A stretch of DNA of 60,000 nt from a bacterium (lineage in GTDB: Bacteria; Vulcanimicrobiota; Vulcanimicrobiia; Vulcanimicrobiales; Vulcanimicrobiaceae), in the NCBI GenBank assembly GCA_021805775.1, contig JAJZED010000005.1:1-60000 (forward strand), in the 5' to 3' direction. Under the pieces are notes generated by a model. The model worked only from the letters and a program-made list of their open reading frames with translations. It did not search any database and was not told the DNA's origin. Positions 1 through 60,000 of this stretch are shown here, in pieces (the first letter of the stretch is position 1; the number at the start of each line of letters is the position of its first letter). The position numbers and the translations under genes are program-made.

Positions 1-96
1 TACATCGCCATCTGGTACAATCGTTTACGGACCCACTCGGCGCTCGGTTATTTGAGCCCCGAACGATACGAGTCGCAGCTGCCGATTGCAGTATAG
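1..96 (+). mobile_element. IS3-family transposase (OrfB), C-terminal fragment
   Basis: The first 31 codons form the end of a reading frame that enters from outside the window. They carry the typical IS3-family integrase-core tail, YNRLRTHSALGYLSPERYE, which follows the last catalytic glutamate of the DDE domain. The stop codon is at 94-96. Only this tail is visible, so it cannot be judged whether the element is intact. Confidence 0.85.
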
Positions 97-100
97 TCAC

Positions 101-424
101 ATGTCCGGAAAATCGGTACAGGCTCAAAATGTTACGGAAATCGAAAGAACCGGCGAGTGGAACGATGAAGAAAACGCACGATTCGGATGGGCCATTGACT
201 CGGTTGCGTTCGAGCCGCGCGGTCTTAAGTTTGTCGGTTATGACGCGGGCCTTTTGATCCACCTTGGCGACCACGTAGGGGTCGTTGCGATTTCTTACCT
301 CGGTAGGTGGCCGGAGCCGGGCCAGGCCGACTTTCTAAAGGAGCTTGCACTGCTTTTTGCCGACCCGACCTTGGAGTGGATCGACCTTTTGCCCTGTGCG
401 GTAACGCGAATCGCTAAAATCTGA
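101..424 (+). CDS. hypothetical protein, possibly 5'-truncated by the IS element
   Basis: A 107-residue reading frame begins at an ATG inside the presumed IS terminus. Its first eight or so codons would therefore be IS sequence, and no other in-frame ATG follows. The body (FGWAIDSVAFEPRGLKFVGYDAG and after) has ordinary codon use and reads like a small globular protein with no signal peptide or membrane segment. I do not recognise the family. It may be the 3' remnant of a gene interrupted by the insertion, or a non-gene. Confidence 0.4.
   Translation: MSGKSVQAQNVTEIERTGEWNDEENARFGWAIDSVAFEPRGLKFVGYDAGLLIHLGDHVGVVAISYLGRWPEPGQADFLKELALLFADPTLEWIDLLPCAVTRIAKI
102..126 (+). repeat. probable right-end inverted repeat of the IS3-family element
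   Basis: Five bases after the transposase stop lies a TGTCCGGAAAAT... stretch ending in CA at about 126. IS3-family elements typically end shortly after the transposase stop with a TGTCC-type terminal repeat ending in CA. The left end is outside the window, so the pairing cannot be confirmed. Confidence 0.45.
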
Positions 425-828
425 CCGCACCCTTGCATGGTCGCGAAGACGAATTCGATCGGGTTGCTGGCGCGCAGGCTTTTTTACCTTGCTTGTTCGT
501 AACGCTCGCTCCCGATCTGCTCCCTCTCTGTTTATGAAGGGTGAGAGCACTAATTCATGTCCACCTGGCCGGGGCTACGTCAGATCGGTCGACGAGGCGC
601 TGGGCGCTCGGAGGGCGGGAACCTTCGCTCTGAGACGTCGTAATGAACTCCATCGGCGGCCCGGCGTAGCCGCCTCCTGAGGCGATTGCAGAGGAGCCCT
701 CTTTTGTGCTATGGTGGCGGCCGGGGGATTCCCCCGAAGGTTTCGAAGTCCGCGGGTCCGGTTCTACATGGCGTACCAGGCGAGTCGAAGAAACGTGTTC
801 TAACTAGGAAAAGGAAAGGTCTCGTCTA
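425..828. other. 404-base intergenic region, no convincing gene
   Basis: Short open frames here on both strands (for example 489-680 plus and 335-550 minus) have arginine-rich, low-complexity translations and no ribosome binding site. No tRNA-like fold was seen. The last 140 bases contain a weak promoter-like pair and a perfect hairpin (CGGGGG-ATT-CCCCCG, 722-736), so this part is probably the leader of the zinc-ribbon gene downstream. Confidence 0.6.
686..715 (+). promoter_or_regulatory. possible sigma-70 promoter of the zinc-ribbon gene
   Basis: TTGCAG (686-691) and TATGGT (710-715) are separated by 18 bases, 114 bases upstream of the zinc-ribbon start. A G/C-rich hairpin at 722-736 would lie at the 5' end of the transcript. 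Both hexamers deviate from consensus, so the call is weak. Confidence 0.35.
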
Positions 829-1158
829 GTGTACGTTGATGAAATGCTGAACTGCGTTGATTGCGGCAGCAAATTCGTATTTACCGCTGGAGAACAGCGC
901 TTTTACGAACAAAAAGGGTTCCAAAATAAACCCAACCGGTGTCTGGATTGTCGCCAAGCGCGTAAAGCGCAGCGCGGTACCTCAGGCGGCGGCGGTGCCG
1001 GTATGGGCGGTGGCGCCGGGCGCCAGCGCGAGATGTTCACTGCAACCTGCAACGGTTGCGGCGGTGTCGCTGAAGTGCCGTTCAATCCGCGCGGCGATAA
1101 GCCCGTGTACTGCCGCGACTGCTTTCAGTCGCAGCGGAGCGCTCCCAGCTACCGTTAA
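829..1158 (+). CDS. zinc-ribbon domain protein (two CxxC pairs in each half)
   Basis: This 109-residue protein has an N-terminal zinc ribbon (CVDCGSKFVF ... CLDCRQ) and a C-terminal one (CNGCG ... CRDCF), joined by a glycine-rich linker. It matches the small 'CxxC-x17-CxxC' zinc-ribbon family common in environmental bacteria, whose role is not well defined; nucleic-acid or protein binding is usually assumed. The GTG at 829 follows AGGAAAGG at a suitable distance. An ATG at 844, still before the first cysteine, is an alternative start. The gene stands alone and converges with the symporter gene. Confidence 0.85.
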   Translation: MYVDEMLNCVDCGSKFVFTAGEQRFYEQKGFQNKPNRCLDCRQARKAQRGTSGGGGAGMGGGAGRQREMFTATCNGCGGVAEVPFNPRGDKPVYCRDCFQSQRSAPSYR

Positions 1159-2642
1159 TCGGTCGTAGGAGCTTCGAAGGACGAGTCCGCCATCGGCGGG
1201 CTCGTCTTCGTTTTTGGGGAGAGCGTCTCGACGATCGCCACCACCGCAAGGTTGACGATCAGTCCTCCAAGCCCCGGATTGAAACCGAGGTGCGCGAGCA
1301 CATAGGTCAGCAGCGCCGCCGTTATGACTCCGGCTGCGAGCCCGAGGGTCACGGAGATCCCGCGCAACCGCAGGCCGAATGCGGCGCCGACCACGCCGGG
1401 TAAGAACTGCGTGATGCCGCTGTAGTACACCAAGAGGAGCGATCCGAGCGTCTCGCGAGCGAGCCACCAGGCGAGTAGCGCCGCCGCAGAGATCGCGATG
1501 ACGGCGAGTCGCATCGCGAGGGTTTCGTGCCGCGTATCGATGCGTCCGGGGAATGCCGGGCGCACGATGTTGCGCACCGCGATCGCGGCGGAGGCCAAGA
1601 TCAGCGCCGACGAGGGAACCAATGCCGCGAGCGCCCCGGCGCCGGCGACGAACCCCATGACCCAGGGCGGATAGTAACGGGCGATCACGAGCAGAAACGA
1701 TCGATCCGCCGCATGGCCGTGGAGCCCCGGAACCAGTAACAATGCGGCGTATCCGGCGAAGAAGATGACGACCAAAACGATCGAGTAGAGCGGTAATAAC
1801 ATCGCGTTCCGGCGCAACGTATTGTCGCTGCGCGCGGAGAACGTCGCCGCAATCGAATGCGGCCCCATATAAAAACCGATACCTGTAAACAAGACGGTGG
1901 TGACGAACCACACCTGCCCCAGCGGTGCATCACCGCTGCGCAGCGTTAAGAGGGCGGGGTTCGTTCGCTGCAATTGCGCGAACATGCCTCCGAGCGAGCC
2001 GAAGAAATGAATCGGTATCGCGACGCCGGCAAAAAGCACGACGGCGAGTACCAAGCCGTCTTTTACTAAGCTCGCCCAGGCCGTACCGCGGAGCCCCGCC
2101 GTGAACGTAAACATGGCAATCGCCGTAAAGGCCACCGCGGCACCGATAGCGCCGTTGAGCCATCCATAACCGGCGCTCGATAATACGATCTGCAAGCCGG
2201 TGAGTTGCAACGTCACGTACGGAAGTGCGAGAACGACGTACAAAATTGCGGCAAGAACGCCAAGCCGTGGGCTCCGATAGTAATTTGCGAGCAGATCCGG
2301 CGCGGTCACCAGGCCGCGCTCCGCTCCAAGGCGCCGGATACGCGGGAGCAACGCGTAACCGACGAGATAGCCGATCGCGCCGTACGCTGGAATATAATAC
2401 GCCGCCGCGCCGTGGAGATAGATCCAACCCGCAGCGCCGAGGAAGGTGAAGGCGGTATAGATTTCACCCGCAAGCAAGACCCACAAGAAGATCGTACCGA
2501 AACTTCTGCCGCCGATTGCATATTCGGCGGGATCGACGCGGCCGCGTTTGAGATTGAGCAACGCAAATGCGATCGTTCCGGCGATAATAACCACGACGAT
2601 CGAGAGCGCGATACGGCCGGCAGCGACCGATTCGGGCATCAT
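1155..2642 (-). CDS. sodium:solute symporter family (SSS) permease
   Basis: A 495-residue polytopic membrane protein of the SSS family, which couples Na+ entry to uptake of small solutes. The early segment YAIGGRSFGTIFLWVLLAGE is the typical start of the SSS core, and about 13 hydrophobic helices follow. The start overlaps the stop of the upstream DUF3311 gene by four bases (ATGA), so the pair is translationally coupled. A paralogous pair lies at 16519-18182 on the same strand. The neighbouring aromatic-CoA genes suggest import of a carboxylate such as an aromatic acid, but the substrate cannot be read from the sequence. The 3' end overlaps the zinc-ribbon gene by four bases. Confidence 0.9.
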   Translation of the reverse strand: MMPESVAAGRIALSIVVVIIAGTIAFALLNLKRGRVDPAEYAIGGRSFGTIFLWVLLAGEIYTAFTFLGAAGWIYLHGAAAYYIPAYGAIGYLVGYALLPRIRRLGAERGLVTAPDLLANYYRSPRLGVLAAILYVVLALPYVTLQLTGLQIVLSSAGYGWLNGAIGAAVAFTAIAMFTFTAGLRGTAWASLVKDGLVLAVVLFAGVAIPIHFFGSLGGMFAQLQRTNPALLTLRSGDAPLGQVWFVTTVLFTGIGFYMGPHSIAATFSARSDNTLRRNAMLLPLYSIVLVVIFFAGYAALLLVPGLHGHAADRSFLLVIARYYPPWVMGFVAGAGALAALVPSSALILASAAIAVRNIVRPAFPGRIDTRHETLAMRLAVIAISAAALLAWWLARETLGSLLLVYYSGITQFLPGVVGAAFGLRLRGISVTLGLAAGVITAALLTYVLAHLGFNPGLGGLIVNLAVVAIVETLSPKTKTSPPMADSSFEAPTTD

Positions 2643-2842
2643 CGTTGCGATCTCCGCAGTCGCTCGATGGCCAGGAGACAGAGCGGGGTCAACAGGATCC
2701 ACAGGATGATCCAGGCGAGATTGAGCGGAATTCCGAGGATCTGCGGCTCGACGCGATTGAGCAGCGGCGTGCCGACGGCGAATGCGAGCACCGGTAGCAG
2801 GGCGATGGCGATGCGGAGTGCGCGAGGCCGCCAAGAGTTCAT
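2639..2842 (-). CDS. DUF3311 small membrane protein, symporter partner
   Basis: A 67-residue protein with two hydrophobic segments and the DUF3311 pattern (NRVEPQILGIPLNLAWIILW). DUF3311 proteins are usually encoded directly before an SSS permease and are thought to be its accessory subunit. Here the gene overlaps the permease start by four bases. Its start lies 25 bases from the divergent FAD oxidoreductase, so the two promoters must overlap or sit partly in coding sequence. Confidence 0.85.
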   Translation of the reverse strand: MNSWRPRALRIAIALLPVLAFAVGTPLLNRVEPQILGIPLNLAWIILWILLTPLCLLAIERLRRSQR

Positions 2843-2867
2843 CGCCTCTGGCTTGTATAGAACGGGG

Positions 2868-4382
2868 ATGGAAACCTACGACGCCCTGGTGATTGGGAGC
2901 GGACATAACGGCTTGGCTGCCGCAGCGCTCCTTGGCGATGCCGGCCTTCGGGTAGCGGTTCTCGAACGCTCGGATCGCATCGGTGGAGCGACGGTCAGCG
3001 AACGCGACCGCTGGCCGGGCTATACCATCTCGGCGGCGAGCTACGTCTGCAGCCTCCTCGACCCGTGGTTAATCGAGCGCCTCGATCTTCGCTCGCATGG
3101 CTACGATGCGTACCGTAAGGATCCCGCATCGTTCACGCCGCTCCTCGATGGCCGGTCGCTGCTCCTCGGCGCCGACGAGCGCGCCAATGCCGAAGAGATC
3201 GCGCGCTTCGATCCCGACGATGTATCGGGCTTTGCCGACTTCGAGCGCGAAGCAAGTGCGCTTGGGTCGGCACTCTTCGACTCGTTTAGCGAGATGGAAC
3301 CGCACTTCGAACGCTTCGCACCGAACGTGCGAACGGCGCTCGAGGGAAGCGCCGCCGCGCTCGTCGAGCGCCACCTCCGAACTCCGGTGCTGCAGGCGAC
3401 GCTTGCGACCGATGGATTAATCGGCACCTACCGCGGGCCGTTCGACGCCGGTACGGGCTACGTACTCGCGCATCACTATGCCGGCAGAGCGTTCGGCGTT
3501 CAGGGCGCGTGGGGTTTCGTGCGCGGCGGTATGGGCGCGATCTCGCAAGCGTTGCTCTCGGCGGCGCAGGCGCGCGGAGTGCGGGCCTACACCGACGCTG
3601 CGGTCGCGCGCTTGTTGCTCGAAGGCGAGCGGGTCGTCGGCGCGGTGACCGCCGACGGGCGCGAATTTCGCGCTCGCGCGGTGCTCTCCAACGCCCATCC
3701 GGTGACGACCTATCGCGATTTGCTCGGCGAAGCGCATCTCGACGACTCGACGAAGCGTGCGCTCGCGCAGTGGGAGAGCATCGGGCCGGCGCTCAAACTC
3801 AATCTCGCGCTCGGGGAGCTTCCGAACTTTACCGCGCGACCGGGCACGGCTCGGCAGCCGCATCATCGCGCGACGATTCACGTCGCACCCGATCTTGGTT
3901 TTTTGCAACGCGCGCACGACGATGCACGGCGAGGCGGCGAGAGCGAAGAACCGATGCTCGAATGCTTCATGCAGAGCCCGACCGATCCCACGCTCGCGCC
4001 GCCTGGGAAGCACATTCTCTCGATTTTTGCGCAGTATTTTCCCTACGATCGCCCCGGCGGGTGGAATGCGGAACGCCGCGATGCCGCCGCCGAGAAAATC
4101 ATCGCACGACTCGCGCGCTACGCACCGAATATTCCCAATGCAATCGAGGCGCGACAATTGATGGTCGCGCCCGATCTTGAAGAGCGCTTCGGTCTCATCG
4201 GCGGGCACATCTTTCACGGCGAACTCCTCCCGGGACAGATTTTCGAACGGCGTTTCGACGTACGCAGCGCCGTAAACGGGCTCTACCTCTGCGGTTCGGG
4301 GACGCATCCCGGCGGTTGCGTGAGCGGCTTCCCGGGGCGTCGCGCCGCGCAAGCCGTCCTCGCCGACCGAGTTCCGGCGTGA
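2868..4382 (+). CDS. FAD-dependent oxidoreductase, phytoene desaturase / PYROXD2-like
   Basis: A 504-residue flavoprotein with an N-terminal dinucleotide-binding motif ([12 protein letters not shown], residues 8-19), the [12 protein letters not shown] segment of the amine oxidase/CrtI superfamily, and a C-terminal FAD motif ending in [17 protein letters not shown]. It is closer to the PYROXD2-like branch than to true carotenoid desaturases, and there is no carotenoid gene nearby. Its stop overlaps the GTG start of the anthraniloyl-CoA monooxygenase-like gene (GTGA), so it probably acts in the same pathway, perhaps as a desaturase/dehydrogenase of a ring-derived intermediate; this is inference. 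A TATAGA box lies only about 7 bases before the ATG, which would give a nearly leaderless mRNA. Confidence 0.85.
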
Positions 4383-6655
4383 TCGCAGAGCGAGCGCTTC
4401 ACCTCCGGGTCCTCGGCGGCGGGCCGGGCGGACTCTACGCCGCCCTGCTTGCAAAGGCGCGTTTTCCGCACTGGCGCGTCGAGCTTGCCGAACGGAACGC
4501 CTTCGGCGATACCTTTGGCTGGGGCGTCGTTTTCTCCGATGCGACACTCGACGGCCTCGCGCTCGCCGATCCGGAGAGCTTTGCCCGCATCGAGCGCAGT
4601 TTCGTGCGTTGGGATGATATCGAGGTCCATATTCAAAAGAGCGTCGTTCGCTCGAGCGGACACGGCTTTGCCGGCATCGCGCGGAAAAAACTGCTCGCAA
4701 TTCTCCACGAACGCGCGGAGACGCTGGGAGTCGATCTTCGCTACAACGAGTCGGTTGACGATATCGATGCTTTTCGTGCCGGCTGCGACATTCTCGTCGC
4801 GGCCGACGGCGTCCACTCGTCCGCGCGCGCCCGTTTCGCCGCGGTTTTTGGGCCGACCATCGTTGGGGGACGCTGCAAATTCGTTTGGCTGGGCAGCACG
4901 GTGCCGCTCGATGCATTCACGTTTTTCTTTAAGCGTACCGAACATGGCTGGTTTACCGTCCACGCTTATCGTTTTGACGAACGAACGAGCACGTTCATCG
5001 TCGAATGCCGGGAGGAGACGTGGCGCGCGCACGGCCTCGATCGTGCCGATGTTGCCGCGACGGTCGCTTTCTGCGAAACCCTCTTCGCCGAAGAGCTCGG
5101 TGGCGGCAAGTTACTGAGCAATCCCGGACATCGGCGCGGAAGCGCGTGGATCGATTTTACGTTCGTGGATAATCGGCATTGGCATGACGGGAATATCGTG
5201 CTACTGGGGGATGCCGCTCACACGGCACATTTTTCGGTCGGCTCCGGAACGAAGCTCGCCATGGAAGATGCGATCGCTCTCGTCGATGCCTTCGCAAGCA
5301 GCACGACGGTGGAGGAGGCGTTCTCGCGCTACGAAGACGAACGAAAAATCGAAGTGCTCAAACTGCAAAATGCGGCGCGCAATTCGACGCAATGGTTTGA
5401 AAACGTCGCGCGCTACGCCCGGCTCGATCCGCAGACCTTCGCCTACAGTTTGCTCACGCGTAGCCAACGAATCGGTCACGAAAATCTCCGCGCCCGCGAT
5501 GCGCGCTACGTCGAAGCGATCGAGACGACATTCGGCGATCCTCCGGTTCCGCCGATGTTCTCTCCCTTTGCGCTGCGCGACATGCAGGTATGCAATCGCG
5601 TCGTCGTCTCGCCGATGGATACCTATAGCGCAGTCGACGGGCTTCCCAATGACTTTCACGTGGTTCACTACGGAAGCAGAGCGCTCGGCGGCGCCGGGCT
5701 CGTCATCACCGAGATGACCTGCGTGAGCCCGCAGGGGCGAATCACGCCGGGATGCACCGGAATGTATGCGCCGGAGCACGTCGCGGCGTGGCGACGGATC
5801 GTCGATTTCGTTCACGAACGCACGCCGGCGAAGATCGCGCTCCAACTCGGCCACTCGGGGCCGAAGGGCTCGACGAAATTAATGTGGGAGGGCATGGACG
5901 AACCGCTTGCGACCGGGAATTGGCCGGTTCTCGGCCCATCGGCGGTCCCGTATGCAGCCGGTGGGGCGACCCCGCACGAGCTCGACGAGCCGGGTATGCG
6001 GGCGATTCTCGAGGAGTTTACCCGAGCGACGGCGATGGCGATTGAAGCCGGCTTCGATATGCTCGAACTCCATTGCGCGCACGGGTATCTGCTCTCGTCG
6101 TTTCTGACGCCGCTGCGGAACCGGCGCGACGATCGCTACGGAGGAACGCTCGAAAACCGCTTGCGCTTTCCGCTCGAGGTTTTTGGAGCGATGCGGAGCC
6201 TCTGGCCCGCGAACCGCCCGATCTCGGTTCGTATCTCGGCGACCGACTGGTGCGAGGGCGGTAACGACGAGCGCGACGCGCTCGATATCGCGCGTGCCTT
6301 CCGGAATGCGGGGGCCGATCTCATCGACGTATCGACCGGGCAGACCGATCCGCAAAGTCGGCCGCGTTTCGGACGGATGTTTCAAGCTCCCTTCGCCGAT
6401 GCGATTCGCAACGAGGTCGGCATCGCGACGATGGCCGTGGGGAATATTACCGAACACGAACAGGTCAACGCGTTAATCGCCGGCGGAAGAGCCGACCTCG
6501 TGGCGCTCGGGCGCCCGCATCTCGCCGATCCCTATTGGACGCTGCACGCCGCCGCCGAACTTCAGTATCGCGAGCAGCCGTGGCCGCTTCAGTACCTTCC
6601 GGGAAAAGAACAACTCGAACGCGCGATCGCGCGCAGAATGGAGCAAGGTCCGTGA
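4379..6655 (+). CDS. two-domain anthraniloyl-CoA monooxygenase/reductase-like flavoprotein
   Basis: A 758-residue fusion. Residues 1 to about 390 form an aromatic hydroxylase (FAD motif GGGPGG at 13-18; [14 protein letters not shown] with Asp278). Residues from about 400 form an Old Yellow Enzyme-type reductase, with [11 protein letters not shown] (His565, His568, Tyr570 matching the OYE substrate residues) and RRDDRYGG. This architecture is known from 2-aminobenzoyl-CoA monooxygenase/reductase of aerobic anthranilate degradation; databases often label it 'bifunctional salicylyl-CoA 5-hydroxylase/oxidoreductase'. It would hydroxylate and reduce an aromatic CoA thioester using NAD(P)H and O2. 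GTG start, overlapping the upstream stop; the end overlaps the SDR start. Anthraniloyl-CoA versus salicyloyl-CoA as substrate is undecided, but the nearby RidA favours the amino compound. Confidence 0.88.
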
Positions 6656-7377
6656 ACGAACTCGATCTTCGAACTCAGCACGTCGTCATTACCGGAGCCT
6701 CGCGCGGTATCGGGCTCGCGATCGCGCGCGCTTGCGTCGCCGCCGGTGCCGTCGTGAGCGGAATGAGCCGCGCCGGGAAATGCGAGCCGGGAATCGACGC
6801 GATCCGTTGCGACGTCACCGACGCAGCCGATATCGCCGCCGCATTTGCAGCCGCGCGCGAACGCCACGGAGCGGTGACGATGTTGGTCAACAACGCGGGC
6901 ATTGCCGCCTCGGCGCCGCTCGCGCGAACGAGCGATGATTTATGGGAGCGAATTCTCGCAACGAATGTAACGGGAACATTTCGTTGCTCGCGCGCCGTCA
7001 TCGAGGAAATGCGCGCCGCGAAATTCGGACGCATCGTCAACGTTGCATCGATCGCCGGGCTCTACGGCGCGCCGTATATCTCGGCATACTGCGCGAGCAA
7101 GCATGGGGTGATCGGGCTCACGCGCGCGCTCGCGGCGGAGTTCGCGGGCTCGGGGATCTGCATCAATGCGATCTGTCCGGGCTACACCGAAACCGATATG
7201 ATGCAGCAAGCGGTCGACCAGATCGTCGCTCACACCGGGGTGAGCGCTGAGAATGCACGCGCGCAGTTGGCGGCGATGAATCCCAGCGGCCGCATTATCG
7301 ACGTTGCGAGCGTCGCGCGCAGCGTCGTGGAGTTGTTGGCGAGCGACCGCAACGGCGAGGAACTCGTTCTCGCCTGA
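6652..7377 (+). CDS. short-chain dehydrogenase/reductase (SDR)
   Basis: A 241-residue classical SDR with cofactor motif TGASRGIG (residues 14-21), NNAG, and the catalytic serine/Tyr-x3-Lys set (NVASIAG ... YCASK). It starts with GTG overlapping the stop of the monooxygenase/reductase gene and is the third gene of that operon. In a CoA-dependent aromatic pathway a 3-hydroxyacyl-CoA or ring-alcohol dehydrogenase step is expected, and an SDR could fill it. That assignment rests on position only. Its 3' end converges with the glycosyltransferase gene five bases away. Confidence 0.9.
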
Positions 7378-7382
7378 CGGAG

Positions 7383-8900
7383 CTACGCTCCGTACCAGCG
7401 CAAGGAACGCCAGAGCGCAGCGCGCGATAAGCGCGGCTGCGTGCAATAGAAGATCGGCGTGGGGCCTTCGACCACCGCACGCAGGGGGTCGAAGGTCGTC
7501 CCCAGCAGCGTGCAGCGTGCATACGCGGCAAAGAGCCGATGCTCGCGGCTTGCCCCGACGGCGAGGATATCGTGCAAGTCGTACGCGCGCGTCCCCCAGA
7601 GCCAGTAAGCGTTCTGGCTGCCGATCGCCGGAGGCAAGCCGTAGCGAGCGCCAAATCGATCGATCGCGCCCGCATCGGCATAGGTATCGGCGTAGACCGC
7701 GGTGCGTGCGCGCAGGGTGGACGGCAGACTCCGATAGATTCGTGCGACATCCTCTGCAAGACGGCGCCAGCCGAACTCTTCGGCAAAGAGCGGTTGTATC
7801 AATTGCGGTTTCGTGCCGTTCGTACCGGTGAGATGCAGGGCCGCCGCATAGGCGACGAACGTGTTGACCGGTAGAACCGGTGCGGCGAAGGGAAGGATGG
7901 CGAGCGCCGATGCTGCGGTGGCGGCGACGGCAACTGCACGCACGGCAAGTCGAGGACGCGTAACGCGCTCGAACGCCTGGGATCCAAGAGCGAGGAGCGT
8001 ACCGTACATGCCGATGATGTAGTAGCCCTTTGCATCGAGTGCGACGGCCGCGAGGGTGGTCAACAGCGCTGCGACGCCGAGAAATCGGAGACCTGGGGAG
8101 CGGAGCGCGACGACGATACCGAGCAGCCACAGCGGTACGAGGAGTGGATTGGTGTAGCCGACCTGCTCGATGACGAACGCAAGCGCGTTGGTGAGAGAGG
8201 CGTGGTATTCGAGCTGCCAACCGTTATTGAACGGATGTCGGCCAATGAAATCGGAACGAAGAACCTCCGCGAACGGCCATCCGTGTAGCGCTTGCCAACT
8301 CGCGTTGGGAAGGAGCGCGACGAACGCAACTACCGCTGCGACGAATGCGGTGCGCGAGAGCAGAAACCGACGTTCTGAAGAGGCGGCGATTCCGATGGCA
8401 AGCGCGCCTACCCAAAGGAAGATCGAGTATTTGCCGTAGGCGCCGAACGCGATCGCCGCCCCGAGCAGCGCCCCGGCGCTCACTGAAGGTTTTCGGAGCG
8501 CGCGTACGGCGAGCATTGCGACGAGCGACCACGAAAGTGGCTCGAACGATGTCGTAGTCAAGACGCTGCCGAGCGTGAGGTATGCTGGAAGGAGAGCGAC
8601 GGAGAGCGCGGCGAGGGCGCGGGCAAAGCGCTCGCCGCCAAGATCGCGCACGAACGTCGAGATGGCAAGCACGTTCAGTGCAGCGGCGAGAGCCACCGGT
8701 GCACGGAGAACGAAAATGTTCCAGTGAAACGGTCGTGAGAGCAGCGCCGCGAGAGCAACGAGCGGCGGCTGATCGGGATAACCCCACGCGAGATGTTGCG
8801 CGCAGGCAATGAAGTAGAGTTCGTCGCGAAAGTATCCGTAGTTCCCCGCAAACGCAAGGTGGAAAAGAAAGGTCAGAAGCGCGATCAGCTCGGGGATCAC
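7383..8900 (-). CDS. glycosyltransferase family 39-type membrane protein
   Basis: A 505-residue polytopic protein. Its start (helix, then GYFRDELYFIACAQHL, then YPDQPPLV) is the hallmark of ArnT/PMT-like GT39 enzymes, where the acidic DE pair sits in the first periplasmic loop. Such enzymes move sugars from polyprenyl-phosphate donors to lipids or proteins on the outer face of the membrane. About ten helices precede a soluble C-terminal region. The GTG start overlaps the stop of the upstream membrane gene (GTGA). It interrupts the catabolic genes on the opposite strand and its acceptor is unknown. Confidence 0.88.
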   Translation of the reverse strand: MIPELIALLTFLFHLAFAGNYGYFRDELYFIACAQHLAWGYPDQPPLVALAALLSRPFHWNIFVLRAPVALAAALNVLAISTFVRDLGGERFARALAALSVALLPAYLTLGSVLTTTSFEPLSWSLVAMLAVRALRKPSVSAGALLGAAIAFGAYGKYSIFLWVGALAIGIAASSERRFLLSRTAFVAAVVAFVALLPNASWQALHGWPFAEVLRSDFIGRHPFNNGWQLEYHASLTNALAFVIEQVGYTNPLLVPLWLLGIVVALRSPGLRFLGVAALLTTLAAVALDAKGYYIIGMYGTLLALGSQAFERVTRPRLAVRAVAVAATAASALAILPFAAPVLPVNTFVAYAAALHLTGTNGTKPQLIQPLFAEEFGWRRLAEDVARIYRSLPSTLRARTAVYADTYADAGAIDRFGARYGLPPAIGSQNAYWLWGTRAYDLHDILAVGASREHRLFAAYARCTLLGTTFDPLRAVVEGPTPIFYCTQPRLSRAALWRSLRWYGA

Positions 8901-9943
8901 GCGCTGCGTGCGCGCATCGTCAAGAACGATAGGCCCATTCCGGTCGCGGCGGTCCAGAGCAGCACCCCGAGCCGGAAGTGAATATCCCACCACAGCCCGC
9001 CGGTGAGCTCGGTGATCACGAGGTAACAGGCGAAGTACGAAAATGGGACGATGACGGCCAGCGTGCGGTATGCCCCGGGGCGAGCGGGGTGCGGATCGCG
9101 CAACGCGATCCATGCATCACCGACCAATCCGGCGAGCAGCGAACAGAGAATCGTGGTGGCGAGGAGGGGCGTTGCGTTGGTAAAGGGGATCGCGTTGAGG
9201 GTGTTCCCCAGGAGTAAAACGACGGCGAGCATGCCGAAGGCGCTGCGAAATTGGCTGCCCAGGAACAAGGCGAAACCGGAGTAGAGCGCCGACTGAAAAA
9301 TAACCACCAGAACGCCGAGCGAGCTCTTATAGTAACTGAGCGCTATTGCCGTAAAATAGGTTGCCTGCAGCGGCGATATCGGGGGCGGCGCATTTCCGCG
9401 ATCCGCTGCCGGAATGAACGCATACGCTGTCCCGAAATGGATCAGTCCCAGCCAGGCCGCGAGAGCGAACGCTATCGGTAGTTGTTCGCGCAGCCCCTTC
9501 GGTGGCGCACCGAGATCGCGGGCGGCAAGTGCGCTGCGAATCGGAGCCGACGCGAAGAAAAATATCGCCAATCCCATCATTTGATGCGTCGGGCTCAAGA
9601 GCGCATCGACGCCCTCTTCGAGCCCAAAAATGGCGTGCCAGAGTGCATCGCTCGGAGCGGCGATCAGGAAGATCGGAATACCGATCAGTGCGAGGTGATA
9701 GGGCTTCGCGAAGGCATGTATGCCGCGATATCCGAGGCGGCGCCCGTGAAAATACTGCGCTGCGAGCGTTCCGAGGATCGCGAGCATGCCGAGATAGATA
9801 AATCCGTGATAGGGCGTGAGAAAGGTTTCGATCGGGACGTGGCCGTGAGCCCAGGCGTCGATAAAAAAGCCGGTGACGATCGTGAGGCACGAGAGCGACA
9901 TAGCATAATCGAGCAGAAGACTACGGGGAGCGTTGCCGTCCAT
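8897..9943 (-). CDS. polytopic membrane protein of unknown family with conserved-looking Asp/His/Trp motifs
   Basis: A 348-residue protein with about nine hydrophobic segments. Polar residues inside or at the ends of helices stand out: DAWAHGHVPIETFLTPYHG near the N-terminus, then SDALWHAIFGLEEGVDALL and SPTHQMMG. Intramembrane D-x-x-x-H and H-rich motifs of this kind suggest metal or quinone binding, but I cannot assign a family. It is translationally coupled to the GT39-type gene downstream. Its start is 77 bases from the divergent lipoprotein gene. Confidence 0.75.
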   Translation of the reverse strand: MDGNAPRSLLLDYAMSLSCLTIVTGFFIDAWAHGHVPIETFLTPYHGFIYLGMLAILGTLAAQYFHGRRLGYRGIHAFAKPYHLALIGIPIFLIAAPSDALWHAIFGLEEGVDALLSPTHQMMGLAIFFFASAPIRSALAARDLGAPPKGLREQLPIAFALAAWLGLIHFGTAYAFIPAADRGNAPPPISPLQATYFTAIALSYYKSSLGVLVVIFQSALYSGFALFLGSQFRSAFGMLAVVLLLGNTLNAIPFTNATPLLATTILCSLLAGLVGDAWIALRDPHPARPGAYRTLAVIVPFSYFACYLVITELTGGLWWDIHFRLGVLLWTAATGMGLSFLTMRARSA

Positions 9944-10020
9944 AACGCGACCTTACGCACGCACGGCGTCGACCCCTGTGCCGTGCAGGAATCGGGGAGC
10001 CTCCGCGCCGATGAAGGGGT

Positions 10021-10452
10021 ATGTTCGTTCTTGCATCGAGCCGGTTGCTCGCGGTAGCGGCGCTCGTTGCGCTCGTCGGATGTGCCTCGCATCTCCCATC
10101 GCTGCCGCGCGATGCGAGCGTCTCGAACGCGGCCGCGCCGATGCCCACCCCGGATATCCTCGGCAATGGCGCGCCTCCCAAGCTCATCGCCATGCATTTC
10201 TCGAGCCTCGATCTTCGTCGCGGGACGACGTGGCACGGAAGCTTTGTGACATCGACCAATACCGCGTCGGTTGAAATGCGAACCAATCTTTTCTCGATCG
10301 ACGTTCCGCGCACGCGTTTCGGTGAGTTCTCCTTCTCGCTCGCGCTCTTCGACTGGCCGCCGATCTTTACGCGCTCCTATGCGCTGCGCGTAATCGCCCG
10401 AAATAGCGCGGGCGTGAGGAGCGAGCAAGATCTCCCTTTGGTGATGCATTGA
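10021..10452 (+). CDS. small lipoprotein of unknown function
   Basis: A 143-residue protein with a lipoprotein signal peptide: a hydrophobic stretch ending in the lipobox LVGC (Cys at residue 21), followed by a serine/proline-rich linker. The remaining 95 residues look like a beta-rich domain (MHFSSLDLRRGTTWHGSFVTS ...). It should be anchored to a membrane after lipidation. The stop codon overlaps a TTG start of the enoyl-CoA hydratase gene, so the lipoprotein is apparently the first cistron of that operon, an odd partner for cytoplasmic CoA enzymes. Confidence 0.75.
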   Translation: MFVLASSRLLAVAALVALVGCASHLPSLPRDASVSNAAAPMPTPDILGNGAPPKLIAMHFSSLDLRRGTTWHGSFVTSTNTASVEMRTNLFSIDVPRTRFGEFSFSLALFDWPPIFTRSYALRVIARNSAGVRSEQDLPLVMH

Positions 10453-11246
10453 TTGCAACCGACGGGCTGCGTGTCGAGGAGGACGACGGCGTTCTGACGC
10501 TGACGTTATCGCGGCCGGAGCGCAAGAACCCACTGACGTTTGCCATCTATGCGGCCCTGCGGGACGGATTTACCGCGCTGCGCGAGAATCGGCAAGTTCG
10601 TGCGATCGTGCTGCGTGGGGACGGCGGCAATTTCTGCTCCGGAGGGGACGTTCGCGAAATTATCGGTCCGCTTGTTTCGATGTCGCCCGAGCAACGACTC
10701 GCCTTTACCGAGATGACCGGCGCGGTCGTCGCTGCGATGCGTGCGTGTCCGCAGCCGATCGTCGCTGCCGTCGACGGAGTCTGCGCCGGGGCCGGAGCGA
10801 TTCTTGCGATGGCCTCCGATATCCGCATCGGAACCGCACGCGCGCGGGTCGCATTTCTCTTCGTTCGCGTCGGGCTCTCGGGGGCGGACATGGGTGCCTG
10901 CGCGCTCTTGCCGCGTATCGTCGGGCTCGGCCGGGCGAGCGATTTGCTCTATACCGGCCGCGAACTCTCGGGCGACGACGCGCTGGCATGGGGATTTTTC
11001 ACGCGACTCGTAGGATCCGAGGCGCTCGATGAAGAGACGCAAAGGCTGGCACGCGCGATCGCAGCGGGTCCAACGATGGCGCACGGCGTGACGAAAGCGA
11101 CGCTCGCTCTCGCGCCGAGCCTCGCATTGGAAGAAGAGATCGTGCACGAAGCGCGCGTTCAGGCCGCTCTGATGGGCACGGCGGATTTTCGTCGCGCGTA
11201 CGAAGCCTTTATTGCCAAGCGCACGCCGCGCTTCGAGGGCGACTAA
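10449..11246 (+). CDS. enoyl-CoA hydratase/isomerase family protein
   Basis: A 265-residue crotonase. The CoA/oxyanion-hole segments are present (NFCSGGDVREI and CAGAGAILAMASDIRIG). The region VGLSGADMGACALLPRIVG differs from the usual Glu-containing hydratase motif, so a ring-opening or isomerase-like role is possible. TTG start, overlapping the lipoprotein stop. The acyl-CoA dehydrogenase starts within its stop codon (TAATG). With the ligase downstream it forms a CoA-thioester degradation operon. Confidence 0.88.
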   Translation: MIATDGLRVEEDDGVLTLTLSRPERKNPLTFAIYAALRDGFTALRENRQVRAIVLRGDGGNFCSGGDVREIIGPLVSMSPEQRLAFTEMTGAVVAAMRACPQPIVAAVDGVCAGAGAILAMASDIRIGTARARVAFLFVRVGLSGADMGACALLPRIVGLGRASDLLYTGRELSGDDALAWGFFTRLVGSEALDEETQRLARAIAAGPTMAHGVTKATLALAPSLALEEEIVHEARVQAALMGTADFRRAYEAFIAKRTPRFEGD

Positions 11247-12403
11247 TGCGTCTCGATTCGGCTCTTGCGTGGCCGTTCTTTACCGACGTGCATCGCGAGC
11301 GAGCGCGGCTTCTTGAAACCTGGTTGGAGAGTATTCCGGCGGAGCGTTTCGTCGAGGATGCCGAGTGCGAGGCCGCCGTTGGGGAGCGAGTGCGCTCGTG
11401 GGCTCGCGATCTTGGAAGCGGGGGATGGCTCGAACCCTGCGCTCGGCTCGATGTCCGCGCGCTGGCGCTCGCACGCGAGCAACTCGCGTATCGTGGTGCG
11501 CTCGCGGATTTTGCATTTGCGATGCAGGGGCTCGGTAGCGGAGCGATTTCGCTGTTCGGAAATCCACAACAGCGAGAGCGCTTCCTGCCCGCTATTTTCT
11601 CAGGGGCCTCGATCGCTGCATTCGCACTTTCAGAAGCGCGCGCCGGCTCCGATGTCTCCGCGTTGGAGATGCTTGCGGTCCCCGTCGCCGACGGCTACGA
11701 GCTCTCCGGTGAAAAAACATGGATCAGCAATGCGGGAATCGCCGACACCTATGTCGTGTTTGCGCGCACGGCTCCGCACCCGAGCCGCGGCTTGAGCGCA
11801 TTTATCGTCGAGGGCGCAAGTGCGGGGCTGACGTTGGAGCGGTCGATTCAAAGTATTTCGCCGCATCCGTTGGGGACGTTGCGCTTCGACGGGGTTCGCG
11901 TCGGGGCCGATGCGCGTTTGGGCGAGGAGGGGGAGGGCTTTCGCATTGCGATGTCCACGCTCGACGTCTTTCGCGCTACGGTCGGTGCGGCGGCTCTAGG
12001 TTTTGCACGGCGAGCGTTCGATGAGGCGCGCGCTCATGCAATGCAGCGTGAGATCTACGGTGCGAAACTCGCCGATCTGCAACTCGTCGCGGGGATGCTC
12101 GCCGAGATGGCCACCGAGATCGATGCCGCCGCGCTGCTCGTCTATCGAGCCGCCTTCGCGAAAGACGCTGGTGCGGGCCGCATTACGAAAGAAGCGGCGA
12201 TGGCGAAATGGTTCGCCACCGAAGCGGCGGGGCGCGTCTGCGACCGAGCGGTGCAGATCTTCGGTGGGCGAGGGGTGACGCGCGGCGAAGTCGTCGAACG
12301 GCTCTACCGCGACGTTCGAGCGCTCCGCATTTATGAAGGGGCGAGCGAGGTGCAGCAAGTGGTAATCGCCCGAAGTATCTTCAAGGAGCCTTTGCTTGGC
12401 TAA
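11246..12403 (+). CDS. acyl-CoA dehydrogenase
   Basis: A 385-residue flavoenzyme of the acyl-CoA dehydrogenase family. FAD/substrate signatures [13 protein letters not shown] and [13 protein letters not shown] are present, as is the C-terminal [16 protein letters not shown] region with the usual catalytic-base glutamate. It would introduce a 2,3-double bond in a CoA thioester and pass electrons to ETF. The first 90 residues are rather variable compared with typical family members. It is tightly coupled on both sides (TAATG upstream, eight-base overlap with the ligase). Confidence 0.9.
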
Positions 12404-14012
12404 GAGCGCGCATCTCGATACCTTTGCCGCCGATCGCCTCCCGCCAGCGGACGCGCTGCCGCGTTTTGAATTTCTCCTTCCCGCGCTGCGCTATCCCGAA
12501 CGGCTCAACGCCGCTACATTTTTTCTCGATCGTCATATCGCCGAGGGGCGCGGCGAACGTCTCTCCGCGATCGGCGACGATGGAACGGCTTACACCTACC
12601 GGCAGATGATGGAGTGGGCAAATCGAATCGCGAACGTTCTCGTCAATCGCTTCGGGCTCGTGCCGGGTAATCGCGTCTTACTTCGTTCGGCGAATACTCC
12701 GGCATTAGTCGCCGCCTGGTTTGCCGTGCTCAAGACCGGCGGTATCGTGGTGACGACGATGCCGCTCTATCGCGCCCAGGAGTTGCAGACCATTAGCGAG
12801 CGAGCGCAGATCTCGCTTGCGCTCTGCGATCGGCGGCTCGCCGAGGATCTCGAACGGGCGCGCGCCGCGGTTCCGACGATGAACGTTTGCTACTGGGGAG
12901 ATATGGAGAGCGACTCCCTCGATCGCCTTGCAGCGGCCGAGTCTACGCAGTTCGGCAACGTAGCGACGGCGGCCGACGACGTGGCGATGATCGCTTTTAC
13001 CTCGGGAACGACCGGCGCTCCCAAAGCGGCGATGCACGTCCACCGCGATCTTCTTGCGACCTGCGATACGTTCGGAGCTGAGGTGTTACAGGCATGTGCC
13101 GACGATCGCTTTAGCGGCTCCCCGCCGCTCGCATTTACCTACGGACTAGGCGGAATCTTACTTTTTCCCTTTGCAATCGGTGCATCGACGGTCCTTCTCG
13201 AACGCGCCGGTACCGAAGAGCTCGCCGCAGCGATCGAACGCCATCGCATTTCGGTGCTCTTTACGGCTCCGTTGGCATACCGCGCCCTCAGCGCGCACGC
13301 GCCGAATCGCGACTGGTCGAGCCTTCGCATCTGCGTCTCCGCAGGTGAGACGTTGCCGAGCGTCGTTTGGGAAGCGTGGCATGCGGCGACCGGCATTTCC
13401 ATCATCGACGGTATCGGTAGCACCGAGATGTTGCATATCTTCATTGGTTCTCCGGCGGCGGAGGCGCGCCCGGGAAAGACCGGGCGCGTCGTTCCGGGAT
13501 ACGTGGCGCAGATTCACGACGAATCGGGGAACGCCCTACCCGCAGGGAGCATCGGTCGTCTCGCCGTGCGCGGGCCGACGGGCTGCCGCTACCTCGGCGA
13601 CGAGCGGCAGCACACCTACGTGCAGCATGGATGGAATTACCCCGGCGACGCATACGTCGTCGACGAAGAGGGGTATTTTACGTACGTCGCTCGCGCCGAT
13701 GACATGATCGTTTCGGCGGGCTTCAATGTATCGGGCCCCGAGGTGGAGCAGGTCTTGCTGATGCATCCCGACGTCGCCGAGTGCGCGGTGGTCGGCAAAC
13801 CCGACCCGGCGCATCACACGACGATGGTGAAGGCGTACGTCGTCCTTCGCTCTTCGCGCTTGGCGGACGATCGATGCACCGAGGAACTCATCGAACATTG
13901 CAAGGCTACCGTCGCTCCGTTCAAGGCGCCACGGGAGATCGAATTCATCGATGCGCTGCCGCGAACTGCCACCGGTAAGTTACAGCGGTATAAACTACGC
14001 GAGCGCATGTAA
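12396..14012 (+). CDS. benzoate-CoA ligase family (probable 2-aminobenzoate-CoA ligase)
   Basis: A 538-residue AMP-forming acyl-CoA ligase. The ATP/AMP motif FTSGTTGAPKAAMHV begins at residue 201, the DGIGSTEMLHIF motif is present, and the C-terminal catalytic lysine is in TGKLQRYKLR (Lys528). The GSTEMLHIF pattern and overall layout match the benzoate/aminobenzoate-CoA ligase subgroup. It would activate the aromatic acid to its CoA ester, the entry step of the pathway. The TTG start is supported by AAGGAG seven bases upstream and overlaps the dehydrogenase gene. The precise aromatic substrate is inferred from the monooxygenase/reductase and RidA. Confidence 0.87.
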   Translation: MAKSAHLDTFAADRLPPADALPRFEFLLPALRYPERLNAATFFLDRHIAEGRGERLSAIGDDGTAYTYRQMMEWANRIANVLVNRFGLVPGNRVLLRSANTPALVAAWFAVLKTGGIVVTTMPLYRAQELQTISERAQISLALCDRRLAEDLERARAAVPTMNVCYWGDMESDSLDRLAAAESTQFGNVATAADDVAMIAFTSGTTGAPKAAMHVHRDLLATCDTFGAEVLQACADDRFSGSPPLAFTYGLGGILLFPFAIGASTVLLERAGTEELAAAIERHRISVLFTAPLAYRALSAHAPNRDWSSLRICVSAGETLPSVVWEAWHAATGISIIDGIGSTEMLHIFIGSPAAEARPGKTGRVVPGYVAQIHDESGNALPAGSIGRLAVRGPTGCRYLGDERQHTYVQHGWNYPGDAYVVDEEGYFTYVARADDMIVSAGFNVSGPEVEQVLLMHPDVAECAVVGKPDPAHHTTMVKAYVVLRSSRLADDRCTEELIEHCKATVAPFKAPREIEFIDALPRTATGKLQRYKLRERM

Positions 14013-14015
14013 GGG

Positions 14016-16115
14016 GTGCGCGATGTCGTCGGTCGGTGCGTTCTCGTCGCGTCGGTTGTCGCGGCGGGGGCTCTCGCTCCGGCTTCGGCATCGGTCGGTG
14101 CGGGCGATCGCTTCGCAGCGGTGCGTGCAGCGGCTCCGCCGCCGCCGGTCGCTTCGGCGCGGGCGCCGATCTGGCGCACGGCCCTTACTGCGAGGAGTTT
14201 CTATAATTTTAGCACTCGCCGCCCTGCCAAGTTGGCGACGACGGCGCGCCTATTGTACGACCAAAAAAATCTCTACGTGGAGTTCCACTGCGCGCAAAAG
14301 GGCGTGCCGATTACGGCGAGTCAGCGCGTCAACCACGCCGGTGTCGGGAGCGACGACCACGTGTCGTTCGAGATCGACACCTCGGGCAATGGTTCGCGCA
14401 CCTATATATTTCGCGTCAACCCAATCGGTATCCACGATGAAGCGTCGAGCGAGAACGCACGGTACGCCCCATCGTGGACCTCGATCGCGCGGCGAACCCG
14501 AGCTGGTTACGACGTGTTGATGATCGTCCCGCTCGCCGCGATTCGTTCGCAGGCATCGAAAGAACAGCGGTGGCGCCTCAATTTCGAGCGTTTCGTCGCC
14601 GCCCGCAACGCCGACTATACGTGGGCGTACGCTCCGGCGATGCAAAGCACGACCGCGGTTCCATTTTGGCCGTGGCTGACGGATATTTCGTTAACCGGGA
14701 ATGCCACGCGGCCGAAGCCGCAGGTCGATGCATACGTTCTGGCGGCTGCCGGTTCGCAGCGCAACCTGTTTCAGAACGGAATAGGACAGTTTCAAGAAAC
14801 GGCGCCGCGTCGAGTGGGAGTCGATCTCACCTACCCGCTCACGAACACGTTGGCCTTCGTCGGGACGCTCGCTCCCGATTTCTCAAATGTCGAAGAAGAT
14901 CAAACGACGATTCAACTCCAGGAGTTTCAAAAAGCCTATCAAGAATATCGTCCTTTTTTTGCCGAAGGCGCGCAATATATCAACACCGTTCCGCAAATTG
15001 GGGTATTCGGCAGTAACACGATATTTTATACCCCATCGATCGGGATCTTCAATAGCGGTATGAAAGTGGAGGGAACCGCGGGCCGAAGCGATATCGGTTT
15101 ACTCAACGTCGCCGGAGCGGGTTTTAACGACAGCGCCGCCGGGTACACCTATGCAACGCCGAGCGGCGCGTTCTCGCTCAGCGCCGAAGGCGTCATCGCC
15201 GAGCATGCCGGCCTCCGCGACGTGACGACCGGGTACGGCCTTTCGCGCATCAACCGCCATTCCGGCGAAACGACCGCCTTGGAGTTCGCACACGAACGTA
15301 ATAGCGTGACGGGCCCCGCTAACGACTTGAATTTCGAGGAAGGTATTCGCAACGAGCATTTCACCGCCGTCGGCTTCTACCGCGACACGAGCCCGGGGTA
15401 CGCTCCCGTCGATGGATACACGGCGACGAACGATGCGCGTGGGCTCGGCGCAGAGCTCGGATACAAGGGCACCGGCTCGCCCCATAGCCCGATTCTCTCG
15501 TACGGCGCGAATCTCGGGCTCGACCGCTATCTCGCCTACGACGGAAGCGTGCGTGAGGCCGATATCAATGGATTTTTTAACGTCCAGCTGAAAGATCTTA
15601 TTTCGGTGCAAGGCTTTGCCGGGCCGAGTGAATTACAGGTTGCACCCGGAAAGATCGAATGGTTCAATCGTCGGAGCATTGCCATCGGCTACCGCGAGGG
15701 AACTCCGAACCCGGCGAGCGTGAGTTATTCATGGGGGCCGTTCGCAGGTTTTTACGTCCAACAATTACAGTCGTCCTATGCCCGTTCCCTCGGTGCGTAT
15801 GCCGTCTCGTTCGACTATGACGGCAACGAGGAGCGCCCCGCGCGCAGCGCTCCGATCTCGAACGGTCAGTGGCTCCGGCGATTCGTTTTTTCGCGCTCGT
15901 TCGGCAAGAACGCAACGATCGGCGTCGCATTTCGAGCGATTAACGGAACCGGCGGATTTGCCGAGCCCGGCAATAACGTTTCGGCGCTCTTTGAAGAGCG
16001 GTTCCGAAATCAAGATCTTCTCTACGTCGAGTACGGAACTTCGGCGGCGACGCAAACGCTCGATCGTCTGATCGTAAAGTTCGTTTTCCACGCCGGCGGA
16101 AGCACCGGAACCTAA
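14016..16115 (+). CDS. CBM9-like/DUF5916 outer-membrane-type protein
   Basis: A 699-residue exported protein. After a signal-like segment, residues of roughly 50-220 resemble the carbohydrate-binding family 9-like fold (APIWRTALTA ... LLYDQKNLYVEFHCA ... DDHVSFEIDTSGNG). The rest resembles DUF5916, a long series of amphipathic strands expected to form a beta-barrel (YPLTNTLAFVGTLAPDFSNVEEDQ is the typical junction, and FFAEGAQY follows). DUF5916 proteins sit in the outer membrane and have no firm function. The GTG start lies three bases after the ligase stop, so it is probably co-transcribed. It may mark a diderm envelope. Confidence 0.8.
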   Translation: MRDVVGRCVLVASVVAAGALAPASASVGAGDRFAAVRAAAPPPPVASARAPIWRTALTARSFYNFSTRRPAKLATTARLLYDQKNLYVEFHCAQKGVPITASQRVNHAGVGSDDHVSFEIDTSGNGSRTYIFRVNPIGIHDEASSENARYAPSWTSIARRTRAGYDVLMIVPLAAIRSQASKEQRWRLNFERFVAARNADYTWAYAPAMQSTTAVPFWPWLTDISLTGNATRPKPQVDAYVLAAAGSQRNLFQNGIGQFQETAPRRVGVDLTYPLTNTLAFVGTLAPDFSNVEEDQTTIQLQEFQKAYQEYRPFFAEGAQYINTVPQIGVFGSNTIFYTPSIGIFNSGMKVEGTAGRSDIGLLNVAGAGFNDSAAGYTYATPSGAFSLSAEGVIAEHAGLRDVTTGYGLSRINRHSGETTALEFAHERNSVTGPANDLNFEEGIRNEHFTAVGFYRDTSPGYAPVDGYTATNDARGLGAELGYKGTGSPHSPILSYGANLGLDRYLAYDGSVREADINGFFNVQLKDLISVQGFAGPSELQVAPGKIEWFNRRSIAIGYREGTPNPASVSYSWGPFAGFYVQQLQSSYARSLGAYAVSFDYDGNEERPARSAPISNGQWLRRFVFSRSFGKNATIGVAFRAINGTGGFAEPGNNVSALFEERFRNQDLLYVEYGTSAATQTLDRLIVKFVFHAGGSTGT

Positions 16116-16123
16116 GCCGCGTT

Positions 16124-16522
16124 TCAGAGTTCCGGAAGAACGGCGGTCGCCTCGATCTCCAGGCGCGCACCCCGTTCTAAGAGCCCGGCGACGACGACCA
16201 ACGTCATCGCCGGATAGAACTGGCCGAATATTTCGCGATAGATCTTTCCCAGCGCTCGCGTGTTCGCCCGGTACTCCTCTGCGTCGAGCACATACCAGGT
16301 CATGCGAATGAGGTGCTCGGGCGCGCCGCCCGCCGTGCGGAGAATCGTCGCGATGTTTTTCAGCGCTTGCGCGGCTTGTCCGAGAAAATCGTCGGAGGAA
16401 AACTGCCCGCGCTCGTTCCAACCGACCTGGCCGGCAATTGCCAGCCAGCGTCCCGAGGCGAGCACGCCGTTTGAATAGCCGCGGGGCGGATCCCACCCTT
16501 CGGGGGCGATGCGCTCGCTCAT
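16124..16522 (-). CDS. RidA/YjgF family protein
   Basis: A 132-residue protein with the RidA layout (YSNGVLASGRWLAIAGQVGW near the start; RMTWYVLDAEEY; the C-terminal ARLEIEATAVLPE segment). RidA-type proteins hydrolyse reactive enamines/imines to ketones and ammonia; relatives remove the amino group in aminophenol and anthranilate routes. Here it would suit deamination of the amino-oxo-cyclohexene CoA product of the monooxygenase/reductase, but this is inference. The start overlaps the end of the symporter gene by four bases. It converges with the DUF5916 gene. Confidence 0.87.
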   Translation of the reverse strand: MSERIAPEGWDPPRGYSNGVLASGRWLAIAGQVGWNERGQFSSDDFLGQAAQALKNIATILRTAGGAPEHLIRMTWYVLDAEEYRANTRALGKIYREIFGQFYPAMTLVVVAGLLERGARLEIEATAVLPEL

Positions 16523-17991
16523 GCGGCCTCTATTTCCGGCGGGCGAACGCGCAGAAGAAGCGTCGCGCCGAAAGCAACGGCGAGGTTGATAAGCACTGCG
16601 TAGACGGCGATAAAGCCGACGAGGGTGAACGCCCCGATGTGGATCGCAACGAGCGGAGAAAAACCGTCGCTCACGGCAAACGATGTAGCCGCGATCATTC
16701 CGATAACCCATCCGGCGAGCAGTGCGCGCCCCGGGATCGAGCGGGAGTTGAGCCCAAGCAATATTGTCGGAGCGGTTTGGAGAACCCACGCTCCGCCGAG
16801 CAGCTGAAAATAGATGGCAAACTTGACGTTCATGTAGAGGACGAGCAGAAGGGAGAGCGCGCAAAATGCAAGCGTTAACCATTTCGTCGCGGCGGCATTC
16901 GAACTCGGAATCTTCCCGGAGATCGGCGCGACGACGTTGCGAACGAAAAGATTCGCGGCTCCGAGTGCCATAATCGAGGCGGGGACGAGCGCGCCGATAA
17001 CGATCGTCGCGTCGGCGAGCCCGGCGAACCAGGGCGGAAAGAAACGCGCGAAGAGCATCGGCACGATTTCGTTCGGTGGGGCGTGAATGCCCGCGGCGAG
17101 GGCGGCGAAGCCGAGAAGGGCGATGATGCCGAGAAGAATCGAATAGAGCGGCAATAAGGCGGCGTTGCGGCGCACGACATCGGCGCTCTTCGCCGAGAGC
17201 AGCGACGTAATGGCGTGCGGATAGAGAAAGAGCGAGAACGCCGAACCGAGAGCGAGCGTCGCATAGGCAAACTGCATCTGCGGTGCGACGAGCAACGGTT
17301 GTCGATGGAGCGGCGCGCTCAGAGCTTTTCCGGCGGCGGTAAATATCGAATGCCACCCGCCGAGTGCATGGGGGATGATAAGAATTGCGGCGACGATCGT
17401 GGCGTAGATTAAAATATCTTTGAAAATCGCTATCGTTGCCGGTGCGCGCAGGCCGCCGAAATAGGTGTATGCGGCGAGCAGCGCAAAAGCGACCGCGAGC
17501 GGCATCGCGCCGCCGCCGATTGCGACGAAGCCGCCGAGTTGGGAGAGCACCGCTTTCATGCCCACGATCTGCAGCGCGATGTAGGGTAGCGCGGCGAGTA
17601 CGCCGGTTGCGGCGATAGCGATCTCGAGCGTTCGGCTGCGATAGCGTCCGCGCACGAAATCGCCGACGGTCATATAGCCGCGTTCGTGGGCGATGCTCCA
17701 AAAACGCGCGAGAAAGAGGAAGACGATAGGGTAGGCGATCGTGGCGTAGGGGACGGCGAAAAAGCCAAGTGCGCCGACGCCGTAGACCAACGCCGGAAGT
17801 GCGACGAACGTATAGGCCGTATAGAGGTCGCCGCCGAGGAGAAACCACGAGAGCAGGGTTCCAAAGCGTCGCCCGCCGAGCGCCCATTCTTGAAGGTCGC
17901 GCAGGTCGGCGCTCTTCGTACGCGTTGCGGTGAAACCGAGCGCGCTCGCAGCGAGAACCAAGATCGCAAAAACCGTGACGGTCACGTTCAT
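16519..17991 (-). CDS. sodium:solute symporter family (SSS) permease, second copy
   Basis: A 490-residue SSS permease paralogous to the one at 1155-2642: compare EWALGGRRFGTLLSWFLLGG with the other copy's YAIGGRSFGTIFLWVLLAGE. Long stretches of the helix order agree while sequence identity is clearly moderate, so this is not a recent duplication. The DUF3311 partner precedes it with a four-base overlap and RidA follows with a four-base overlap. That places it firmly with the catabolic genes and suggests uptake of their substrate. Confidence 0.9.
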   Translation of the reverse strand: MNVTVTVFAILVLAASALGFTATRTKSADLRDLQEWALGGRRFGTLLSWFLLGGDLYTAYTFVALPALVYGVGALGFFAVPYATIAYPIVFLFLARFWSIAHERGYMTVGDFVRGRYRSRTLEIAIAATGVLAALPYIALQIVGMKAVLSQLGGFVAIGGGAMPLAVAFALLAAYTYFGGLRAPATIAIFKDILIYATIVAAILIIPHALGGWHSIFTAAGKALSAPLHRQPLLVAPQMQFAYATLALGSAFSLFLYPHAITSLLSAKSADVVRRNAALLPLYSILLGIIALLGFAALAAGIHAPPNEIVPMLFARFFPPWFAGLADATIVIGALVPASIMALGAANLFVRNVVAPISGKIPSSNAAATKWLTLAFCALSLLLVLYMNVKFAIYFQLLGGAWVLQTAPTILLGLNSRSIPGRALLAGWVIGMIAATSFAVSDGFSPLVAIHIGAFTLVGFIAVYAVLINLAVAFGATLLLRVRPPEIEAA

Positions 17992-18182
17992 CGCTCGCGC
18001 ACGCGCGTCGCCAGGTAGACGACTCCGAGCAGCATCGCCGTCAATACTACCCAGGCAAGTTGGTACCAGTAGAAAAATGGAATACCCGCGAAGCGCGGAT
18101 CGATCCGGTCGTAAATCGGAACGTCGAGCAACGCGATGAAGGGCAGTGCGAGCAGCCAGTACCATGCACGGCGAGCCATCAT
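17988..18182 (-). CDS. DUF3311 small membrane protein, second copy
   Basis: A 64-residue two-helix protein (DVPIYDRIDPRFAGIPFFYW ... VVLTAMLLGVVYL) of the DUF3311 family, coupled by overlap to the second SSS permease. Two adjacent ATG codons are possible starts. It leads the minus-strand DUF3311-SSS-RidA operon. Confidence 0.85.
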   Translation of the reverse strand: MMARRAWYWLLALPFIALLDVPIYDRIDPRFAGIPFFYWYQLAWVVLTAMLLGVVYLATRVRER

Positions 18183-18197
18183 GGCGGCGCCTTCGCG

Positions 18198-19133
18198 CTA
18201 ATGTTCGATATCTCCGGCTCGCTGCGCCCAGACCTCGGCTACCGAAAGGTGACCGAGTAAGGTGGCGATGGCGAGCCCGAGCAACGAGATCGCCGCGCCG
18301 ACGAGTTGGTGCGGCGCAAAATGCGCGTGTAGGAGCGGTACCGAGAGCGCGCCCGAAACGATGGGAACCAAAAAACTAAACAGGGCGACCCGCGCCGCGC
18401 CGATTTTTGCGATGCCGGTGCTCCAGACCGGGTAGGTGAGCACGATGGGAAAGACAACGGCGAAGGCAAAGACCTCCCATGCGACGCGCGGCCAGAGCGT
18501 CGGCGGATCGGCGATGAGTGCGGGAATTCCGGCGGGAAGGATCATTGCGGTACCGATGAGGAGTGTGGCGGCGAGCAGGGCGACCGGGTGATAGCGCGGC
18601 GCCAACTTGGCGCTAATAACGTTGAAACCGGCAAAGGTCATCGCTGCGAGCATCGTCAGCGCATCGCCGCTGCGAAAGGTCGCGTGCCCCGCGAACGCTC
18701 CCTCAAAAACCGCGATGCCGATCATGGCGATTCCCGCGCCGATCCAGCGCGCGCTGCGAACGCGCTCCCAACGAAGAGCGACCAAATAGATCATAGTAAA
18801 AATCGGCGTACTGCTGCCGAGCAACGAAGAGGCGAAGGCCGTGGTGTGGGCGAGCCCGATCACCCAAAAGTACTGATAGATACCGAACCCGCACGCCCCG
18901 CTCGCCAACAAGAGCAGCCAGTCGCGACGTTCGAACGTGAGGCGCGCGCCGGAGATGCGAACCCATAAAAGTGCGAGCGGAGCCATCGTCGAGAAGCGGA
19001 GCGCCGTAAAGGCAAGCGCGTTGACGTGCGAGACGGCAATTTTCACCAAAACGGTGTTGAGGCCCCAAACGAATACGACGTACAGCAGGCCGAGATAGGT
19101 CGGCAGGCGCTTTTCCACGATAGCGCGCATCAT
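18198..19133 (-). CDS. EamA-family (DMT) transporter
   Basis: A 311-residue membrane protein with ten helices in two EamA repeats (first repeat from YLGLLYVVFVWGLNTVLVKI, second from FRSGDALTMLAAMTFAGFNV). Members of the drug/metabolite transporter superfamily usually export amino acids, nucleosides or other metabolites. Two successive ATGs (19133 and 19130) are candidate starts. Only eight bases separate this gene from the divergent hydrolase, so its promoter must lie inside the hydrolase coding region. It ends 15 bases upstream of the DUF3311 start and may be co-transcribed with DUF3311-SSS-RidA. Confidence 0.88.
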   Translation of the reverse strand: MMRAIVEKRLPTYLGLLYVVFVWGLNTVLVKIAVSHVNALAFTALRFSTMAPLALLWVRISGARLTFERRDWLLLLASGACGFGIYQYFWVIGLAHTTAFASSLLGSSTPIFTMIYLVALRWERVRSARWIGAGIAMIGIAVFEGAFAGHATFRSGDALTMLAAMTFAGFNVISAKLAPRYHPVALLAATLLIGTAMILPAGIPALIADPPTLWPRVAWEVFAFAVVFPIVLTYPVWSTGIAKIGAARVALFSFLVPIVSGALSVPLLHAHFAPHQLVGAAISLLGLAIATLLGHLSVAEVWAQRAGDIEH

Positions 19134-19141
19134 TCGTCGCG

Positions 19142-19927
19142 ATGGAGCAGGTATCCGGCGAAACGGTCGAGCGCGACGGCACCGGCCTTTGGTTCGAACG
19201 ACGCGGCAGAGGAGCGCGTCATCTGCTCTTCGCCCACGGATGGATCGGTTCTCGCCGCATGTGGGATGCAACGATTGCCAAGCTCGATCTCGCGCGCTAT
19301 ACCATCCATCGCTTCGACGCGCGGGGATGCGGCCGAAGCGATCGCCCCGCCGACGGGCATACGCTCGAAGAATACGCAGCCGACTATGAAGCGATACTCG
19401 CGCGCATTGCCGCGCCGGTGACGATCGTCGCCCATTCGATGGGCGGGCGCATCGCACAGTATCTCGCCGCGCGGGCGCACCCGTCGATCGAACGCATGCT
19501 GCTGGTCGCTCCGGGCTCGGCTCGTGGAACGCGCGGCGACGGGCGACACCGCGAACTCGCGCTCGACGCATTCGGTTCGCGCAAACGCATAACCCGTTTT
19601 GTCTCCGCCGCCATGCGGCGAAGCGTCGACGACGCAACGCGCGATGTGTTAATCGACGATGCGTTAATTGCTTCGCGGGAACATTGGTTCGGCTGGTACG
19701 ATTCCGGGCGCGCGCTCGATTTTCGCGACTCGCTCGCAGGCATCGCCGTCCCCACGCTGGTCCTGGCCGGTGCGAGCGATCCGCTGGCGACCCTGCCGCG
19801 ACTGCGCACCGATTGCGCCGATCTCATCCCCGGAAGTATTTTCGTCGTGCTGCGCGATTGCGGACATAATATTCCGATCGAAGCACCGAGCGAACTCGCG
19901 GGCGCAATCGATCGTTTCGTGCCCTAA
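19142..19927 (+). CDS. alpha/beta hydrolase
   Basis: A 261-residue alpha/beta-hydrolase fold enzyme. The HGWIG oxyanion segment is present, the nucleophile elbow is AHSMGG (Ser99), the acid is likely the Asp in AGASDPLATLP, and the base is the His of RDCGHNIPIEAP. Related enzymes cleave esters, thioesters or C-C bonds of meta-cleavage products, so a role in the adjacent aromatic pathway is possible but not shown. It converges with the pseudopilin operon. Confidence 0.9.
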   Translation: MEQVSGETVERDGTGLWFERRGRGARHLLFAHGWIGSRRMWDATIAKLDLARYTIHRFDARGCGRSDRPADGHTLEEYAADYEAILARIAAPVTIVAHSMGGRIAQYLAARAHPSIERMLLVAPGSARGTRGDGRHRELALDAFGSRKRITRFVSAAMRRSVDDATRDVLIDDALIASREHWFGWYDSGRALDFRDSLAGIAVPTLVLAGASDPLATLPRLRTDCADLIPGSIFVVLRDCGHNIPIEAPSELAGAIDRFVP

Positions 19928-19933
19928 CCGCCC

Positions 19934-20545
19934 CTACTGCGGCCACGGAGATGCTGCAGCCGACGGCGCGCTCTCCGGCGTGCTCCACACGTTTCCGGAG
20001 ATGCTCGCGCCGCTTTGGATATTTCGGTAGAGAACGTCGACGAGCGTTCCCGGAGCGAGCGCGCTGGGAGCGAGGCCGCCGCTCTCGACATCACCTTCGT
20101 AGGTTGCGTACGGCGGCCGTGCAAACGTCCGCAAGAGCGCCGTGCGCGTAGCAATCGCCGCGAGCCTCCCGGCTCCGTCGGTCACCACGGTTCGCAGAGA
20201 GACGACGATCCTCGCCTCGCCGACGAGCGCGTTGCTCTGTAGGATACTCTCGCTGCCGCCGGGGCGAAGCGTTACGCTCGTTGTCGAGCGGAGAGCGCAC
20301 GGCGTCGCGCCGATCGCGGTGCAACGCTCGATCGCCGAAATCGGCACGAGCGGATCGCTTCCGCCGGCGATTCGCGATGCAATGCTCGCCTGCACGAGAA
20401 CGGGCGCCGCGCCGAGTGCATCGCGGGCCGCCGCGCGAGCCGCGTGGAGCGATTCCGAGCGTGCGAGCGTGAGGGCAAGGACGGCGAAGCTCTCTGCGAT
20501 CGCCATAGCAATTGCGGCGAAGAAGAGCGCGCGAAGGAGCGTCAC
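19934..20545 (-). CDS. membrane-anchored protein, possible minor pseudopilin
   Basis: A 203-residue protein with one N-terminal hydrophobic helix (LFFAAIAMAIAESFAVLALT) followed by a soluble domain, the topology of type IV pilin-like proteins. It lacks a clear prepilin cleavage site. The GTG start overlaps the stop of the preceding prepilin-like gene. The soluble part shows no motif I recognise. It is the last gene of the minus-strand acyltransferase-pseudopilin operon. Confidence 0.65.
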   Translation of the reverse strand: MTLLRALFFAAIAMAIAESFAVLALTLARSESLHAARAAARDALGAAPVLVQASIASRIAGGSDPLVPISAIERCTAIGATPCALRSTTSVTLRPGGSESILQSNALVGEARIVVSLRTVVTDGAGRLAAIATRTALLRTFARPPYATYEGDVESGGLAPSALAPGTLVDVLYRNIQSGASISGNVWSTPESAPSAAASPWPQ

Positions 20546-21009
20546 GGTGCGCCGAAGGGAGCTGCGACGAGCGATGGAGCGGTGAGGGTGCTTCCCGGAG
20601 GCGGCATGCGTCGCACGACCACGAGCGTCGCATCGCGAACGAGCAGTCCGGCAGCGGTATCGGCGCCGGCACGAATGCGGAGCGAGAGCGCGCCGCCGGC
20701 GAGCCTCTGCGTAGAGAGCGCGAGATTCGCGGAGAGCGGCGTGCCGACCGGCATCGGAATGCTCGTCGCGATGCTGTTCGGCGCGAGCGTGGAGCCGTCG
20801 TATTTTACCGCATCGGCGGCGATGCGGACCTCCTCGCGTGCCGCAGCGGCGAGCGCGTCGGCGGTCGCGGTATTTGAAAAACTTTTGCTTTCGCGAAGGA
20901 CGGCCGCGCCGAGCGTCGCGAGCACCAGCGCGATGAGCCCCGCGGCGACGACCGTTTCTAAGGCGGTAAATCCCATCTCGCGGCCGCTCACCTCCGAAGT
21001 GATTCCCAC
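20542..21009 (-). CDS. prepilin-type N-terminal cleavage/methylation protein
   Basis: A 155-residue protein with a type IV prepilin signature: a short leader ending in glycine, then FTALETVVAAGLIALVLATL with the conserved Glu at position 5 of the mature chain. A PilD-type peptidase would cut between Gly and Phe. The rest is a short pseudopilin-like head. GTG start, 25 bases after the acyltransferase gene. No pilus assembly ATPase, platform protein or peptidase lies in the window, so it must use machinery encoded elsewhere. Confidence 0.78.
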   Translation of the reverse strand: MGITSEVSGREMGFTALETVVAAGLIALVLATLGAAVLRESKSFSNTATADALAAAAREEVRIAADAVKYDGSTLAPNSIATSIPMPVGTPLSANLALSTQRLAGGALSLRIRAGADTAAGLLVRDATLVVVRRMPPPGSTLTAPSLVAAPFGAP

Positions 21010-21033
21010 GTCGCGACGCGATGCGACCTCTCG

Positions 21034-22164
21034 CTAAGAAGAGCGGCGATTCGCCCACTTCTGTACCGGTCGTTCGAACCAGTAGGTGCTTGCGGTGGCG
21101 ATTGCCACCGCAAGCAGCATCGCCGCAATCGTAAATTCACGCTGCCAGAGCGGATCGTTCTGCGGCGTACCGAGGTATTGGGGGACGCGATAGAAGAGTA
21201 GCTCTCGCGCGACCATTTGATGGTAGAGATAGAGTGCGTAGGAGATCGCGCCAAAAAAGACGAGCGGGCGATTGGCGAGCAGCCGTTGGAACGGTCGCGG
21301 CGAGAGCAATGCGCCGAACGCGATCCCCGCAAATGAGAGCGCCAAAAGATCGCGATGCGTTGCGGCCCAGAGCGCGGCCCACTGGTTGGCGAAGCGAAAT
21401 GCGTAGAGCGATTGGAGCAATGCGATCGAGGCGAGGGTTCCGGCGGTGAAGCCGGCGATGCTGACGGTAGATCGCAGAGGCTCGCTCCAGCGAGCGTGCG
21501 CTTCGAGAAAAAGCGACGCAGTCAACATTCCAAAGGCGAAACAACTCAAAAATGCCGGCAGATCTTGGTCGAGGTTGACGATGCCCGCATGCGCGCAACA
21601 CGCCGCTGCATGGAGCCGCCATGCCAGCGAGATCGCGACGCTCGTCGCAACGGTCAGCCAACGCGCGCGGCTGAAGCACCACCACACCAGCGGAAAGATC
21701 GCGTAAAACTCGACCTCGACGGCGAGCGTCCAGAGAACGCCGTTGATCGCCCCCGAGCTCGCCGGGAACCACGTGTGGATGAAGAGGAGGTGGGTGAGCA
21801 GGTCGGGTGCGAGGCCCGCTCCACCCTGCCGCGCGGCATAGCCGATGGCGTAGGCGACGGCGATGGAGAGCATGTAGGACGGAACGATCTTCCAAAAGCG
21901 GCGCAGGTAAAAATGACGCCAGGAGGGCGGCGCGCTCCCGGTGAGTGCGGCTCGCGCAAAGGGTAAGGCGATCACCGTGCCGCTGAGAAAAAAGAAGAGG
22001 GCGACGCCGATAAAGCCGGTCTCGGGCAAAAACTCGAGTTGCCGGAGTGGAGCCGGGAGCCAGGATATCTCCCAGACGTGATACCAGAGGACGAGCAGTA
22101 TGGCGACGCCGCGCAGGCCGTCGAGAACGTCGAGACGCGGAGGCGCCGCTGCGGGCGGGCGCAA
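21034..22164 (-). CDS. acyltransferase 3 family (OafA/YrhL-like) membrane protein
   Basis: A 376-residue polytopic enzyme that begins with the family signature LDVLDGLRGVAILLVLWYH (His likely catalytic) and has the FFFLSG and RRFWKIVPSY motifs. Family members O-acetylate sugars of surface polysaccharides, peptidoglycan or glycolipids. The start codon appears to be TTG at 22164. The gene is divergent from the GntR-controlled operon and leads into two pilin-like genes, which suggests a surface-modification role. Confidence 0.88.
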   Translation of the reverse strand: MRPPAAAPPRLDVLDGLRGVAILLVLWYHVWEISWLPAPLRQLEFLPETGFIGVALFFFLSGTVIALPFARAALTGSAPPSWRHFYLRRFWKIVPSYMLSIAVAYAIGYAARQGGAGLAPDLLTHLLFIHTWFPASSGAINGVLWTLAVEVEFYAIFPLVWWCFSRARWLTVATSVAISLAWRLHAAACCAHAGIVNLDQDLPAFLSCFAFGMLTASLFLEAHARWSEPLRSTVSIAGFTAGTLASIALLQSLYAFRFANQWAALWAATHRDLLALSFAGIAFGALLSPRPFQRLLANRPLVFFGAISYALYLYHQMVARELLFYRVPQYLGTPQNDPLWQREFTIAAMLLAVAIATASTYWFERPVQKWANRRSS

Positions 22165-22181
22165 AATTATGTATTAATCCG

Positions 22182-22211
22182 TTGACACAAATGTTGAGTT
22201 TGTATTATCAT
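22182..22211 (+). promoter_or_regulatory. sigma-70 promoter of the membrane protein/GntR operon
   Basis: A perfect TTGACA (-35) at 22182-22187 is followed by TATTAT (22203-22208, spacing 15) or TATCAT (22206-22211, spacing 18). The region is strikingly A/T-rich compared with its surroundings. The operator overlaps the -10 element. Confidence 0.75.
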
Positions 22212-22221
22212 AGTAACACAA
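22200..22221 (+). promoter_or_regulatory. 22-base inverted-repeat operator, probable GntR (YtrA-type) site
   Basis: The sequence fits TTGTnTTAnnATnnTAAnACAA, a symmetric pattern with arms TTGTATTA and TAACACAA. It sits on the -10 region of the only promoter before the operon that ends in the GntR gene. This is the position expected for autoregulation by a YtrA-type repressor. Binding is inferred. Confidence 0.65.
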
Positions 22222-22287
22222 TAAACGAAGTTCGGTTCCGTTCCGTCCCTCGATCCCGCATTCCCTTTTAGGAGCGAAGAAAAACGC

Positions 22288-23007
22288 GTGAATATCGAGA
22301 TCCTTATCGAACGGCACGTCGTCGCCGCGTTCGCACTTTTTGCGGGCGGTGTGTATGCGATGGCGGCGTTTCGTACCCGGCGTAGCGATACGTACTCCTC
22401 GTCGGCGCGCGTGGTCTTTGCAATCGCTGCGTTTGCAATCGTCGCATTGGTCGAGTTCGGGGCGATCGAACCGGTGATCGGATATTCGCTCTCCGTTCTG
22501 GGGATGGTGTCGGTGACGATCGTCGATCGGCTTCGCGCGGCGCGCTTGCGCCGACGGCGTATAGCCGGGCTTGCGCCGCGATCGGCAATCGAGATCGTTC
22601 CGGCGCTGTGGATCCTCGTTGCACTACTTTCGAGCCTCACCCTCGTTCCTTACCTGCTCGATACGGCGTCCCGACTCGCTGCCGGAATCGCGCTGTCCTG
22701 TGTGTTCGCCATGGTCGCTGTCGCATGGTACACCGCGAGCGCTCCAACACAACTGCAAAGCCTCGATCCGGAACGCGAGCGTATCGACGAGCGCAGGCGG
22801 AGAATTCTCGATACCGGATTGGCGTGTGTCCTTGCGACCGGGCTCGTTATGGTGTTCGTTGACTTCGATAACTACACTCTCGAGCACATCACCCATAACG
22901 AACGCATCATCGGGTCGATAACATTGGTAGTGTGGGGAGTTTTGTTGCTTTGGCTGAGCGCCTATATGGTGTTTTTGGCTCGTTCGAAAACGAAAACTTG
23001 CGCGTGA
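22288..23007 (+). CDS. polytopic membrane protein of unknown function
   Basis: A 239-residue protein with about six hydrophobic helices and a basic cytoplasmic loop (RLRAARLRRRRIAG). I do not recognise the family. Its stop overlaps the GTG start of the GntR regulator. YtrA-type regulators often govern their own operon together with transporters or membrane proteins that respond to envelope stress or antibiotics, so a similar role is plausible here. The gene lies 67 bases downstream of the operator. Confidence 0.8.
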   Translation: MNIEILIERHVVAAFALFAGGVYAMAAFRTRRSDTYSSSARVVFAIAAFAIVALVEFGAIEPVIGYSLSVLGMVSVTIVDRLRAARLRRRRIAGLAPRSAIEIVPALWILVALLSSLTLVPYLLDTASRLAAGIALSCVFAMVAVAWYTASAPTQLQSLDPERERIDERRRRILDTGLACVLATGLVMVFVDFDNYTLEHITHNERIIGSITLVVWGVLLLWLSAYMVFLARSKTKTCA

Positions 23008-23393
23008 ACGATCTCTTCCTCGCGGTCGATCCCGATCTCGAGACCGCACCGTTTCAGCAGATCGTCGAACAACTTCGGGCCTTTATCGAACGCGGAGAGT
23101 TGCGACCGGGTGACGTGCTGCCGACGGTGCGACAACTCGCGGGCGATCTCGGCGTCGCGCCCAATACCGTCGCGCGCGCGTACAACGAGCTGCAGGAGCG
23201 TGGCTGGCTCTCCAGCGAGGGGCGGCGCGGCACGCACGTCGCGGCGCAGACCCCGGCGAGCGATAGGCGAGCTCGGGCGAAAGCCCTGCGCGATGGAATC
23301 GCACAATGTCTTGCAACGCTTATCCATCGTGGATATACTGCGAGCGAAATTGCGCTCCAGATGGAACACGAACTGCGCACGCTGACACGATAG
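23004..23393 (+). CDS. GntR-family transcriptional regulator, YtrA subfamily
   Basis: A 129-residue regulator with the GntR winged helix-turn-helix (PFQQIVEQLRAFIERGELRPG and DLGVAPNTVARAYNELQERG, about residues 12-75). Only a short helical C-terminal tail of about 50 residues follows. The absence of a large ligand-binding domain is characteristic of the YtrA subfamily. GTG start, overlapping the upstream stop. The operator at 22200-22221 suggests that it represses its own operon. Confidence 0.9.
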   Translation: MNDLFLAVDPDLETAPFQQIVEQLRAFIERGELRPGDVLPTVRQLAGDLGVAPNTVARAYNELQERGWLSSEGRRGTHVAAQTPASDRRARAKALRDGIAQCLATLIHRGYTASEIALQMEHELRTLTR

Positions 23394-23404
23394 GAACATT
23401 ACCG

Positions 23405-24865
23405 GTGAAGGTTACGATATCGAAGGCGATCGCAGCGGTGTGCCTTTCGTGCTCGATGGCGTCGTCAATCGGGACGGCTCGCGCGGATGGCCGCGTTCCC
23501 GGCGTCGCCGATCCGGCGCTCGCCCCGATTGCGGCGAAAGCATTCGCGCGGCATTTCACCGCGGGGCTCGCGGTCGCCGTCGTGCAGGGCGGGCGCATTC
23601 GCTACGCCGAGGGGTTCGGCTCGGCCGATCCGTCGGGCACGCTGCCGGTAACGCCGCAGACGCCCTTTGCGATCGGCTCGCTCACGAAGCAATTTACCGC
23701 AGCGATCGCCTTGCAACTCGTCGAGCAACGCAAGCTCGCGCTCGACGAGAGCATCGCGCGATGGCTACCGATGCTGCCGAATGCGCGAACGATCACCGTG
23801 CGTGAATTGCTCGCTCAGACGAGCGGTCTGCACGATTATCCCTATTTGGCCGAGCATCCCTGGCCGACGACGGGGCGCATTCATATCGCACAACTGCTCG
23901 ATTTTATGGCGCTCGATCGCCCGGATTTCTCGCCGGGCTCGCGCTGGGAGTATTCGAATACGAATTACACCGCGCTCGCTGCAATCGAAGCCGCCGTCAC
24001 CTCGCAGTCCTATAGGACGCTTCTGCAGCGGCGCATTTTCTCGCCGTTGAAGATGTCGCAGAGCGGTCTCGGCTTCGCCGCGCAGCGCGCCCTCCGCCCG
24101 GCAACGCCGTTTCTCACCGACGGATCGGGAATATCTCCCGTACCGCCCGCGCGGCGGCTCTCGCTCGATCTCTACTCCGGCGCCGGCGGAATCGTATCGA
24201 GTGCCGACGATCTCGCCCGTTGGGATATCGCCTTGCTCGGCGGGCGGCTTCTCGACCCGGCGATGCGTCGGCTCTGGTGGAGCCCCGGTCGCCTCGCCGA
24301 CGGCACGACGACGAGCTACGGCATGGGCTGGGTCGTCGCCGAGCTCGACGGTCGGCGCGAGCTCTGGCACAACGGCTACGCACCGGGTGCCGGCGGTTTC
24401 TGCTTCAACGCGCTCTTCCCGAAGGAGGGGCTCGCGGTCGTCATTCTCAGCAATACCGGGAGCCTTGCCGCGGAGGGCGACGCCCCGTTACGGAGCCTCG
24501 CCGCCAAGCTCGCGCGCGCCGCGCTCCCCTCGGCGTTCGCCGAGCGCGCCGCCCCCGGTGAGGACGCGGCGGTCACCGGGCGCGTCGAGGCGCTCTGGGC
24601 CGCCTACCAAGCAGGCGAGCCACCGCTCGCCGAGATGGAGCCGACGTTCGCGGCGCTCTTTACCCCGGCGTTCACCCGCTCGCTCGCCAAAGAAATCGGC
24701 GCGCTCGGAAGCCCCAAACGCTGGATATTCCTCGGGAAAAGCGGGCTCGGCGCGGGGATGACGCTCTATCGCTATCGGGCCGAGCTCGGCGACGGAAGCT
24801 CCCCCACCTTCGCCGTCGCGATCGACGCGGCGGGGAAAATCGCGGGTTCGAGGCTGCTTCCGTAA
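23405..24865 (+). CDS. serine hydrolase, class C beta-lactamase/esterase family
   Basis: A 486-residue exported protein with a signal peptide (cleavage likely after TARA, residue 27). Catalytic motifs of the penicillin-binding/beta-lactamase class C fold are present: Ser92-x-x-Lys95 in GSLTKQFT, a Tyr-Ser-Asn in WEYSNTNYTAL, and HNG in LWHNGYAPGAGG. About 100 extra residues form a C-terminal domain. Such enzymes act as esterases, D-amino-acid peptidases or beta-lactamases; the substrate cannot be told. It follows the GntR gene by 11 bases and ends 132 bases before rpsL. Confidence 0.87.
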   Translation: MKVTISKAIAAVCLSCSMASSIGTARADGRVPGVADPALAPIAAKAFARHFTAGLAVAVVQGGRIRYAEGFGSADPSGTLPVTPQTPFAIGSLTKQFTAAIALQLVEQRKLALDESIARWLPMLPNARTITVRELLAQTSGLHDYPYLAEHPWPTTGRIHIAQLLDFMALDRPDFSPGSRWEYSNTNYTALAAIEAAVTSQSYRTLLQRRIFSPLKMSQSGLGFAAQRALRPATPFLTDGSGISPVPPARRLSLDLYSGAGGIVSSADDLARWDIALLGGRLLDPAMRRLWWSPGRLADGTTTSYGMGWVVAELDGRRELWHNGYAPGAGGFCFNALFPKEGLAVVILSNTGSLAAEGDAPLRSLAAKLARAALPSAFAERAAPGEDAAVTGRVEALWAAYQAGEPPLAEMEPTFAALFTPAFTRSLAKEIGALGSPKRWIFLGKSGLGAGMTLYRYRAELGDGSSPTFAVAIDAAGKIAGSRLLP

Positions 24866-24894
24866 GGGGAAAGCTGCGTCGGCGCCATTAGGGT

Positions 24895-24924
24895 TTGACG
24901 CCTCTTACCTGGGCCTGCTATACT
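24895..24924 (+). promoter_or_regulatory. promoter of the rpsL (str) operon
   Basis: TTGACG (24895-24900) and TATACT (24919-24924) with 18-base spacing lie 74 bases before the rpsL start. The sequence right after the -10 (CCCCAGGCTCTGGC) closely matches that after the rplC promoter. Confidence 0.8.
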
Positions 24925-24997
24925 CCCCAGGCTCTGGCCCACCGACGGGTGTGGCCGACTTTGTGTGTGAAGCAAAACGCGTTGTTAAGGAGTCCGA

Positions 24998-25438
24998 GTG
25001 CCCACCATTAACCAGTTGGTCCGTAAGGGCCGCGAGCAGACGGAAAAAAAGGTCAAAACCCGCGCATTTCGCATGATTTTGACCGGCCCAAAACCGGGGC
25101 ACCCCGATCTGCCGACGCGCACCTTCGAGGTTGTCGGTAATCCGCAGCGTCGCGGCGTTTGCACGCAAGTGAAGACCGTCACGCCGAAGAAGCCGAACTC
25201 CGCGCTGCGCAAAGTCGCTCGCGTCCGTCTAACCAACGGCGAAGAGGTGACGGCGTATATTCCGGGCATCGGACACAATCTTCAGGAGCACTCGGTCGTG
25301 CTCGTCCGCGGCGGCCGTGTGAAAGATCTTCCGGGCGTCCGTTATCACATCGTACGCGGCACGCTCGACACCTCGGGCACCGCAAACCGTAAACAAGGGC
25401 GTTCGAAGTACGGCGCCAAGCGCGACAAGAAAAAGTAA
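24998..25438 (+). CDS. rpsL: 30S ribosomal protein S12 (uS12)
   Basis: A 146-residue S12 carrying the decoding-site loop [11 protein letters not shown] and the [11 protein letters not shown] loop. It is longer than the usual 124 or so: an extra stretch of about 20 residues (around [20 protein letters not shown]) sits between the N-terminal [13 protein letters not shown] and [13 protein letters not shown] start with AAGGAG six bases before it. First gene of rpsL-rpsG-fusA-tuf-rpsJ. Confidence 0.97.
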
Positions 25439-25458
25439 GAGAGTAAAAAGAGCGATAT

Positions 25459-25929
25459 ATGCCACGTAAAGGTCCCGCAACCAAACGCCAAATTCTCCCG
25501 GATCCGCGATTCAATTCGAAGATTCTCGCGCGCTTCATCAATAAGTTGATGCTCAGCGGCAAGAAATCGACCGCGGAGCGGATTATCTATTCCGCGCTCG
25601 ATATCGTCGGAGAAAAATCGGGGCGCGACCCGATGGATGTTTTCTCGCAGGCGCTCTCCAATGCGATGCCGCTGGTCGAAGTTCGTCCGCGCCGCGTCGG
25701 TGGTGCGACCTATCAGGTGCCGATGGAAGTGCGCCCCGATCGTCGTCAGGCGATGGGTATGCGCTGGCTGATCGGTTTCGCTCGCGCGCGCGGCGGCCGT
25801 TCGATGGAAGAGAAGCTGGCGGGCGAACTGCTCGATGCGGCAAACAATACCGGCGCGACGATCAAGAAGCGCGAAGACACTCATAAGATGGCCGAGGCGA
25901 ATAAGGCCTTCGCTCATTACCGCTGGTAG
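25459..25929 (+). CDS. rpsG: 30S ribosomal protein S7 (uS7)
   Basis: A 156-residue S7, the primary assembly protein of the 30S head, with [20 protein letters not shown] and the conserved [13 protein letters not shown] loop. Length is normal. It lies 20 bases after rpsL and 24 before fusA. S7 represses the str operon in E. coli; no comparable site could be identified here. Confidence 0.97.
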
Positions 25930-25953
25930 AAGCTAAGGATTTCGCAACAGGAC

Positions 25954-28062
25954 ATGGCAGTACGAGATTTTCCCCTCGAGCGCACGCGCAATATCGGAAT
26001 CGCCGCTCACATCGACGCGGGTAAGACCACCTGCACCGAGCGTATTCTTTTCTATACCGGTCGCGTTCATAAAATCGGCGAAGTCCACGACGGAGCCGCG
26101 ACGATGGACTGGATGGTGCAAGAGCAAGAGCGCGGCATCACCATTACTTCGGCCGCTACCGCGGCGACGTGGCGCGAGAATCGTATCAATATCATCGATA
26201 CGCCAGGGCACGTTGATTTCACGGTCGAGGTAGAGCGCAGCCTTCGCGTGCTCGACGGCCTCGTCGCGCTCTTCGATTCCGTCGCCGCCGTGCAGCCCCA
26301 ATCGGAGACGGTTTGGCGGCAGGCCAATAAGTATAAAGTTCCGCGCATCATCTTCGTGAACAAGATGGATCGCATGGGCGCCGATTTCTTCAACGTCGTG
26401 GACAAAATTCGCGAACGTCTCGGCGCGCGCGCCGTCCCGATTCAGGTGCCGATCGGCGCCGAAGATAACTTCAAAGGCGTCGTCGATCTCTTCACGATGC
26501 ACAAGATCATCTATACCGACGACCTCGGCTCGACGATGGGCGACGAACCGCTCACCGACGCAGACGGCGAGTTGAAGGCTACCGCCGAGAAATGGCGTCA
26601 AGAGCTCGTCGAAGCGATCGCCGAACAGGACGATGCATTGCTCGAGATGTTCTTCGACGGCGCCGAGATGCCGGTCGAACGCATGAAAGCGGCGCTGCGC
26701 AAAGCGACGATCGCCGGCACGGTGCTCCCGATGCTCTGCGGTTCGGCTTTCAAAAACAAAGGCGTGCAGCCGTTGCTCGACGCGGTCGTGGATTATCTGC
26801 CGTCGCCGTTAGATGCCAAAGCGATCGTCGGAAAAGATCCGAAAGACGAGTCGGTCGAGATTATTCGCAAACCCGACGATGCAGAACCCTTCTCGGCGCT
26901 GGCGTTCAAAATCGCCACCGATCCGTACGGGAACCTGACCTACTTCCGCGTTTACTCGGGAATTCTCAATAAGGGGTCGTACGTCTATAACGCGCGTTCG
27001 GGCAAGAAAGAGCGCATCGGGCGTATCTTGCGCATGCACGCGAACCATCGCGAAGATATCGATTCGATCGGCGCGGGCGACATCGCAGCGGCGGTCGGCC
27101 TGACCGATACGCGCACCGGCGATACGCTCTGCGATGAAAAAACGCCGATTATTCTTGAGTCGATCACCTTCCCCGAGCCGGTCATCTTCCAGGCGATCGA
27201 GCCGAAGACGAAGGGCGACCAAGATCAACTCGGCAAGGGTCTCGCGCGCCTAGCGCAGGAAGACCCGACGTTTCGCATGCGCACCGACGAAGAGACGCAG
27301 CAAACGATCATCGGCGGTATGGGCGAGTTGCATCTCGAAATCATCGTCGATCGTTTGCGCCGCGAGTTCAAGGTCGAAGCGAACGTCGGCAAACCGCAGG
27401 TCGCCTACAAAGAAGCCATTACCAAGACGGTCGAGAAACAAGGCAAATTCGTTCGACAGTCCGGCGGTAAGGGCCAGTACGGCGATATCTGGCTCCGCGT
27501 CGAGCCTCTGGAGCCGGGAAGCGGCTTCCAGTTCGAATGGAAGATCGTCGGCGGCACCGTTCCCAAAGAGTACCAGAAGGCCGTCATGCAAGGAATCGAA
27601 GAGTCTGCCCAGAGCGGCGTTCTCGCCGGTTACCCGGTTCTCGATTTCAAGGCGACGGCGTTCGACGGTTCCTATCACGATGTCGACTCATCGGAAATGG
27701 CGTTCAAAATCGCCGCTTCGATGGGTTGGAAAGAGGCGAATCGAGCCGCAGGCCCGATTCTGCTCGAGCCGATTATGAAGGTCGAAGTGACCACGCCCAA
27801 GGATTATATGGGTGCGATCACCGGCGATCTGAATCGTCGGCGCGGCATGATCCAGGCGACCGAGGAAGTCGCCGGTGGCGCGCAGGTCATTTTGGCCCAC
27901 GTTCCGCTCTCCGAAATGTTCGGTTACGCGACCGATATGCGTTCGGCAACGCAGGGTCGCGCGACGTACACGATGGAATTTTCTCACTACGAAAAGGCGC
28001 CCAAGTCGGTCGAAGAAGAGATCGTCGCGAAGGCGGCCGGCAAGAAGACCTCGGCGGCATAA
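25954..28062 (+). CDS. fusA: translation elongation factor G
   Basis: A 702-residue translocase GTPase. G1 is [15 protein letters not shown]2 lies in [14 protein letters not shown]3 is DTPGHVDFT and G4 is [10 protein letters not shown]. Domains II to V follow, including the domain IV segment [11 protein letters not shown]. Standard length and position in the str operon. Confidence 0.98.
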
Positions 28063-28116
28063 GCTCGAGGCGTTCAATCACCAGGTAACACCGAAAGAGG
28101 ACAACGCAAAAACACC

Positions 28117-29316
28117 ATGGCTAAAGCAAAGTTCGAGCGTACCAAGCCGCACGTTAACATCGGCACCACCGGTCACGTCGATCACGGCAAGACCACGCTC
28201 ACGGCAGCGATCACGAACTGTCTGGCAAGCGAAGGCCTCGCGCAGAAGCGCGGCGTCGACGAGATCGATAACGCTCCCGAAGAAAAAGAACGCGGTATTA
28301 CGATCGCGATCTCGCACCAAGAGTACGAGACCGTGAAGCGTCACTACGCGCACGTTGACTGCCCCGGGCACGCCGACTACATCAAGAACATGATCACCGG
28401 CGCCGCGCAGATGGACGGAGCGATCCTCGTCGTCTCGGCGACCGACGGCCCGATGCCGCAGACCCGCGAGCACATTCTGCTCATGCGTCAAGTCGGCGTG
28501 CCGCGCATCGTCGTTTTCCTCAACAAGTGCGACATGGTCGACGATGCCGAGTTACTCGAACTCGTCGAGATGGAAGTGCGCGAGTTGCTCAGCAAGTATG
28601 AATTCCCCGGCGACGACACGCCGATCATCCGCGGTTCGGCGCTCAAGGCGCTCAATTCCAGCGGCAAACGCGGCGACCCGGATGCAGATCCGATCTTCAA
28701 GCTCATGGATACGATCGACGAATATATCCCGCAGCCGCAGCGTGAAACCGATAAACCGTTTCTCATGCCGGTCGAAGACGTCTTCACGATCACCGGGCGC
28801 GGTACGGTAGGCACCGGGCGCGTCGAGCGCGGTCAGGTGAAAGTCGGCGAAGAAGTCGAAATCGTCGGGCTCCAAGAAGAGACCCGCAAGACCACGGTCA
28901 CGGGCATCGAAATGTTCCGCAAGCTGCTCGACATGGGCATCGCCGGCGACAACATCGGCGTTCTGCTGCGTGGTATCGATCGTAACGATATCGAGCGCGG
29001 CCAGGTGCTCGCGAAACCGGGCTCCATCAAACCGCACAAGAAGTTCAAAGCCGAAGTTTACGTCCTCTCGAAGGACGAAGGCGGCCGTCACACGCCGTTC
29101 TTCGGAAACTATCGCCCGCAGTTCTACTTCCGCACCACCGACGTCACCGGAACCATCAAGCTGCCCGAGGGCGTCGAGATGGTTATGCCCGGCGATAACG
29201 TGCAGATGGAAGTCGAACTCATCACCCCGATCGCATGCGAAGAGGGTCTTCGTTTCGCAATTCGCGAAGGTGGCCGTACGGTCGGTGCCGGCGTCGTCAC
29301 CTCCGTCTCGGCGTAG
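28117..29316 (+). CDS. tuf: translation elongation factor Tu
   Basis: A 399-residue EF-Tu with [34 protein letters not shown] and NKCDMVDD, followed by domains II and III ([13 protein letters not shown]; the C-terminal [12 protein letters not shown]). It brings aminoacyl-tRNA to the ribosome. Fifty-four bases separate it from fusA. It is the only tuf copy in the window. Confidence 0.98.
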
Positions 29317-29385
29317 TTTACTAGAGCCCTACCTCGCGCGGCTTTCGCGCAAACGTTCTTTGTCAACTGAAGGATTCGAAGAGAG

Positions 29386-29694
29386 ATGTCTAAGCAGAAG
29401 ATTCGTATTCGCCTCAAGGCCTACGACCACCAAGTCCTCGACCAGAGCGCGGAGCGAATCGTCGAGACCGCGAAGCGCACCGGCGCCTTCGTGCGCGGCC
29501 CAGTGCCGTTGCCGACGGAGATCAACCGGTATTGCGTTCAGCGTTCGACGAACAACGATAAGAAGTCGCGCGAGCACTTCGAAATGCGTACGCATAAACG
29601 TCTCGTCGATATCCTTCAGGCTTCGCCGAAAACGATGGATGCGCTGATGCATCTCGATCTTCCGGCCGGCGTCGATATCGAACTCAAAGCATAG
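29386..29694 (+). CDS. rpsJ: 30S ribosomal protein S10 (uS10)
   Basis: A 102-residue S10 with [19 protein letters not shown], the [14 protein letters not shown] loop and the [11 protein letters not shown] segment. Apart from its ribosomal role it is NusE, a partner of NusB in antitermination. Here it ends the str operon and is cut off from rplC by a terminator and six unrelated genes. Confidence 0.97.
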
Positions 29695-29716
29695 CGCGGT
29701 AAAAAAAAGCGAAAGG

Positions 29717-29753
29717 AAAGCGGCCCGAGAAGGTACTCGGGCCGCTTTCTTTT
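29717..29753 (+). terminator. Rho-independent terminator after rpsJ
   Basis: A 13-base-pair stem (AAAGCGGCCCGAG / CTCGGGCCGCTTT) with a six-base loop is followed by TTTCTTTT. It lies 23 bases after the rpsJ stop and should end the str operon transcript. Confidence 0.92.
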
Positions 29754-29801
29754 ATGCGCCCGCGGCAGCGCAGACTCGACTACGTTAGGAGGAATTGCTT
29801 T

Positions 29802-30038
29802 ATGGAAGTGAAGCCGACCTATCTCGGGACGATGCTCTCCTTGGCAACCGTCGCTTTCGGGCTCCTCGCCGCCGGGGCATGGAACAAATTCATTGCCGAT
29901 CTCGTCGGGCGTTTTCTAAAAAACGGGAGCGGTCTATGGGCCGAGCTACTCTACGCCGTGGTGGTGACGGTGCTCGCCGTCGTCGTTATCGGGCACCTCA
30001 GCAAACTCTCTCAGAAAGAGATTGGCCCGAAGAGCTAA
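29802..30038 (+). CDS. small membrane protein, DUF5654-like
   Basis: A 78-residue protein with two hydrophobic helices (YLGTMLSLATVAFGLLAAGAW and ELLYAVVVTVLAVVVIGH). The pattern of a short N-terminus, ATxAFGLxAAxAWN and a second helix resembles the DUF5654 family of small bacterial and archaeal membrane proteins of unknown role. The ATG at 29802 has AGGAGG nine bases upstream, which fixes the start. Confidence 0.75.
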   Translation: MEVKPTYLGTMLSLATVAFGLLAAGAWNKFIADLVGRFLKNGSGLWAELLYAVVVTVLAVVVIGHLSKLSQKEIGPKS

Positions 30039-30093
30039 TCAGAGCTTTGCCGCGAGCGCGGATTCGCGCAGCCCGACGGAGAATGGGGCGGCT

Positions 30094-30519
30094 ATGTCCC
30101 AGCCGCTTCATACTTCACACGCTCGCACCTACACCGGCACGAAACGTCGGATCTTTCATCTGCTCGAACAGATGGGGACCTCGGGCGACCATATTTGGCC
30201 GTATGCCTCGCAGCCGTTCATGAGGACGGCCGGGCCGCTCACGCCCGGACGCACTGAGGCGTGGCATCTTGGAATCCACGCTCGACTCGATGACGTTGTG
30301 CCCGAGGAACGGATCGTCTGGCGTTTTCTGAATGACGGCGTCAACGGAACCCACGGATTCTATCTTCACACCGAGGGAAAACAGACCACCGTCGAGCATC
30401 GCGTCGATGTCGAACTCGCCGAGCCCGATGGTCGGCTCCTCTGGCGTCGCGTTGAGGACCAGCAATCGCGCGCGATCGAAGGACTTTTCGAGAAACTCGG
30501 GCGTGCGTTAAAACGGTAG
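30094..30519 (+). CDS. hypothetical protein, SRPBCC-like
   Basis: A 141-residue soluble protein. The pattern of an N-terminal strand and helices, a WHLGIHARLDDVVPEERIVWRF core and a long C-terminal helix (DQQSRAIEGLFEKLGRAL) resembles the START/SRPBCC lipid- or ligand-binding fold, but the match is structural rather than motif-based. It lies in the insert between rpsJ and rplC. An upstream in-frame start at 30022 exists, but the ATG at 30094 gives the more credible N-terminus. Confidence 0.6.
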   Translation: MSQPLHTSHARTYTGTKRRIFHLLEQMGTSGDHIWPYASQPFMRTAGPLTPGRTEAWHLGIHARLDDVVPEERIVWRFLNDGVNGTHGFYLHTEGKQTTVEHRVDVELAEPDGRLLWRRVEDQQSRAIEGLFEKLGRALKR

Positions 30520-30526
30520 CAACCCA

Positions 30527-30742
30527 GTGCAGCAACCTCGGATCGGGAACGGCACGGCTCGGGACGGCGCGAGCTTCGATAGGTATTTTCAACTCGTCGA
30601 CCGCGCCGCACGCTTTGAAGCGAGCCTCCGCGCGTTCGTCGTCGCCGTTTCCGCCGAGGATCTCGATGAGATCGCAGCGGCTTCCCCACTCGCTTCCGCA
30701 CCAGGAGAACGATACGCCAACATGCGCTTCGTCAATCGCTAA
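30527..30742 (+). CDS. small hypothetical protein upstream of glutaryl-CoA dehydrogenase
   Basis: A 71-residue frame from GTG, starting seven bases after the previous stop and ending in a stop codon shared with the next start (TAATG). It contains a predicted helical segment (FEASLRAFVVAVSAEDLDEIA). The tight packing supports a real gene, but the family is not recognised. Confidence 0.5.
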   Translation: MQQPRIGNGTARDGASFDRYFQLVDRAARFEASLRAFVVAVSAEDLDEIAAASPLASAPGERYANMRFVNR

Positions 30743-31902
30743 TGCCCGACGCAATGGATTTTCTCGGTATCGATGCACTGCTCGACGATGAAGAGCGACT
30801 GATCCGTGACACGGTACGGGCATTCGTGCGCGACCGTATTACTCCCAATATCGGGCAGTGGTTCGAGGACGGTACGCTGCCGCGCGAGATCGGCCGAGAG
30901 CTGGGCGCGCTCGGCCTTCTCGGCATGCACCTGCACGGATACGATTGCCCCGGTGCGAGCGCCGTCGCATACGGCATCGCATGCATGGAACTCGAAGCGG
31001 GGGATGCCGGCGTGCGAAGCTTCGCATCGGTGCAAGGCTCGCTTGCGATGTTCGCAATCCATCGGTTTGGAAGCGAAGAACAGAAACGGGAGTGGCTCCC
31101 CGCGATGGCTCGCGGAGAGAAGATCGGCTGCTTCGGGCTTACCGAACCGGATTTCGGCAGCAATCCCTCCGGCATGCGCACGACGGCACGCCGCGACGGA
31201 TCCGATTGGGTAATCGATGGGACGAAAATGTGGATCACGAACGGATCTTTTGCAGATCTCGCTATCGTTTGGGCGAGGTCCGATGAAGGCATCGTCGGTT
31301 TCGTCGTTCCGACCGACACGAAAGGTTTTAGCAGTAATCTCATCCATCGGAAGCTTTCGTTACGCGCCAGCGTCACGAGCGAACTCGTCCTCGAGAACGT
31401 TCGCCTGCCGGATTCCGCTCGCTTACCGGGCGCGCACGGGCTCGGTGGGCCGCTCGCCTGTCTCAACGAGGCGCGCTTCGGTATTATCTGGGGAGTGATG
31501 GGCGCGGCGCGCAGTTGTTACGCGACGGCTCTCGATTATGCAAAATCGCGCGTTCAATTCGATCGTCCGATCGGGGCATTTCAGCTAACGCAAGAAAAAC
31601 TCGTCAACATGCTGCTCGAACTGCAGAAGGGCACGCTGCTCGCGCTCCATCTCGGCCGGATGAAGGACGAAGGCCGCCTGCATCCGACACAGGTGAGCTT
31701 CGGAAAACTGAACAACGTCCGCGAAGCTTTGGCGATAGCGCGGGAAGCCCGCAGCATTTTAGGAGCGAACGGCGTTACGCTGGAGTATCCGATCATTCGG
31801 CATATGAACAATCTGGAGTCGGTGCTCACCTACGAAGGGACGAGCGAGATCCATCTGCTCGTCATCGGGCAGGCAATCACCGGGCTCCCCGCTTTCACCT
31901 AG
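30742..31902 (+). CDS. gcdH: glutaryl-CoA dehydrogenase
   Basis: A 386-residue acyl-CoA dehydrogenase with the glutaryl-CoA dehydrogenase pattern: HLHGYDCPGASAVAYGIACM, ELEAGDAGVRSFASVQGSL, FGLTEPDFGSNPSGM, EARFGIIWGVMG and the C-terminal EYPIIRHMNNLESVLTYEG (catalytic Glu probably 365). It oxidises and decarboxylates glutaryl-CoA to crotonyl-CoA with ETF as acceptor, the end of lysine/tryptophan and several aromatic degradation routes. It is placed oddly between rpsJ and rplC and is linked to the other catabolic genes only by theme. Confidence 0.92.
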   Translation: MPDAMDFLGIDALLDDEERLIRDTVRAFVRDRITPNIGQWFEDGTLPREIGRELGALGLLGMHLHGYDCPGASAVAYGIACMELEAGDAGVRSFASVQGSLAMFAIHRFGSEEQKREWLPAMARGEKIGCFGLTEPDFGSNPSGMRTTARRDGSDWVIDGTKMWITNGSFADLAIVWARSDEGIVGFVVPTDTKGFSSNLIHRKLSLRASVTSELVLENVRLPDSARLPGAHGLGGPLACLNEARFGIIWGVMGAARSCYATALDYAKSRVQFDRPIGAFQLTQEKLVNMLLELQKGTLLALHLGRMKDEGRLHPTQVSFGKLNNVREALAIAREARSILGANGVTLEYPIIRHMNNLESVLTYEGTSEIHLLVIGQAITGLPAFT

Positions 31903-31925
31903 CGCTCGACCGAGGAGAAGAAACG

Positions 31926-32279
31926 ATGGCCGTTCGGGAAATTGCATTCGTCATGTATCCGGTCCGCGATATGGAGGCCTCGCTCGCTTTCTACCGGGAC
32001 TCGCTCGGACTAACGCCTTCGGGGCTCGCCTCCGATGCCTGGACGGAGTTCGATATCTCGGGTACCGCCTTCGGGATCGGCACCTTTCCGCAGCTCGGCA
32101 CGCCGGGGCACGCGGGCGCGCTCGCGCTGGAGATCGACGATCTCGCCGCCATGCGGGCTCGTTTGCTAGCTACGGGTATCGAAGCGACCGAGCCCTACGA
32201 GACGCCGATCTGCTGGATATCCCAACTCCGGGACCCCGACGGCAATACGATCACCCTCCATCAGCGCAAGTCCTCGTAA
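31926..32279 (+). CDS. VOC-family (glyoxalase/dioxygenase fold) protein
   Basis: A 117-residue protein of the vicinal oxygen chelate fold, with paired beta-alpha-beta-beta-beta modules (AFVMYPVRDMEASLAFYRDS; LGL; LRDPDGNTITLHQ). Metal ligands typical of glyoxalase I are not obvious in full, so it may be a binding protein or an uncharacterised lyase. GAGGAG precedes the ATG at 31926. Last gene before the rplC promoter. Confidence 0.85.
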   Translation: MAVREIAFVMYPVRDMEASLAFYRDSLGLTPSGLASDAWTEFDISGTAFGIGTFPQLGTPGHAGALALEIDDLAAMRARLLATGIEATEPYETPICWISQLRDPDGNTITLHQRKSS

Positions 32280-32349
32280 TGCGCCCCGGGAGCGAGCGGG
32301 TTTCGGCGGGGGGTTTGGGGCGATTTTTCCCCTCTGCCCGCTCGATCTC

Positions 32350-32378
32350 TTGACTGCGGCGCGCCTCCTCTGTATAGT
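32350..32378 (+). promoter_or_regulatory. promoter of the rplC (S10-spc) operon
   Basis: TTGACT (32350-32355) and TATAGT (32373-32378) are 17 bases apart. A leader of about 105 bases follows before rplC. The bases after the -10 (ACCCAGGTTGTGGC) match those after the rpsL promoter. A perfect palindrome TGTTATAACA (32459-32468) lies in the leader. Confidence 0.85.
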
Positions 32379-32489
32379 ACCCAGGTTGTGGCGCTAGCGT
32401 CGGCCGCGGCTTTCTGTCGCGCGTCGTAAGAGATAAAGAGCAATACGCTAGGCACAGTTGTTATAACACACTTTTAGGACGAGGATACA

Positions 32490-33134
32490 ATGAAGAACAT
32501 CCTTGGCCGCAAGGTTGGGATGACGAGCGTGTTCACCGAAGACGGCCGGTACGTACCGGTCACGGTGATCGAAGCCGGTCCCTGCACGGTGGTCGAGCGT
32601 CGAACGAAAGAGCAGCATGGCTACGATGCCGTGGCGCTCGGGTTCGGCGCGATTAAAAAACACCGCGTTACCCGTGCCCTTGCCGGACATTTTAAGAAAC
32701 AAGGCGTCGAGGCGACGCGCTTTATTCGCGAGTTCCGCGACGGCATCGACGGTGTCGATGTCGGGGCGAGCGTTACCGTTGCGAACTTCCAACCCGGAGA
32801 TCGTGTCGACGTAGTCGGCATCTCGAAGGGGCATGGGTTTGCCGGCGGTATGAAACGCCATAATTTCAAAGGCGGAAATCAGACGCACGGTTCGATGATC
32901 CATCGCCAGCCGGCGAGTAACGGCGACACGAATGCGGGGCATACGCATCGCGGTAGCCGTCGCCCGGGGCACTACGGCGTCGATCGCACGACGCATCAGA
33001 ATCTCGAGATCGTGCGCGCCGACAGCGAGCGCAACTTACTGCTCGTTCGCGGCCCGATTCCGGGGCCGAAGAACGCATTAGTCGTCGTTCGTTCCTCTGT
33101 GAAACGCGCGAAAAGCGCGGAGGCGAAGGCATAA
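32490..33134 (+). CDS. rplC: 50S ribosomal protein L3 (uL3)
   Basis: A 214-residue L3 starting with KNILGRKVGMTSVFTEDGR and containing GFAGGMKRHNFKGG. The loop after HGSMIHRQPAS is unusual (GDTNAGHTHRGSRRPGHYG): the common GSIG...PGxVFKGKRMPGHMG pattern is only partly kept. It binds 23S rRNA near the peptidyl-transferase centre. First gene of the long S10-spc operon, with AGGACGAGGA upstream. Confidence 0.97.
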   Translation: MKNILGRKVGMTSVFTEDGRYVPVTVIEAGPCTVVERRTKEQHGYDAVALGFGAIKKHRVTRALAGHFKKQGVEATRFIREFRDGIDGVDVGASVTVANFQPGDRVDVVGISKGHGFAGGMKRHNFKGGNQTHGSMIHRQPASNGDTNAGHTHRGSRRPGHYGVDRTTHQNLEIVRADSERNLLLVRGPIPGPKNALVVVRSSVKRAKSAEAKA

Positions 33135-33136
33135 CG

Positions 33137-33793
33137 ATGGCGCAAGTAATCGATACTAAAGGAAAAGTTCTGCGCGACGAGGCGACGCCGTCGTTTCTCG
33201 CCGGCGCGAACGAAGGGAAGGGGCACGTCCTCTACCGCGCCGTCCATCGCGAATTTGCCAATCCCCGCGCCGGAACGGCGTCGACGAAGAAGCGCGACGA
33301 AGTTTCGGGCGGTGGCCGCAAACCGTGGAAGCAGAAGGGAACCGGGCGCGCGCGCCAAGGTTCGACTCGCTCTCCGCAGTGGCGTCACGGCGGCGTGGTC
33401 TTCGGGCCGCAGCCGCGCAGCTACGTCGAAGATCTCAATAAGAAAGAACGTCGCGTCGCGTTTCTCGCCGCACTCGCACAGCGCTTCACCGAAGATGCGG
33501 TTACGCTGCTCGATGCCGGCGACTTCGCGCTGACCAAGACGGCTCAGGCGGCGGCGTTGCTTTTCGGCTCGGCGAAGGCGGCAAAGGCCGGCCCGCGCAC
33601 GCTCGTCGTTTATTCCGCGAACGAACCGAACTCGGCCGGGCTCGCCCTGGTCTGTCGGAACCTTTCGCGCGTGGGAGTAACGCACGATGGCGCGGTCGAC
33701 GTCAAAGATCTTCTACGCCACGAGCGGATCGTCTTCACGACCGCGGCGTTCGAAGCGCTTCGCGCCCGCCTCGCTCCGAAGGAGAACGCATAA
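33137..33793 (+). CDS. rplD: 50S ribosomal protein L4 (uL4)
   Basis: A 218-residue L4 with the tunnel-loop region (TASTKKRDEVSGGGRKPWKQ and KGTGRARQGSTRSPQWRHGG). It lines the nascent-peptide exit tunnel. In E. coli it represses the S10 operon; here any control would lack rpsJ. Its stop overlaps the rplW start. Confidence 0.97.
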   Translation: MAQVIDTKGKVLRDEATPSFLAGANEGKGHVLYRAVHREFANPRAGTASTKKRDEVSGGGRKPWKQKGTGRARQGSTRSPQWRHGGVVFGPQPRSYVEDLNKKERRVAFLAALAQRFTEDAVTLLDAGDFALTKTAQAAALLFGSAKAAKAGPRTLVVYSANEPNSAGLALVCRNLSRVGVTHDGAVDVKDLLRHERIVFTTAAFEALRARLAPKENA

Positions 33794-34101
33794 TGGACGC
33801 ACGCGATATTATTCTTTCGCCGCGTATCACGGAAAAGTCGATGGCGAATTCGATCGGGCATCAGTACACGTTCGTCGTGCACCCGTCCGCTACCAAGACG
33901 CAGATCCGCCACGCCGTCGAGGAAATTTTCTCGGTGAACGTGGAGAAGATCAACACGATCAACGTGCGCGGGAAGGCCCGCAGCTCGGCGCGCCGCGGTA
34001 TCCGTACCGAAGGCAAGCAGAGCGATTTCAAAAAAGCCGTGGTGACGCTCAAGGCCGGTCAAAAGATCGAACTTGGCGGCATCAACTACTTCGAGCAGTA
34101 A
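33793..34101 (+). CDS. rplW: 50S ribosomal protein L23 (uL23)
   Basis: A 102-residue L23 (DIILSPRITEKSMANS start; VHPSATKTQIRHAVEEIF; the extended loop INVRGKARSSARRGIRT). It forms part of the exit-tunnel rim that docks SRP and trigger factor. Starts in the rplD stop (TAATG). Confidence 0.97.
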   Translation: MDARDIILSPRITEKSMANSIGHQYTFVVHPSATKTQIRHAVEEIFSVNVEKINTINVRGKARSSARRGIRTEGKQSDFKKAVVTLKAGQKIELGGINYFEQ

Positions 34102-34113
34102 CGGAGCCAAGCA

Positions 34114-34938
34114 ATGCCGGTTAAAAAATATAACCCAACGAGCCCGGGCCGCCGCTTCATTACGACGATGGATTTTTCGGAGCTTTCGAAAGTCGCTCCG
34201 GAAAAGTCGCTCCTCGAAGTCGGAAAGAAACACGCGGGTCGCAACAATAACGGCCACATCACCGTTCGCCACCAAGGCGGCGGAACGCGCCGCCAGTACC
34301 GTTTGATCGATTTCAAGCGGACCAAAGACGCGATTCCGGCGAAGGTCGCGACGATCGAATACGATCCGAACCGCTCCTCTCGCATCGCGTTGGTAAAATA
34401 TCGCGACGGTGAGAAGCGCTACGTCCTCGCGCCCTTGGGCCTGAAGGTCGGCGATGTCATCGAATCGGGCCCCGCAGCGGATATCAAGGTCGGCAACGCA
34501 TTGCCGATCGCCAATATCCCGGTCGGTACGGTCATCCACAACATCGAATTGCGCCCCGGGCAGGGCGGGCGGTTGGTGCGCAGCGCCGGCGTCAGCGCTC
34601 AGCTCATGGCCAAGGAAGGCGAATACGCTCAAGTGCGTATGCCTTCGGGTGAAGTGCGCAAGATTCTGGTCGTCTGTCGTGCGACGATCGGTCAGCTCGG
34701 AAACATCGAGCACGAAAATCAGGTGATCGGAAAGGCCGGTCGCTCGCGGCATATGGGTAAGCGGCCCAGCGTTCGCGGTATTGCCATGAACCCGGTCGAC
34801 CATCCGCACGGCGGTGGTGAGGCTCGTTCGACCTCGGGGCGTCCGCCGACGACTCCTTGGGGCCAGATGACCATGGGTAAGAAGACGCGGCGCAACAAGC
34901 GTACCGCGAAGATGATCGTTCGGAAGCGGAAGGCATAA
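34114..34938 (+). CDS. rplB: 50S ribosomal protein L2 (uL2)
   Basis: A 274-residue L2 with the N-terminal [14 protein letters not shown], the central [20 protein letters not shown] and the C-terminal [18 protein letters not shown] containing the conserved His used at the peptidyl-transferase/subunit interface. Normal length and position between rplW and rpsS. Confidence 0.98.
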
Positions 34939-34941
34939 CAG

Positions 34942-35217
34942 ATGGGACGTTCGTTAAAGAAGGGTCCGTTCGTTGCGGACCATCTCCTCGCCAAAGTCGA
35001 GCAGCTCAACCAGACGCGCGAAAAACGCGTCGTCAAAACGTGGAGCCGCGCCTCGACGATCGTCCCGACGATGGTCGGGCATACGATCGGCGTCCATAAC
35101 GGAAAAGCGCACGTTCCCGTGTACGTGACCGAGAACATGGTCGGCCATAAGCTCGGCGAATTTGCACCGACGCGCCACTTCAAAGGGCACGGCGGCGATA
35201 AGGCAGGTGTGAAGTGA
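34942..35217 (+). CDS. rpsS: 30S ribosomal protein S19 (uS19)
   Basis: A 91-residue S19 ([54 protein letters not shown]). It binds the 30S head with S13. Its stop overlaps the GTG start of rplV. Confidence 0.98.
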
Positions 35218-35687
35218 GCCAGGATACGCAAACGCGCACCGAAGCCGTCGCGCATCTGCGCTTCGTTCGCATGGCGCCCCGCAAGTTGCGTCGCGTCGCC
35301 GACGCCATTCGTGGAATGAGCGTTAGCGAAGCACTCGCAACCTTAAAGTTTGCCGGCGTCTTTGCCGCCGAACCGATCGAGAAGCTCGTTCGAAGTGCGG
35401 TCGCAAATGCCGGGAATAACCACAGCATGAACACCGACGAGCTCTACATCGCCCGCATTACGGTCGATGGCGGCCCGGGCGGACGGTTTACCAAGCGCCT
35501 CGATCCGCGCGCGCAAGGGCGTGCGTATTTCAAGCGCAAGCGCCTCTCGCACGTCACCGTGGTCGTGAGCGAGAGCAAACCGCAGAAGGCACGCTTCAAG
35601 CGCCCCGGTGCATCGGTCGCGTTGCCGAAGGCGACGCGTCGGCCCGCTCCTGCGAAAACGACCGCGACTGCAAAGGCAACGGAGTAA
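35214..35687 (+). CDS. rplV: 50S ribosomal protein L22 (uL22), C-terminally extended
   Basis: A 157-residue L22. The core has [20 protein letters not shown] and the tunnel hairpin [23 protein letters not shown]. An Ala/Lys/Thr-rich tail of about 35 residues ([20 protein letters not shown] onward) exceeds the usual length of about 110. GTG start overlapping rpsS by four bases. Confidence 0.96.
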
Positions 35688-35689
35688 CG

Positions 35690-36532
35690 ATGGGGCAGAA
35701 GATTCATCCAGTCGGAATGCGACTGGGCATCACGCGTACCTGGGATAGCCGGTGGTTCGAAAAGAAGCACTACATCGACTGGCTTCACGAGGACGTCGCG
35801 ATCCGTAAGTTCTTCGAGAAGAATTGGCAGCGTAAGGCCTCGATCAGCAAGATCGAAGTCGAACGCCGCTCCAATCAAGCGCGCGTTATCGTCAATACTG
35901 CGAAGCCGGGCATCATCATCGGTAAGCGCGGCGTCGGCATCGAAGAGATCCGCAAAGATCTCGAAAAGCTGACCGGTAAAGCCGTTGCCGTCAACGTGAT
36001 GGAGATCAAGGTTCCCGAACTCGATGCGCGCTTGGTCGGGCAGAATATCGTCGATCAGCTCGAGAAGCGCATTGCGTTTCGTCGCGCTATCAAACAGGCG
36101 ATTATGCGCACGATGAAAGCCGGCGCACGTGGCGTGAAGGTGCAGGTTTCGGGGCGGCTCGGCGGCGCCGAGATCGCGCGTACCGAACGCAGCTCCGACG
36201 GCAAGGTGCCGTTGCACACGCTGCGAGCCGATATCGATTACGCAAACGTTGAAGCGTTCACGACCTTTGGCCGCATCGGCGTGAAGGTGTGGATCTATCG
36301 CGGAGAGGTTCTGCCCGATGGTACCCGTAGCGGTCCCGTGCGCGGCGAACGCTCCGGGCGCGATCGCGGACCTCGCACGGGCAACCGGCCCGGCGCGCCC
36401 GGGCGTGCGGCTCGCCCCGCTCCTCGAGCAGTCGGCCCTGCCGATGCCGCCGAGGGCGTTGTCGTCACCGCCGATCCGGTGGTTCCGGTGGTTATAGAAA
36501 CCGTTGCTCCCGAAACGGAGGCACCGCAGTAG
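35690..36532 (+). CDS. rpsC: 30S ribosomal protein S3 (uS3), C-terminally extended
   Basis: A 280-residue S3 with the N-terminal [18 protein letters not shown], the KH domain ([19 protein letters not shown]) and the C-terminal domain to about residue 212. About 65 more residues follow: first Gly/Arg-rich, then Pro/Val-rich and acidic. It helps form the mRNA entry channel. Such tails occur in several phyla and are probably flexible. Confidence 0.97.
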
Positions 36533-36534
36533 AG

Positions 36535-36954
36535 ATGTTAACCCCTAAACGAGTGAAGTGGCGCAAGGTTCAGCGCGGTCGCATGACCGGGCGAGCGACG
36601 CGCGGCAATTCCTTGACGTTCGGCGATTTCGGTTTACAGGCGCTCGAGCCGTGCTGGATGACCAATCGTCAAATCGAGGCGGCACGTATCGCCATGACGC
36701 GCCATATCAAGCGCGGCGGTAAGGTCTGGATCAAAGTGTTCCCGGATAAACCTGCAACCAAGAAGCCTGCCGAAGTGCGCATGGGTTCGGGTAAGGGTAA
36801 CCCGGAGTTCTGGGTCGCCGTGGTCCGCCCGGGGCGCGTGCTATTCGAACTCTCCGGCGTCGCGCCGGATATTGCGCGCGAAGCGTTGCGTTTGGCGGCT
36901 TCCAAGCTTCCGATCGGGACGAAAGTCGTCGCGCGTGAGGAGGAGACGGCGTGA
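36535..36954 (+). CDS. rplP: 50S ribosomal protein L16 (uL16)
   Basis: A 139-residue L16 ([37 protein letters not shown]). It organises the A-site tRNA region of the 50S. Its stop overlaps the start of rpmC by four bases. Confidence 0.98.
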
Positions 36955-37172
36955 AAAACGGTGATTTGAGCGAGTTCCGCAATCTTTCGGTTGCGGAGTT
37001 GCAGCAAAAGGCTCGCGAAACCAAAAGCGAGATGTTTAACCTCCGTTTCGCATTGCGCACGGGTCACTTGAGCGATTTCAGCAAAATTCGTGCGATGCGT
37101 CGGACGTACGCGCGTATTCAGACCGTCATCTCCGAAAAGCGGATGGCCGAGGAGCAGCATGGAGCAGCATAA
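36951..37172 (+). CDS. rpmC: 50S ribosomal protein L29 (uL29)
   Basis: A 73-residue two-helix protein ([40 protein letters not shown]), located at the exit of the peptide tunnel. GTG start overlapping rplP. Its last codons overlap the start of rpsQ by 14 bases. Confidence 0.96.
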
Positions 37173-37434
37173 TAACGTCGATCGCGCGCCGAACCGTCGC
37201 ATCAAACAGGGTCGCGTGGCGTCGAATAAGATGGATAAGACGATCGTCGTCGTCACCGAGACGCGCGTCCCGCATCCGCAATACGGAAAGATCGTAAGAA
37301 AATCCACGCGCTTCAAGGCGCACGATGAAAAGAACGAAGCGAAGATCGGCGACGTGGTCCGCATCACCGAATGCCGGCCGCTCTCGCGCGACAAGCGTTG
37401 GCGGTTGGTTGAAATCGTCGAGAGGGCGAAGTAA
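37159..37434 (+). CDS. rpsQ: 30S ribosomal protein S17 (uS17)
   Basis: A 91-residue S17 with the core [20 protein letters not shown] and the [20 protein letters not shown] loop. The ATG at 37159 inside rpmC gives the expected length; a longer frame from 37090 would lie fully in rpmC and is unlikely. Followed directly by rplN. Confidence 0.96.
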
Positions 37435-37812
37435 GTGATTCAGCAAGAGACGCGACTGAAGGTCGCCGATAATTCCGGAGCTAGGGAACTGTTGGTCATT
37501 CACGTGACCGGCGGCAGCCGGCATCCGTACGCCTTCGTCGGCGATATCGTCGTCGGTTCGGTGAAGAGCGCAATTCCCGGTGCCGCAGTGAAGAAGGGGC
37601 AGGTCGTGAAGGCCGTCATCGTTCGCACCTCGGCTCCGATGCGCCGCCCCGACGGTTCGACCGTGCGCTGCGACGATAACGCCTGCGTCATCATCAAAGG
37701 TGAAAAAGACAATCTCGATCCGCGCGGCACGCGCGTCTTCGGGCCGGTGATGCGCGAATTGCGCGATCGCGGCTTCCTGAAGATCGCATCGCTCGCTCCG
37801 GAGGTACTCTAA
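37435..37812 (+). CDS. rplN: 50S ribosomal protein L14 (uL14)
   Basis: A 125-residue L14 ([50 protein letters not shown]). It bridges the subunits and binds release of RsfS. GTG start one base after the rpsQ stop. Confidence 0.98.
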
Positions 37813-37819
37813 GAGAGCT

Positions 37820-38185
37820 ATGGCCGATAAAGCGAATATCATTAAGGGCGACACGGTCTTCGTGCGCCGCGGACGCGACAAAGGCAAGCGTGGGACGGTG
37901 AAGGCCGTATTCCCGGCCGCCGGCACGGCGACCGTGGAGGGCATCAACATCGTCAAGCGCCACACGAAGCCCCAGCAGGAACAGCAGCAGAATATGGGCG
38001 GCGCGGTTCCCAACGGCGGCATCATCGAAAAAGAGGCCCCGTTGCCTCTCGCAACGTTGATGTACGTCTGCGAGAAGTGCAAGTCTCCAACCCGGATCCG
38101 TCACGGCCGTAACCCCGATGGCCGTGCGGCGCGCCTCTGCGCGAAGTGCGGCGAACCGGCACGCGAGTCGGTCAAGGGAGCGTAA
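37820..38185 (+). CDS. rplX: 50S ribosomal protein L24 (uL24)
   Basis: A 121-residue L24 with the KOW motif (KGDTVFVRRGRDKGKRGTVKAVFPAAGTATVEGINI). A C-terminal zinc-ribbon-like pair is visible (CEKCKSPTRI ... CAKCGEPA), as in many bacterial L24 proteins of the longer type. It initiates 50S assembly. Confidence 0.97.
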   Translation: MADKANIIKGDTVFVRRGRDKGKRGTVKAVFPAAGTATVEGINIVKRHTKPQQEQQQNMGGAVPNGGIIEKEAPLPLATLMYVCEKCKSPTRIRHGRNPDGRAARLCAKCGEPARESVKGA

Positions 38186-38188
38186 GAG

Positions 38189-38737
38189 ATGAATCGTCTT
38201 CGTGAAAAATACGAATCGGCGGTCCGCTCGATGCTGACCGAAAAATTCGGCTATTCGAACGCCATGCAGGTTCCAAAATTGGAAAAAGTCGTGATTAACA
38301 TGAGCGTCGGCGACGCCATTAGCAATGCGAAGGCGCTCGACGTCGCCGTCGCCGAGATGGTTGCGATCGCCGGGCAGAAGCCGGTCATCACCAAAGCGAA
38401 GAAGTCGATCGCGGCTTTCAAGCTTCGCGAAGGGATGAATGTCGGGGCCAAAGTGACGCTACGCGGCGAGCGCATGTACGTTTTTCTCGATAAACTTTTT
38501 AACATCGTATTGCCGCGCATCCGCGATTTTCGCGGACTGCCGGCGAAATCGTTCGATGGCCGCGGTAATTACAACCTCGGTTTAAAAGAGCAAATCGTTT
38601 TCCCGGAAATCAACTTCGATAAAGTCGACAAAATGCGCGGCATGGATATCACCATCGTAACGACAGCGAAAAACGATGAGGAAGCCAACGCTTTCCTCAC
38701 AGCGATGGGATTGCCGATCCAGAAGGGACGCAACTAA
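38189..38737 (+). CDS. rplE: 50S ribosomal protein L5 (uL5)
   Basis: A 182-residue L5 ([61 protein letters not shown]). It binds 5S rRNA. The stop overlaps the rpsN start by one base. Confidence 0.98.
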
Positions 38738-38922
38738 TGGCGAAGACCTCGATGATCGTCAAATCGGAACGCAAATCGAAATTCTCGGTGCGCGCGCACA
38801 ATCGGTGCAAGCTCTGCGGACGCCCTCGCGGCTTCCTTCGTAAGTTTGCATTGTGCCGCATTTGCTTCCGCGAACTCGCACATCGTGGCGTCGTTCCCGG
38901 CGTAACGAAGGCTTCGTGGTAG
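38737..38922 (+). CDS. rpsN: 30S ribosomal protein S14 type Z (uS14)
   Basis: A 61-residue short S14 that keeps the zinc site (CKLCGRPRG ... CRICFRE). This zinc-binding form is found in many Gram-positives and other phyla, in contrast to the long zinc-free form. Confidence 0.97.
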
Positions 38923-38937
38923 GGAGAGGAACGTAAA

Positions 38938-39339
38938 ATGTCAGTAACAACCGATCCCGTTGCCGATCTTCTTACACGCATTCGCAACGCAAATACGGCC
39001 AACCACCCGGCAGTCGATGTTCCGGCTTCCCGCGTCAAAGCGGCGATCGCGGAGATCCTGAAGGAAGAAGGCTTTATCGACGGCGTCGAGCGTTTGAGCG
39101 ACGGCCCTCAGGGCACCTTGCGTATTAAGTTGCGCTACGGCCCCGAGAAAGAAAAAGTCATCACCGGCTTGCGTCGCATCTCGCGCCCCGGTCTACGCGT
39201 GTACACCGGCAAGGGCGAGATTCCCCGAGTTCTCGGCGGACTCGGCATTGTCATTATCTCCACGTCGCGGGGCATCATGTCCGGCAAACGGGCCAAAAAG
39301 CTCGGAGTCGGCGGCGAAGTCCTGGCGTACGTCTGGTAA
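38938..39339 (+). CDS. rpsH: 30S ribosomal protein S8 (uS8)
   Basis: A 133-residue S8 ([34 protein letters not shown]; the C-terminal [20 protein letters not shown]). It binds helix 21 of 16S rRNA. S8 represses the spc operon in E. coli. Confidence 0.98.
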
Positions 39340-39354
39340 GTAGGAACGAATAGC

Positions 39355-39906
39355 ATGTCGCGAATTGGAAAATTACCGGTCAACGTTCCCTCGGGCGTCG
39401 AAGTAAAACTCGGCGAGCGCGAGGTGTTCGTGAAAGGCCCCAAGGGTGAGTTACAGCAGCACATCCTCACCGATGTCGTCAGCGTGAAACTCGAAGACGG
39501 GCGCGTTCTCGTCGAACGAAAAGGCGATGGAAAGCCGCATCGGAGCGCCCACGGCCTCACGCGTACGCTCATCGCCAATATGATCGAAGGCGTCAGTAAG
39601 GGCTTTCGCAAGAGCCTGGAAATTCAGGGCGTGGGTTATCGTGCGGCGAAAGCCGGCGAAAACCTGAACTTGACGTTGGGTTATTCCCATCCCGTCGTTT
39701 ACGCCGCTCCTACGGGCATCACGCTCTCCGTCGAGGGGCAGAACAAAGTGCACGTCGACGGAATCGATAAACAGAAGGTCGGGCAGGTCGCAGCCGAAAT
39801 TCGCGGTCTCCGCCCGCCGGAGCCTTATAAGGGCAAGGGCGTTCGTTACGAAGGCGAGCGCATCAAGAAGAAGCTCGGTAAAGCCGGGAAGGCAGGCAAG
39901 AAGTAA
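39355..39906 (+). CDS. rplF: 50S ribosomal protein L6 (uL6)
   Basis: A 183-residue L6 with duplicated domains ([40 protein letters not shown]; the C-terminal [20 protein letters not shown]). It lies near the factor-binding site. Its stop overlaps the rplR start. Confidence 0.98.
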
Positions 39907-40271
39907 TGGCGCGTAATTCCAAAAACGATTCACGCCGCGCGCGCCACGTGCGTTTGCGCAAGCGCGTCTCGGGATCGGCCGAACGGCCGCGCCTGATGGT
40001 GCGCCGTACCCTGCACCACATCTACGCCGTCATCGTCGACGATGCGAAGGGGCACACGCTCGTCGCTTCCTCGACCCGCGAGAAGTCGCTCGCCGAAGGC
40101 TTGGAGTCGACGACGAACATCGACGCGGCAACACGCGTCGGGTCTTCGATAGCCGCCAAAGCCAAGGCAGCCGGCATCGCATCCGTCGTCTTCGATCGCG
40201 GCGGCTACCAATATCACGGTCGCGTTGCGGCGCTCGCGCAGGCAGCGCGCGAAGCCGGTCTGGAGTTTTAA
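39906..40271 (+). CDS. rplR: 50S ribosomal protein L18 (uL18)
   Basis: A 121-residue L18 ([44 protein letters not shown] has a close equivalent; [20 protein letters not shown] at the end). It binds 5S rRNA with L5. Confidence 0.97.
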
Positions 40272-40274
40272 TCG

Positions 40275-40790
40275 ATGAACTATCGCAATAATCCGCGCGA
40301 CCGCGACAACAGCGGCTTCGAAGAGACCGTCGTCCGCGTCAACCGCGTGGCGAAGGTCGTCAAGGGCGGCAAGCGCTTCAGTTTCAGCGCGCTCGTCGTC
40401 GTCGGCGACCGCAAGGGAAAAGTCGGCTACGCGACCGGCAAGGCCGGTGAAGTTCCCGAAGCGATCCGCAAAGCGGTCGAGCGGGCGAAAAAGAATCTCA
40501 TCACCGTTCCGATGGTCGAGCAGACGATTCCGCACGAAGTGACGTACCAGATCGGCGCTGCGCGCGTGATGCTCAAACCGGCGGCACCGGGTACCGGCGT
40601 TATCGCCGGCGGCTCGATGCGTGCCGTTCTCGAGCTCGCGGGTATCCACGATATTCTCACTAAGTGCTTGGGCACGACCAATCCGATCAATGTGGTGATG
40701 GCGACCGTCGATGCGTTGCGCTCGCTAAAGACGGCGGAGAAAACCGCCGCCTTGCGAGGCAAGACCGTCAAGGAGATTTTTGCGGCATAA
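40275..40790 (+). CDS. rpsE: 30S ribosomal protein S5 (uS5)
   Basis: A 171-residue S5 with [40 protein letters not shown] and [18 protein letters not shown]. It monitors decoding fidelity. The stop overlaps the rplO start, leaving no room for rpmD, which usually stands between them. Confidence 0.98.
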
Positions 40791-41305
40791 TGGCTACGAA
40801 GAAGAAGGTTGCGGCGCCGAAGGAGCGCGTCGCGCAGATGAAACTCGGCTCGCTCGCTCCGGCGAAAGGCAGCCGCCCCAAACGCGTTCGCATCGGCCGC
40901 GGTCACGGCTCGGGCATGGTGAAAACCGGCGGCGAAGGCGGTAAGGGGCAGACGGTTCGCTCCGGCGGCGGTAAGGGCCCAGCCTTCGAAGGCGGTCAGA
41001 CGCCGTGGGCGCGTCGCCTTCCGCATCGTCGCGGATACTCGCAAAAGGCGCGCGATATCGGCCACTTTCGCTCGAGTTTCGCGGTGGTGAATCTCCATCG
41101 GCTCGCCGAATGGGACGTTGCCGTCGAGGTTACGCCCGAGACGCTGAAGGAACGCGGCATTCTGAGCGACCTTCGCGACGGAGTGAAGGTGCTCGGTGCG
41201 GTGAAAGCCGGGAAGACGCTTCCCAGCGGTCTGCGTTTCCGCGACATCGTCTTTTCAGCGACGGCCCGCGAAGCGCTCGTGGCCGCCGGCGCCGTACTGG
41301 AGTAG
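40790..41305 (+). CDS. rplO: 50S ribosomal protein L15 (uL15)
   Basis: A 171-residue L15 with an N-terminal basic tail of about 16 residues, then KLGSLAPAKGSRPKRVRIGR, the Gly-rich GHGSGMVKTGGEGGKGQTVRSGGG and the L15e-like C-terminal domain. The ATG at 40790 overlaps the rpsE stop (TAATG), which argues against the longer frame upstream. Confidence 0.96.
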   Translation: MATKKKVAAPKERVAQMKLGSLAPAKGSRPKRVRIGRGHGSGMVKTGGEGGKGQTVRSGGGKGPAFEGGQTPWARRLPHRRGYSQKARDIGHFRSSFAVVNLHRLAEWDVAVEVTPETLKERGILSDLRDGVKVLGAVKAGKTLPSGLRFRDIVFSATAREALVAAGAVLE

Positions 41306-41314
41306 CCGCTACCG

Positions 41315-42661
41315 ATGTTCGATAACCTGCGCGCGGCCCTGCTCGTACCCGATATCCGCAAACGTGTCGGCTACGTGCTGTTCGCGTTTGCGTGGTTCGT
41401 TTTCATGATTCACGTCCAGCTGCCTAACGTTAACGAACAGGCCTGGCAGCACGTGTTACAGAGCGGTGCCTTCTATAATCTTCTCGGCTTCCTCTCCGGC
41501 GGCGCGTTGCAAAAGTTGTCGGTGATCGCAATGGGGATCACGCCGTACATTAACGCCTCTATCATCATGCAACTGATGACCGTGGTGCTTCCGCAACTCG
41601 AAGAGCTGCAGAAGAAAGGCGGCGACGAAGGGCGTAAACGCATCGGTCAAATCACTCGTTGGTTGACGATCGCACTGGCAACCCTGCAAGCGACCTTCAT
41701 GTCGATTTCGATGCGTAATTCCGGCGTGTTTTACGATACGAGCCTGATCTATTTGTTGTTCGCCATCACGATTATGGTCGCCGGAACGATGTTCCTCATG
41801 TGGCTGGGCGAACAGATTACCGACAAAGGGATCGGAAACGGTATATCGCTGATCATCTTTATCGGCATCGTGTTGCGCTACCCCACCTATATCGCCCAAA
41901 CCTATGCTTCGGCGAGTCAGGGCGCGACGAACATCCTCAACCTGGTGCTTTACCTCGTTGTCACCATCGCCGCAATTATCGGCATCGTTTTCCTTTACCA
42001 AGGTCAACGTCGCGTCCCCGTGCAGCAAGCACGCCGCACCGTGGGCCGGAAGATGTTTGCCGGGCGCTCTACCTACATTCCGCTACGGCTCAATAACGCG
42101 GGCGTGATTTCGATCATTTTTGCGATCTCGATCCTGCTGTTGCCGCAACAGGCCCTATCGTGGTTCACCCACGGAATCGGCATCCAACCGACCTATTTTA
42201 CGATCCTACATCTCGGAAAATTCTTGCTCGAATTCCCGCTCAACGGTGCGGCTTGGAGCGAAGTATTCAACGTGTGGTTTGCGCCGAGTTCGTGGAGCTA
42301 CAACATCGTTTACTTCTTGCTCGTCGTCATCTTCACGTTCTTCTATAGCTCGGTCGTCCTCAATACGGCCGATATTGCCGACAACCTGAAAAAGAGCGGA
42401 TCGTTTATTCCCGGCATTCGCCCCGGGCAGCCGACGGTGGATTATTTGAATAAAGTTCTATTACGGATCACGACCGCCGCCGCCATTTTCCTCGGCATAC
42501 TCGCCGTATTGCCCGGCGCTTTGCAGCACGGTCTTTCTATCACGACCTTCTATCTCGGTTCTACGTCCTTGCTGATTGTGGTCGGCGTCGCGCTCGACAC
42601 GATCACGCAGATCGAGGCGCGCCTGGCGATGCGCGATTATCGCGGGTTTATTAAGCGCTGA
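41315..42661 (+). CDS. secY: preprotein translocase subunit SecY
   Basis: A 448-residue channel subunit with ten helices, starting MFDNLRAALLVPDIRKRVGY. The plug region is FLSGGALQKLSVIAMGITPYINASI, and the cytoplasmic loop before the last helices (NLKKSGSFIPGIRPGQPTVD) is typical. With SecE and SecG it forms the protein-conducting pore. Stop overlaps the adk start (TGATG). Confidence 0.97.
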   Translation: MFDNLRAALLVPDIRKRVGYVLFAFAWFVFMIHVQLPNVNEQAWQHVLQSGAFYNLLGFLSGGALQKLSVIAMGITPYINASIIMQLMTVVLPQLEELQKKGGDEGRKRIGQITRWLTIALATLQATFMSISMRNSGVFYDTSLIYLLFAITIMVAGTMFLMWLGEQITDKGIGNGISLIIFIGIVLRYPTYIAQTYASASQGATNILNLVLYLVVTIAAIIGIVFLYQGQRRVPVQQARRTVGRKMFAGRSTYIPLRLNNAGVISIIFAISILLLPQQALSWFTHGIGIQPTYFTILHLGKFLLEFPLNGAAWSEVFNVWFAPSSWSYNIVYFLLVVIFTFFYSSVVLNTADIADNLKKSGSFIPGIRPGQPTVDYLNKVLLRITTAAAIFLGILAVLPGALQHGLSITTFYLGSTSLLIVVGVALDTITQIEARLAMRDYRGFIKR

Positions 42662-43311
42662 TGCCCGACGTCGTACTGCTCGGGGCTCCGGGAGCGGGTA
42701 AGGGAACGCAGGCACAGATTCTCTGCGATCGCTTCGGCTTCGAACAACTCTCGACCGGCGATCTTCTGCGCGCACATCGTGCGCGCGGCAGCGAACTGGG
42801 GCAAGAGGCCCAGGGCTTTATGACGCGCGGGGAGCTCGTTCCCGATGCGTTAATCGTGAAGATGGTCGAGGGCGAATTGCGCCCCGGCGCGGCGGTGATT
42901 TTCGACGGTTTTCCGCGTACGATTCCCCAGGCGCAAGCGCTCGACGCTTTGCTCGAAACGCGTCGGCGCGGCCTTCCGCTGGCGATCTACTTTCGCATCG
43001 AACGCGCGTTGTTGGAGGAACGGCTTCTCGGGCGCTGGAGCAATCCGCGGACGGGGCGCGTCTATCACGAGCGTTTCAACCCTCCCGCCGTCGCCGGCAT
43101 CGACGACGAAGACGGCGGAGTGCTGGTGCAGCGCGATGACGATAAGCCCGAGACGGTACGCAAGCGCCTCGACGTTTTCGAAGCGCAGACGATGCCGTTG
43201 GTCGATTATTATCGGCAAGCGGGGCGCCTTGAAACCATCGACGCAAGAGCTGCCGTCGGCGACGTCGCGCATCAACTCGTGCATGCACTCGCACTCGAAC
43301 ACGCCCACTGA
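42661..43311 (+). CDS. adk: adenylate kinase
   Basis: A 216-residue kinase interconverting ATP + AMP and 2 ADP. P-loop GAPGAGKGTQ (residues 8-17), FDGFPRTIPQA and a long LID domain (GRWSNPRTGRVYHERFNPP). The LID lacks the four cysteines of zinc-binding adenylate kinases. Located between secY and map, as in many bacteria. Confidence 0.97.
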   Translation: MPDVVLLGAPGAGKGTQAQILCDRFGFEQLSTGDLLRAHRARGSELGQEAQGFMTRGELVPDALIVKMVEGELRPGAAVIFDGFPRTIPQAQALDALLETRRRGLPLAIYFRIERALLEERLLGRWSNPRTGRVYHERFNPPAVAGIDDEDGGVLVQRDDDKPETVRKRLDVFEAQTMPLVDYYRQAGRLETIDARAAVGDVAHQLVHALALEHAH

Positions 43312-43323
43312 TATGGTGAAGGC

Positions 43324-44148
43324 ATGATCGAACTCAAGAGCGCGCGAGAGATCGATACGATCCGGCGCAGCGGAAAAATCACCGCGGCGGTGCTGGTGGA
43401 GCTTATGGCCGCCGTTCGCCCCGGTATCACGACGGGCGAGCTCGACGCACTTGCGGAGAAGGGCATTCGCTCGCGCGGCGGCATCCCGACCTTCCTTGGC
43501 TACCACGATTACCCGGCCTCGATCTGCGCGTCGGTCAACGATGAAGTCGTGCACGGAATCCCCGGGGAACGCGTTCTCGTAGAAGGGGATCTGCTTTCGA
43601 TCGATATAGGAACCACGTTCGAAGGATTCGTCTCCGATAGCGCCGTTACGGTTCCGGTGGGCAAGATCTCGGAGAGCGCGGCGCGCTTGCTCCGCGTGAC
43701 CCAGGAATCGATGATGGAGGGCATAGCGCAGATGCTCGTCGGCGGCCACGTCGGCGATATCGGAGCCGCCGTTGCCCGCCATGCAGAACGGCACGGATAC
43801 GGCGTCGTGCGAAAGCTCGTCGGCCACGGGGTCGGCCGGGCGATGCACGAGGAGCCCCAAGTGCCCAATTATGGGAGCCCGGGGAGCGGCCCCGAGCTAC
43901 GTCCTGGGCTCGTTTTGGCCGTCGAACCGATGATCAACGAGGGCGGCTACCAGGTGAAGACCCTGCGGGACGGCTGGACAGTCGTCACCTCAGATGGTAA
44001 ACTCTCGGCGCACTTCGAGCACACTATTGCGGTCACGCCCGAGGGGCCGCGCATCCTCACGCTTCGCAGCGTGGGGGAGCACCCCGACGTAGAACGCTAT
44101 CGTCCCGATGCGGAAAAATTATCGGGCGAGTCAATGGTGAGGAGCTAA
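43324..44148 (+). CDS. map: type I methionine aminopeptidase
   Basis: A 274-residue dinuclear metalloprotease removing N-terminal methionine. Metal ligands can be seen in order: Asp in LLSIDIGTTFEGFVSDSAV (two Asp), His in GHGVGRAMHEEPQVPNYG, Glu in AVEPMINEGG and Glu in FEHTIAVTPEGP. It lies 12 bases after adk. Confidence 0.97.
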   Translation: MIELKSAREIDTIRRSGKITAAVLVELMAAVRPGITTGELDALAEKGIRSRGGIPTFLGYHDYPASICASVNDEVVHGIPGERVLVEGDLLSIDIGTTFEGFVSDSAVTVPVGKISESAARLLRVTQESMMEGIAQMLVGGHVGDIGAAVARHAERHGYGVVRKLVGHGVGRAMHEEPQVPNYGSPGSGPELRPGLVLAVEPMINEGGYQVKTLRDGWTVVTSDGKLSAHFEHTIAVTPEGPRILTLRSVGEHPDVERYRPDAEKLSGESMVRS

Positions 44149-44154
44149 AGTGTA

Positions 44155-44445
44155 ATGGCGCGAGGAAAACGCCGAGGTGGGCGTCCGGCGAAAAAGCCGA
44201 ATGCCGACAAAGCCGCCAAGACGGCGGTGCCCAAGGAAGAGGCGATCGAGGTCGAAGGCACGATCGTCGAACCCCTCCCCAATGCGATGTTCCGCGTCGA
44301 ACTAGCAAACGGGCATCGGGTGCTCGCCCACGTTTCGGGAAAAATTCGAATGAACTTCATCCGAATTCTTCCGGGAGATCGCGTGTTAGTCGAACTCTCG
44401 CCGTACGATTTAACGCACGGCCGCATTACCTACCGCTACAAATAA
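44155..44445 (+). CDS. infA: translation initiation factor IF-1 with basic N-terminal extension
   Basis: A 96-residue IF-1. The S1/OB core ([20 protein letters not shown] ... ISGK-like [19 protein letters not shown] ... [12 protein letters not shown]) is of normal size (about 70 residues). It is preceded by about 25 residues rich in Lys, Arg and Ala ([20 protein letters not shown]). AGGAG lies eight bases before the ATG at 44155. A GTG at 44227 would give a standard IF-1 but has no evident ribosome binding site, so the long form is preferred. Confidence 0.92.
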
Positions 44446-44479
44446 TGCGCGCAGCGCATCATAGAACGAGGAACCGTCC

Positions 44480-44596
44480 ATGAAAGTCCGTCCGTCAGTT
44501 AAGAAAATCTGCGACAAGTGCAAAGTCATCCGCCGTCACGGCAAAGTGCGGATTATTTGCGATGTCAATGCAAAGCACAAACAGGTACAGGGGTAA
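44480..44596 (+). CDS. rpmJ: 50S ribosomal protein L36 (bL36)
   Basis: A 38-residue protein starting [20 protein letters not shown]. The zinc ligands Cys11, Cys14, Cys27 and His33 are all present, so this is the zinc-binding form. It starts 34 bases after infA, with GAGGAAC upstream, and stops three bases before rpsM. Confidence 0.96.
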
Positions 44597-44599
44597 TCC

Positions 44600-44983
44600 A
44601 TGGCTCGCATTTCCGGTATCGATCTCCCGCGCGAAAAGCGCATCGAGATCGCGCTCACGTATATTTACGGCATCGGCCCGACCACGGCGGCGAAGTTGCT
44701 CGAACGAGCAGGCATCGATCCGAGCCGTCGGGTGAAAGAGCTCTCCGAGGAAGACGAGAAGCGTCTTCGCGAAGCGATCGACGTACTCGCGCTTCGGCTT
44801 GAGGGAGATCTTCGCCGCGAGGTACAGGGCAATATCAAGCGCCTGATGGATATCGGTTGTTATCGCGGCTTGCGCCACCGGCGCGGGCTTCCCGTCCGCG
44901 GCCAACGCACGAAGACCAATGCGCGTACGCGTAAGGGTCCCAAGCGCACCGTCGCCGGCAAGAAGAAGACCGTTAAGAAGTAA
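44600..44983 (+). CDS. rpsM: 30S ribosomal protein S13 (uS13)
   Basis: A 127-residue S13 ([37 protein letters not shown]; the C-terminal [20 protein letters not shown]). It contacts P-site tRNA and the central subunit bridge. rpsK, normally next, is separated from it by 6.1 kb and five unrelated genes. Confidence 0.98.
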
Positions 44984-44996
44984 CGCGGTACCTTCG

Positions 44997-45752
44997 GTGA
45001 CGATCGACGGGATCAACGTCGCAATCGCCGCCGGAGGACGCATCGGCGGTGCCTTCGCCGCCGAAGTTGGGACGGAAGTCAAAGCCCTCGCCCCGATCGG
45101 AGCGAGCACCATCCTCGAACGAACGATCGCCGCCGCCGCCGCTTTAGGCGCGCGGCGGATCGTCGTTCTCGGCGACGCCGAAATTGCCGCACGTTGCGAC
45201 CGGCGGGTGGAGCGCGTTCTTCCCGATTACGGGGACGGCGCTGCGAATATGCTGGCCTGCCTGCGCGCGTTTCGCGACGACACCGCAGCATCGGCGATCC
45301 TGTTGCTTGCCTGCGATCTGCCGTTTCTCACCGCCGCCGCGCTCCACCGATATCTGGAGGCGATTCCCGCAGAAGCAGTCGCGCTCGGAATCTGCAGCGG
45401 CGACGAGTATGAAGCTCGCTTCCCGGGTGCGCCGACAAACGGCGTCATCCTTCGCCGCGAACGCATCGTGAACGCCGGTGCGTTCGTCGTGCCGTTGTCG
45501 GCCGTCGATTCGGTGGCCCGCGAGAGCGCCGCCTTTTTTAACGCTCGAAAGTATCCGTGGCAAATGGCGATGCGCGCCGGCTTCGGTATTCTCGCCGCAC
45601 ACGCGATCGGTCGCCTCGGCGTAGCACAGATCGAGCGCCGTGCGGCGCGAGTGCTCGGCACGACGGTCGCGGCGATACGCGGTTGCCCGCCCGAACTTTG
45701 CTTCGACGTCGATTCGCTCGATGAATATCGGTACGCACGTGCGCGTACCTGA
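44997..45752 (+). CDS. MobA-like nucleotidyltransferase
   Basis: A 251-residue protein with the N-terminal fold of NTP transferases: the loop IAAGGRIGG in place of the canonical LAGGxSxRMG, LLLACDLPFLTAAAL with the metal-binding Asp, and a VALGICSGDEYEARFP segment. MobA attaches GMP to molybdopterin; relatives transfer nucleotides to sugars or other cofactors. The altered nucleotide loop makes MobA function doubtful. GTG start 13 bases after rpsM. It overlaps the following MFS gene by 32 bases. Confidence 0.75.
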   Translation: MTIDGINVAIAAGGRIGGAFAAEVGTEVKALAPIGASTILERTIAAAAALGARRIVVLGDAEIAARCDRRVERVLPDYGDGAANMLACLRAFRDDTAASAILLLACDLPFLTAAALHRYLEAIPAEAVALGICSGDEYEARFPGAPTNGVILRRERIVNAGAFVVPLSAVDSVARESAAFFNARKYPWQMAMRAGFGILAAHAIGRLGVAQIERRAARVLGTTVAAIRGCPPELCFDVDSLDEYRYARART

Positions 45753-46947
45753 AGCGGCGCGGCTCGCGTTTTTTTGGTTCGGCATCCAAGTTGTATGGGG
45801 GGCCGTTCTCGGGGTGCTACTCCAGGTTCGCTTGGTCTCGACCTTCGCGGGCGATGCCGCCGAGAAGTACGCACTCTTTGCTGCGGCCGGAGCGGTGGTT
45901 GCAATTCTCGCGCAGCTTGCATCGGCGAAACTCTCCGACCGAGCGGTGGCGCGCGGAGGTTCGCGGGCGTCGCTCTATCTCGTCGGCACGCTCCTTGCCG
46001 CCGGCGCTATCGTTGCATTCCTTACCGAGGAGTCGGCGCGAGCGCTGTTCGCGGCATATCTTCTGTTGCAGGTCGGTATGAACGTTGCCGTCGCGCCATA
46101 TCAAGCTGCAGTGCCGGAGTATTTGAAACGCGAGCAGCAGCGCGCAGGGAGCGCTTGGTTGGCGGCGATGCAGAGCCTCGGTAACGCCGTCGGTGCCGTT
46201 ATTGCAGCGCTGCTCTCGCTTCCGCTAACCGCGGTGATTCTGCCGTTGCTCCTCATAGGAAGTTTAGCTTTGGGGTACCGTTCGCTCGCGCGCATCGTCG
46301 CGAGAGAGATCGATGAGAAAACACCGACGAAGATCACGCGAGCGCACGTCGACCTTTTTGGCTCTCGAGCGATGATCTTTCTCGCGTTCTATACGATGCT
46401 CGGTTATCTCTATTTTTGGGTGATCGGTTCGAGGTTCGCCGTTTCCGTCTCCCCGCGGACGATCGCCGGCGCGGCGATCGTCCTCTTCACTCTTACCGGC
46501 GTCGCCGGAGCCGCGCTTGCCGGGCGCCTCGGCGCGCGCCTGGAACTTCGCGCCACCGCGATGGTTGGGATCGCTGCGTTCGCCGTCGCGACGGCGCTCT
46601 ACGCGACGTCCGGCGGTATCGCGGTGTTATCGGTTGCAAGCGTTGTCGGCGGACTCGGTTGGGGAGCATTCTTAAGTGCCGATTGGGCACTGGGGGCTCG
46701 CTACGTTTTGCCGAATGCGCGCGCGCTCGGTTTCGCACTATGGAACCTTGCGGTCGTTCTCCCGCAATTCTTCGCACCTTCCATAGTTGGGGTTCTTGCG
46801 GCAATCGCTCGCCCCGTGGGCCCTTGGGATACCAGTCGGTTCGCCTTTGGTATTGCGTTTTTCGAGCTCGTCGTGGGTATGATTTGGCTGGTGCGCTTAC
46901 CAAGAAGCGATAGCGCGATGGAACTTCGCGCAATCGAGAGGCGTTAA
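45721..46947 (+). CDS. major facilitator superfamily transporter
   Basis: A 408-residue, about 12-helix transporter. The loop after helix 2 (SAKLSDRAVARGGSRASLY) matches the MFS signature, and the sequence falls into two halves around a central cytoplasmic loop (IVAREIDEKTPTKITRAH). It resembles the sugar/glycoside-like branch of MFS (helix 1 with WFGIQVVWGAVLG, and PEYLKREQQRAGSAW), but the substrate is not known. The ATG at 45721 lies inside the preceding gene. Confidence 0.85.
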   Translation: MNIGTHVRVPEAARLAFFWFGIQVVWGAVLGVLLQVRLVSTFAGDAAEKYALFAAAGAVVAILAQLASAKLSDRAVARGGSRASLYLVGTLLAAGAIVAFLTEESARALFAAYLLLQVGMNVAVAPYQAAVPEYLKREQQRAGSAWLAAMQSLGNAVGAVIAALLSLPLTAVILPLLLIGSLALGYRSLARIVAREIDEKTPTKITRAHVDLFGSRAMIFLAFYTMLGYLYFWVIGSRFAVSVSPRTIAGAAIVLFTLTGVAGAALAGRLGARLELRATAMVGIAAFAVATALYATSGGIAVLSVASVVGGLGWGAFLSADWALGARYVLPNARALGFALWNLAVVLPQFFAPSIVGVLAAIARPVGPWDTSRFAFGIAFFELVVGMIWLVRLPRSDSAMELRAIERR

Positions 46948-46996
46948 GCGCCTGATGGGCAGGGCCTATCGTCCTATACTTCAATCTGGAGGAATA

Positions 46997-48325
46997 ATGA
47001 AACGACTCAGCACCGGAGTTCTCGCAGCGCTCATCGTAGCGTTGAGCGGGCTCAATGCCGTCGCGGCATCCTCGAAGACGCAAGCACCGGGTAACAACGG
47101 ACACAAGGTTCTTGCCGATTCGATGGCGGGTATGCCGTCGGCGAATTTCGGAACGCCCCCTACGGGATCGATTCCGATTCTCTTCAACGACCATCACGTC
47201 TACACCAAGCCCGACCTTATGAAAAAAGGTCGCGTGCTTGCGGCAATCGTGCGCGGTGGAACGATTCTCGTTCCGCTTCGTTCGATGTTCGAACAGATGG
47301 GCGCGACGGTTTCGTATAATGCCGCCACCAAAGCGATCACCGTAAGCAAACCGGGTGCCGAGGTTAAATTGACCGTCGGCAGCCGCGTCGCGATGATCGA
47401 CGGAGAAGAACGCAGTCTCGACGTTCCGCCGATGCTCTACAAAGGCAGCGTCGTCGTTCCGATTCGCGTGATCTCCGAAAGCATGGGCGCCTACGTGCAG
47501 TGGGTTCCCGAACAGAAGGTTGTCGTCGTTCGTTACGTGGTTCCGACGCCGGCTCCGACGGAAGCTCCGGCGACGCCGGCCCCCGTTGCGACGCCGATGC
47601 CGACACCGCCGCCGACCCCGACTCCCGCTCCCGTCGTCCATAAAGCGACGCAAGAGCACTTCGTGATCGGCGACTACATCGCATCGCCGAAAGTCTACAA
47701 CGAATTTAGCCCTGGAAATACCTCCAAGAGCGGTTCGTACGATTTCCGCGGAGCCTATGAATTCAGCGCATTCAATTTGCCCTGGATGCTCGAAGGCGAT
47801 TTCCGCAGCTATCAATATCCGCACAATTGCACCTCGGCAAATCCGGCACCGGCCGGCGATCAGTGTAACGTCACGACGATCGGGAACACCGGGTCGACCT
47901 TCGTTCCGGCCTTCACGGCGCGCGACCGCGATGCGGAAGTTCGCCTCGGCCTGAAGGTTGCCGATCCGCGTATCTACGTCGGCGTCGGTTATCTCTATCG
48001 CACGACCAACTACGGCTACCCGGCGCAAAAAGGCTTTGGCTTCGGTGCGGAAAAACTGCCCGACCTCAACAAAGGCTTCTCGCTCTACGGTAGCGCGTGG
48101 TACTACCCGAACCTGAAAGGAAACTACACCGATCCGGGAACCGGGCTCGGCTATACTCTGGGATACAATCTCCTGAAGTATCAGATCGGTGCGGCGATCA
48201 CCATCCCGAAGAGCCCGATCTTTATCGATCTCGGCTTCGTCGGCGATACGGGTCGCAATAAGAGCAACGCACCGGGGGGCTTCACGCACGCCGGTCCGTA
48301 TATCGGCCTCGGTCTCTCCTTCTAG
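46997..48325 (+). CDS. exported stalk-domain protein with C-terminal domain of unknown family, copy 1
   Basis: A 442-residue exported protein. After a signal peptide (cleavage near AVAAS, about residue 24) comes a copper amine oxidase N-terminal-like 'stalk' domain (PF07833-type; ILFNDHHVYTKPDLMKKGRV ... TILVPLRSMFEQMGATVSYN ... VVVPIRVISESMGAYVQWVP). A Pro/Thr/Ala linker of about 45 residues follows. The last 220 residues form a domain I do not recognise, with PKVYNEFSPGN, YPHNC and alternating amphipathic strands ending in GLGLSF. GGAGG precedes the ATG. The stalk domain suggests cell-surface anchoring. Copy 2 follows after a terminator. Confidence 0.85.
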   Translation: MKRLSTGVLAALIVALSGLNAVAASSKTQAPGNNGHKVLADSMAGMPSANFGTPPTGSIPILFNDHHVYTKPDLMKKGRVLAAIVRGGTILVPLRSMFEQMGATVSYNAATKAITVSKPGAEVKLTVGSRVAMIDGEERSLDVPPMLYKGSVVVPIRVISESMGAYVQWVPEQKVVVVRYVVPTPAPTEAPATPAPVATPMPTPPPTPTPAPVVHKATQEHFVIGDYIASPKVYNEFSPGNTSKSGSYDFRGAYEFSAFNLPWMLEGDFRSYQYPHNCTSANPAPAGDQCNVTTIGNTGSTFVPAFTARDRDAEVRLGLKVADPRIYVGVGYLYRTTNYGYPAQKGFGFGAEKLPDLNKGFSLYGSAWYYPNLKGNYTDPGTGLGYTLGYNLLKYQIGAAITIPKSPIFIDLGFVGDTGRNKSNAPGGFTHAGPYIGLGLSF

Positions 48326-48348
48326 CGAAGGCGCGATCTCAGGTCACG

Positions 48349-48384
48349 GCACCCCCGAGTTTACGCTCGGGGGTGCTTCATTTT
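48349..48384 (+). terminator. Rho-independent terminator after stalk-domain gene 1
   Basis: An 11-base-pair perfect stem (GCACCCCCGAG / CTCGGGGGTGC) with a six-base loop is followed by TTCATTTT. It lies 24 bases after the stop codon and separates the paralogous pair. Confidence 0.9.
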
Positions 48385-48469
48385 CGGCGTCCCTCACTTG
48401 CCGCAGGGGAGCGTGGTGAAGACGCGGAAGGCGGCGCGTAACACCGTTGCCCTCAAGGAGATGGGATCG

Positions 48470-49675
48470 ATGCTTCGTTCTCTTGCATTCGCTTTATTCG
48501 CCGCATCGATAGGGCTCACGCCGGCGGTCGCAGCGACTACCGCTCCGACGCTCCTATTCAATAATCGGCACGTTCGGGCAAGACCCGCCGTAACGGTGAA
48601 CGGACGCGTGATCGCCGCTCTCGTCGATGGGAAACGACTTCTCGTTCCGCTTCGCGCGATGTTTGAGGCGATGGGTGCCCAGGTTCGCTACGACGCCGTG
48701 CGCCGACGTATCGATGTCCGAAAGCCCGGCTCCTCGATCGTGCTCTGGGTCGGCAAGAAGCTCGCGCGCATCAACGGCCAGGAGCGGATATTGCGTTCGC
48801 CGCCGCTTCTGCGAGATGGGCGCGTTCTGGTGCCGATCCGCATCGTCTCCGAGACGATGGGCGCGTACGTTCAGTGGGTTCCCGGGCGTCGGATCGCCGT
48901 CGTGCGGTTCGTGCCGCCGACGCCGTTACCCGCCCCGACCGCGAGCCCCGCCCCGGCCGCCGCGCCGACTGCCGCGCCGGTTCCAACGGTGAACTCGACA
49001 CCCTTCCCGCTGCCCGCAGCGACACCGAGGCCCGAGTCCTATATGATGCTCGATTACTTTCTCAAGCCGAAAGTATATAACGAATTCAGTCCTGGAAATT
49101 CAGCGAATGCCAACCTCTGGAGTTTCCGCACCGGCGAAGAATTTCGCGCGTTCCAACTCCATCTCGCCGTTGACGAGACGATCGACACCTGGATCTATCC
49201 GCACAATTGCAACGGCGTGGGCGACCCTCAGTGCATGGTCACGACGATCGGCGGCAACGGTTCGGCGTACGTTCCGGCGTTCCAGGCGCTCGACCGCTCG
49301 ACCGAGACGCATCTCGGCATAAAGATCGCCGAACCGCGGATCTATCTTGCGGCCGGATATATGGTGAGAACGACGAGATATGGATATCCGCCGATGCTCG
49401 GCCTCGGGTACGGCTTGATGAAATTGCCGGATCTCGATCGTCCGTTCTCGCTCTACGCATCGATCTTTTACTATCCGCAGGTGAAGGGCGGCAACGGCCT
49501 CTACGATCTCGGTTATCACGTCACGAGCTATCGCGCCGGTTTCACGTACGCCCTTGGAAAATCACCGCTCTTCGTCGACGGTGGGTACGTCGGCGACAGC
49601 GGAACGAACGCCTTTAATGCGCCGTCGGGCTTCACGCATAGCGGAGCTTTTCTTGGCCTTGGATTAAAGATCTAA
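48470..49675 (+). CDS. exported stalk-domain protein with C-terminal domain of unknown family, copy 2
   Basis: A 401-residue paralog of the preceding protein with the same order: signal peptide, stalk domain (LLFNNRHVRARPAVTVNGRV ... LLVPLRAMFEAMGAQVRYDA ... VLVPIRIVSETMGAYVQWVP), Ala/Pro-rich linker, and the same C-terminal domain (KPKVYNEFSPGN; WIYPHNC; GFTHSGAFLGLGLKI). The shared motifs YNEFSPGN, YPHNC, VTTIG and YGYP define a family. The ATG at 48470 is preferred because AAGGAG lies nine bases upstream; an ATG at 48461 directly abuts it. Its 3' end overlaps the convergent patatin gene by 12 bases. Confidence 0.83.
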   Translation: MLRSLAFALFAASIGLTPAVAATTAPTLLFNNRHVRARPAVTVNGRVIAALVDGKRLLVPLRAMFEAMGAQVRYDAVRRRIDVRKPGSSIVLWVGKKLARINGQERILRSPPLLRDGRVLVPIRIVSETMGAYVQWVPGRRIAVVRFVPPTPLPAPTASPAPAAAPTAAPVPTVNSTPFPLPAATPRPESYMMLDYFLKPKVYNEFSPGNSANANLWSFRTGEEFRAFQLHLAVDETIDTWIYPHNCNGVGDPQCMVTTIGGNGSAYVPAFQALDRSTETHLGIKIAEPRIYLAAGYMVRTTRYGYPPMLGLGYGLMKLPDLDRPFSLYASIFYYPQVKGGNGLYDLGYHVTSYRAGFTYALGKSPLFVDGGYVGDSGTNAFNAPSGFTHSGAFLGLGLKI

Positions 49676-50899
49676 TACGTCGGTCGTTCGCGACCGTGAA
49701 GAAATATTCGGAATTCCCAGAGCCTCGGCGGGGCGGTAGCGTCGAAAACCCTTCGCTCCGTCGACGAGGCCTCGCCGGTATGCGTCGTCGATCGGACCTT
49801 GGAGGTTGAACCCGGCGACGTCCACGCTCAGCTCTTCCGACGGCCGTATCGATGCCAATGTGACATCGAGAATGTAATCGAAAATGCGTTCGCTTCCGTT
49901 CCGCTGTTTCGATTTCGGTAGCGCGCGATACGCGCGTTTACCGAGCGATTCGAAGAATGCGTTGCGCAGGTCGACGTCGAGAATGCGCGTCTGCATGGTT
50001 TCGATGACTCCTAAGCCGACATCGACCGCCGATTTTGCGACAAATGGATCGTCTCGGTCGGGATCGACGAAGACGATGTCGACGCTCTTTGCAACGGCGC
50101 GGGCGGCGGCGAGCGGCACGTTGGCGATCACGCCGCCGTCGATAAAGCGATCGACCCCCAGCCCGGCGCTCTTCGGGAGCTCGACCGGATCGAAGACGAC
50201 GGGAAGCGCCGCCGAGGCAAAGAGCGCGCGCACCGTGATATCGGGGGTGAGGGGGCGAACGGCGATCGGCGAGCCCATAGCGACCCTGAGGCGGTCGATG
50301 CTCTCGGCTCGCTCCTGCGCGGTTGCCTCGCGGGCGAGGCGGTAGAAGAGCTCGCCGCGACGATAGGTGAGGTTGGTCGCGAGCGCGGCATAGGAGATCA
50401 GCATCGGGCTTCGCGGGTCGATATGGCGCGCGAGCCAGCGTTCGACGACGCCCCCATCGGCGATGCCGGTGACGTCGGTGGCGAGCCCGATCCCCAGGCG
50501 AAGCGCCTCGACGAAGCGATTGAGGAGGCCGGCGGTGACCTCGGGGATCTTCGCGAAGCGCGGCTTCGGGCGGATTACGCGCGCTGCGGCGATCGTTCCC
50601 CAGAGCTCCGCGAGCTCGCTATAGCGACCCGCCGCTACGAACCAGGCGTTGATCGCCCCGATCGAACTGCCGAAAACCGCTCGATAGGGCGGCAGCGGCT
50701 CCCCGTCGCCGATGCCCGCTTCTCGGCGGAGGGCTTCGATGACTCCGGCCTCGTACGCGCCGCGAGCGCCTCCGCCGCTGAGGACCAGGGCCGCCGGGGC
50801 GCGAACGTCGCGCTCCTCGGGAAAGGCAGCGAGTGCTCCCGGAAGGGCGAGCCCTCCCGGAATCCCGAGCAGGCTGGAGAGGAAGGCCGTCCGTCGCAT
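49664..50899 (-). CDS. patatin-like phospholipase
   Basis: A 411-residue lipid acyl hydrolase of the patatin family. The oxyanion loop is SGGGARGAYEAGV (residues 41-53), the nucleophile elbow GSSIG (Ser79) and the catalytic Asp sits in FIDGGVIANVP. The N-terminus (MRRTAFLSSLLGIPGGLALP) looks like a signal peptide with a twin-arginine-like start, so it may be exported. The gene is convergent with the second stalk-domain gene and divergent from rpsK. Confidence 0.9.
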   Translation of the reverse strand: MRRTAFLSSLLGIPGGLALPGALAAFPEERDVRAPAALVLSGGGARGAYEAGVIEALRREAGIGDGEPLPPYRAVFGSSIGAINAWFVAAGRYSELAELWGTIAAARVIRPKPRFAKIPEVTAGLLNRFVEALRLGIGLATDVTGIADGGVVERWLARHIDPRSPMLISYAALATNLTYRRGELFYRLAREATAQERAESIDRLRVAMGSPIAVRPLTPDITVRALFASAALPVVFDPVELPKSAGLGVDRFIDGGVIANVPLAAARAVAKSVDIVFVDPDRDDPFVAKSAVDVGLGVIETMQTRILDVDLRNAFFESLGKRAYRALPKSKQRNGSERIFDYILDVTLASIRPSEELSVDVAGFNLQGPIDDAYRRGLVDGAKGFRRYRPAEALGIPNISSRSRTTDVLDL

Positions 50900-50926
50900 G
50901 CGCGAGCCTTCGGGCGTCGGAAGAAC

Positions 50927-50955
50927 TTGACCTAGAGCCGACTCTCCGGTAGACT
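50927..50955 (+). promoter_or_regulatory. promoter of the rpsK-rpsD-rpoA-rplQ operon
   Basis: TTGACC (50927-50932) and TAGACT (50950-50955) with a 17-base spacer lie 176 bases before rpsK and just upstream of the divergent patatin gene. No better candidate is seen closer to rpsK. The long leader has no obvious fold matched to S4 control. Confidence 0.6.
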
Positions 50956-51131
50956 CTTTCTTCGGCGCCGTCCACTCTAGCGGCGCACGCGGCATCGCCC
51001 GAGGACACCGTTTTGCGGGTCGGTCGGGCACGAACGCAATCGCCGAGCGTTCGAGAGAAGATCGGCACTGCCGGTCGAGGCGACGACACCCCGGCGTTCG
51101 GGGAAAGATAAAGTAGAAGCGGAGCTTTCGT

Positions 51132-51527
51132 TTGGCTGCCAAGAAGCAAACCAAAACACGTAAAAAACGTGAAGTTAAAAACGTCCATTCGGGCGTCGCT
51201 CACGTGCATGCGTCGTTTAACAACACGATCGTAACGATTGCCGACGGACACGGAAACGTGATCTCGTGGGCTTCGGCCGGTAATCTCGGATTCAAAGGCT
51301 CGAAGAAGTCGACGCCGTTCGCAGCGCAGATGGCGGCCGAAGCGGCCGCGCGCAAGGCGATCGAACACGGGATGAAAAGTACCGAAGTATTGGTGAAGGG
51401 CCCCGGATCGGGGCGCGAAGCGGCGATCCGTTCGCTGCAGGCCGCCGGACTGGAAGTGACGCTCATCAAAGATGTAACCCCTATCCCGCACAACGGCTGC
51501 CGCCCTCCAAAACGGCGTCGCGTGTAA
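51132..51527 (+). CDS. rpsK: 30S ribosomal protein S11 (uS11)
   Basis: A 131-residue S11 ([40 protein letters not shown] has a close equivalent; [20 protein letters not shown] at the end). It lines the mRNA exit platform. TTG is the apparent start, with GGAG eight bases upstream. It stands first in its own operon because of the insert after rpsM. Confidence 0.97.
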
Positions 51528-51544
51528 CGGAGTAAGAGAGAGAG

Positions 51545-52204
51545 ATGTCGCGTTACAATGGACCCGTTTGCCGCCTCTGCCGTCGCGAAACCGCGTCGAG
51601 CAAGACCGGCGAGAAGATCAAACTTTTTCTGAAAGGCGATCGCTGCCTTACCCGCAAGTGCGCCGTCGAGCGTCGCGGAACCGCCCCCGGCCAAAAAACG
51701 ACCGGCGGCAAAATGCGCACGAAGGTCTCGGAATACGGACGTCAGCTTCGCGAGAAGCAGAAGATGCGTCGCTATTACGGCGTGCACGAAACGCAGTTCG
51801 AGAATTACTTCCGCGAAGCGGCGCGCGTTCCGGGACAGACCGGCAAAACGTTCTTGCAGCTTCTGGAGCGTCGACTCGATAACGTCGTCTATCGGCTCAA
51901 TTTAGCGATGAGCCGCTCTCAGGCGCGCCAACTCGTTACCCATCGTCATTTCCGCGTCAACGGAAAAGTCGTGAACGTTCCTTCGTTCATCGTACGCCCC
52001 GGTGACGTGGTGACGATCGGCGAGCGGAGCCTGAAATCGCTGGTATTCGAGGCAAATCTGGAAGTCGCGCGCAATCGTCGCCCCCCCGATTGGCTGGAGT
52101 GGAACGAGAGCGAGAACACGGCAAAGGTGCTGCAGATTCCGAGCCGCGAGCACATCGACACTCCGGTCGACGAACAACTGATCGTCGAATTTTACTCGCG
52201 CTAA
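51545..52204 (+). CDS. rpsD: 30S ribosomal protein S4 (uS4), zinc-binding form
   Basis: A 219-residue S4 with N-terminal zinc cysteines (CRLCRRE ... CLTRKC), the S4 RNA-binding domain ([40 protein letters not shown]) and a C-terminal [15 protein letters not shown]-type end. It organises 5'-domain 16S rRNA folding and is the alpha-operon repressor in E. coli. Confidence 0.97.
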
Positions 52205-52242
52205 CGAGCGCAAACTCACCCATCCGCCGCTAGGCGTCCGAT

Positions 52243-52268
52243 CGCCGCGCTCGACGAAGAGCGCGGCG
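52243..52268 (+). other. G/C-rich hairpin in the rpsD-rpoA spacer
   Basis: A perfect 10-base-pair stem (CGCCGCGCTC / GAGCGCGGCG) with a six-base loop lies in the 101-base spacer. No T-run follows, so it is more likely an mRNA stabiliser or regulatory structure than a terminator. Confidence 0.5.
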
Positions 52269-52305
52269 GATAACGTAAGCGGTACAAAGGAACCACGAAA
52301 AACCA

Positions 52306-53232
52306 ATGAATTCTCTCGATGTAGCGCAGGGCGCCACCATTCTCATTCGCGAAAAGCGCGGCAACTTTGCCAAGATCGTCGTCGAACCGCTCGAACGCGG
52401 CTTTGGCGTCACGCTCGGCAATTCGCTTCGCCGCGTCTTGTTGAGCTCGATCCCGGGCGCAGCGGTCACCTACATGAAGATCGACGGAGTCTTGCACGAG
52501 TTCTCGACGATCTCCGGTATGGTCGAAGACACCATCGCGCTCATGCTCAACCTTAAAGGCTTGCCGATCAAGCTCAACGCCGACGAACCGAAGGTTCTCA
52601 CCATCGACGTCACGGGGGCGCGTGAGGTCACGGCGGCCGATATTTCCGTCGACGCCGACGTCGAGATCCTCGATCCCTCGTACCACCTGGCGACGCTCAC
52701 CTCGAAGGACGCGCAACTTTCGATGGAATTAGGTATCGAGAAGGGGCGCGGCTACGTCACCTCCGACAAACAGCGAAATATCGAGCACATGATCGGTTTG
52801 ATTCCAATCGACTCGATTTTCTCACCGGTTCACAAAGTGAACTTCACCGTCGACGACACGCGCGTCGGGCAGAGCGTCGATTACGACCGCCTTACGCTGG
52901 AAATTGAAACGAACGGGTCGATCTCGCCCGAAGATGCGTTGATCGCGGCCGCGCGGATCCTTCACGAGCGTCTCGAACTCTTCACCAACTTCTTGGTAAA
53001 CAGCGAACCGATGGAGCTCGCTCCCGCAAATGAGTGGGACGTTCCCGTCGATACGCTCAACCTTTCGGTCCGTTCCTCGAATTGCATCAAGCGGGCCGGA
53101 ATTACGCGCGTCTCGGAACTATTGGATCTCACCGAAGCGGAAATCATGAAAATGCGTAGCTTCGGACAGAAATCACTCGATGAAATCAAGAGCGTACTCG
53201 CCGAACGCGGGCTCTCTCTCCGCCTGAATTAA
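52306..53232 (+). CDS. rpoA: DNA-directed RNA polymerase subunit alpha
   Basis: A 308-residue alpha subunit. The N-terminal assembly domain (PLERGFGVTLGNSLRRVLLSS) spans about residues 1-225. A linker leads to the C-terminal domain that contacts UP elements and activators (LSVRSSNCIKRAGITRVSEL; GQKSLDEIKSVLAERG). Normal length and position before rplQ. Confidence 0.98.
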   Translation: MNSLDVAQGATILIREKRGNFAKIVVEPLERGFGVTLGNSLRRVLLSSIPGAAVTYMKIDGVLHEFSTISGMVEDTIALMLNLKGLPIKLNADEPKVLTIDVTGAREVTAADISVDADVEILDPSYHLATLTSKDAQLSMELGIEKGRGYVTSDKQRNIEHMIGLIPIDSIFSPVHKVNFTVDDTRVGQSVDYDRLTLEIETNGSISPEDALIAAARILHERLELFTNFLVNSEPMELAPANEWDVPVDTLNLSVRSSNCIKRAGITRVSELLDLTEAEIMKMRSFGQKSLDEIKSVLAERGLSLRLN

Positions 53233-53245
53233 AGAGGAAGCGATC

Positions 53246-53599
53246 ATGCCACATCAGCTAAAATATAAGCGCCTCTCGCGCACCGACGGCCACCGCAAGG
53301 CACTGCTTCGCAACTTGGCGACCTCGTTCTTTAAGCACGAGAAGATCGAGACGACCTCTACGAAGGCGAAAGAGATCGTTCGCGTCGCCGAACGGCTGAT
53401 CAGCACGGCGATGCCGGGCGACCTGGCCGCGCGTCGGCGTATCGCCGAGTTCCTTACCGAACCGGCGGTGGTGAAAAAGCTCGTCGAGCAGATCGCTCCG
53501 GCGCTCAAAGGTCGCTCGGGTGGTTTTACGCGCATCACCAAGAGCCGGGTTCGCCCGGGCGATGCCGCGGAGCTCTCGATCGTCGAGCTCGTAAAATAG
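53246..53599 (+). CDS. rplQ: 50S ribosomal protein L17 (bL17)
   Basis: A 117-residue L17 (LKYKRLSRTDGHRKALLRNL; STKAKEIVRVAERLISTAMP; GGFTRITKSRVRPGDAAELS). It lies at the exit-tunnel rim and ends the ribosomal cluster. Confidence 0.98.
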   Translation: MPHQLKYKRLSRTDGHRKALLRNLATSFFKHEKIETTSTKAKEIVRVAERLISTAMPGDLAARRRIAEFLTEPAVVKKLVEQIAPALKGRSGGFTRITKSRVRPGDAAELSIVELVK

Positions 53600-53628
53600 C
53601 GCGCGTTCCATTCCTCATGTCCGCCAAT

Positions 53629-53663
53629 CAAGCGACGCCTCGGGCAACCCGGGGCGTCGCTTG
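53629..53663 (+). other. long hairpin between rplQ and trpD
   Basis: A 16-base-pair stem with only one G-U pair (CAAGCGACGCCUCGGG / CCCGGGGCGUCGCUUG) and a CAA loop fills most of the 82-base gap. No T-run follows, so it may be an inefficient or Rho-assisted terminator, or an mRNA processing site upstream of the trp genes. No trp leader peptide is visible. Confidence 0.6.
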
Positions 53664-53681
53664 CGTGTCGGAGAGGGGTCG

Positions 53682-54698
53682 ATGAACGAACTTGCCGCGC
53701 GGCGTCTGCGCCGCCTGATCGCCGGAGATCTACTCGAGCGCAGCGAGGCTGCCGCCTTCGTCGGCGAGTTGATGGATGGTGCGCTCGATGATATCGCTGC
53801 GGCCGGCGCATTAGTTGCGCTTGCGATGCGCGGCGAGAGCGTCGAAGAGATCGTCGGCGCCGCCGAAGCGATGCGCGCGCGGATGGTGGAGCTCGCGCAC
53901 GAAACCGGCGAGGTCGTCGATATCGTCGGAACCGGCGGCGACGGTGCCGGAACGATCAATCTTTCGACGATGGCGGCACTCGTTCTCGCCGCTGCGGGTA
54001 TTTCGGTTGCAAAACATGGAAATCGGGCAGCATCGAGCGCATGCGGCAGCGCCGACGTACTCGAGGCATGCGGCTACCGCCTCGATCTTCCCCCCGATCG
54101 CTCGGCCGCGATTCTCAGGGAAACCGGCTTCGCGTTCTTATTCGCTCCGCGCTATCACCCGGCGATGCGCAACGTCGCAAACGTTCGCCGGACGCTCGGC
54201 GTGCGGACGATATTTAATTTGCTCGGGCCGCTCTGTAACCCGGCTCGCGCACCACTGGCGTTAGTCGGCGTCGCGCGCGAGGGGCTGGTCGAACCGATCG
54301 GCGATGTCATGCGCGCCTTGGGCGTGCGTGCCGGCGGCGTCATCTGCGGCGAAGGTGGCGTCGATGAAGCGATCGGCGACGGAATCACGCATCTCTATCG
54401 CTTCGATGAATCGCAGGTGCGGCGCGAACGGATCGATCCGCGGGCGTTGGGGATTACGGTTCCGCTCGCCGACCTCGTCGAGCGCAACATCGAGGGCGCC
54501 GCTCGTGCTTTCCGCGATATCCTCGGCGGCCGGCGCTCGGGGCGTTCGGAGGTCGTCGCGCTTAACGCCGCCGTCGCGATGTTGGTTATCGGTCGCGCGA
54601 GTAGCCTCGAAAGCGCGCTCGTTCGCGCGCGCGAGATTCTTGCCTCGGGGCGCGCGCTCGCACTTTTCGAGCGGGCTGCCGAGGCGAGCCGTGCCTGA
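53682..54698 (+). CDS. trpD: anthranilate phosphoribosyltransferase
   Basis: A 338-residue enzyme that joins anthranilate with PRPP in tryptophan synthesis. The signature VGTGGDGAGTINLSTM (PRPP loop), KHGNRAASSACGSADVLEA and NLLGPLCNPAR are all present. The ATG at 53682 follows GGAGAGG. First gene of trpD-C-F-B-A; trpE and trpG are not in the window. Confidence 0.97.
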   Translation: MNELAARRLRRLIAGDLLERSEAAAFVGELMDGALDDIAAAGALVALAMRGESVEEIVGAAEAMRARMVELAHETGEVVDIVGTGGDGAGTINLSTMAALVLAAAGISVAKHGNRAASSACGSADVLEACGYRLDLPPDRSAAILRETGFAFLFAPRYHPAMRNVANVRRTLGVRTIFNLLGPLCNPARAPLALVGVAREGLVEPIGDVMRALGVRAGGVICGEGGVDEAIGDGITHLYRFDESQVRRERIDPRALGITVPLADLVERNIEGAARAFRDILGGRRSGRSEVVALNAAVAMLVIGRASSLESALVRAREILASGRALALFERAAEASRA

Positions 54699-55491
54699 TA
54701 TCCTTTCGCAGATCTTTCAACGCAAGGCGATTCGGCGGCACGATGAGGAGCGGCGCGTCCCCTACGACGGGCTCGTAGGGATCGCACGCGAACGGATGCA
54801 CGAGCGGCGAAACTTTGCCTCGGCCCTGGAGCGGGCGCATGGCATCGCCGTCATCGCCGAGATCAAGGGTGCATCGCCCTCGGCGGGAACGATCGCGAAA
54901 AACTTCGATCCCGTCGCCGTGGCGCGGCAATACACCGCTGCCGGCGTCGATGCGATCAGCGTGCTGACCGAGGAAGAGCACTTTCTCGGCGATATCGCCT
55001 ATCTCGACCGCGTGCGCGCGGTGAGTTCGGCGCCGCTCTTACGTAAGGACTTCATCGCGACTCCCTACGAAGTTGCCGCTTCGGCTGCAGCGGGAGCCGA
55101 CGCGATCTTGCTGATCGTAGCGGCATTACGCGACGATGAAGTACGCGCGTGCATGGAGGAAGCGCGGCGTTTCGAACTCGCAGCGCTCGTAGAGGTCCAC
55201 GACGCGCAAGAACTCGAGCGCGCGATCTCGCTCGGCGCGCGAATCATCGGGGTCAACAATCGAGACCTCCGTTCGCTCTCGGTCGATCTTGCAGTCGGCG
55301 AAGAGCTCCTGCCGCAGATTCCGTCCGATCGTTTTGCCGTCGGCGAGAGCGGTATGCGTGACGAACGAGACGTTCTGCGCCTCGCTCGCGCGGGCGCGCG
55401 CGCTGTGTTGATCGGCGAGTCGTTGATGCGCGAGGCAAGGCCGGGGAAGAGGATCGCGGCGATTCGCGCGGCCGTCTGCACGCTGCGATGA
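54691..55491 (+). CDS. trpC: indole-3-glycerol phosphate synthase
   Basis: A 266-residue (beta/alpha)8 enzyme that closes the indole ring. EIKGASPSAGTI, SVLTEEEHFLGDIAYL, LLRKDFIATPYE, GVNNRDLRSLSVD and GESGMRDERDV match the active-site loops (Lys of KDF as general acid). GTG start eight bases inside trpD. Confidence 0.97.
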   Translation: MPDILSQIFQRKAIRRHDEERRVPYDGLVGIARERMHERRNFASALERAHGIAVIAEIKGASPSAGTIAKNFDPVAVARQYTAAGVDAISVLTEEEHFLGDIAYLDRVRAVSSAPLLRKDFIATPYEVAASAAAGADAILLIVAALRDDEVRACMEEARRFELAALVEVHDAQELERAISLGARIIGVNNRDLRSLSVDLAVGEELLPQIPSDRFAVGESGMRDERDVLRLARAGARAVLIGESLMREARPGKRIAAIRAAVCTLR

Positions 55492-56117
55492 GAACGAGGG
55501 TAAAATTTTGCGGTATAACGACGCGGGCCGATGCCGATCTTGCAGTGGCGTGCGGTGCCGACGCCGTCGGATTTATTCTCGCGCCCTCGCCGCGCCGCAT
55601 CGCATTGGAGGAGGCGGCAGCGATTTCGGCAGTATTGCCGCCGTTTATTACGACGACGCTGGTGCTCGTCGACCCAAGCGAGCGGCTCTTAGCCGAGGCC
55701 GCTTCAGCTTGCCCCACCGCGCTCTTGCAATGCGCCGGCGACGAAGATCCGGCGATGCTCGAACCCTATGCAAAGCGAATCGTAAAAGCGCTCCACGTCG
55801 GCGAAGATAGCGATCCTTCATTGCTGGCCGCGGCGTGCAACCGGTATCGCCGATTTAACGTTCTGCTCGATACGAAGGGCGGCGCTGCGCGCGGCGGAAC
55901 CGGCGTGTCGTTTGCCTGGGATCGCGTCGTCGATATCGTGCGCAGTCGCCCGACGATCGTCGCCGGCGGATTGACGCCGGCAAATGTCGGTGCGGCGATT
56001 CGAACGTTGCGGCCGTACGGGGTAGACGTTCGCAGCGGAATAGAACGGAACGGACGAAAGGATGAGACGCTCATGCGCGCATTTCAAGCGGCGGTAAACG
56101 ATGCCGATCGAACCTGA
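55488..56117 (+). CDS. trpF: phosphoribosylanthranilate isomerase
   Basis: A 209-residue isomerase with the catalytic Cys in the start [20 protein letters not shown] and the Asp in [14 protein letters not shown], plus AGGLTPANV and DVRSGIER. The ATG overlaps the trpC stop (ATGA). Its 3' end overlaps trpB by 17 bases. Confidence 0.96.
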
Positions 56118-57303
56118 CGCACGCGGTTATTTCGGGGCTTTTGGCGGACGCTTCGTCCCCGAGGTGCTCGTCGCTGCGCTCGACGAACTCGAAGGAGCGA
56201 TGGGCGATGCATTCGCCGACGATGCGTTTTGGAGCGGCTATCGCGAGGCGTTACGCGATTTCGTCGGCCGCCCGTCGGCGCTCTATCCGGCGCGCCGCTT
56301 TCTCGGCGAAGACGCCTCGGCACCGTTGTTGCTGAAGCGGGAAGATACCAATCATACCGGGGCGCATAAAATTAATAACACCGTCGGGCAGGCCTTGCTC
56401 GCGATGCGCATGGGAAAGCGTCGCTTGATCGCCGAGACCGGCGCGGGGCAGCACGGCGTCGCTACCGCCACGGTAGGCGCTAAATTCGGTCTGCCCGTCG
56501 ATGTGTATATGGGCGCGCTCGATGTCGAGCGACAGGCGCTCAACGTCTATATCATGCAACTTCTCGGTGCGACGGTGCACCCGGTATCGGGCGGAACGAA
56601 GACGCTCAAGGATGCAACGAACGAGGCCTTCCGGGTTTGGGCGGCGCAGGTCGAGGAGAGTTTTTACGTGATCGGTAGCGTCGTCGGAGCGCATCCGTAT
56701 CCGTTTATGGTGCGCGAATTTCAGAAGGTGATCGGCGAAGAGACGCGGGCGCAGTGTTTAGAGCGCTACGGCCGCCTCCCATCCGATGTGATCGCTTGCG
56801 TCGGCGGCGGAAGCAATGCGATGGGAATGTTCTCGGCATTCATCGACGACGCTGACGTGCGCCTGTGGGGCGTAGAGGCCGCCGGCGAAGGCCTGACGAG
56901 CGGAAAGACGGCAGCTGCGCTCGGTGCGGGAAGCGTCGGCGTTCTGCACGGATCGCGCTCCTATCTGTTGCAGAGCGATCGTGGCCAAGTGATCGAGACG
57001 CATTCGATCAGCGCCGGGCTCGATTATCCCGGCGTCGGCCCCGAGCACGCTTACCTCAAAGATTCGGGGCGCGCTACCTACGTCGCGGTTACCGATGGCG
57101 AAGCGCTCGCCGCCTTTCACGAGTGCGCGCGGCGCGAGGGCATCCTCCCCGCACTCGAGAGCGCGCACGCGCTTGCATTCGCAAAAAAACTCGCCGCCGA
57201 TCGTGGACCCGATGCGTTGATCGTCGCGAACCTCAGCGGGCGCGGCGACAAAGATATCGCGCAGATTCGCGCGCTCGGCGAACGCAGCGAGGTGCCCCGA
57301 TGA
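56101..57303 (+). CDS. trpB: tryptophan synthase beta subunit
   Basis: A 400-residue PLP enzyme that joins indole and serine. The PLP lysine is in [18 protein letters not shown], with [24 protein letters not shown] (phosphate loop) and [11 protein letters not shown]. It belongs to the TrpB1 type that pairs with TrpA. Confidence 0.98.
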
Positions 57304-58085
57304 AGCTCGCGGCTGCCTTTGCCGCTTCGACGCGTCGTCGCCCGGCGTTCATCCCGTACGTGATGGCCGGCGATCCCGATCTCGCAACGACCGCGGCGAT
57401 CGTGCGGGCGTTGGCACGGAGCGGAGCCACCGCAATCGAACTCGGCATTCCCTACGGCGATCCGCTCGCCGACGGGCCGACGATCGCCGCCGCCGGTGCG
57501 CGGGCGTTAGCGGCCGGCGTCTCGATCGACGACGTCCTCGCGCTCGTCGCCGCACTCGCCCCGGAGATCGCGTCGAGCATCGTGCTCTTTACCTACTTCA
57601 ATCCGCTCGATCGTTACGGGCTCGAGCGCTTTGCGCGCGATGCCGCCGCAGCGGGTGCTGCAGCGGTCATCGTTCCCGATATTGCACTCGAGGAAAGCGA
57701 AGAGTTGCGGGCGATCTTCGCGCGTCACGGCCTCGACGTTCCGATGCTCGTCGCACCGTCGACGCCACCGGAGCGGGCGGCGAGAATCGCCGCCGCATCG
57801 ACGGGTTTTCTCTACGTCGTATCGCGACTCGGCGTCACCGGTGCGGGAAGCGAGCCCGATTTTACACCGCTCCGCCGCCAACTCTCCGCGTTACGCGCGG
57901 CGACCGATCTACCCTTAGCGCTCGGCTTCGGCGTGAGCCGCGCCGAGCACGTGCGCGCGATCGCCGACGAGGTCGATGCGGTGATCGTCGGGAGTGCGTT
58001 CATCGATGCGCTCGCAGGTTTGAGCGGTGAAGCTGCCGTTGCGGCGACCGCTCGATTCGTCAACGATCTCTTCGCAAGCGCATGA
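57300..58085 (+). CDS. trpA: tryptophan synthase alpha subunit
   Basis: A 261-residue aldolase-type barrel that releases indole. Catalytic Glu and Asp are in [16 protein letters not shown], with [20 protein letters not shown] and [10 protein letters not shown]. The ATG overlaps the trpB stop (ATGA). Confidence 0.97.
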
Positions 58086-58648
58086 CGGCGATAACGTTAC
58101 AGACGGAGCGTTTGATGCTGCGGCCGTGGCGCGACGAGGATATCGAGGCGTGGGTCGATCTCTGCGCCGACGAGCGCGTCATGGAGTTCTTTCCGTCGAC
58201 GGTCGATCGCGCCGAATCGACGAGCACCGCGCTGCGCTTGCGAGAGCGGCTCGAACGGAACGGGTATGGTTGGTGGGTGCTCGAGCGCCGAAGCGAGCCG
58301 GGATTTATCGGCGCTATCGCGCTCCAAGAAGTACCGTTCGAGGCGGCGTTTACTCCCGCGTTGGAGATCGGGTGGCGGCTGAGCGTCGCCGCGTGGGGGC
58401 GGGGCTACGCCACGGAGGGCGCGCGCGCCGCGCTGAATTTCGCCTTCGAGCAGCTCGAGCGCGATGAAGTCGTCGCGATGACATCGACGCCGAACGTTCG
58501 CTCGCGGCGCGTCATGGAGCGGCTCGGCATGAGGCGCGATCCGCGCGATGATTTTGAAAACCCGCGTATCGAGATGGGGCACCGCTTGCGACCGCACGTC
58601 CTCTACCGAGCGAGCGGGCCGGGGGCAACCGCTGCAAGCGCGCACTAG
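58082..58648 (+). CDS. GNAT-family N-acetyltransferase, RimJ/RimL-like
   Basis: A 188-residue acetyltransferase of the RimJ/RimL type (LQTERLMLRPWRDEDIEAWV; acetyl-CoA motif GWRLSVAAWGRGYATEGARA; NVRSRRVMERLGM). The acceptor is unknown. It starts by overlap with trpA, so it is part of the trp transcript but probably not of tryptophan synthesis. Confidence 0.93.
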   Translation: MTAITLQTERLMLRPWRDEDIEAWVDLCADERVMEFFPSTVDRAESTSTALRLRERLERNGYGWWVLERRSEPGFIGAIALQEVPFEAAFTPALEIGWRLSVAAWGRGYATEGARAALNFAFEQLERDEVVAMTSTPNVRSRRVMERLGMRRDPRDDFENPRIEMGHRLRPHVLYRASGPGATAASAH

Positions 58649-58745
58649 CGGTTAAGTGGCAGGGCTCTCGCCGCGGAGTAGGTACTCTGTAAGGGTACGC
58701 CCGCCGCAGTTTGCGGCATTACCAGCCGATGCAAGGAGCCGCTCC

Positions 58746-60000
58746 GTGAGCACGACCCTCGAACGAATCGCCCCATTTACCAACGAGCCGGTGAAGAAGT
58801 TCTCCGATCCTCAGGAGATCGCGGAGATGCAAGCCGCGCTCGCGCGCGTCAAGGCGCGCTTCGGCGAGCGCTATCCGCTGGTCATCGGCGGGCGTCGCAT
58901 CGAGACCGAGAAGCAGATTCTCTCCCGTAACCCGGCGCACAAAAGCGAGATCGTCGGGTCGGTGAGTTCGGCCTCGGCGGCTCAGGCCGAGGAAGCGATC
59001 GAGCTCGCGGCCGCGACCTTCGAGAGCTGGAAGCGCGAGAGCTTCGAACGGCGTGCCGAGGTACTCTTCCGTGCCGCCGCGCTCATGCGCGAGCGCCGTT
59101 ATGAGTTCGATGCCTTACTGGTCTATGAAGTCGGGAAGAACTGGGCCGAGGCCGAGGGCGAGACGACCGAAGCGATCGACTTTCTCGAGTACTATGCGCG
59201 CGAGGCGCTTCGCTACGGCGGCGAGCATCCGATCGTTCCCTTCCCGGGGGAGCGGAACGAATTGCGCTACATCCCATTGGGCGTCGGAGCGGTGATCCCG
59301 CCGTGGAACTTCGCGCTGGCGATTCTCGTGGGCATGACTGCGGCGGCGCTGGTCACCGGAAACACCGTCGTGCTCAAGCCTTCCTCCGATTCGCCGGTGA
59401 TCGCGGCGCGCGTCGTCGATCTCTTCGAAGAAGCCGGTCTCCCGGCCGGGGCGCTCAACTTCATCCCCGGCTCGGGTTCGGTGATCGGCGATCTGGTCGT
59501 CGGGCACCCGAAGACGCGCTTTATCTCGTTCACCGGCTCCAAAGAGGTGGGGCTGCATATCAACGAGCTCGCCGCGAAGACCGCTCCGGGGCAGAAGTGG
59601 ATCAAGCGCGTCGTCGCCGAGATGGGCGGAAAAGATTCGATCGTGGTCGCCGCCGATGCCGACCTCGACGCCGCGGTCGAGGGCGTCGCCGTCTCGGCCT
59701 TCGGGTTTACCGGGCAGAAGTGCTCGGCGTGCTCGCGCGCGATCGTGGAGGCCCCGATCTACGAGGCATTCGTCGAGCGGCTCCGGGCGCGCGTAGCGAA
59801 GATCTCCGTCGGCGATCCGTCGCTCCCCGATACCGGCATGGGGCCGGTCGTCAGCGAGAGCGCCTTCAAATCGATCTCGCAGTACATCGAGATTGGCAAG
59901 GGCGAGGGGCGTCTGCTCTGCGGCGGAAACGCGATCGGCGACGAGGGCTACTTCCTCGAACCGACGGTGATCGTCGATGTCGCACCCGAGGCGCGCATCT
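58746..60000 (+). CDS. 1-pyrroline-5-carboxylate dehydrogenase, 3' end outside the window
   Basis: The first 418 codons of an aldehyde dehydrogenase of the RocA/PruA type, which oxidises glutamate semialdehyde to glutamate in proline and arginine breakdown. PFTNEPVKKFSDPQEIAEMQ at the start is typical. NAD-binding and active-site motifs are VIPPWNFALAI, FTGSKEVGL, Glu292 in AEMGGKDS and Cys326 in GFTGQKCSACSR. The GTG start has AAGGAG seven bases upstream. The frame is open to the window edge, with about 100 residues missing. Confidence 0.92.
   Translation, partial: MSTTLERIAPFTNEPVKKFSDPQEIAEMQAALARVKARFGERYPLVIGGRRIETEKQILSRNPAHKSEIVGSVSSASAAQAEEAIELAAATFESWKRESFERRAEVLFRAAALMRERRYEFDALLVYEVGKNWAEAEGETTEAIDFLEYYAREALRYGGEHPIVPFPGERNELRYIPLGVGAVIPPWNFALAILVGMTAAALVTGNTVVLKPSSDSPVIAARVVDLFEEAGLPAGALNFIPGSGSVIGDLVVGHPKTRFISFTGSKEVGLHINELAAKTAPGQKWIKRVVAEMGGKDSIVVAADADLDAAVEGVAVSAFGFTGQKCSACSRAIVEAPIYEAFVERLRARVAKISVGDPSLPDTGMGPVVSESAFKSISQYIEIGKGEGRLLCGGNAIGDEGYFLEPTVIVDVAPEARI

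Follow-up and report, generated by a model that had tools for sequence, protein, structure and literature searches.

Two neighbouring genes on the forward strand of the window, i.e. the whole stretch of 60,000 nucleotides that was analysed, encode paralogous proteins. In each, a short hydrophobic start that resembles a signal peptide (judged by eye) is followed by a stalk domain of the PF07833 family and, after a Pro-rich linker, a C-terminal domain that measures 221 residues in protein 1 and 212 in protein 2. The features are listed in Table 1. The two proteins are 52% identical from end to end and 53% identical in the C-terminal domain, and their stalks match PF07833 at 96.7 and 86.3 bits, respectively, against a curated cut-off of 24.2. 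This architecture had been read from the letters alone in a first-pass annotation and was borne out, and the five motifs singled out there (PKVYNEFSPGN, YPHNC, VTTIG, YGYP and GFTH) are all present in both proteins. The genes are referred to hereafter as stalk-barrel genes, after the fold predicted below for the C-terminal domain.

Table 1. Features of the two stalk-barrel genes, in positions of the window
Feature	Position	Strand	Basis or remark
Gene 1: stalk (PF07833), Pro-rich linker and predicted outer membrane beta-barrel	46997-48325	+	ATG to stop, 442 aa
Gene 2, paralogue of gene 1	48470-49675	+	ATG to stop, 401 aa
Shine-Dalgarno-like GGAGGA ahead of gene 1	46988-46993	+	direct reading of sequence
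Shine-Dalgarno-like AAGGAG ahead of gene 2	48455-48460	+	direct reading of sequence
N-terminal residues 1-23 of protein 1, resembling a signal peptide	46997-47065	+	judged by eye
Stalk domain of protein 1 (PF07833, Cu_amine_oxidN1), residues 82-177	47240-47527	+	E 9.6e-28
Pro-rich linker of protein 1	47543-47659	+	translation
C-terminal domain of protein 1, predicted 10-stranded outer membrane beta-barrel, ending GLGLSF	47660-48322	+	
Intrinsic terminator-like stem-loop 3' of gene 1	48348-48377	+	
Stalk domain of protein 2 (PF07833), residues 44-141	48599-48892	+	E 1.7e-24
Pro-rich linker of protein 2	48920-49036	+	translation
C-terminal domain of protein 2, predicted barrel, ending GLGLKI	49037-49672	+	

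The pair is located within a ribosomal cluster, in which Pfam identified L3, L4, L2, S3, L5, L6, SecY, EF-Tu and EF-G. The insert carrying both genes is flanked by rpsM (44600-44983) and rpsK (51132-51527); the names rpsM, rpsK, rpsD and rpoA are presumptive, given by inspection of the sequences. The genes rpsM and rpsK are usually adjacent. Here they are split by five genes (44983-51132), namely those for a MobA-like NTP transferase and an MFS transporter, the two stalk-barrel genes and a convergent patatin-like gene. The ribosomal setting claimed at first sight is therefore real, and it is kept elsewhere: 14 of the 24 loci rows examined (13 distinct, L051 and L124 being one contig) have a stalk-barrel gene between rpsM and rpsK, across six genera of one family, and the other 10, including two further paralogues of the window genome, do not. 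An MFS gene together with a stalk-barrel gene was also seen at the rpsM-rpsK site in four other genera (g2, g31, g32 and g35). The patatin-like phospholipase frame (49664-51154, reverse strand), into which gene 2 runs, adjoins the stalk-barrel pair in all four loci of the genus examined and also, with 42% identity, at L113; its product matches CBASS and other anti-phage phospholipase models weakly, far under their cut-offs.

Separate terminators and the ribosomal setting had also been taken to suggest high expression of each gene. Between positions 44400 and 51600, six terminator-like sites were observed, compared with a mean of 8.3 in shuffled sequences, so that the number of sites as such is meaningless. 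The site after gene 1 is clear, with a stem of 13 pairs (5-6 pairs in the other five) and perfect arms of 11 nucleotides, and none was found after gene 2; one of the two proposed terminators thus stands. Codon adaptation was 0.68 for gene 1 and 0.56 for gene 2, the leave-one-out range of 11 reference genes being 0.60-0.78, and since most other genes tried lay at about 0.60-0.71, the measure discriminates poorly. By this measure high expression is weakly compatible with gene 1 and unsupported for gene 2, and codon use, being weak and non-discriminating, was dropped as a guide to expression level.

The C-terminal domains alone gave nothing above cut-off in Pfam or NCBIfam and no match in PHROGs. 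Among 23 members of the domain searched against Pfam, none matched the omptin family (PF01278) at E 0.1 and one touched the generic OMP_b-brl model (E 0.073), and a profile of the barrel found a single chance-level match (E 1.1) among PDB sequences. A domain of about 220 residues with no clear match to a characterised family by sequence had been expected, and so far as length and sequence are concerned this holds; its predicted fold, however, matches known 10-stranded outer membrane barrels. The best of five AlphaFold2 models of the domain, built from 23 alignment rows, reached a pLDDT of 88.2 and a pTM of 0.83, the other four being less confident (pLDDT 76.0, 75.0, 67.6 and 46.5), and it contains about 10 strands by DSSP when residues 2-13 are taken as one strand. 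The ten best PDB matches returned by Foldseek for this model were all outer membrane barrels, including 9nh1 (E 1.8e-5), OpcA (3.0e-5), omptins (8e-4 to 9e-4) and OmpG (1e-3). VIA-align placed OpcA (2vdf) at the top with Z 17.6 over 200 residues, 3.9 A and 10% identity, followed by 9nh1_B (Z 16.9) and the omptins (Z 15.6-16.5), with aligned spans of 193-200 residues, after which the score stepped down from 15.6 to 11.3, a designed transmembrane barrel. By both programs the closest folds are those of OpcA, Legionella porin I and the omptins. The full-length model had a mean pLDDT of 63.6 (below 50 up to residue 88 and over most of the linker, about 62-82 for the stalk), and the same outer membrane barrels head the 50 Foldseek matches listed for it. 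According to these models the C-terminal domain is very probably a 10-stranded outer membrane beta-barrel. Of the two folds originally put forward, barrel and sandwich, the latter was ruled out, the model and its best matches being transmembrane barrels.

Two Cys, at residues 57 and 69 of P0003, lie in the longest loop and are kept in 17 of the 23 alignment members; the remaining six (L050-L055) have two Cys at other positions of this loop. Such paired Cys may form a disulphide. Weak relatives of the barrel were also found in open frames of 232-293 aa at L083, L085 and L086, where no stalk was evident by eye.

The end of the domain was compared among relatives. Among 74 distinct domains complete to the last position of the profile, 61 have Phe as the final residue, 7 Ile, 4 Leu and 2 Val; the Phe-ending domains mostly close with GLG[I/L/V]xF, and protein 1 ends with Phe and protein 2 with Ile. 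A terminal Phe is common among BAM substrates. The window genome encodes a protein of the Omp85 family. WPS-2 genomes, which are relatives, are described as encoding BamA and LPS genes (PMC6664022), and a Gram-negative wall with an outer membrane and LPS is reported for a cultured representative of the phylum (PMC9758169).

The orientation of the protein was assessed on the AlphaFold2 model, in which the stretches following odd strands were counted by hand as 13, 29, 6, 6 and 5 residues and those following even strands as 2, 3, 7 and 5. The two long stretches comprise residues 14-26, after strand 1, and 56-84, after strand 3; only these are clearly longer, since the other three odd loops do not exceed the longer of the even turns. 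In a closed barrel with an even number of strands both termini lie on one side, and the long loops of outer membrane barrels are as a rule extracellular. Because the strand number is even and the first two odd loops are long, both termini would be periplasmic, so that the stalk and linker should lie in the periplasm and point inward, with the barrel loops outside. The first-pass annotation had instead placed the proteins at the cell surface, which may be read as a display of stalk and domain outside the cell. The outward-facing loops agree with this, and exported surface proteins often have a signal peptide, a Pro-rich linker and a C-terminal domain rich in beta strands, but display of the stalk is very improbable, since the even strand number and the first two loop lengths place it in the periplasm and no autotransporter-like helix through the barrel was seen, none being predicted between linker and barrel. 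What remains of the surface location is the loops, while stalk and linker are turned inward.

A profile search detected the barrel domain in 115 of the 149 phylum genomes, with E values reaching 1e-132 even when the window genome itself is left aside, so that chance is not in question. Its distribution follows the class, with 115 of the 117 genomes of the window's class (families f1-f3) positive and 0 of the 32 others in the phylum (18 listed without a match and 14 inferred from the tally); the two class genomes that gave no match have a completeness of 61% and 65%. PF07833 itself is present in 147 of 148 phylum genomes, and the window genome has four stalk-barrel copies among its nine PF07833 domains. 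A scan of genome contigs with two short patterns, which reach close relatives only, gave 17 loci, 11 of them titled Eremiobacterota. The relatives with a stated phylum belong to Candidatus Eremiobacterota; one of them is also labelled Vulcanimicrobiota, a phylum of kingdom Bacillati, and we take Bacillati, the kingdom of the window's phylum, to be the present name for Terrabacteria. A tree was built from 67 rows, of which 66 are different. In it gene 1 falls in a group of 8 rows (support 99/96) and gene 2 in another group of 8 rows (100/100), which includes the window's copy twice and sits on a long branch (1.12); the two groups are neighbours (96/71). Judging from these sequences, the arrangement is compatible with the pair having arisen by tandem duplication in the ancestor of the genus.

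The constraint on the parts of the protein was compared in 67 relatives, retained from 77 selected proteins, of which 73 had a stalk match and 70 enough of the stalk; the four with no stalk match come from stretches truncated on their 5' side. Since only rows with a stalk match were used, the comparison favours conserved stalks; within it, stalk identity exceeded barrel identity in 2168 of 2211 pairs, with means of 69.6% and 51.1%, and at least 90% of the relatives share 49 of 123 stalk positions and 39 of 221 barrel positions. The linker is 31-49 residues long and on average 41% Pro in these relatives. A polyproline helix rises about 0.31 nm per residue, and the linker would therefore span roughly 10-15 nm and could in principle bridge the outer membrane to the wall. 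At L120 (G016, about 4841-9255) three stalk-barrel genes occur in tandem, with stalks 69-70% and barrels 30-38% identical to those of protein 1; in this trio the barrels diversify and the stalk is kept. Candidates for stalk-less copies (the second frame of L066, L070, L076 and L079) lie on stretches that end short of or inside the stalk, and real loss was unsupported.

Among the barrel positions shared by at least 90% of the relatives are YNEF and YGYP, which we place on the model in extracellular loops 1 and 3; others, such as KLP, lie at a periplasmic turn. Because YNEF and YGYP are kept in extracellular loops, the outside face of the barrel may have a shared role too. The barrel might be the working part, serving as a small-ligand channel, a receptor or an enzyme in the manner of OpcA or the omptins, with the stalk as an accessory; these loop motifs are in keeping with this, as are the nearest folds, those of the adhesin OpcA, a Legionella porin and the omptin proteases. 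We nevertheless consider it unlikely, as no specific outer membrane family was matched by sequence (the omptin model by none of the 23 members at the threshold above), the stalk is the better conserved part, and barrels of 10 strands are in most cases too narrow to act as pores.

For the stalk, we know of no agreed function of PF07833. A search of the stalk sequence against structures gave the E. coli copper amine oxidase as the best match (E 0.0022), with the Paenibacillus Cu/Zn-SOD (PaSOD, 8imd) at chance level (E 0.95). PaSOD is reported to be a homodimer through its PF07833 domain, and the rest of the enzyme without the domain is monomeric (SEC-MALS and crystal 8IMD; PMC10432803); this domain appears unlike that of E. 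coli in structure. As the two domains appear unlike, neither is a sure guide to the present stalk. The main rival of wall binding is nevertheless drawn from this case: the periplasmic PF07833 domain could mediate dimerisation or oligomerisation and so cluster the barrels in the membrane, with no wall contact. Homodimerisation of PaSOD and the appearance of 8imd in the stalk search, though at chance level, speak for it; apart from the doubtful guidance of both structures, the kept linker length and high Pro content are unexplained by dimerisation alone, and dimerisation and wall binding are compatible rather than exclusive. We regard clustering without wall contact as rather improbable. A further PF07833 protein of the window genome (L007:1441-3117) carries a long His-rich tail with near-perfect THPVV and HSAPTH repeats, which is possibly metal-binding.

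Other tethers of the outer membrane were also searched for. SLH domains were found in 91 of 148 phylum genomes and 62 of 116 class genomes (4 of 14 control genomes, such as Thermus and Thermotoga, were positive), with none in the 10 genomes of the window's genus and no match in protein 1, protein 2 or the window genome. Two SLH proteins from the same class, both partial sequences, consist by eye of SLH, a coil-like stretch and a long C-terminal part, and look OmpM-like. The OmpA domain PF00691 occurs in 91 of 148 phylum genomes. The only match in the window genome is MotB (PF13677) adjoining MotA, by which Pal or OmpA was ruled out as its tether; in eight further genomes of the genus a single match lies in a frame of 279-281 aa, presumed to be the same MotB gene, and the remaining one, 61% complete, has none. 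With no SLH in the genus and, in the window genome, PF00691 only as MotB, no known tether is present there among the systems looked for. Lipoproteins or a LysM protein (one LysM match, in a 109-aa frame) could possibly serve as tethers instead. Neither SLH nor PF00691 was found in 16 of 116 class genomes, 14 of which have a stalk-barrel gene; as the family occurs both in genomes with SLH and in genomes that lack it, a simple substitution for OmpM is not indicated.

The closest likeness is to OmpM/SlpA of diderm Terrabacteria, which also combine an N-terminal periplasmic domain, an extended spacer and a C-terminal outer membrane barrel (PMC10628300, PMC9388160) and, in V. parvula, exist in four copies (PMC5491611), as stalk-barrels exist in several paralogues per genome. 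The stalk-barrel differs in having PF07833 rather than SLH, a Pro-rich flexible spacer rather than a coiled coil (no helix is predicted in the linker, at low confidence) and a 10-stranded barrel rather than a large porin, and peptidoglycan binding of its stalk is putative. Since SLH proteins with 8-stranded barrels are reported from Deinococcus (PMC9388160), a small barrel is in itself not new. The stalk-barrel is thus OmpM-like in outline and not an OmpM, SLH and coiled coil having both been looked for and not found. OmpA and OprF likewise link a small outer membrane barrel to a periplasmic domain, but they are 8-stranded with a C-terminal PF00691, so that domain order is reversed, strand number differs and the periplasmic domain is unrelated; neither protein 1 nor protein 2 matches PF00691. 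With OpcA and the omptins the predicted barrel fold aligns over 193-200 residues, but identity is about 10% and no Pfam match to omptins was obtained; the likeness to OpcA is one of fold alone. OpcA and the omptins are not known to carry a periplasmic stalk. The PF07833 proteins of Bacillota and others that we met (cell wall hydrolases, PaSOD and amine oxidase) have the stalk domain in common, and none of them is fused to an outer membrane barrel.

We infer export, BAM insertion, wall binding and tethering in the following way. Sec would export the chain and BAM would insert its C-terminal 215 or so residues as the 10-stranded barrel, leaving the N-terminal PF07833 domain to hang in the periplasm on a linker of 31-49 residues, roughly 40% Pro. 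The stalk domain would then dock on the peptidoglycan layer, or on a polymer or protein carried by it, and the docked protein would tie the outer membrane to the wall in the manner of OmpM or OmpA, with a different periplasmic anchor. By analogy with these systems, tethering of the outer membrane to the wall is our working interpretation, held tentatively and a little short of probable. It draws on the domain order, the predicted barrel fold, the terminal Phe, the class-wide conservation and the lack of matches to the SLH domain in the genus and to OmpA domains other than MotB in the window genome, and the better conserved stalk and the confined linker length count for it. Against it count the homodimerisation of PaSOD, the only experimentally studied PF07833 case found (PMC10432803), an amidase whose PF07833 match of 25.5 bits is barely over the 24.2 cut-off, the unequal confidence of the AlphaFold2 models, the low confidence of the full-length model and the Ile at the end of protein 2. 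No demonstration of peptidoglycan binding by PF07833 was met in the literature examined.

A wider proposal, which is possible but doubtful, is that PF07833 is a wall-binding anchor and that PF07833-barrels are a further type of tether between outer membrane and wall, beside OmpM (SLH) and OmpA/Pal (PF00691), near-universal in the class and, where lineages have lost SLH, the principal one. Neither PF07833-barrel proteins nor outer membrane tethers of Eremiobacterota are described in the titles or abstract beginnings among the matches listed. In most phyla of diderm Terrabacteria the well-characterised systems of outer membrane attachment are reported to be absent and OmpM to be used instead (PMC10628300, PMC9388160). 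If the proposal is true, a class-wide stalk-barrel family, often multi-copy per genome, would fill a gap in tethering, and PF07833 would gain a role that is testable in cultured Vulcanimicrobium.
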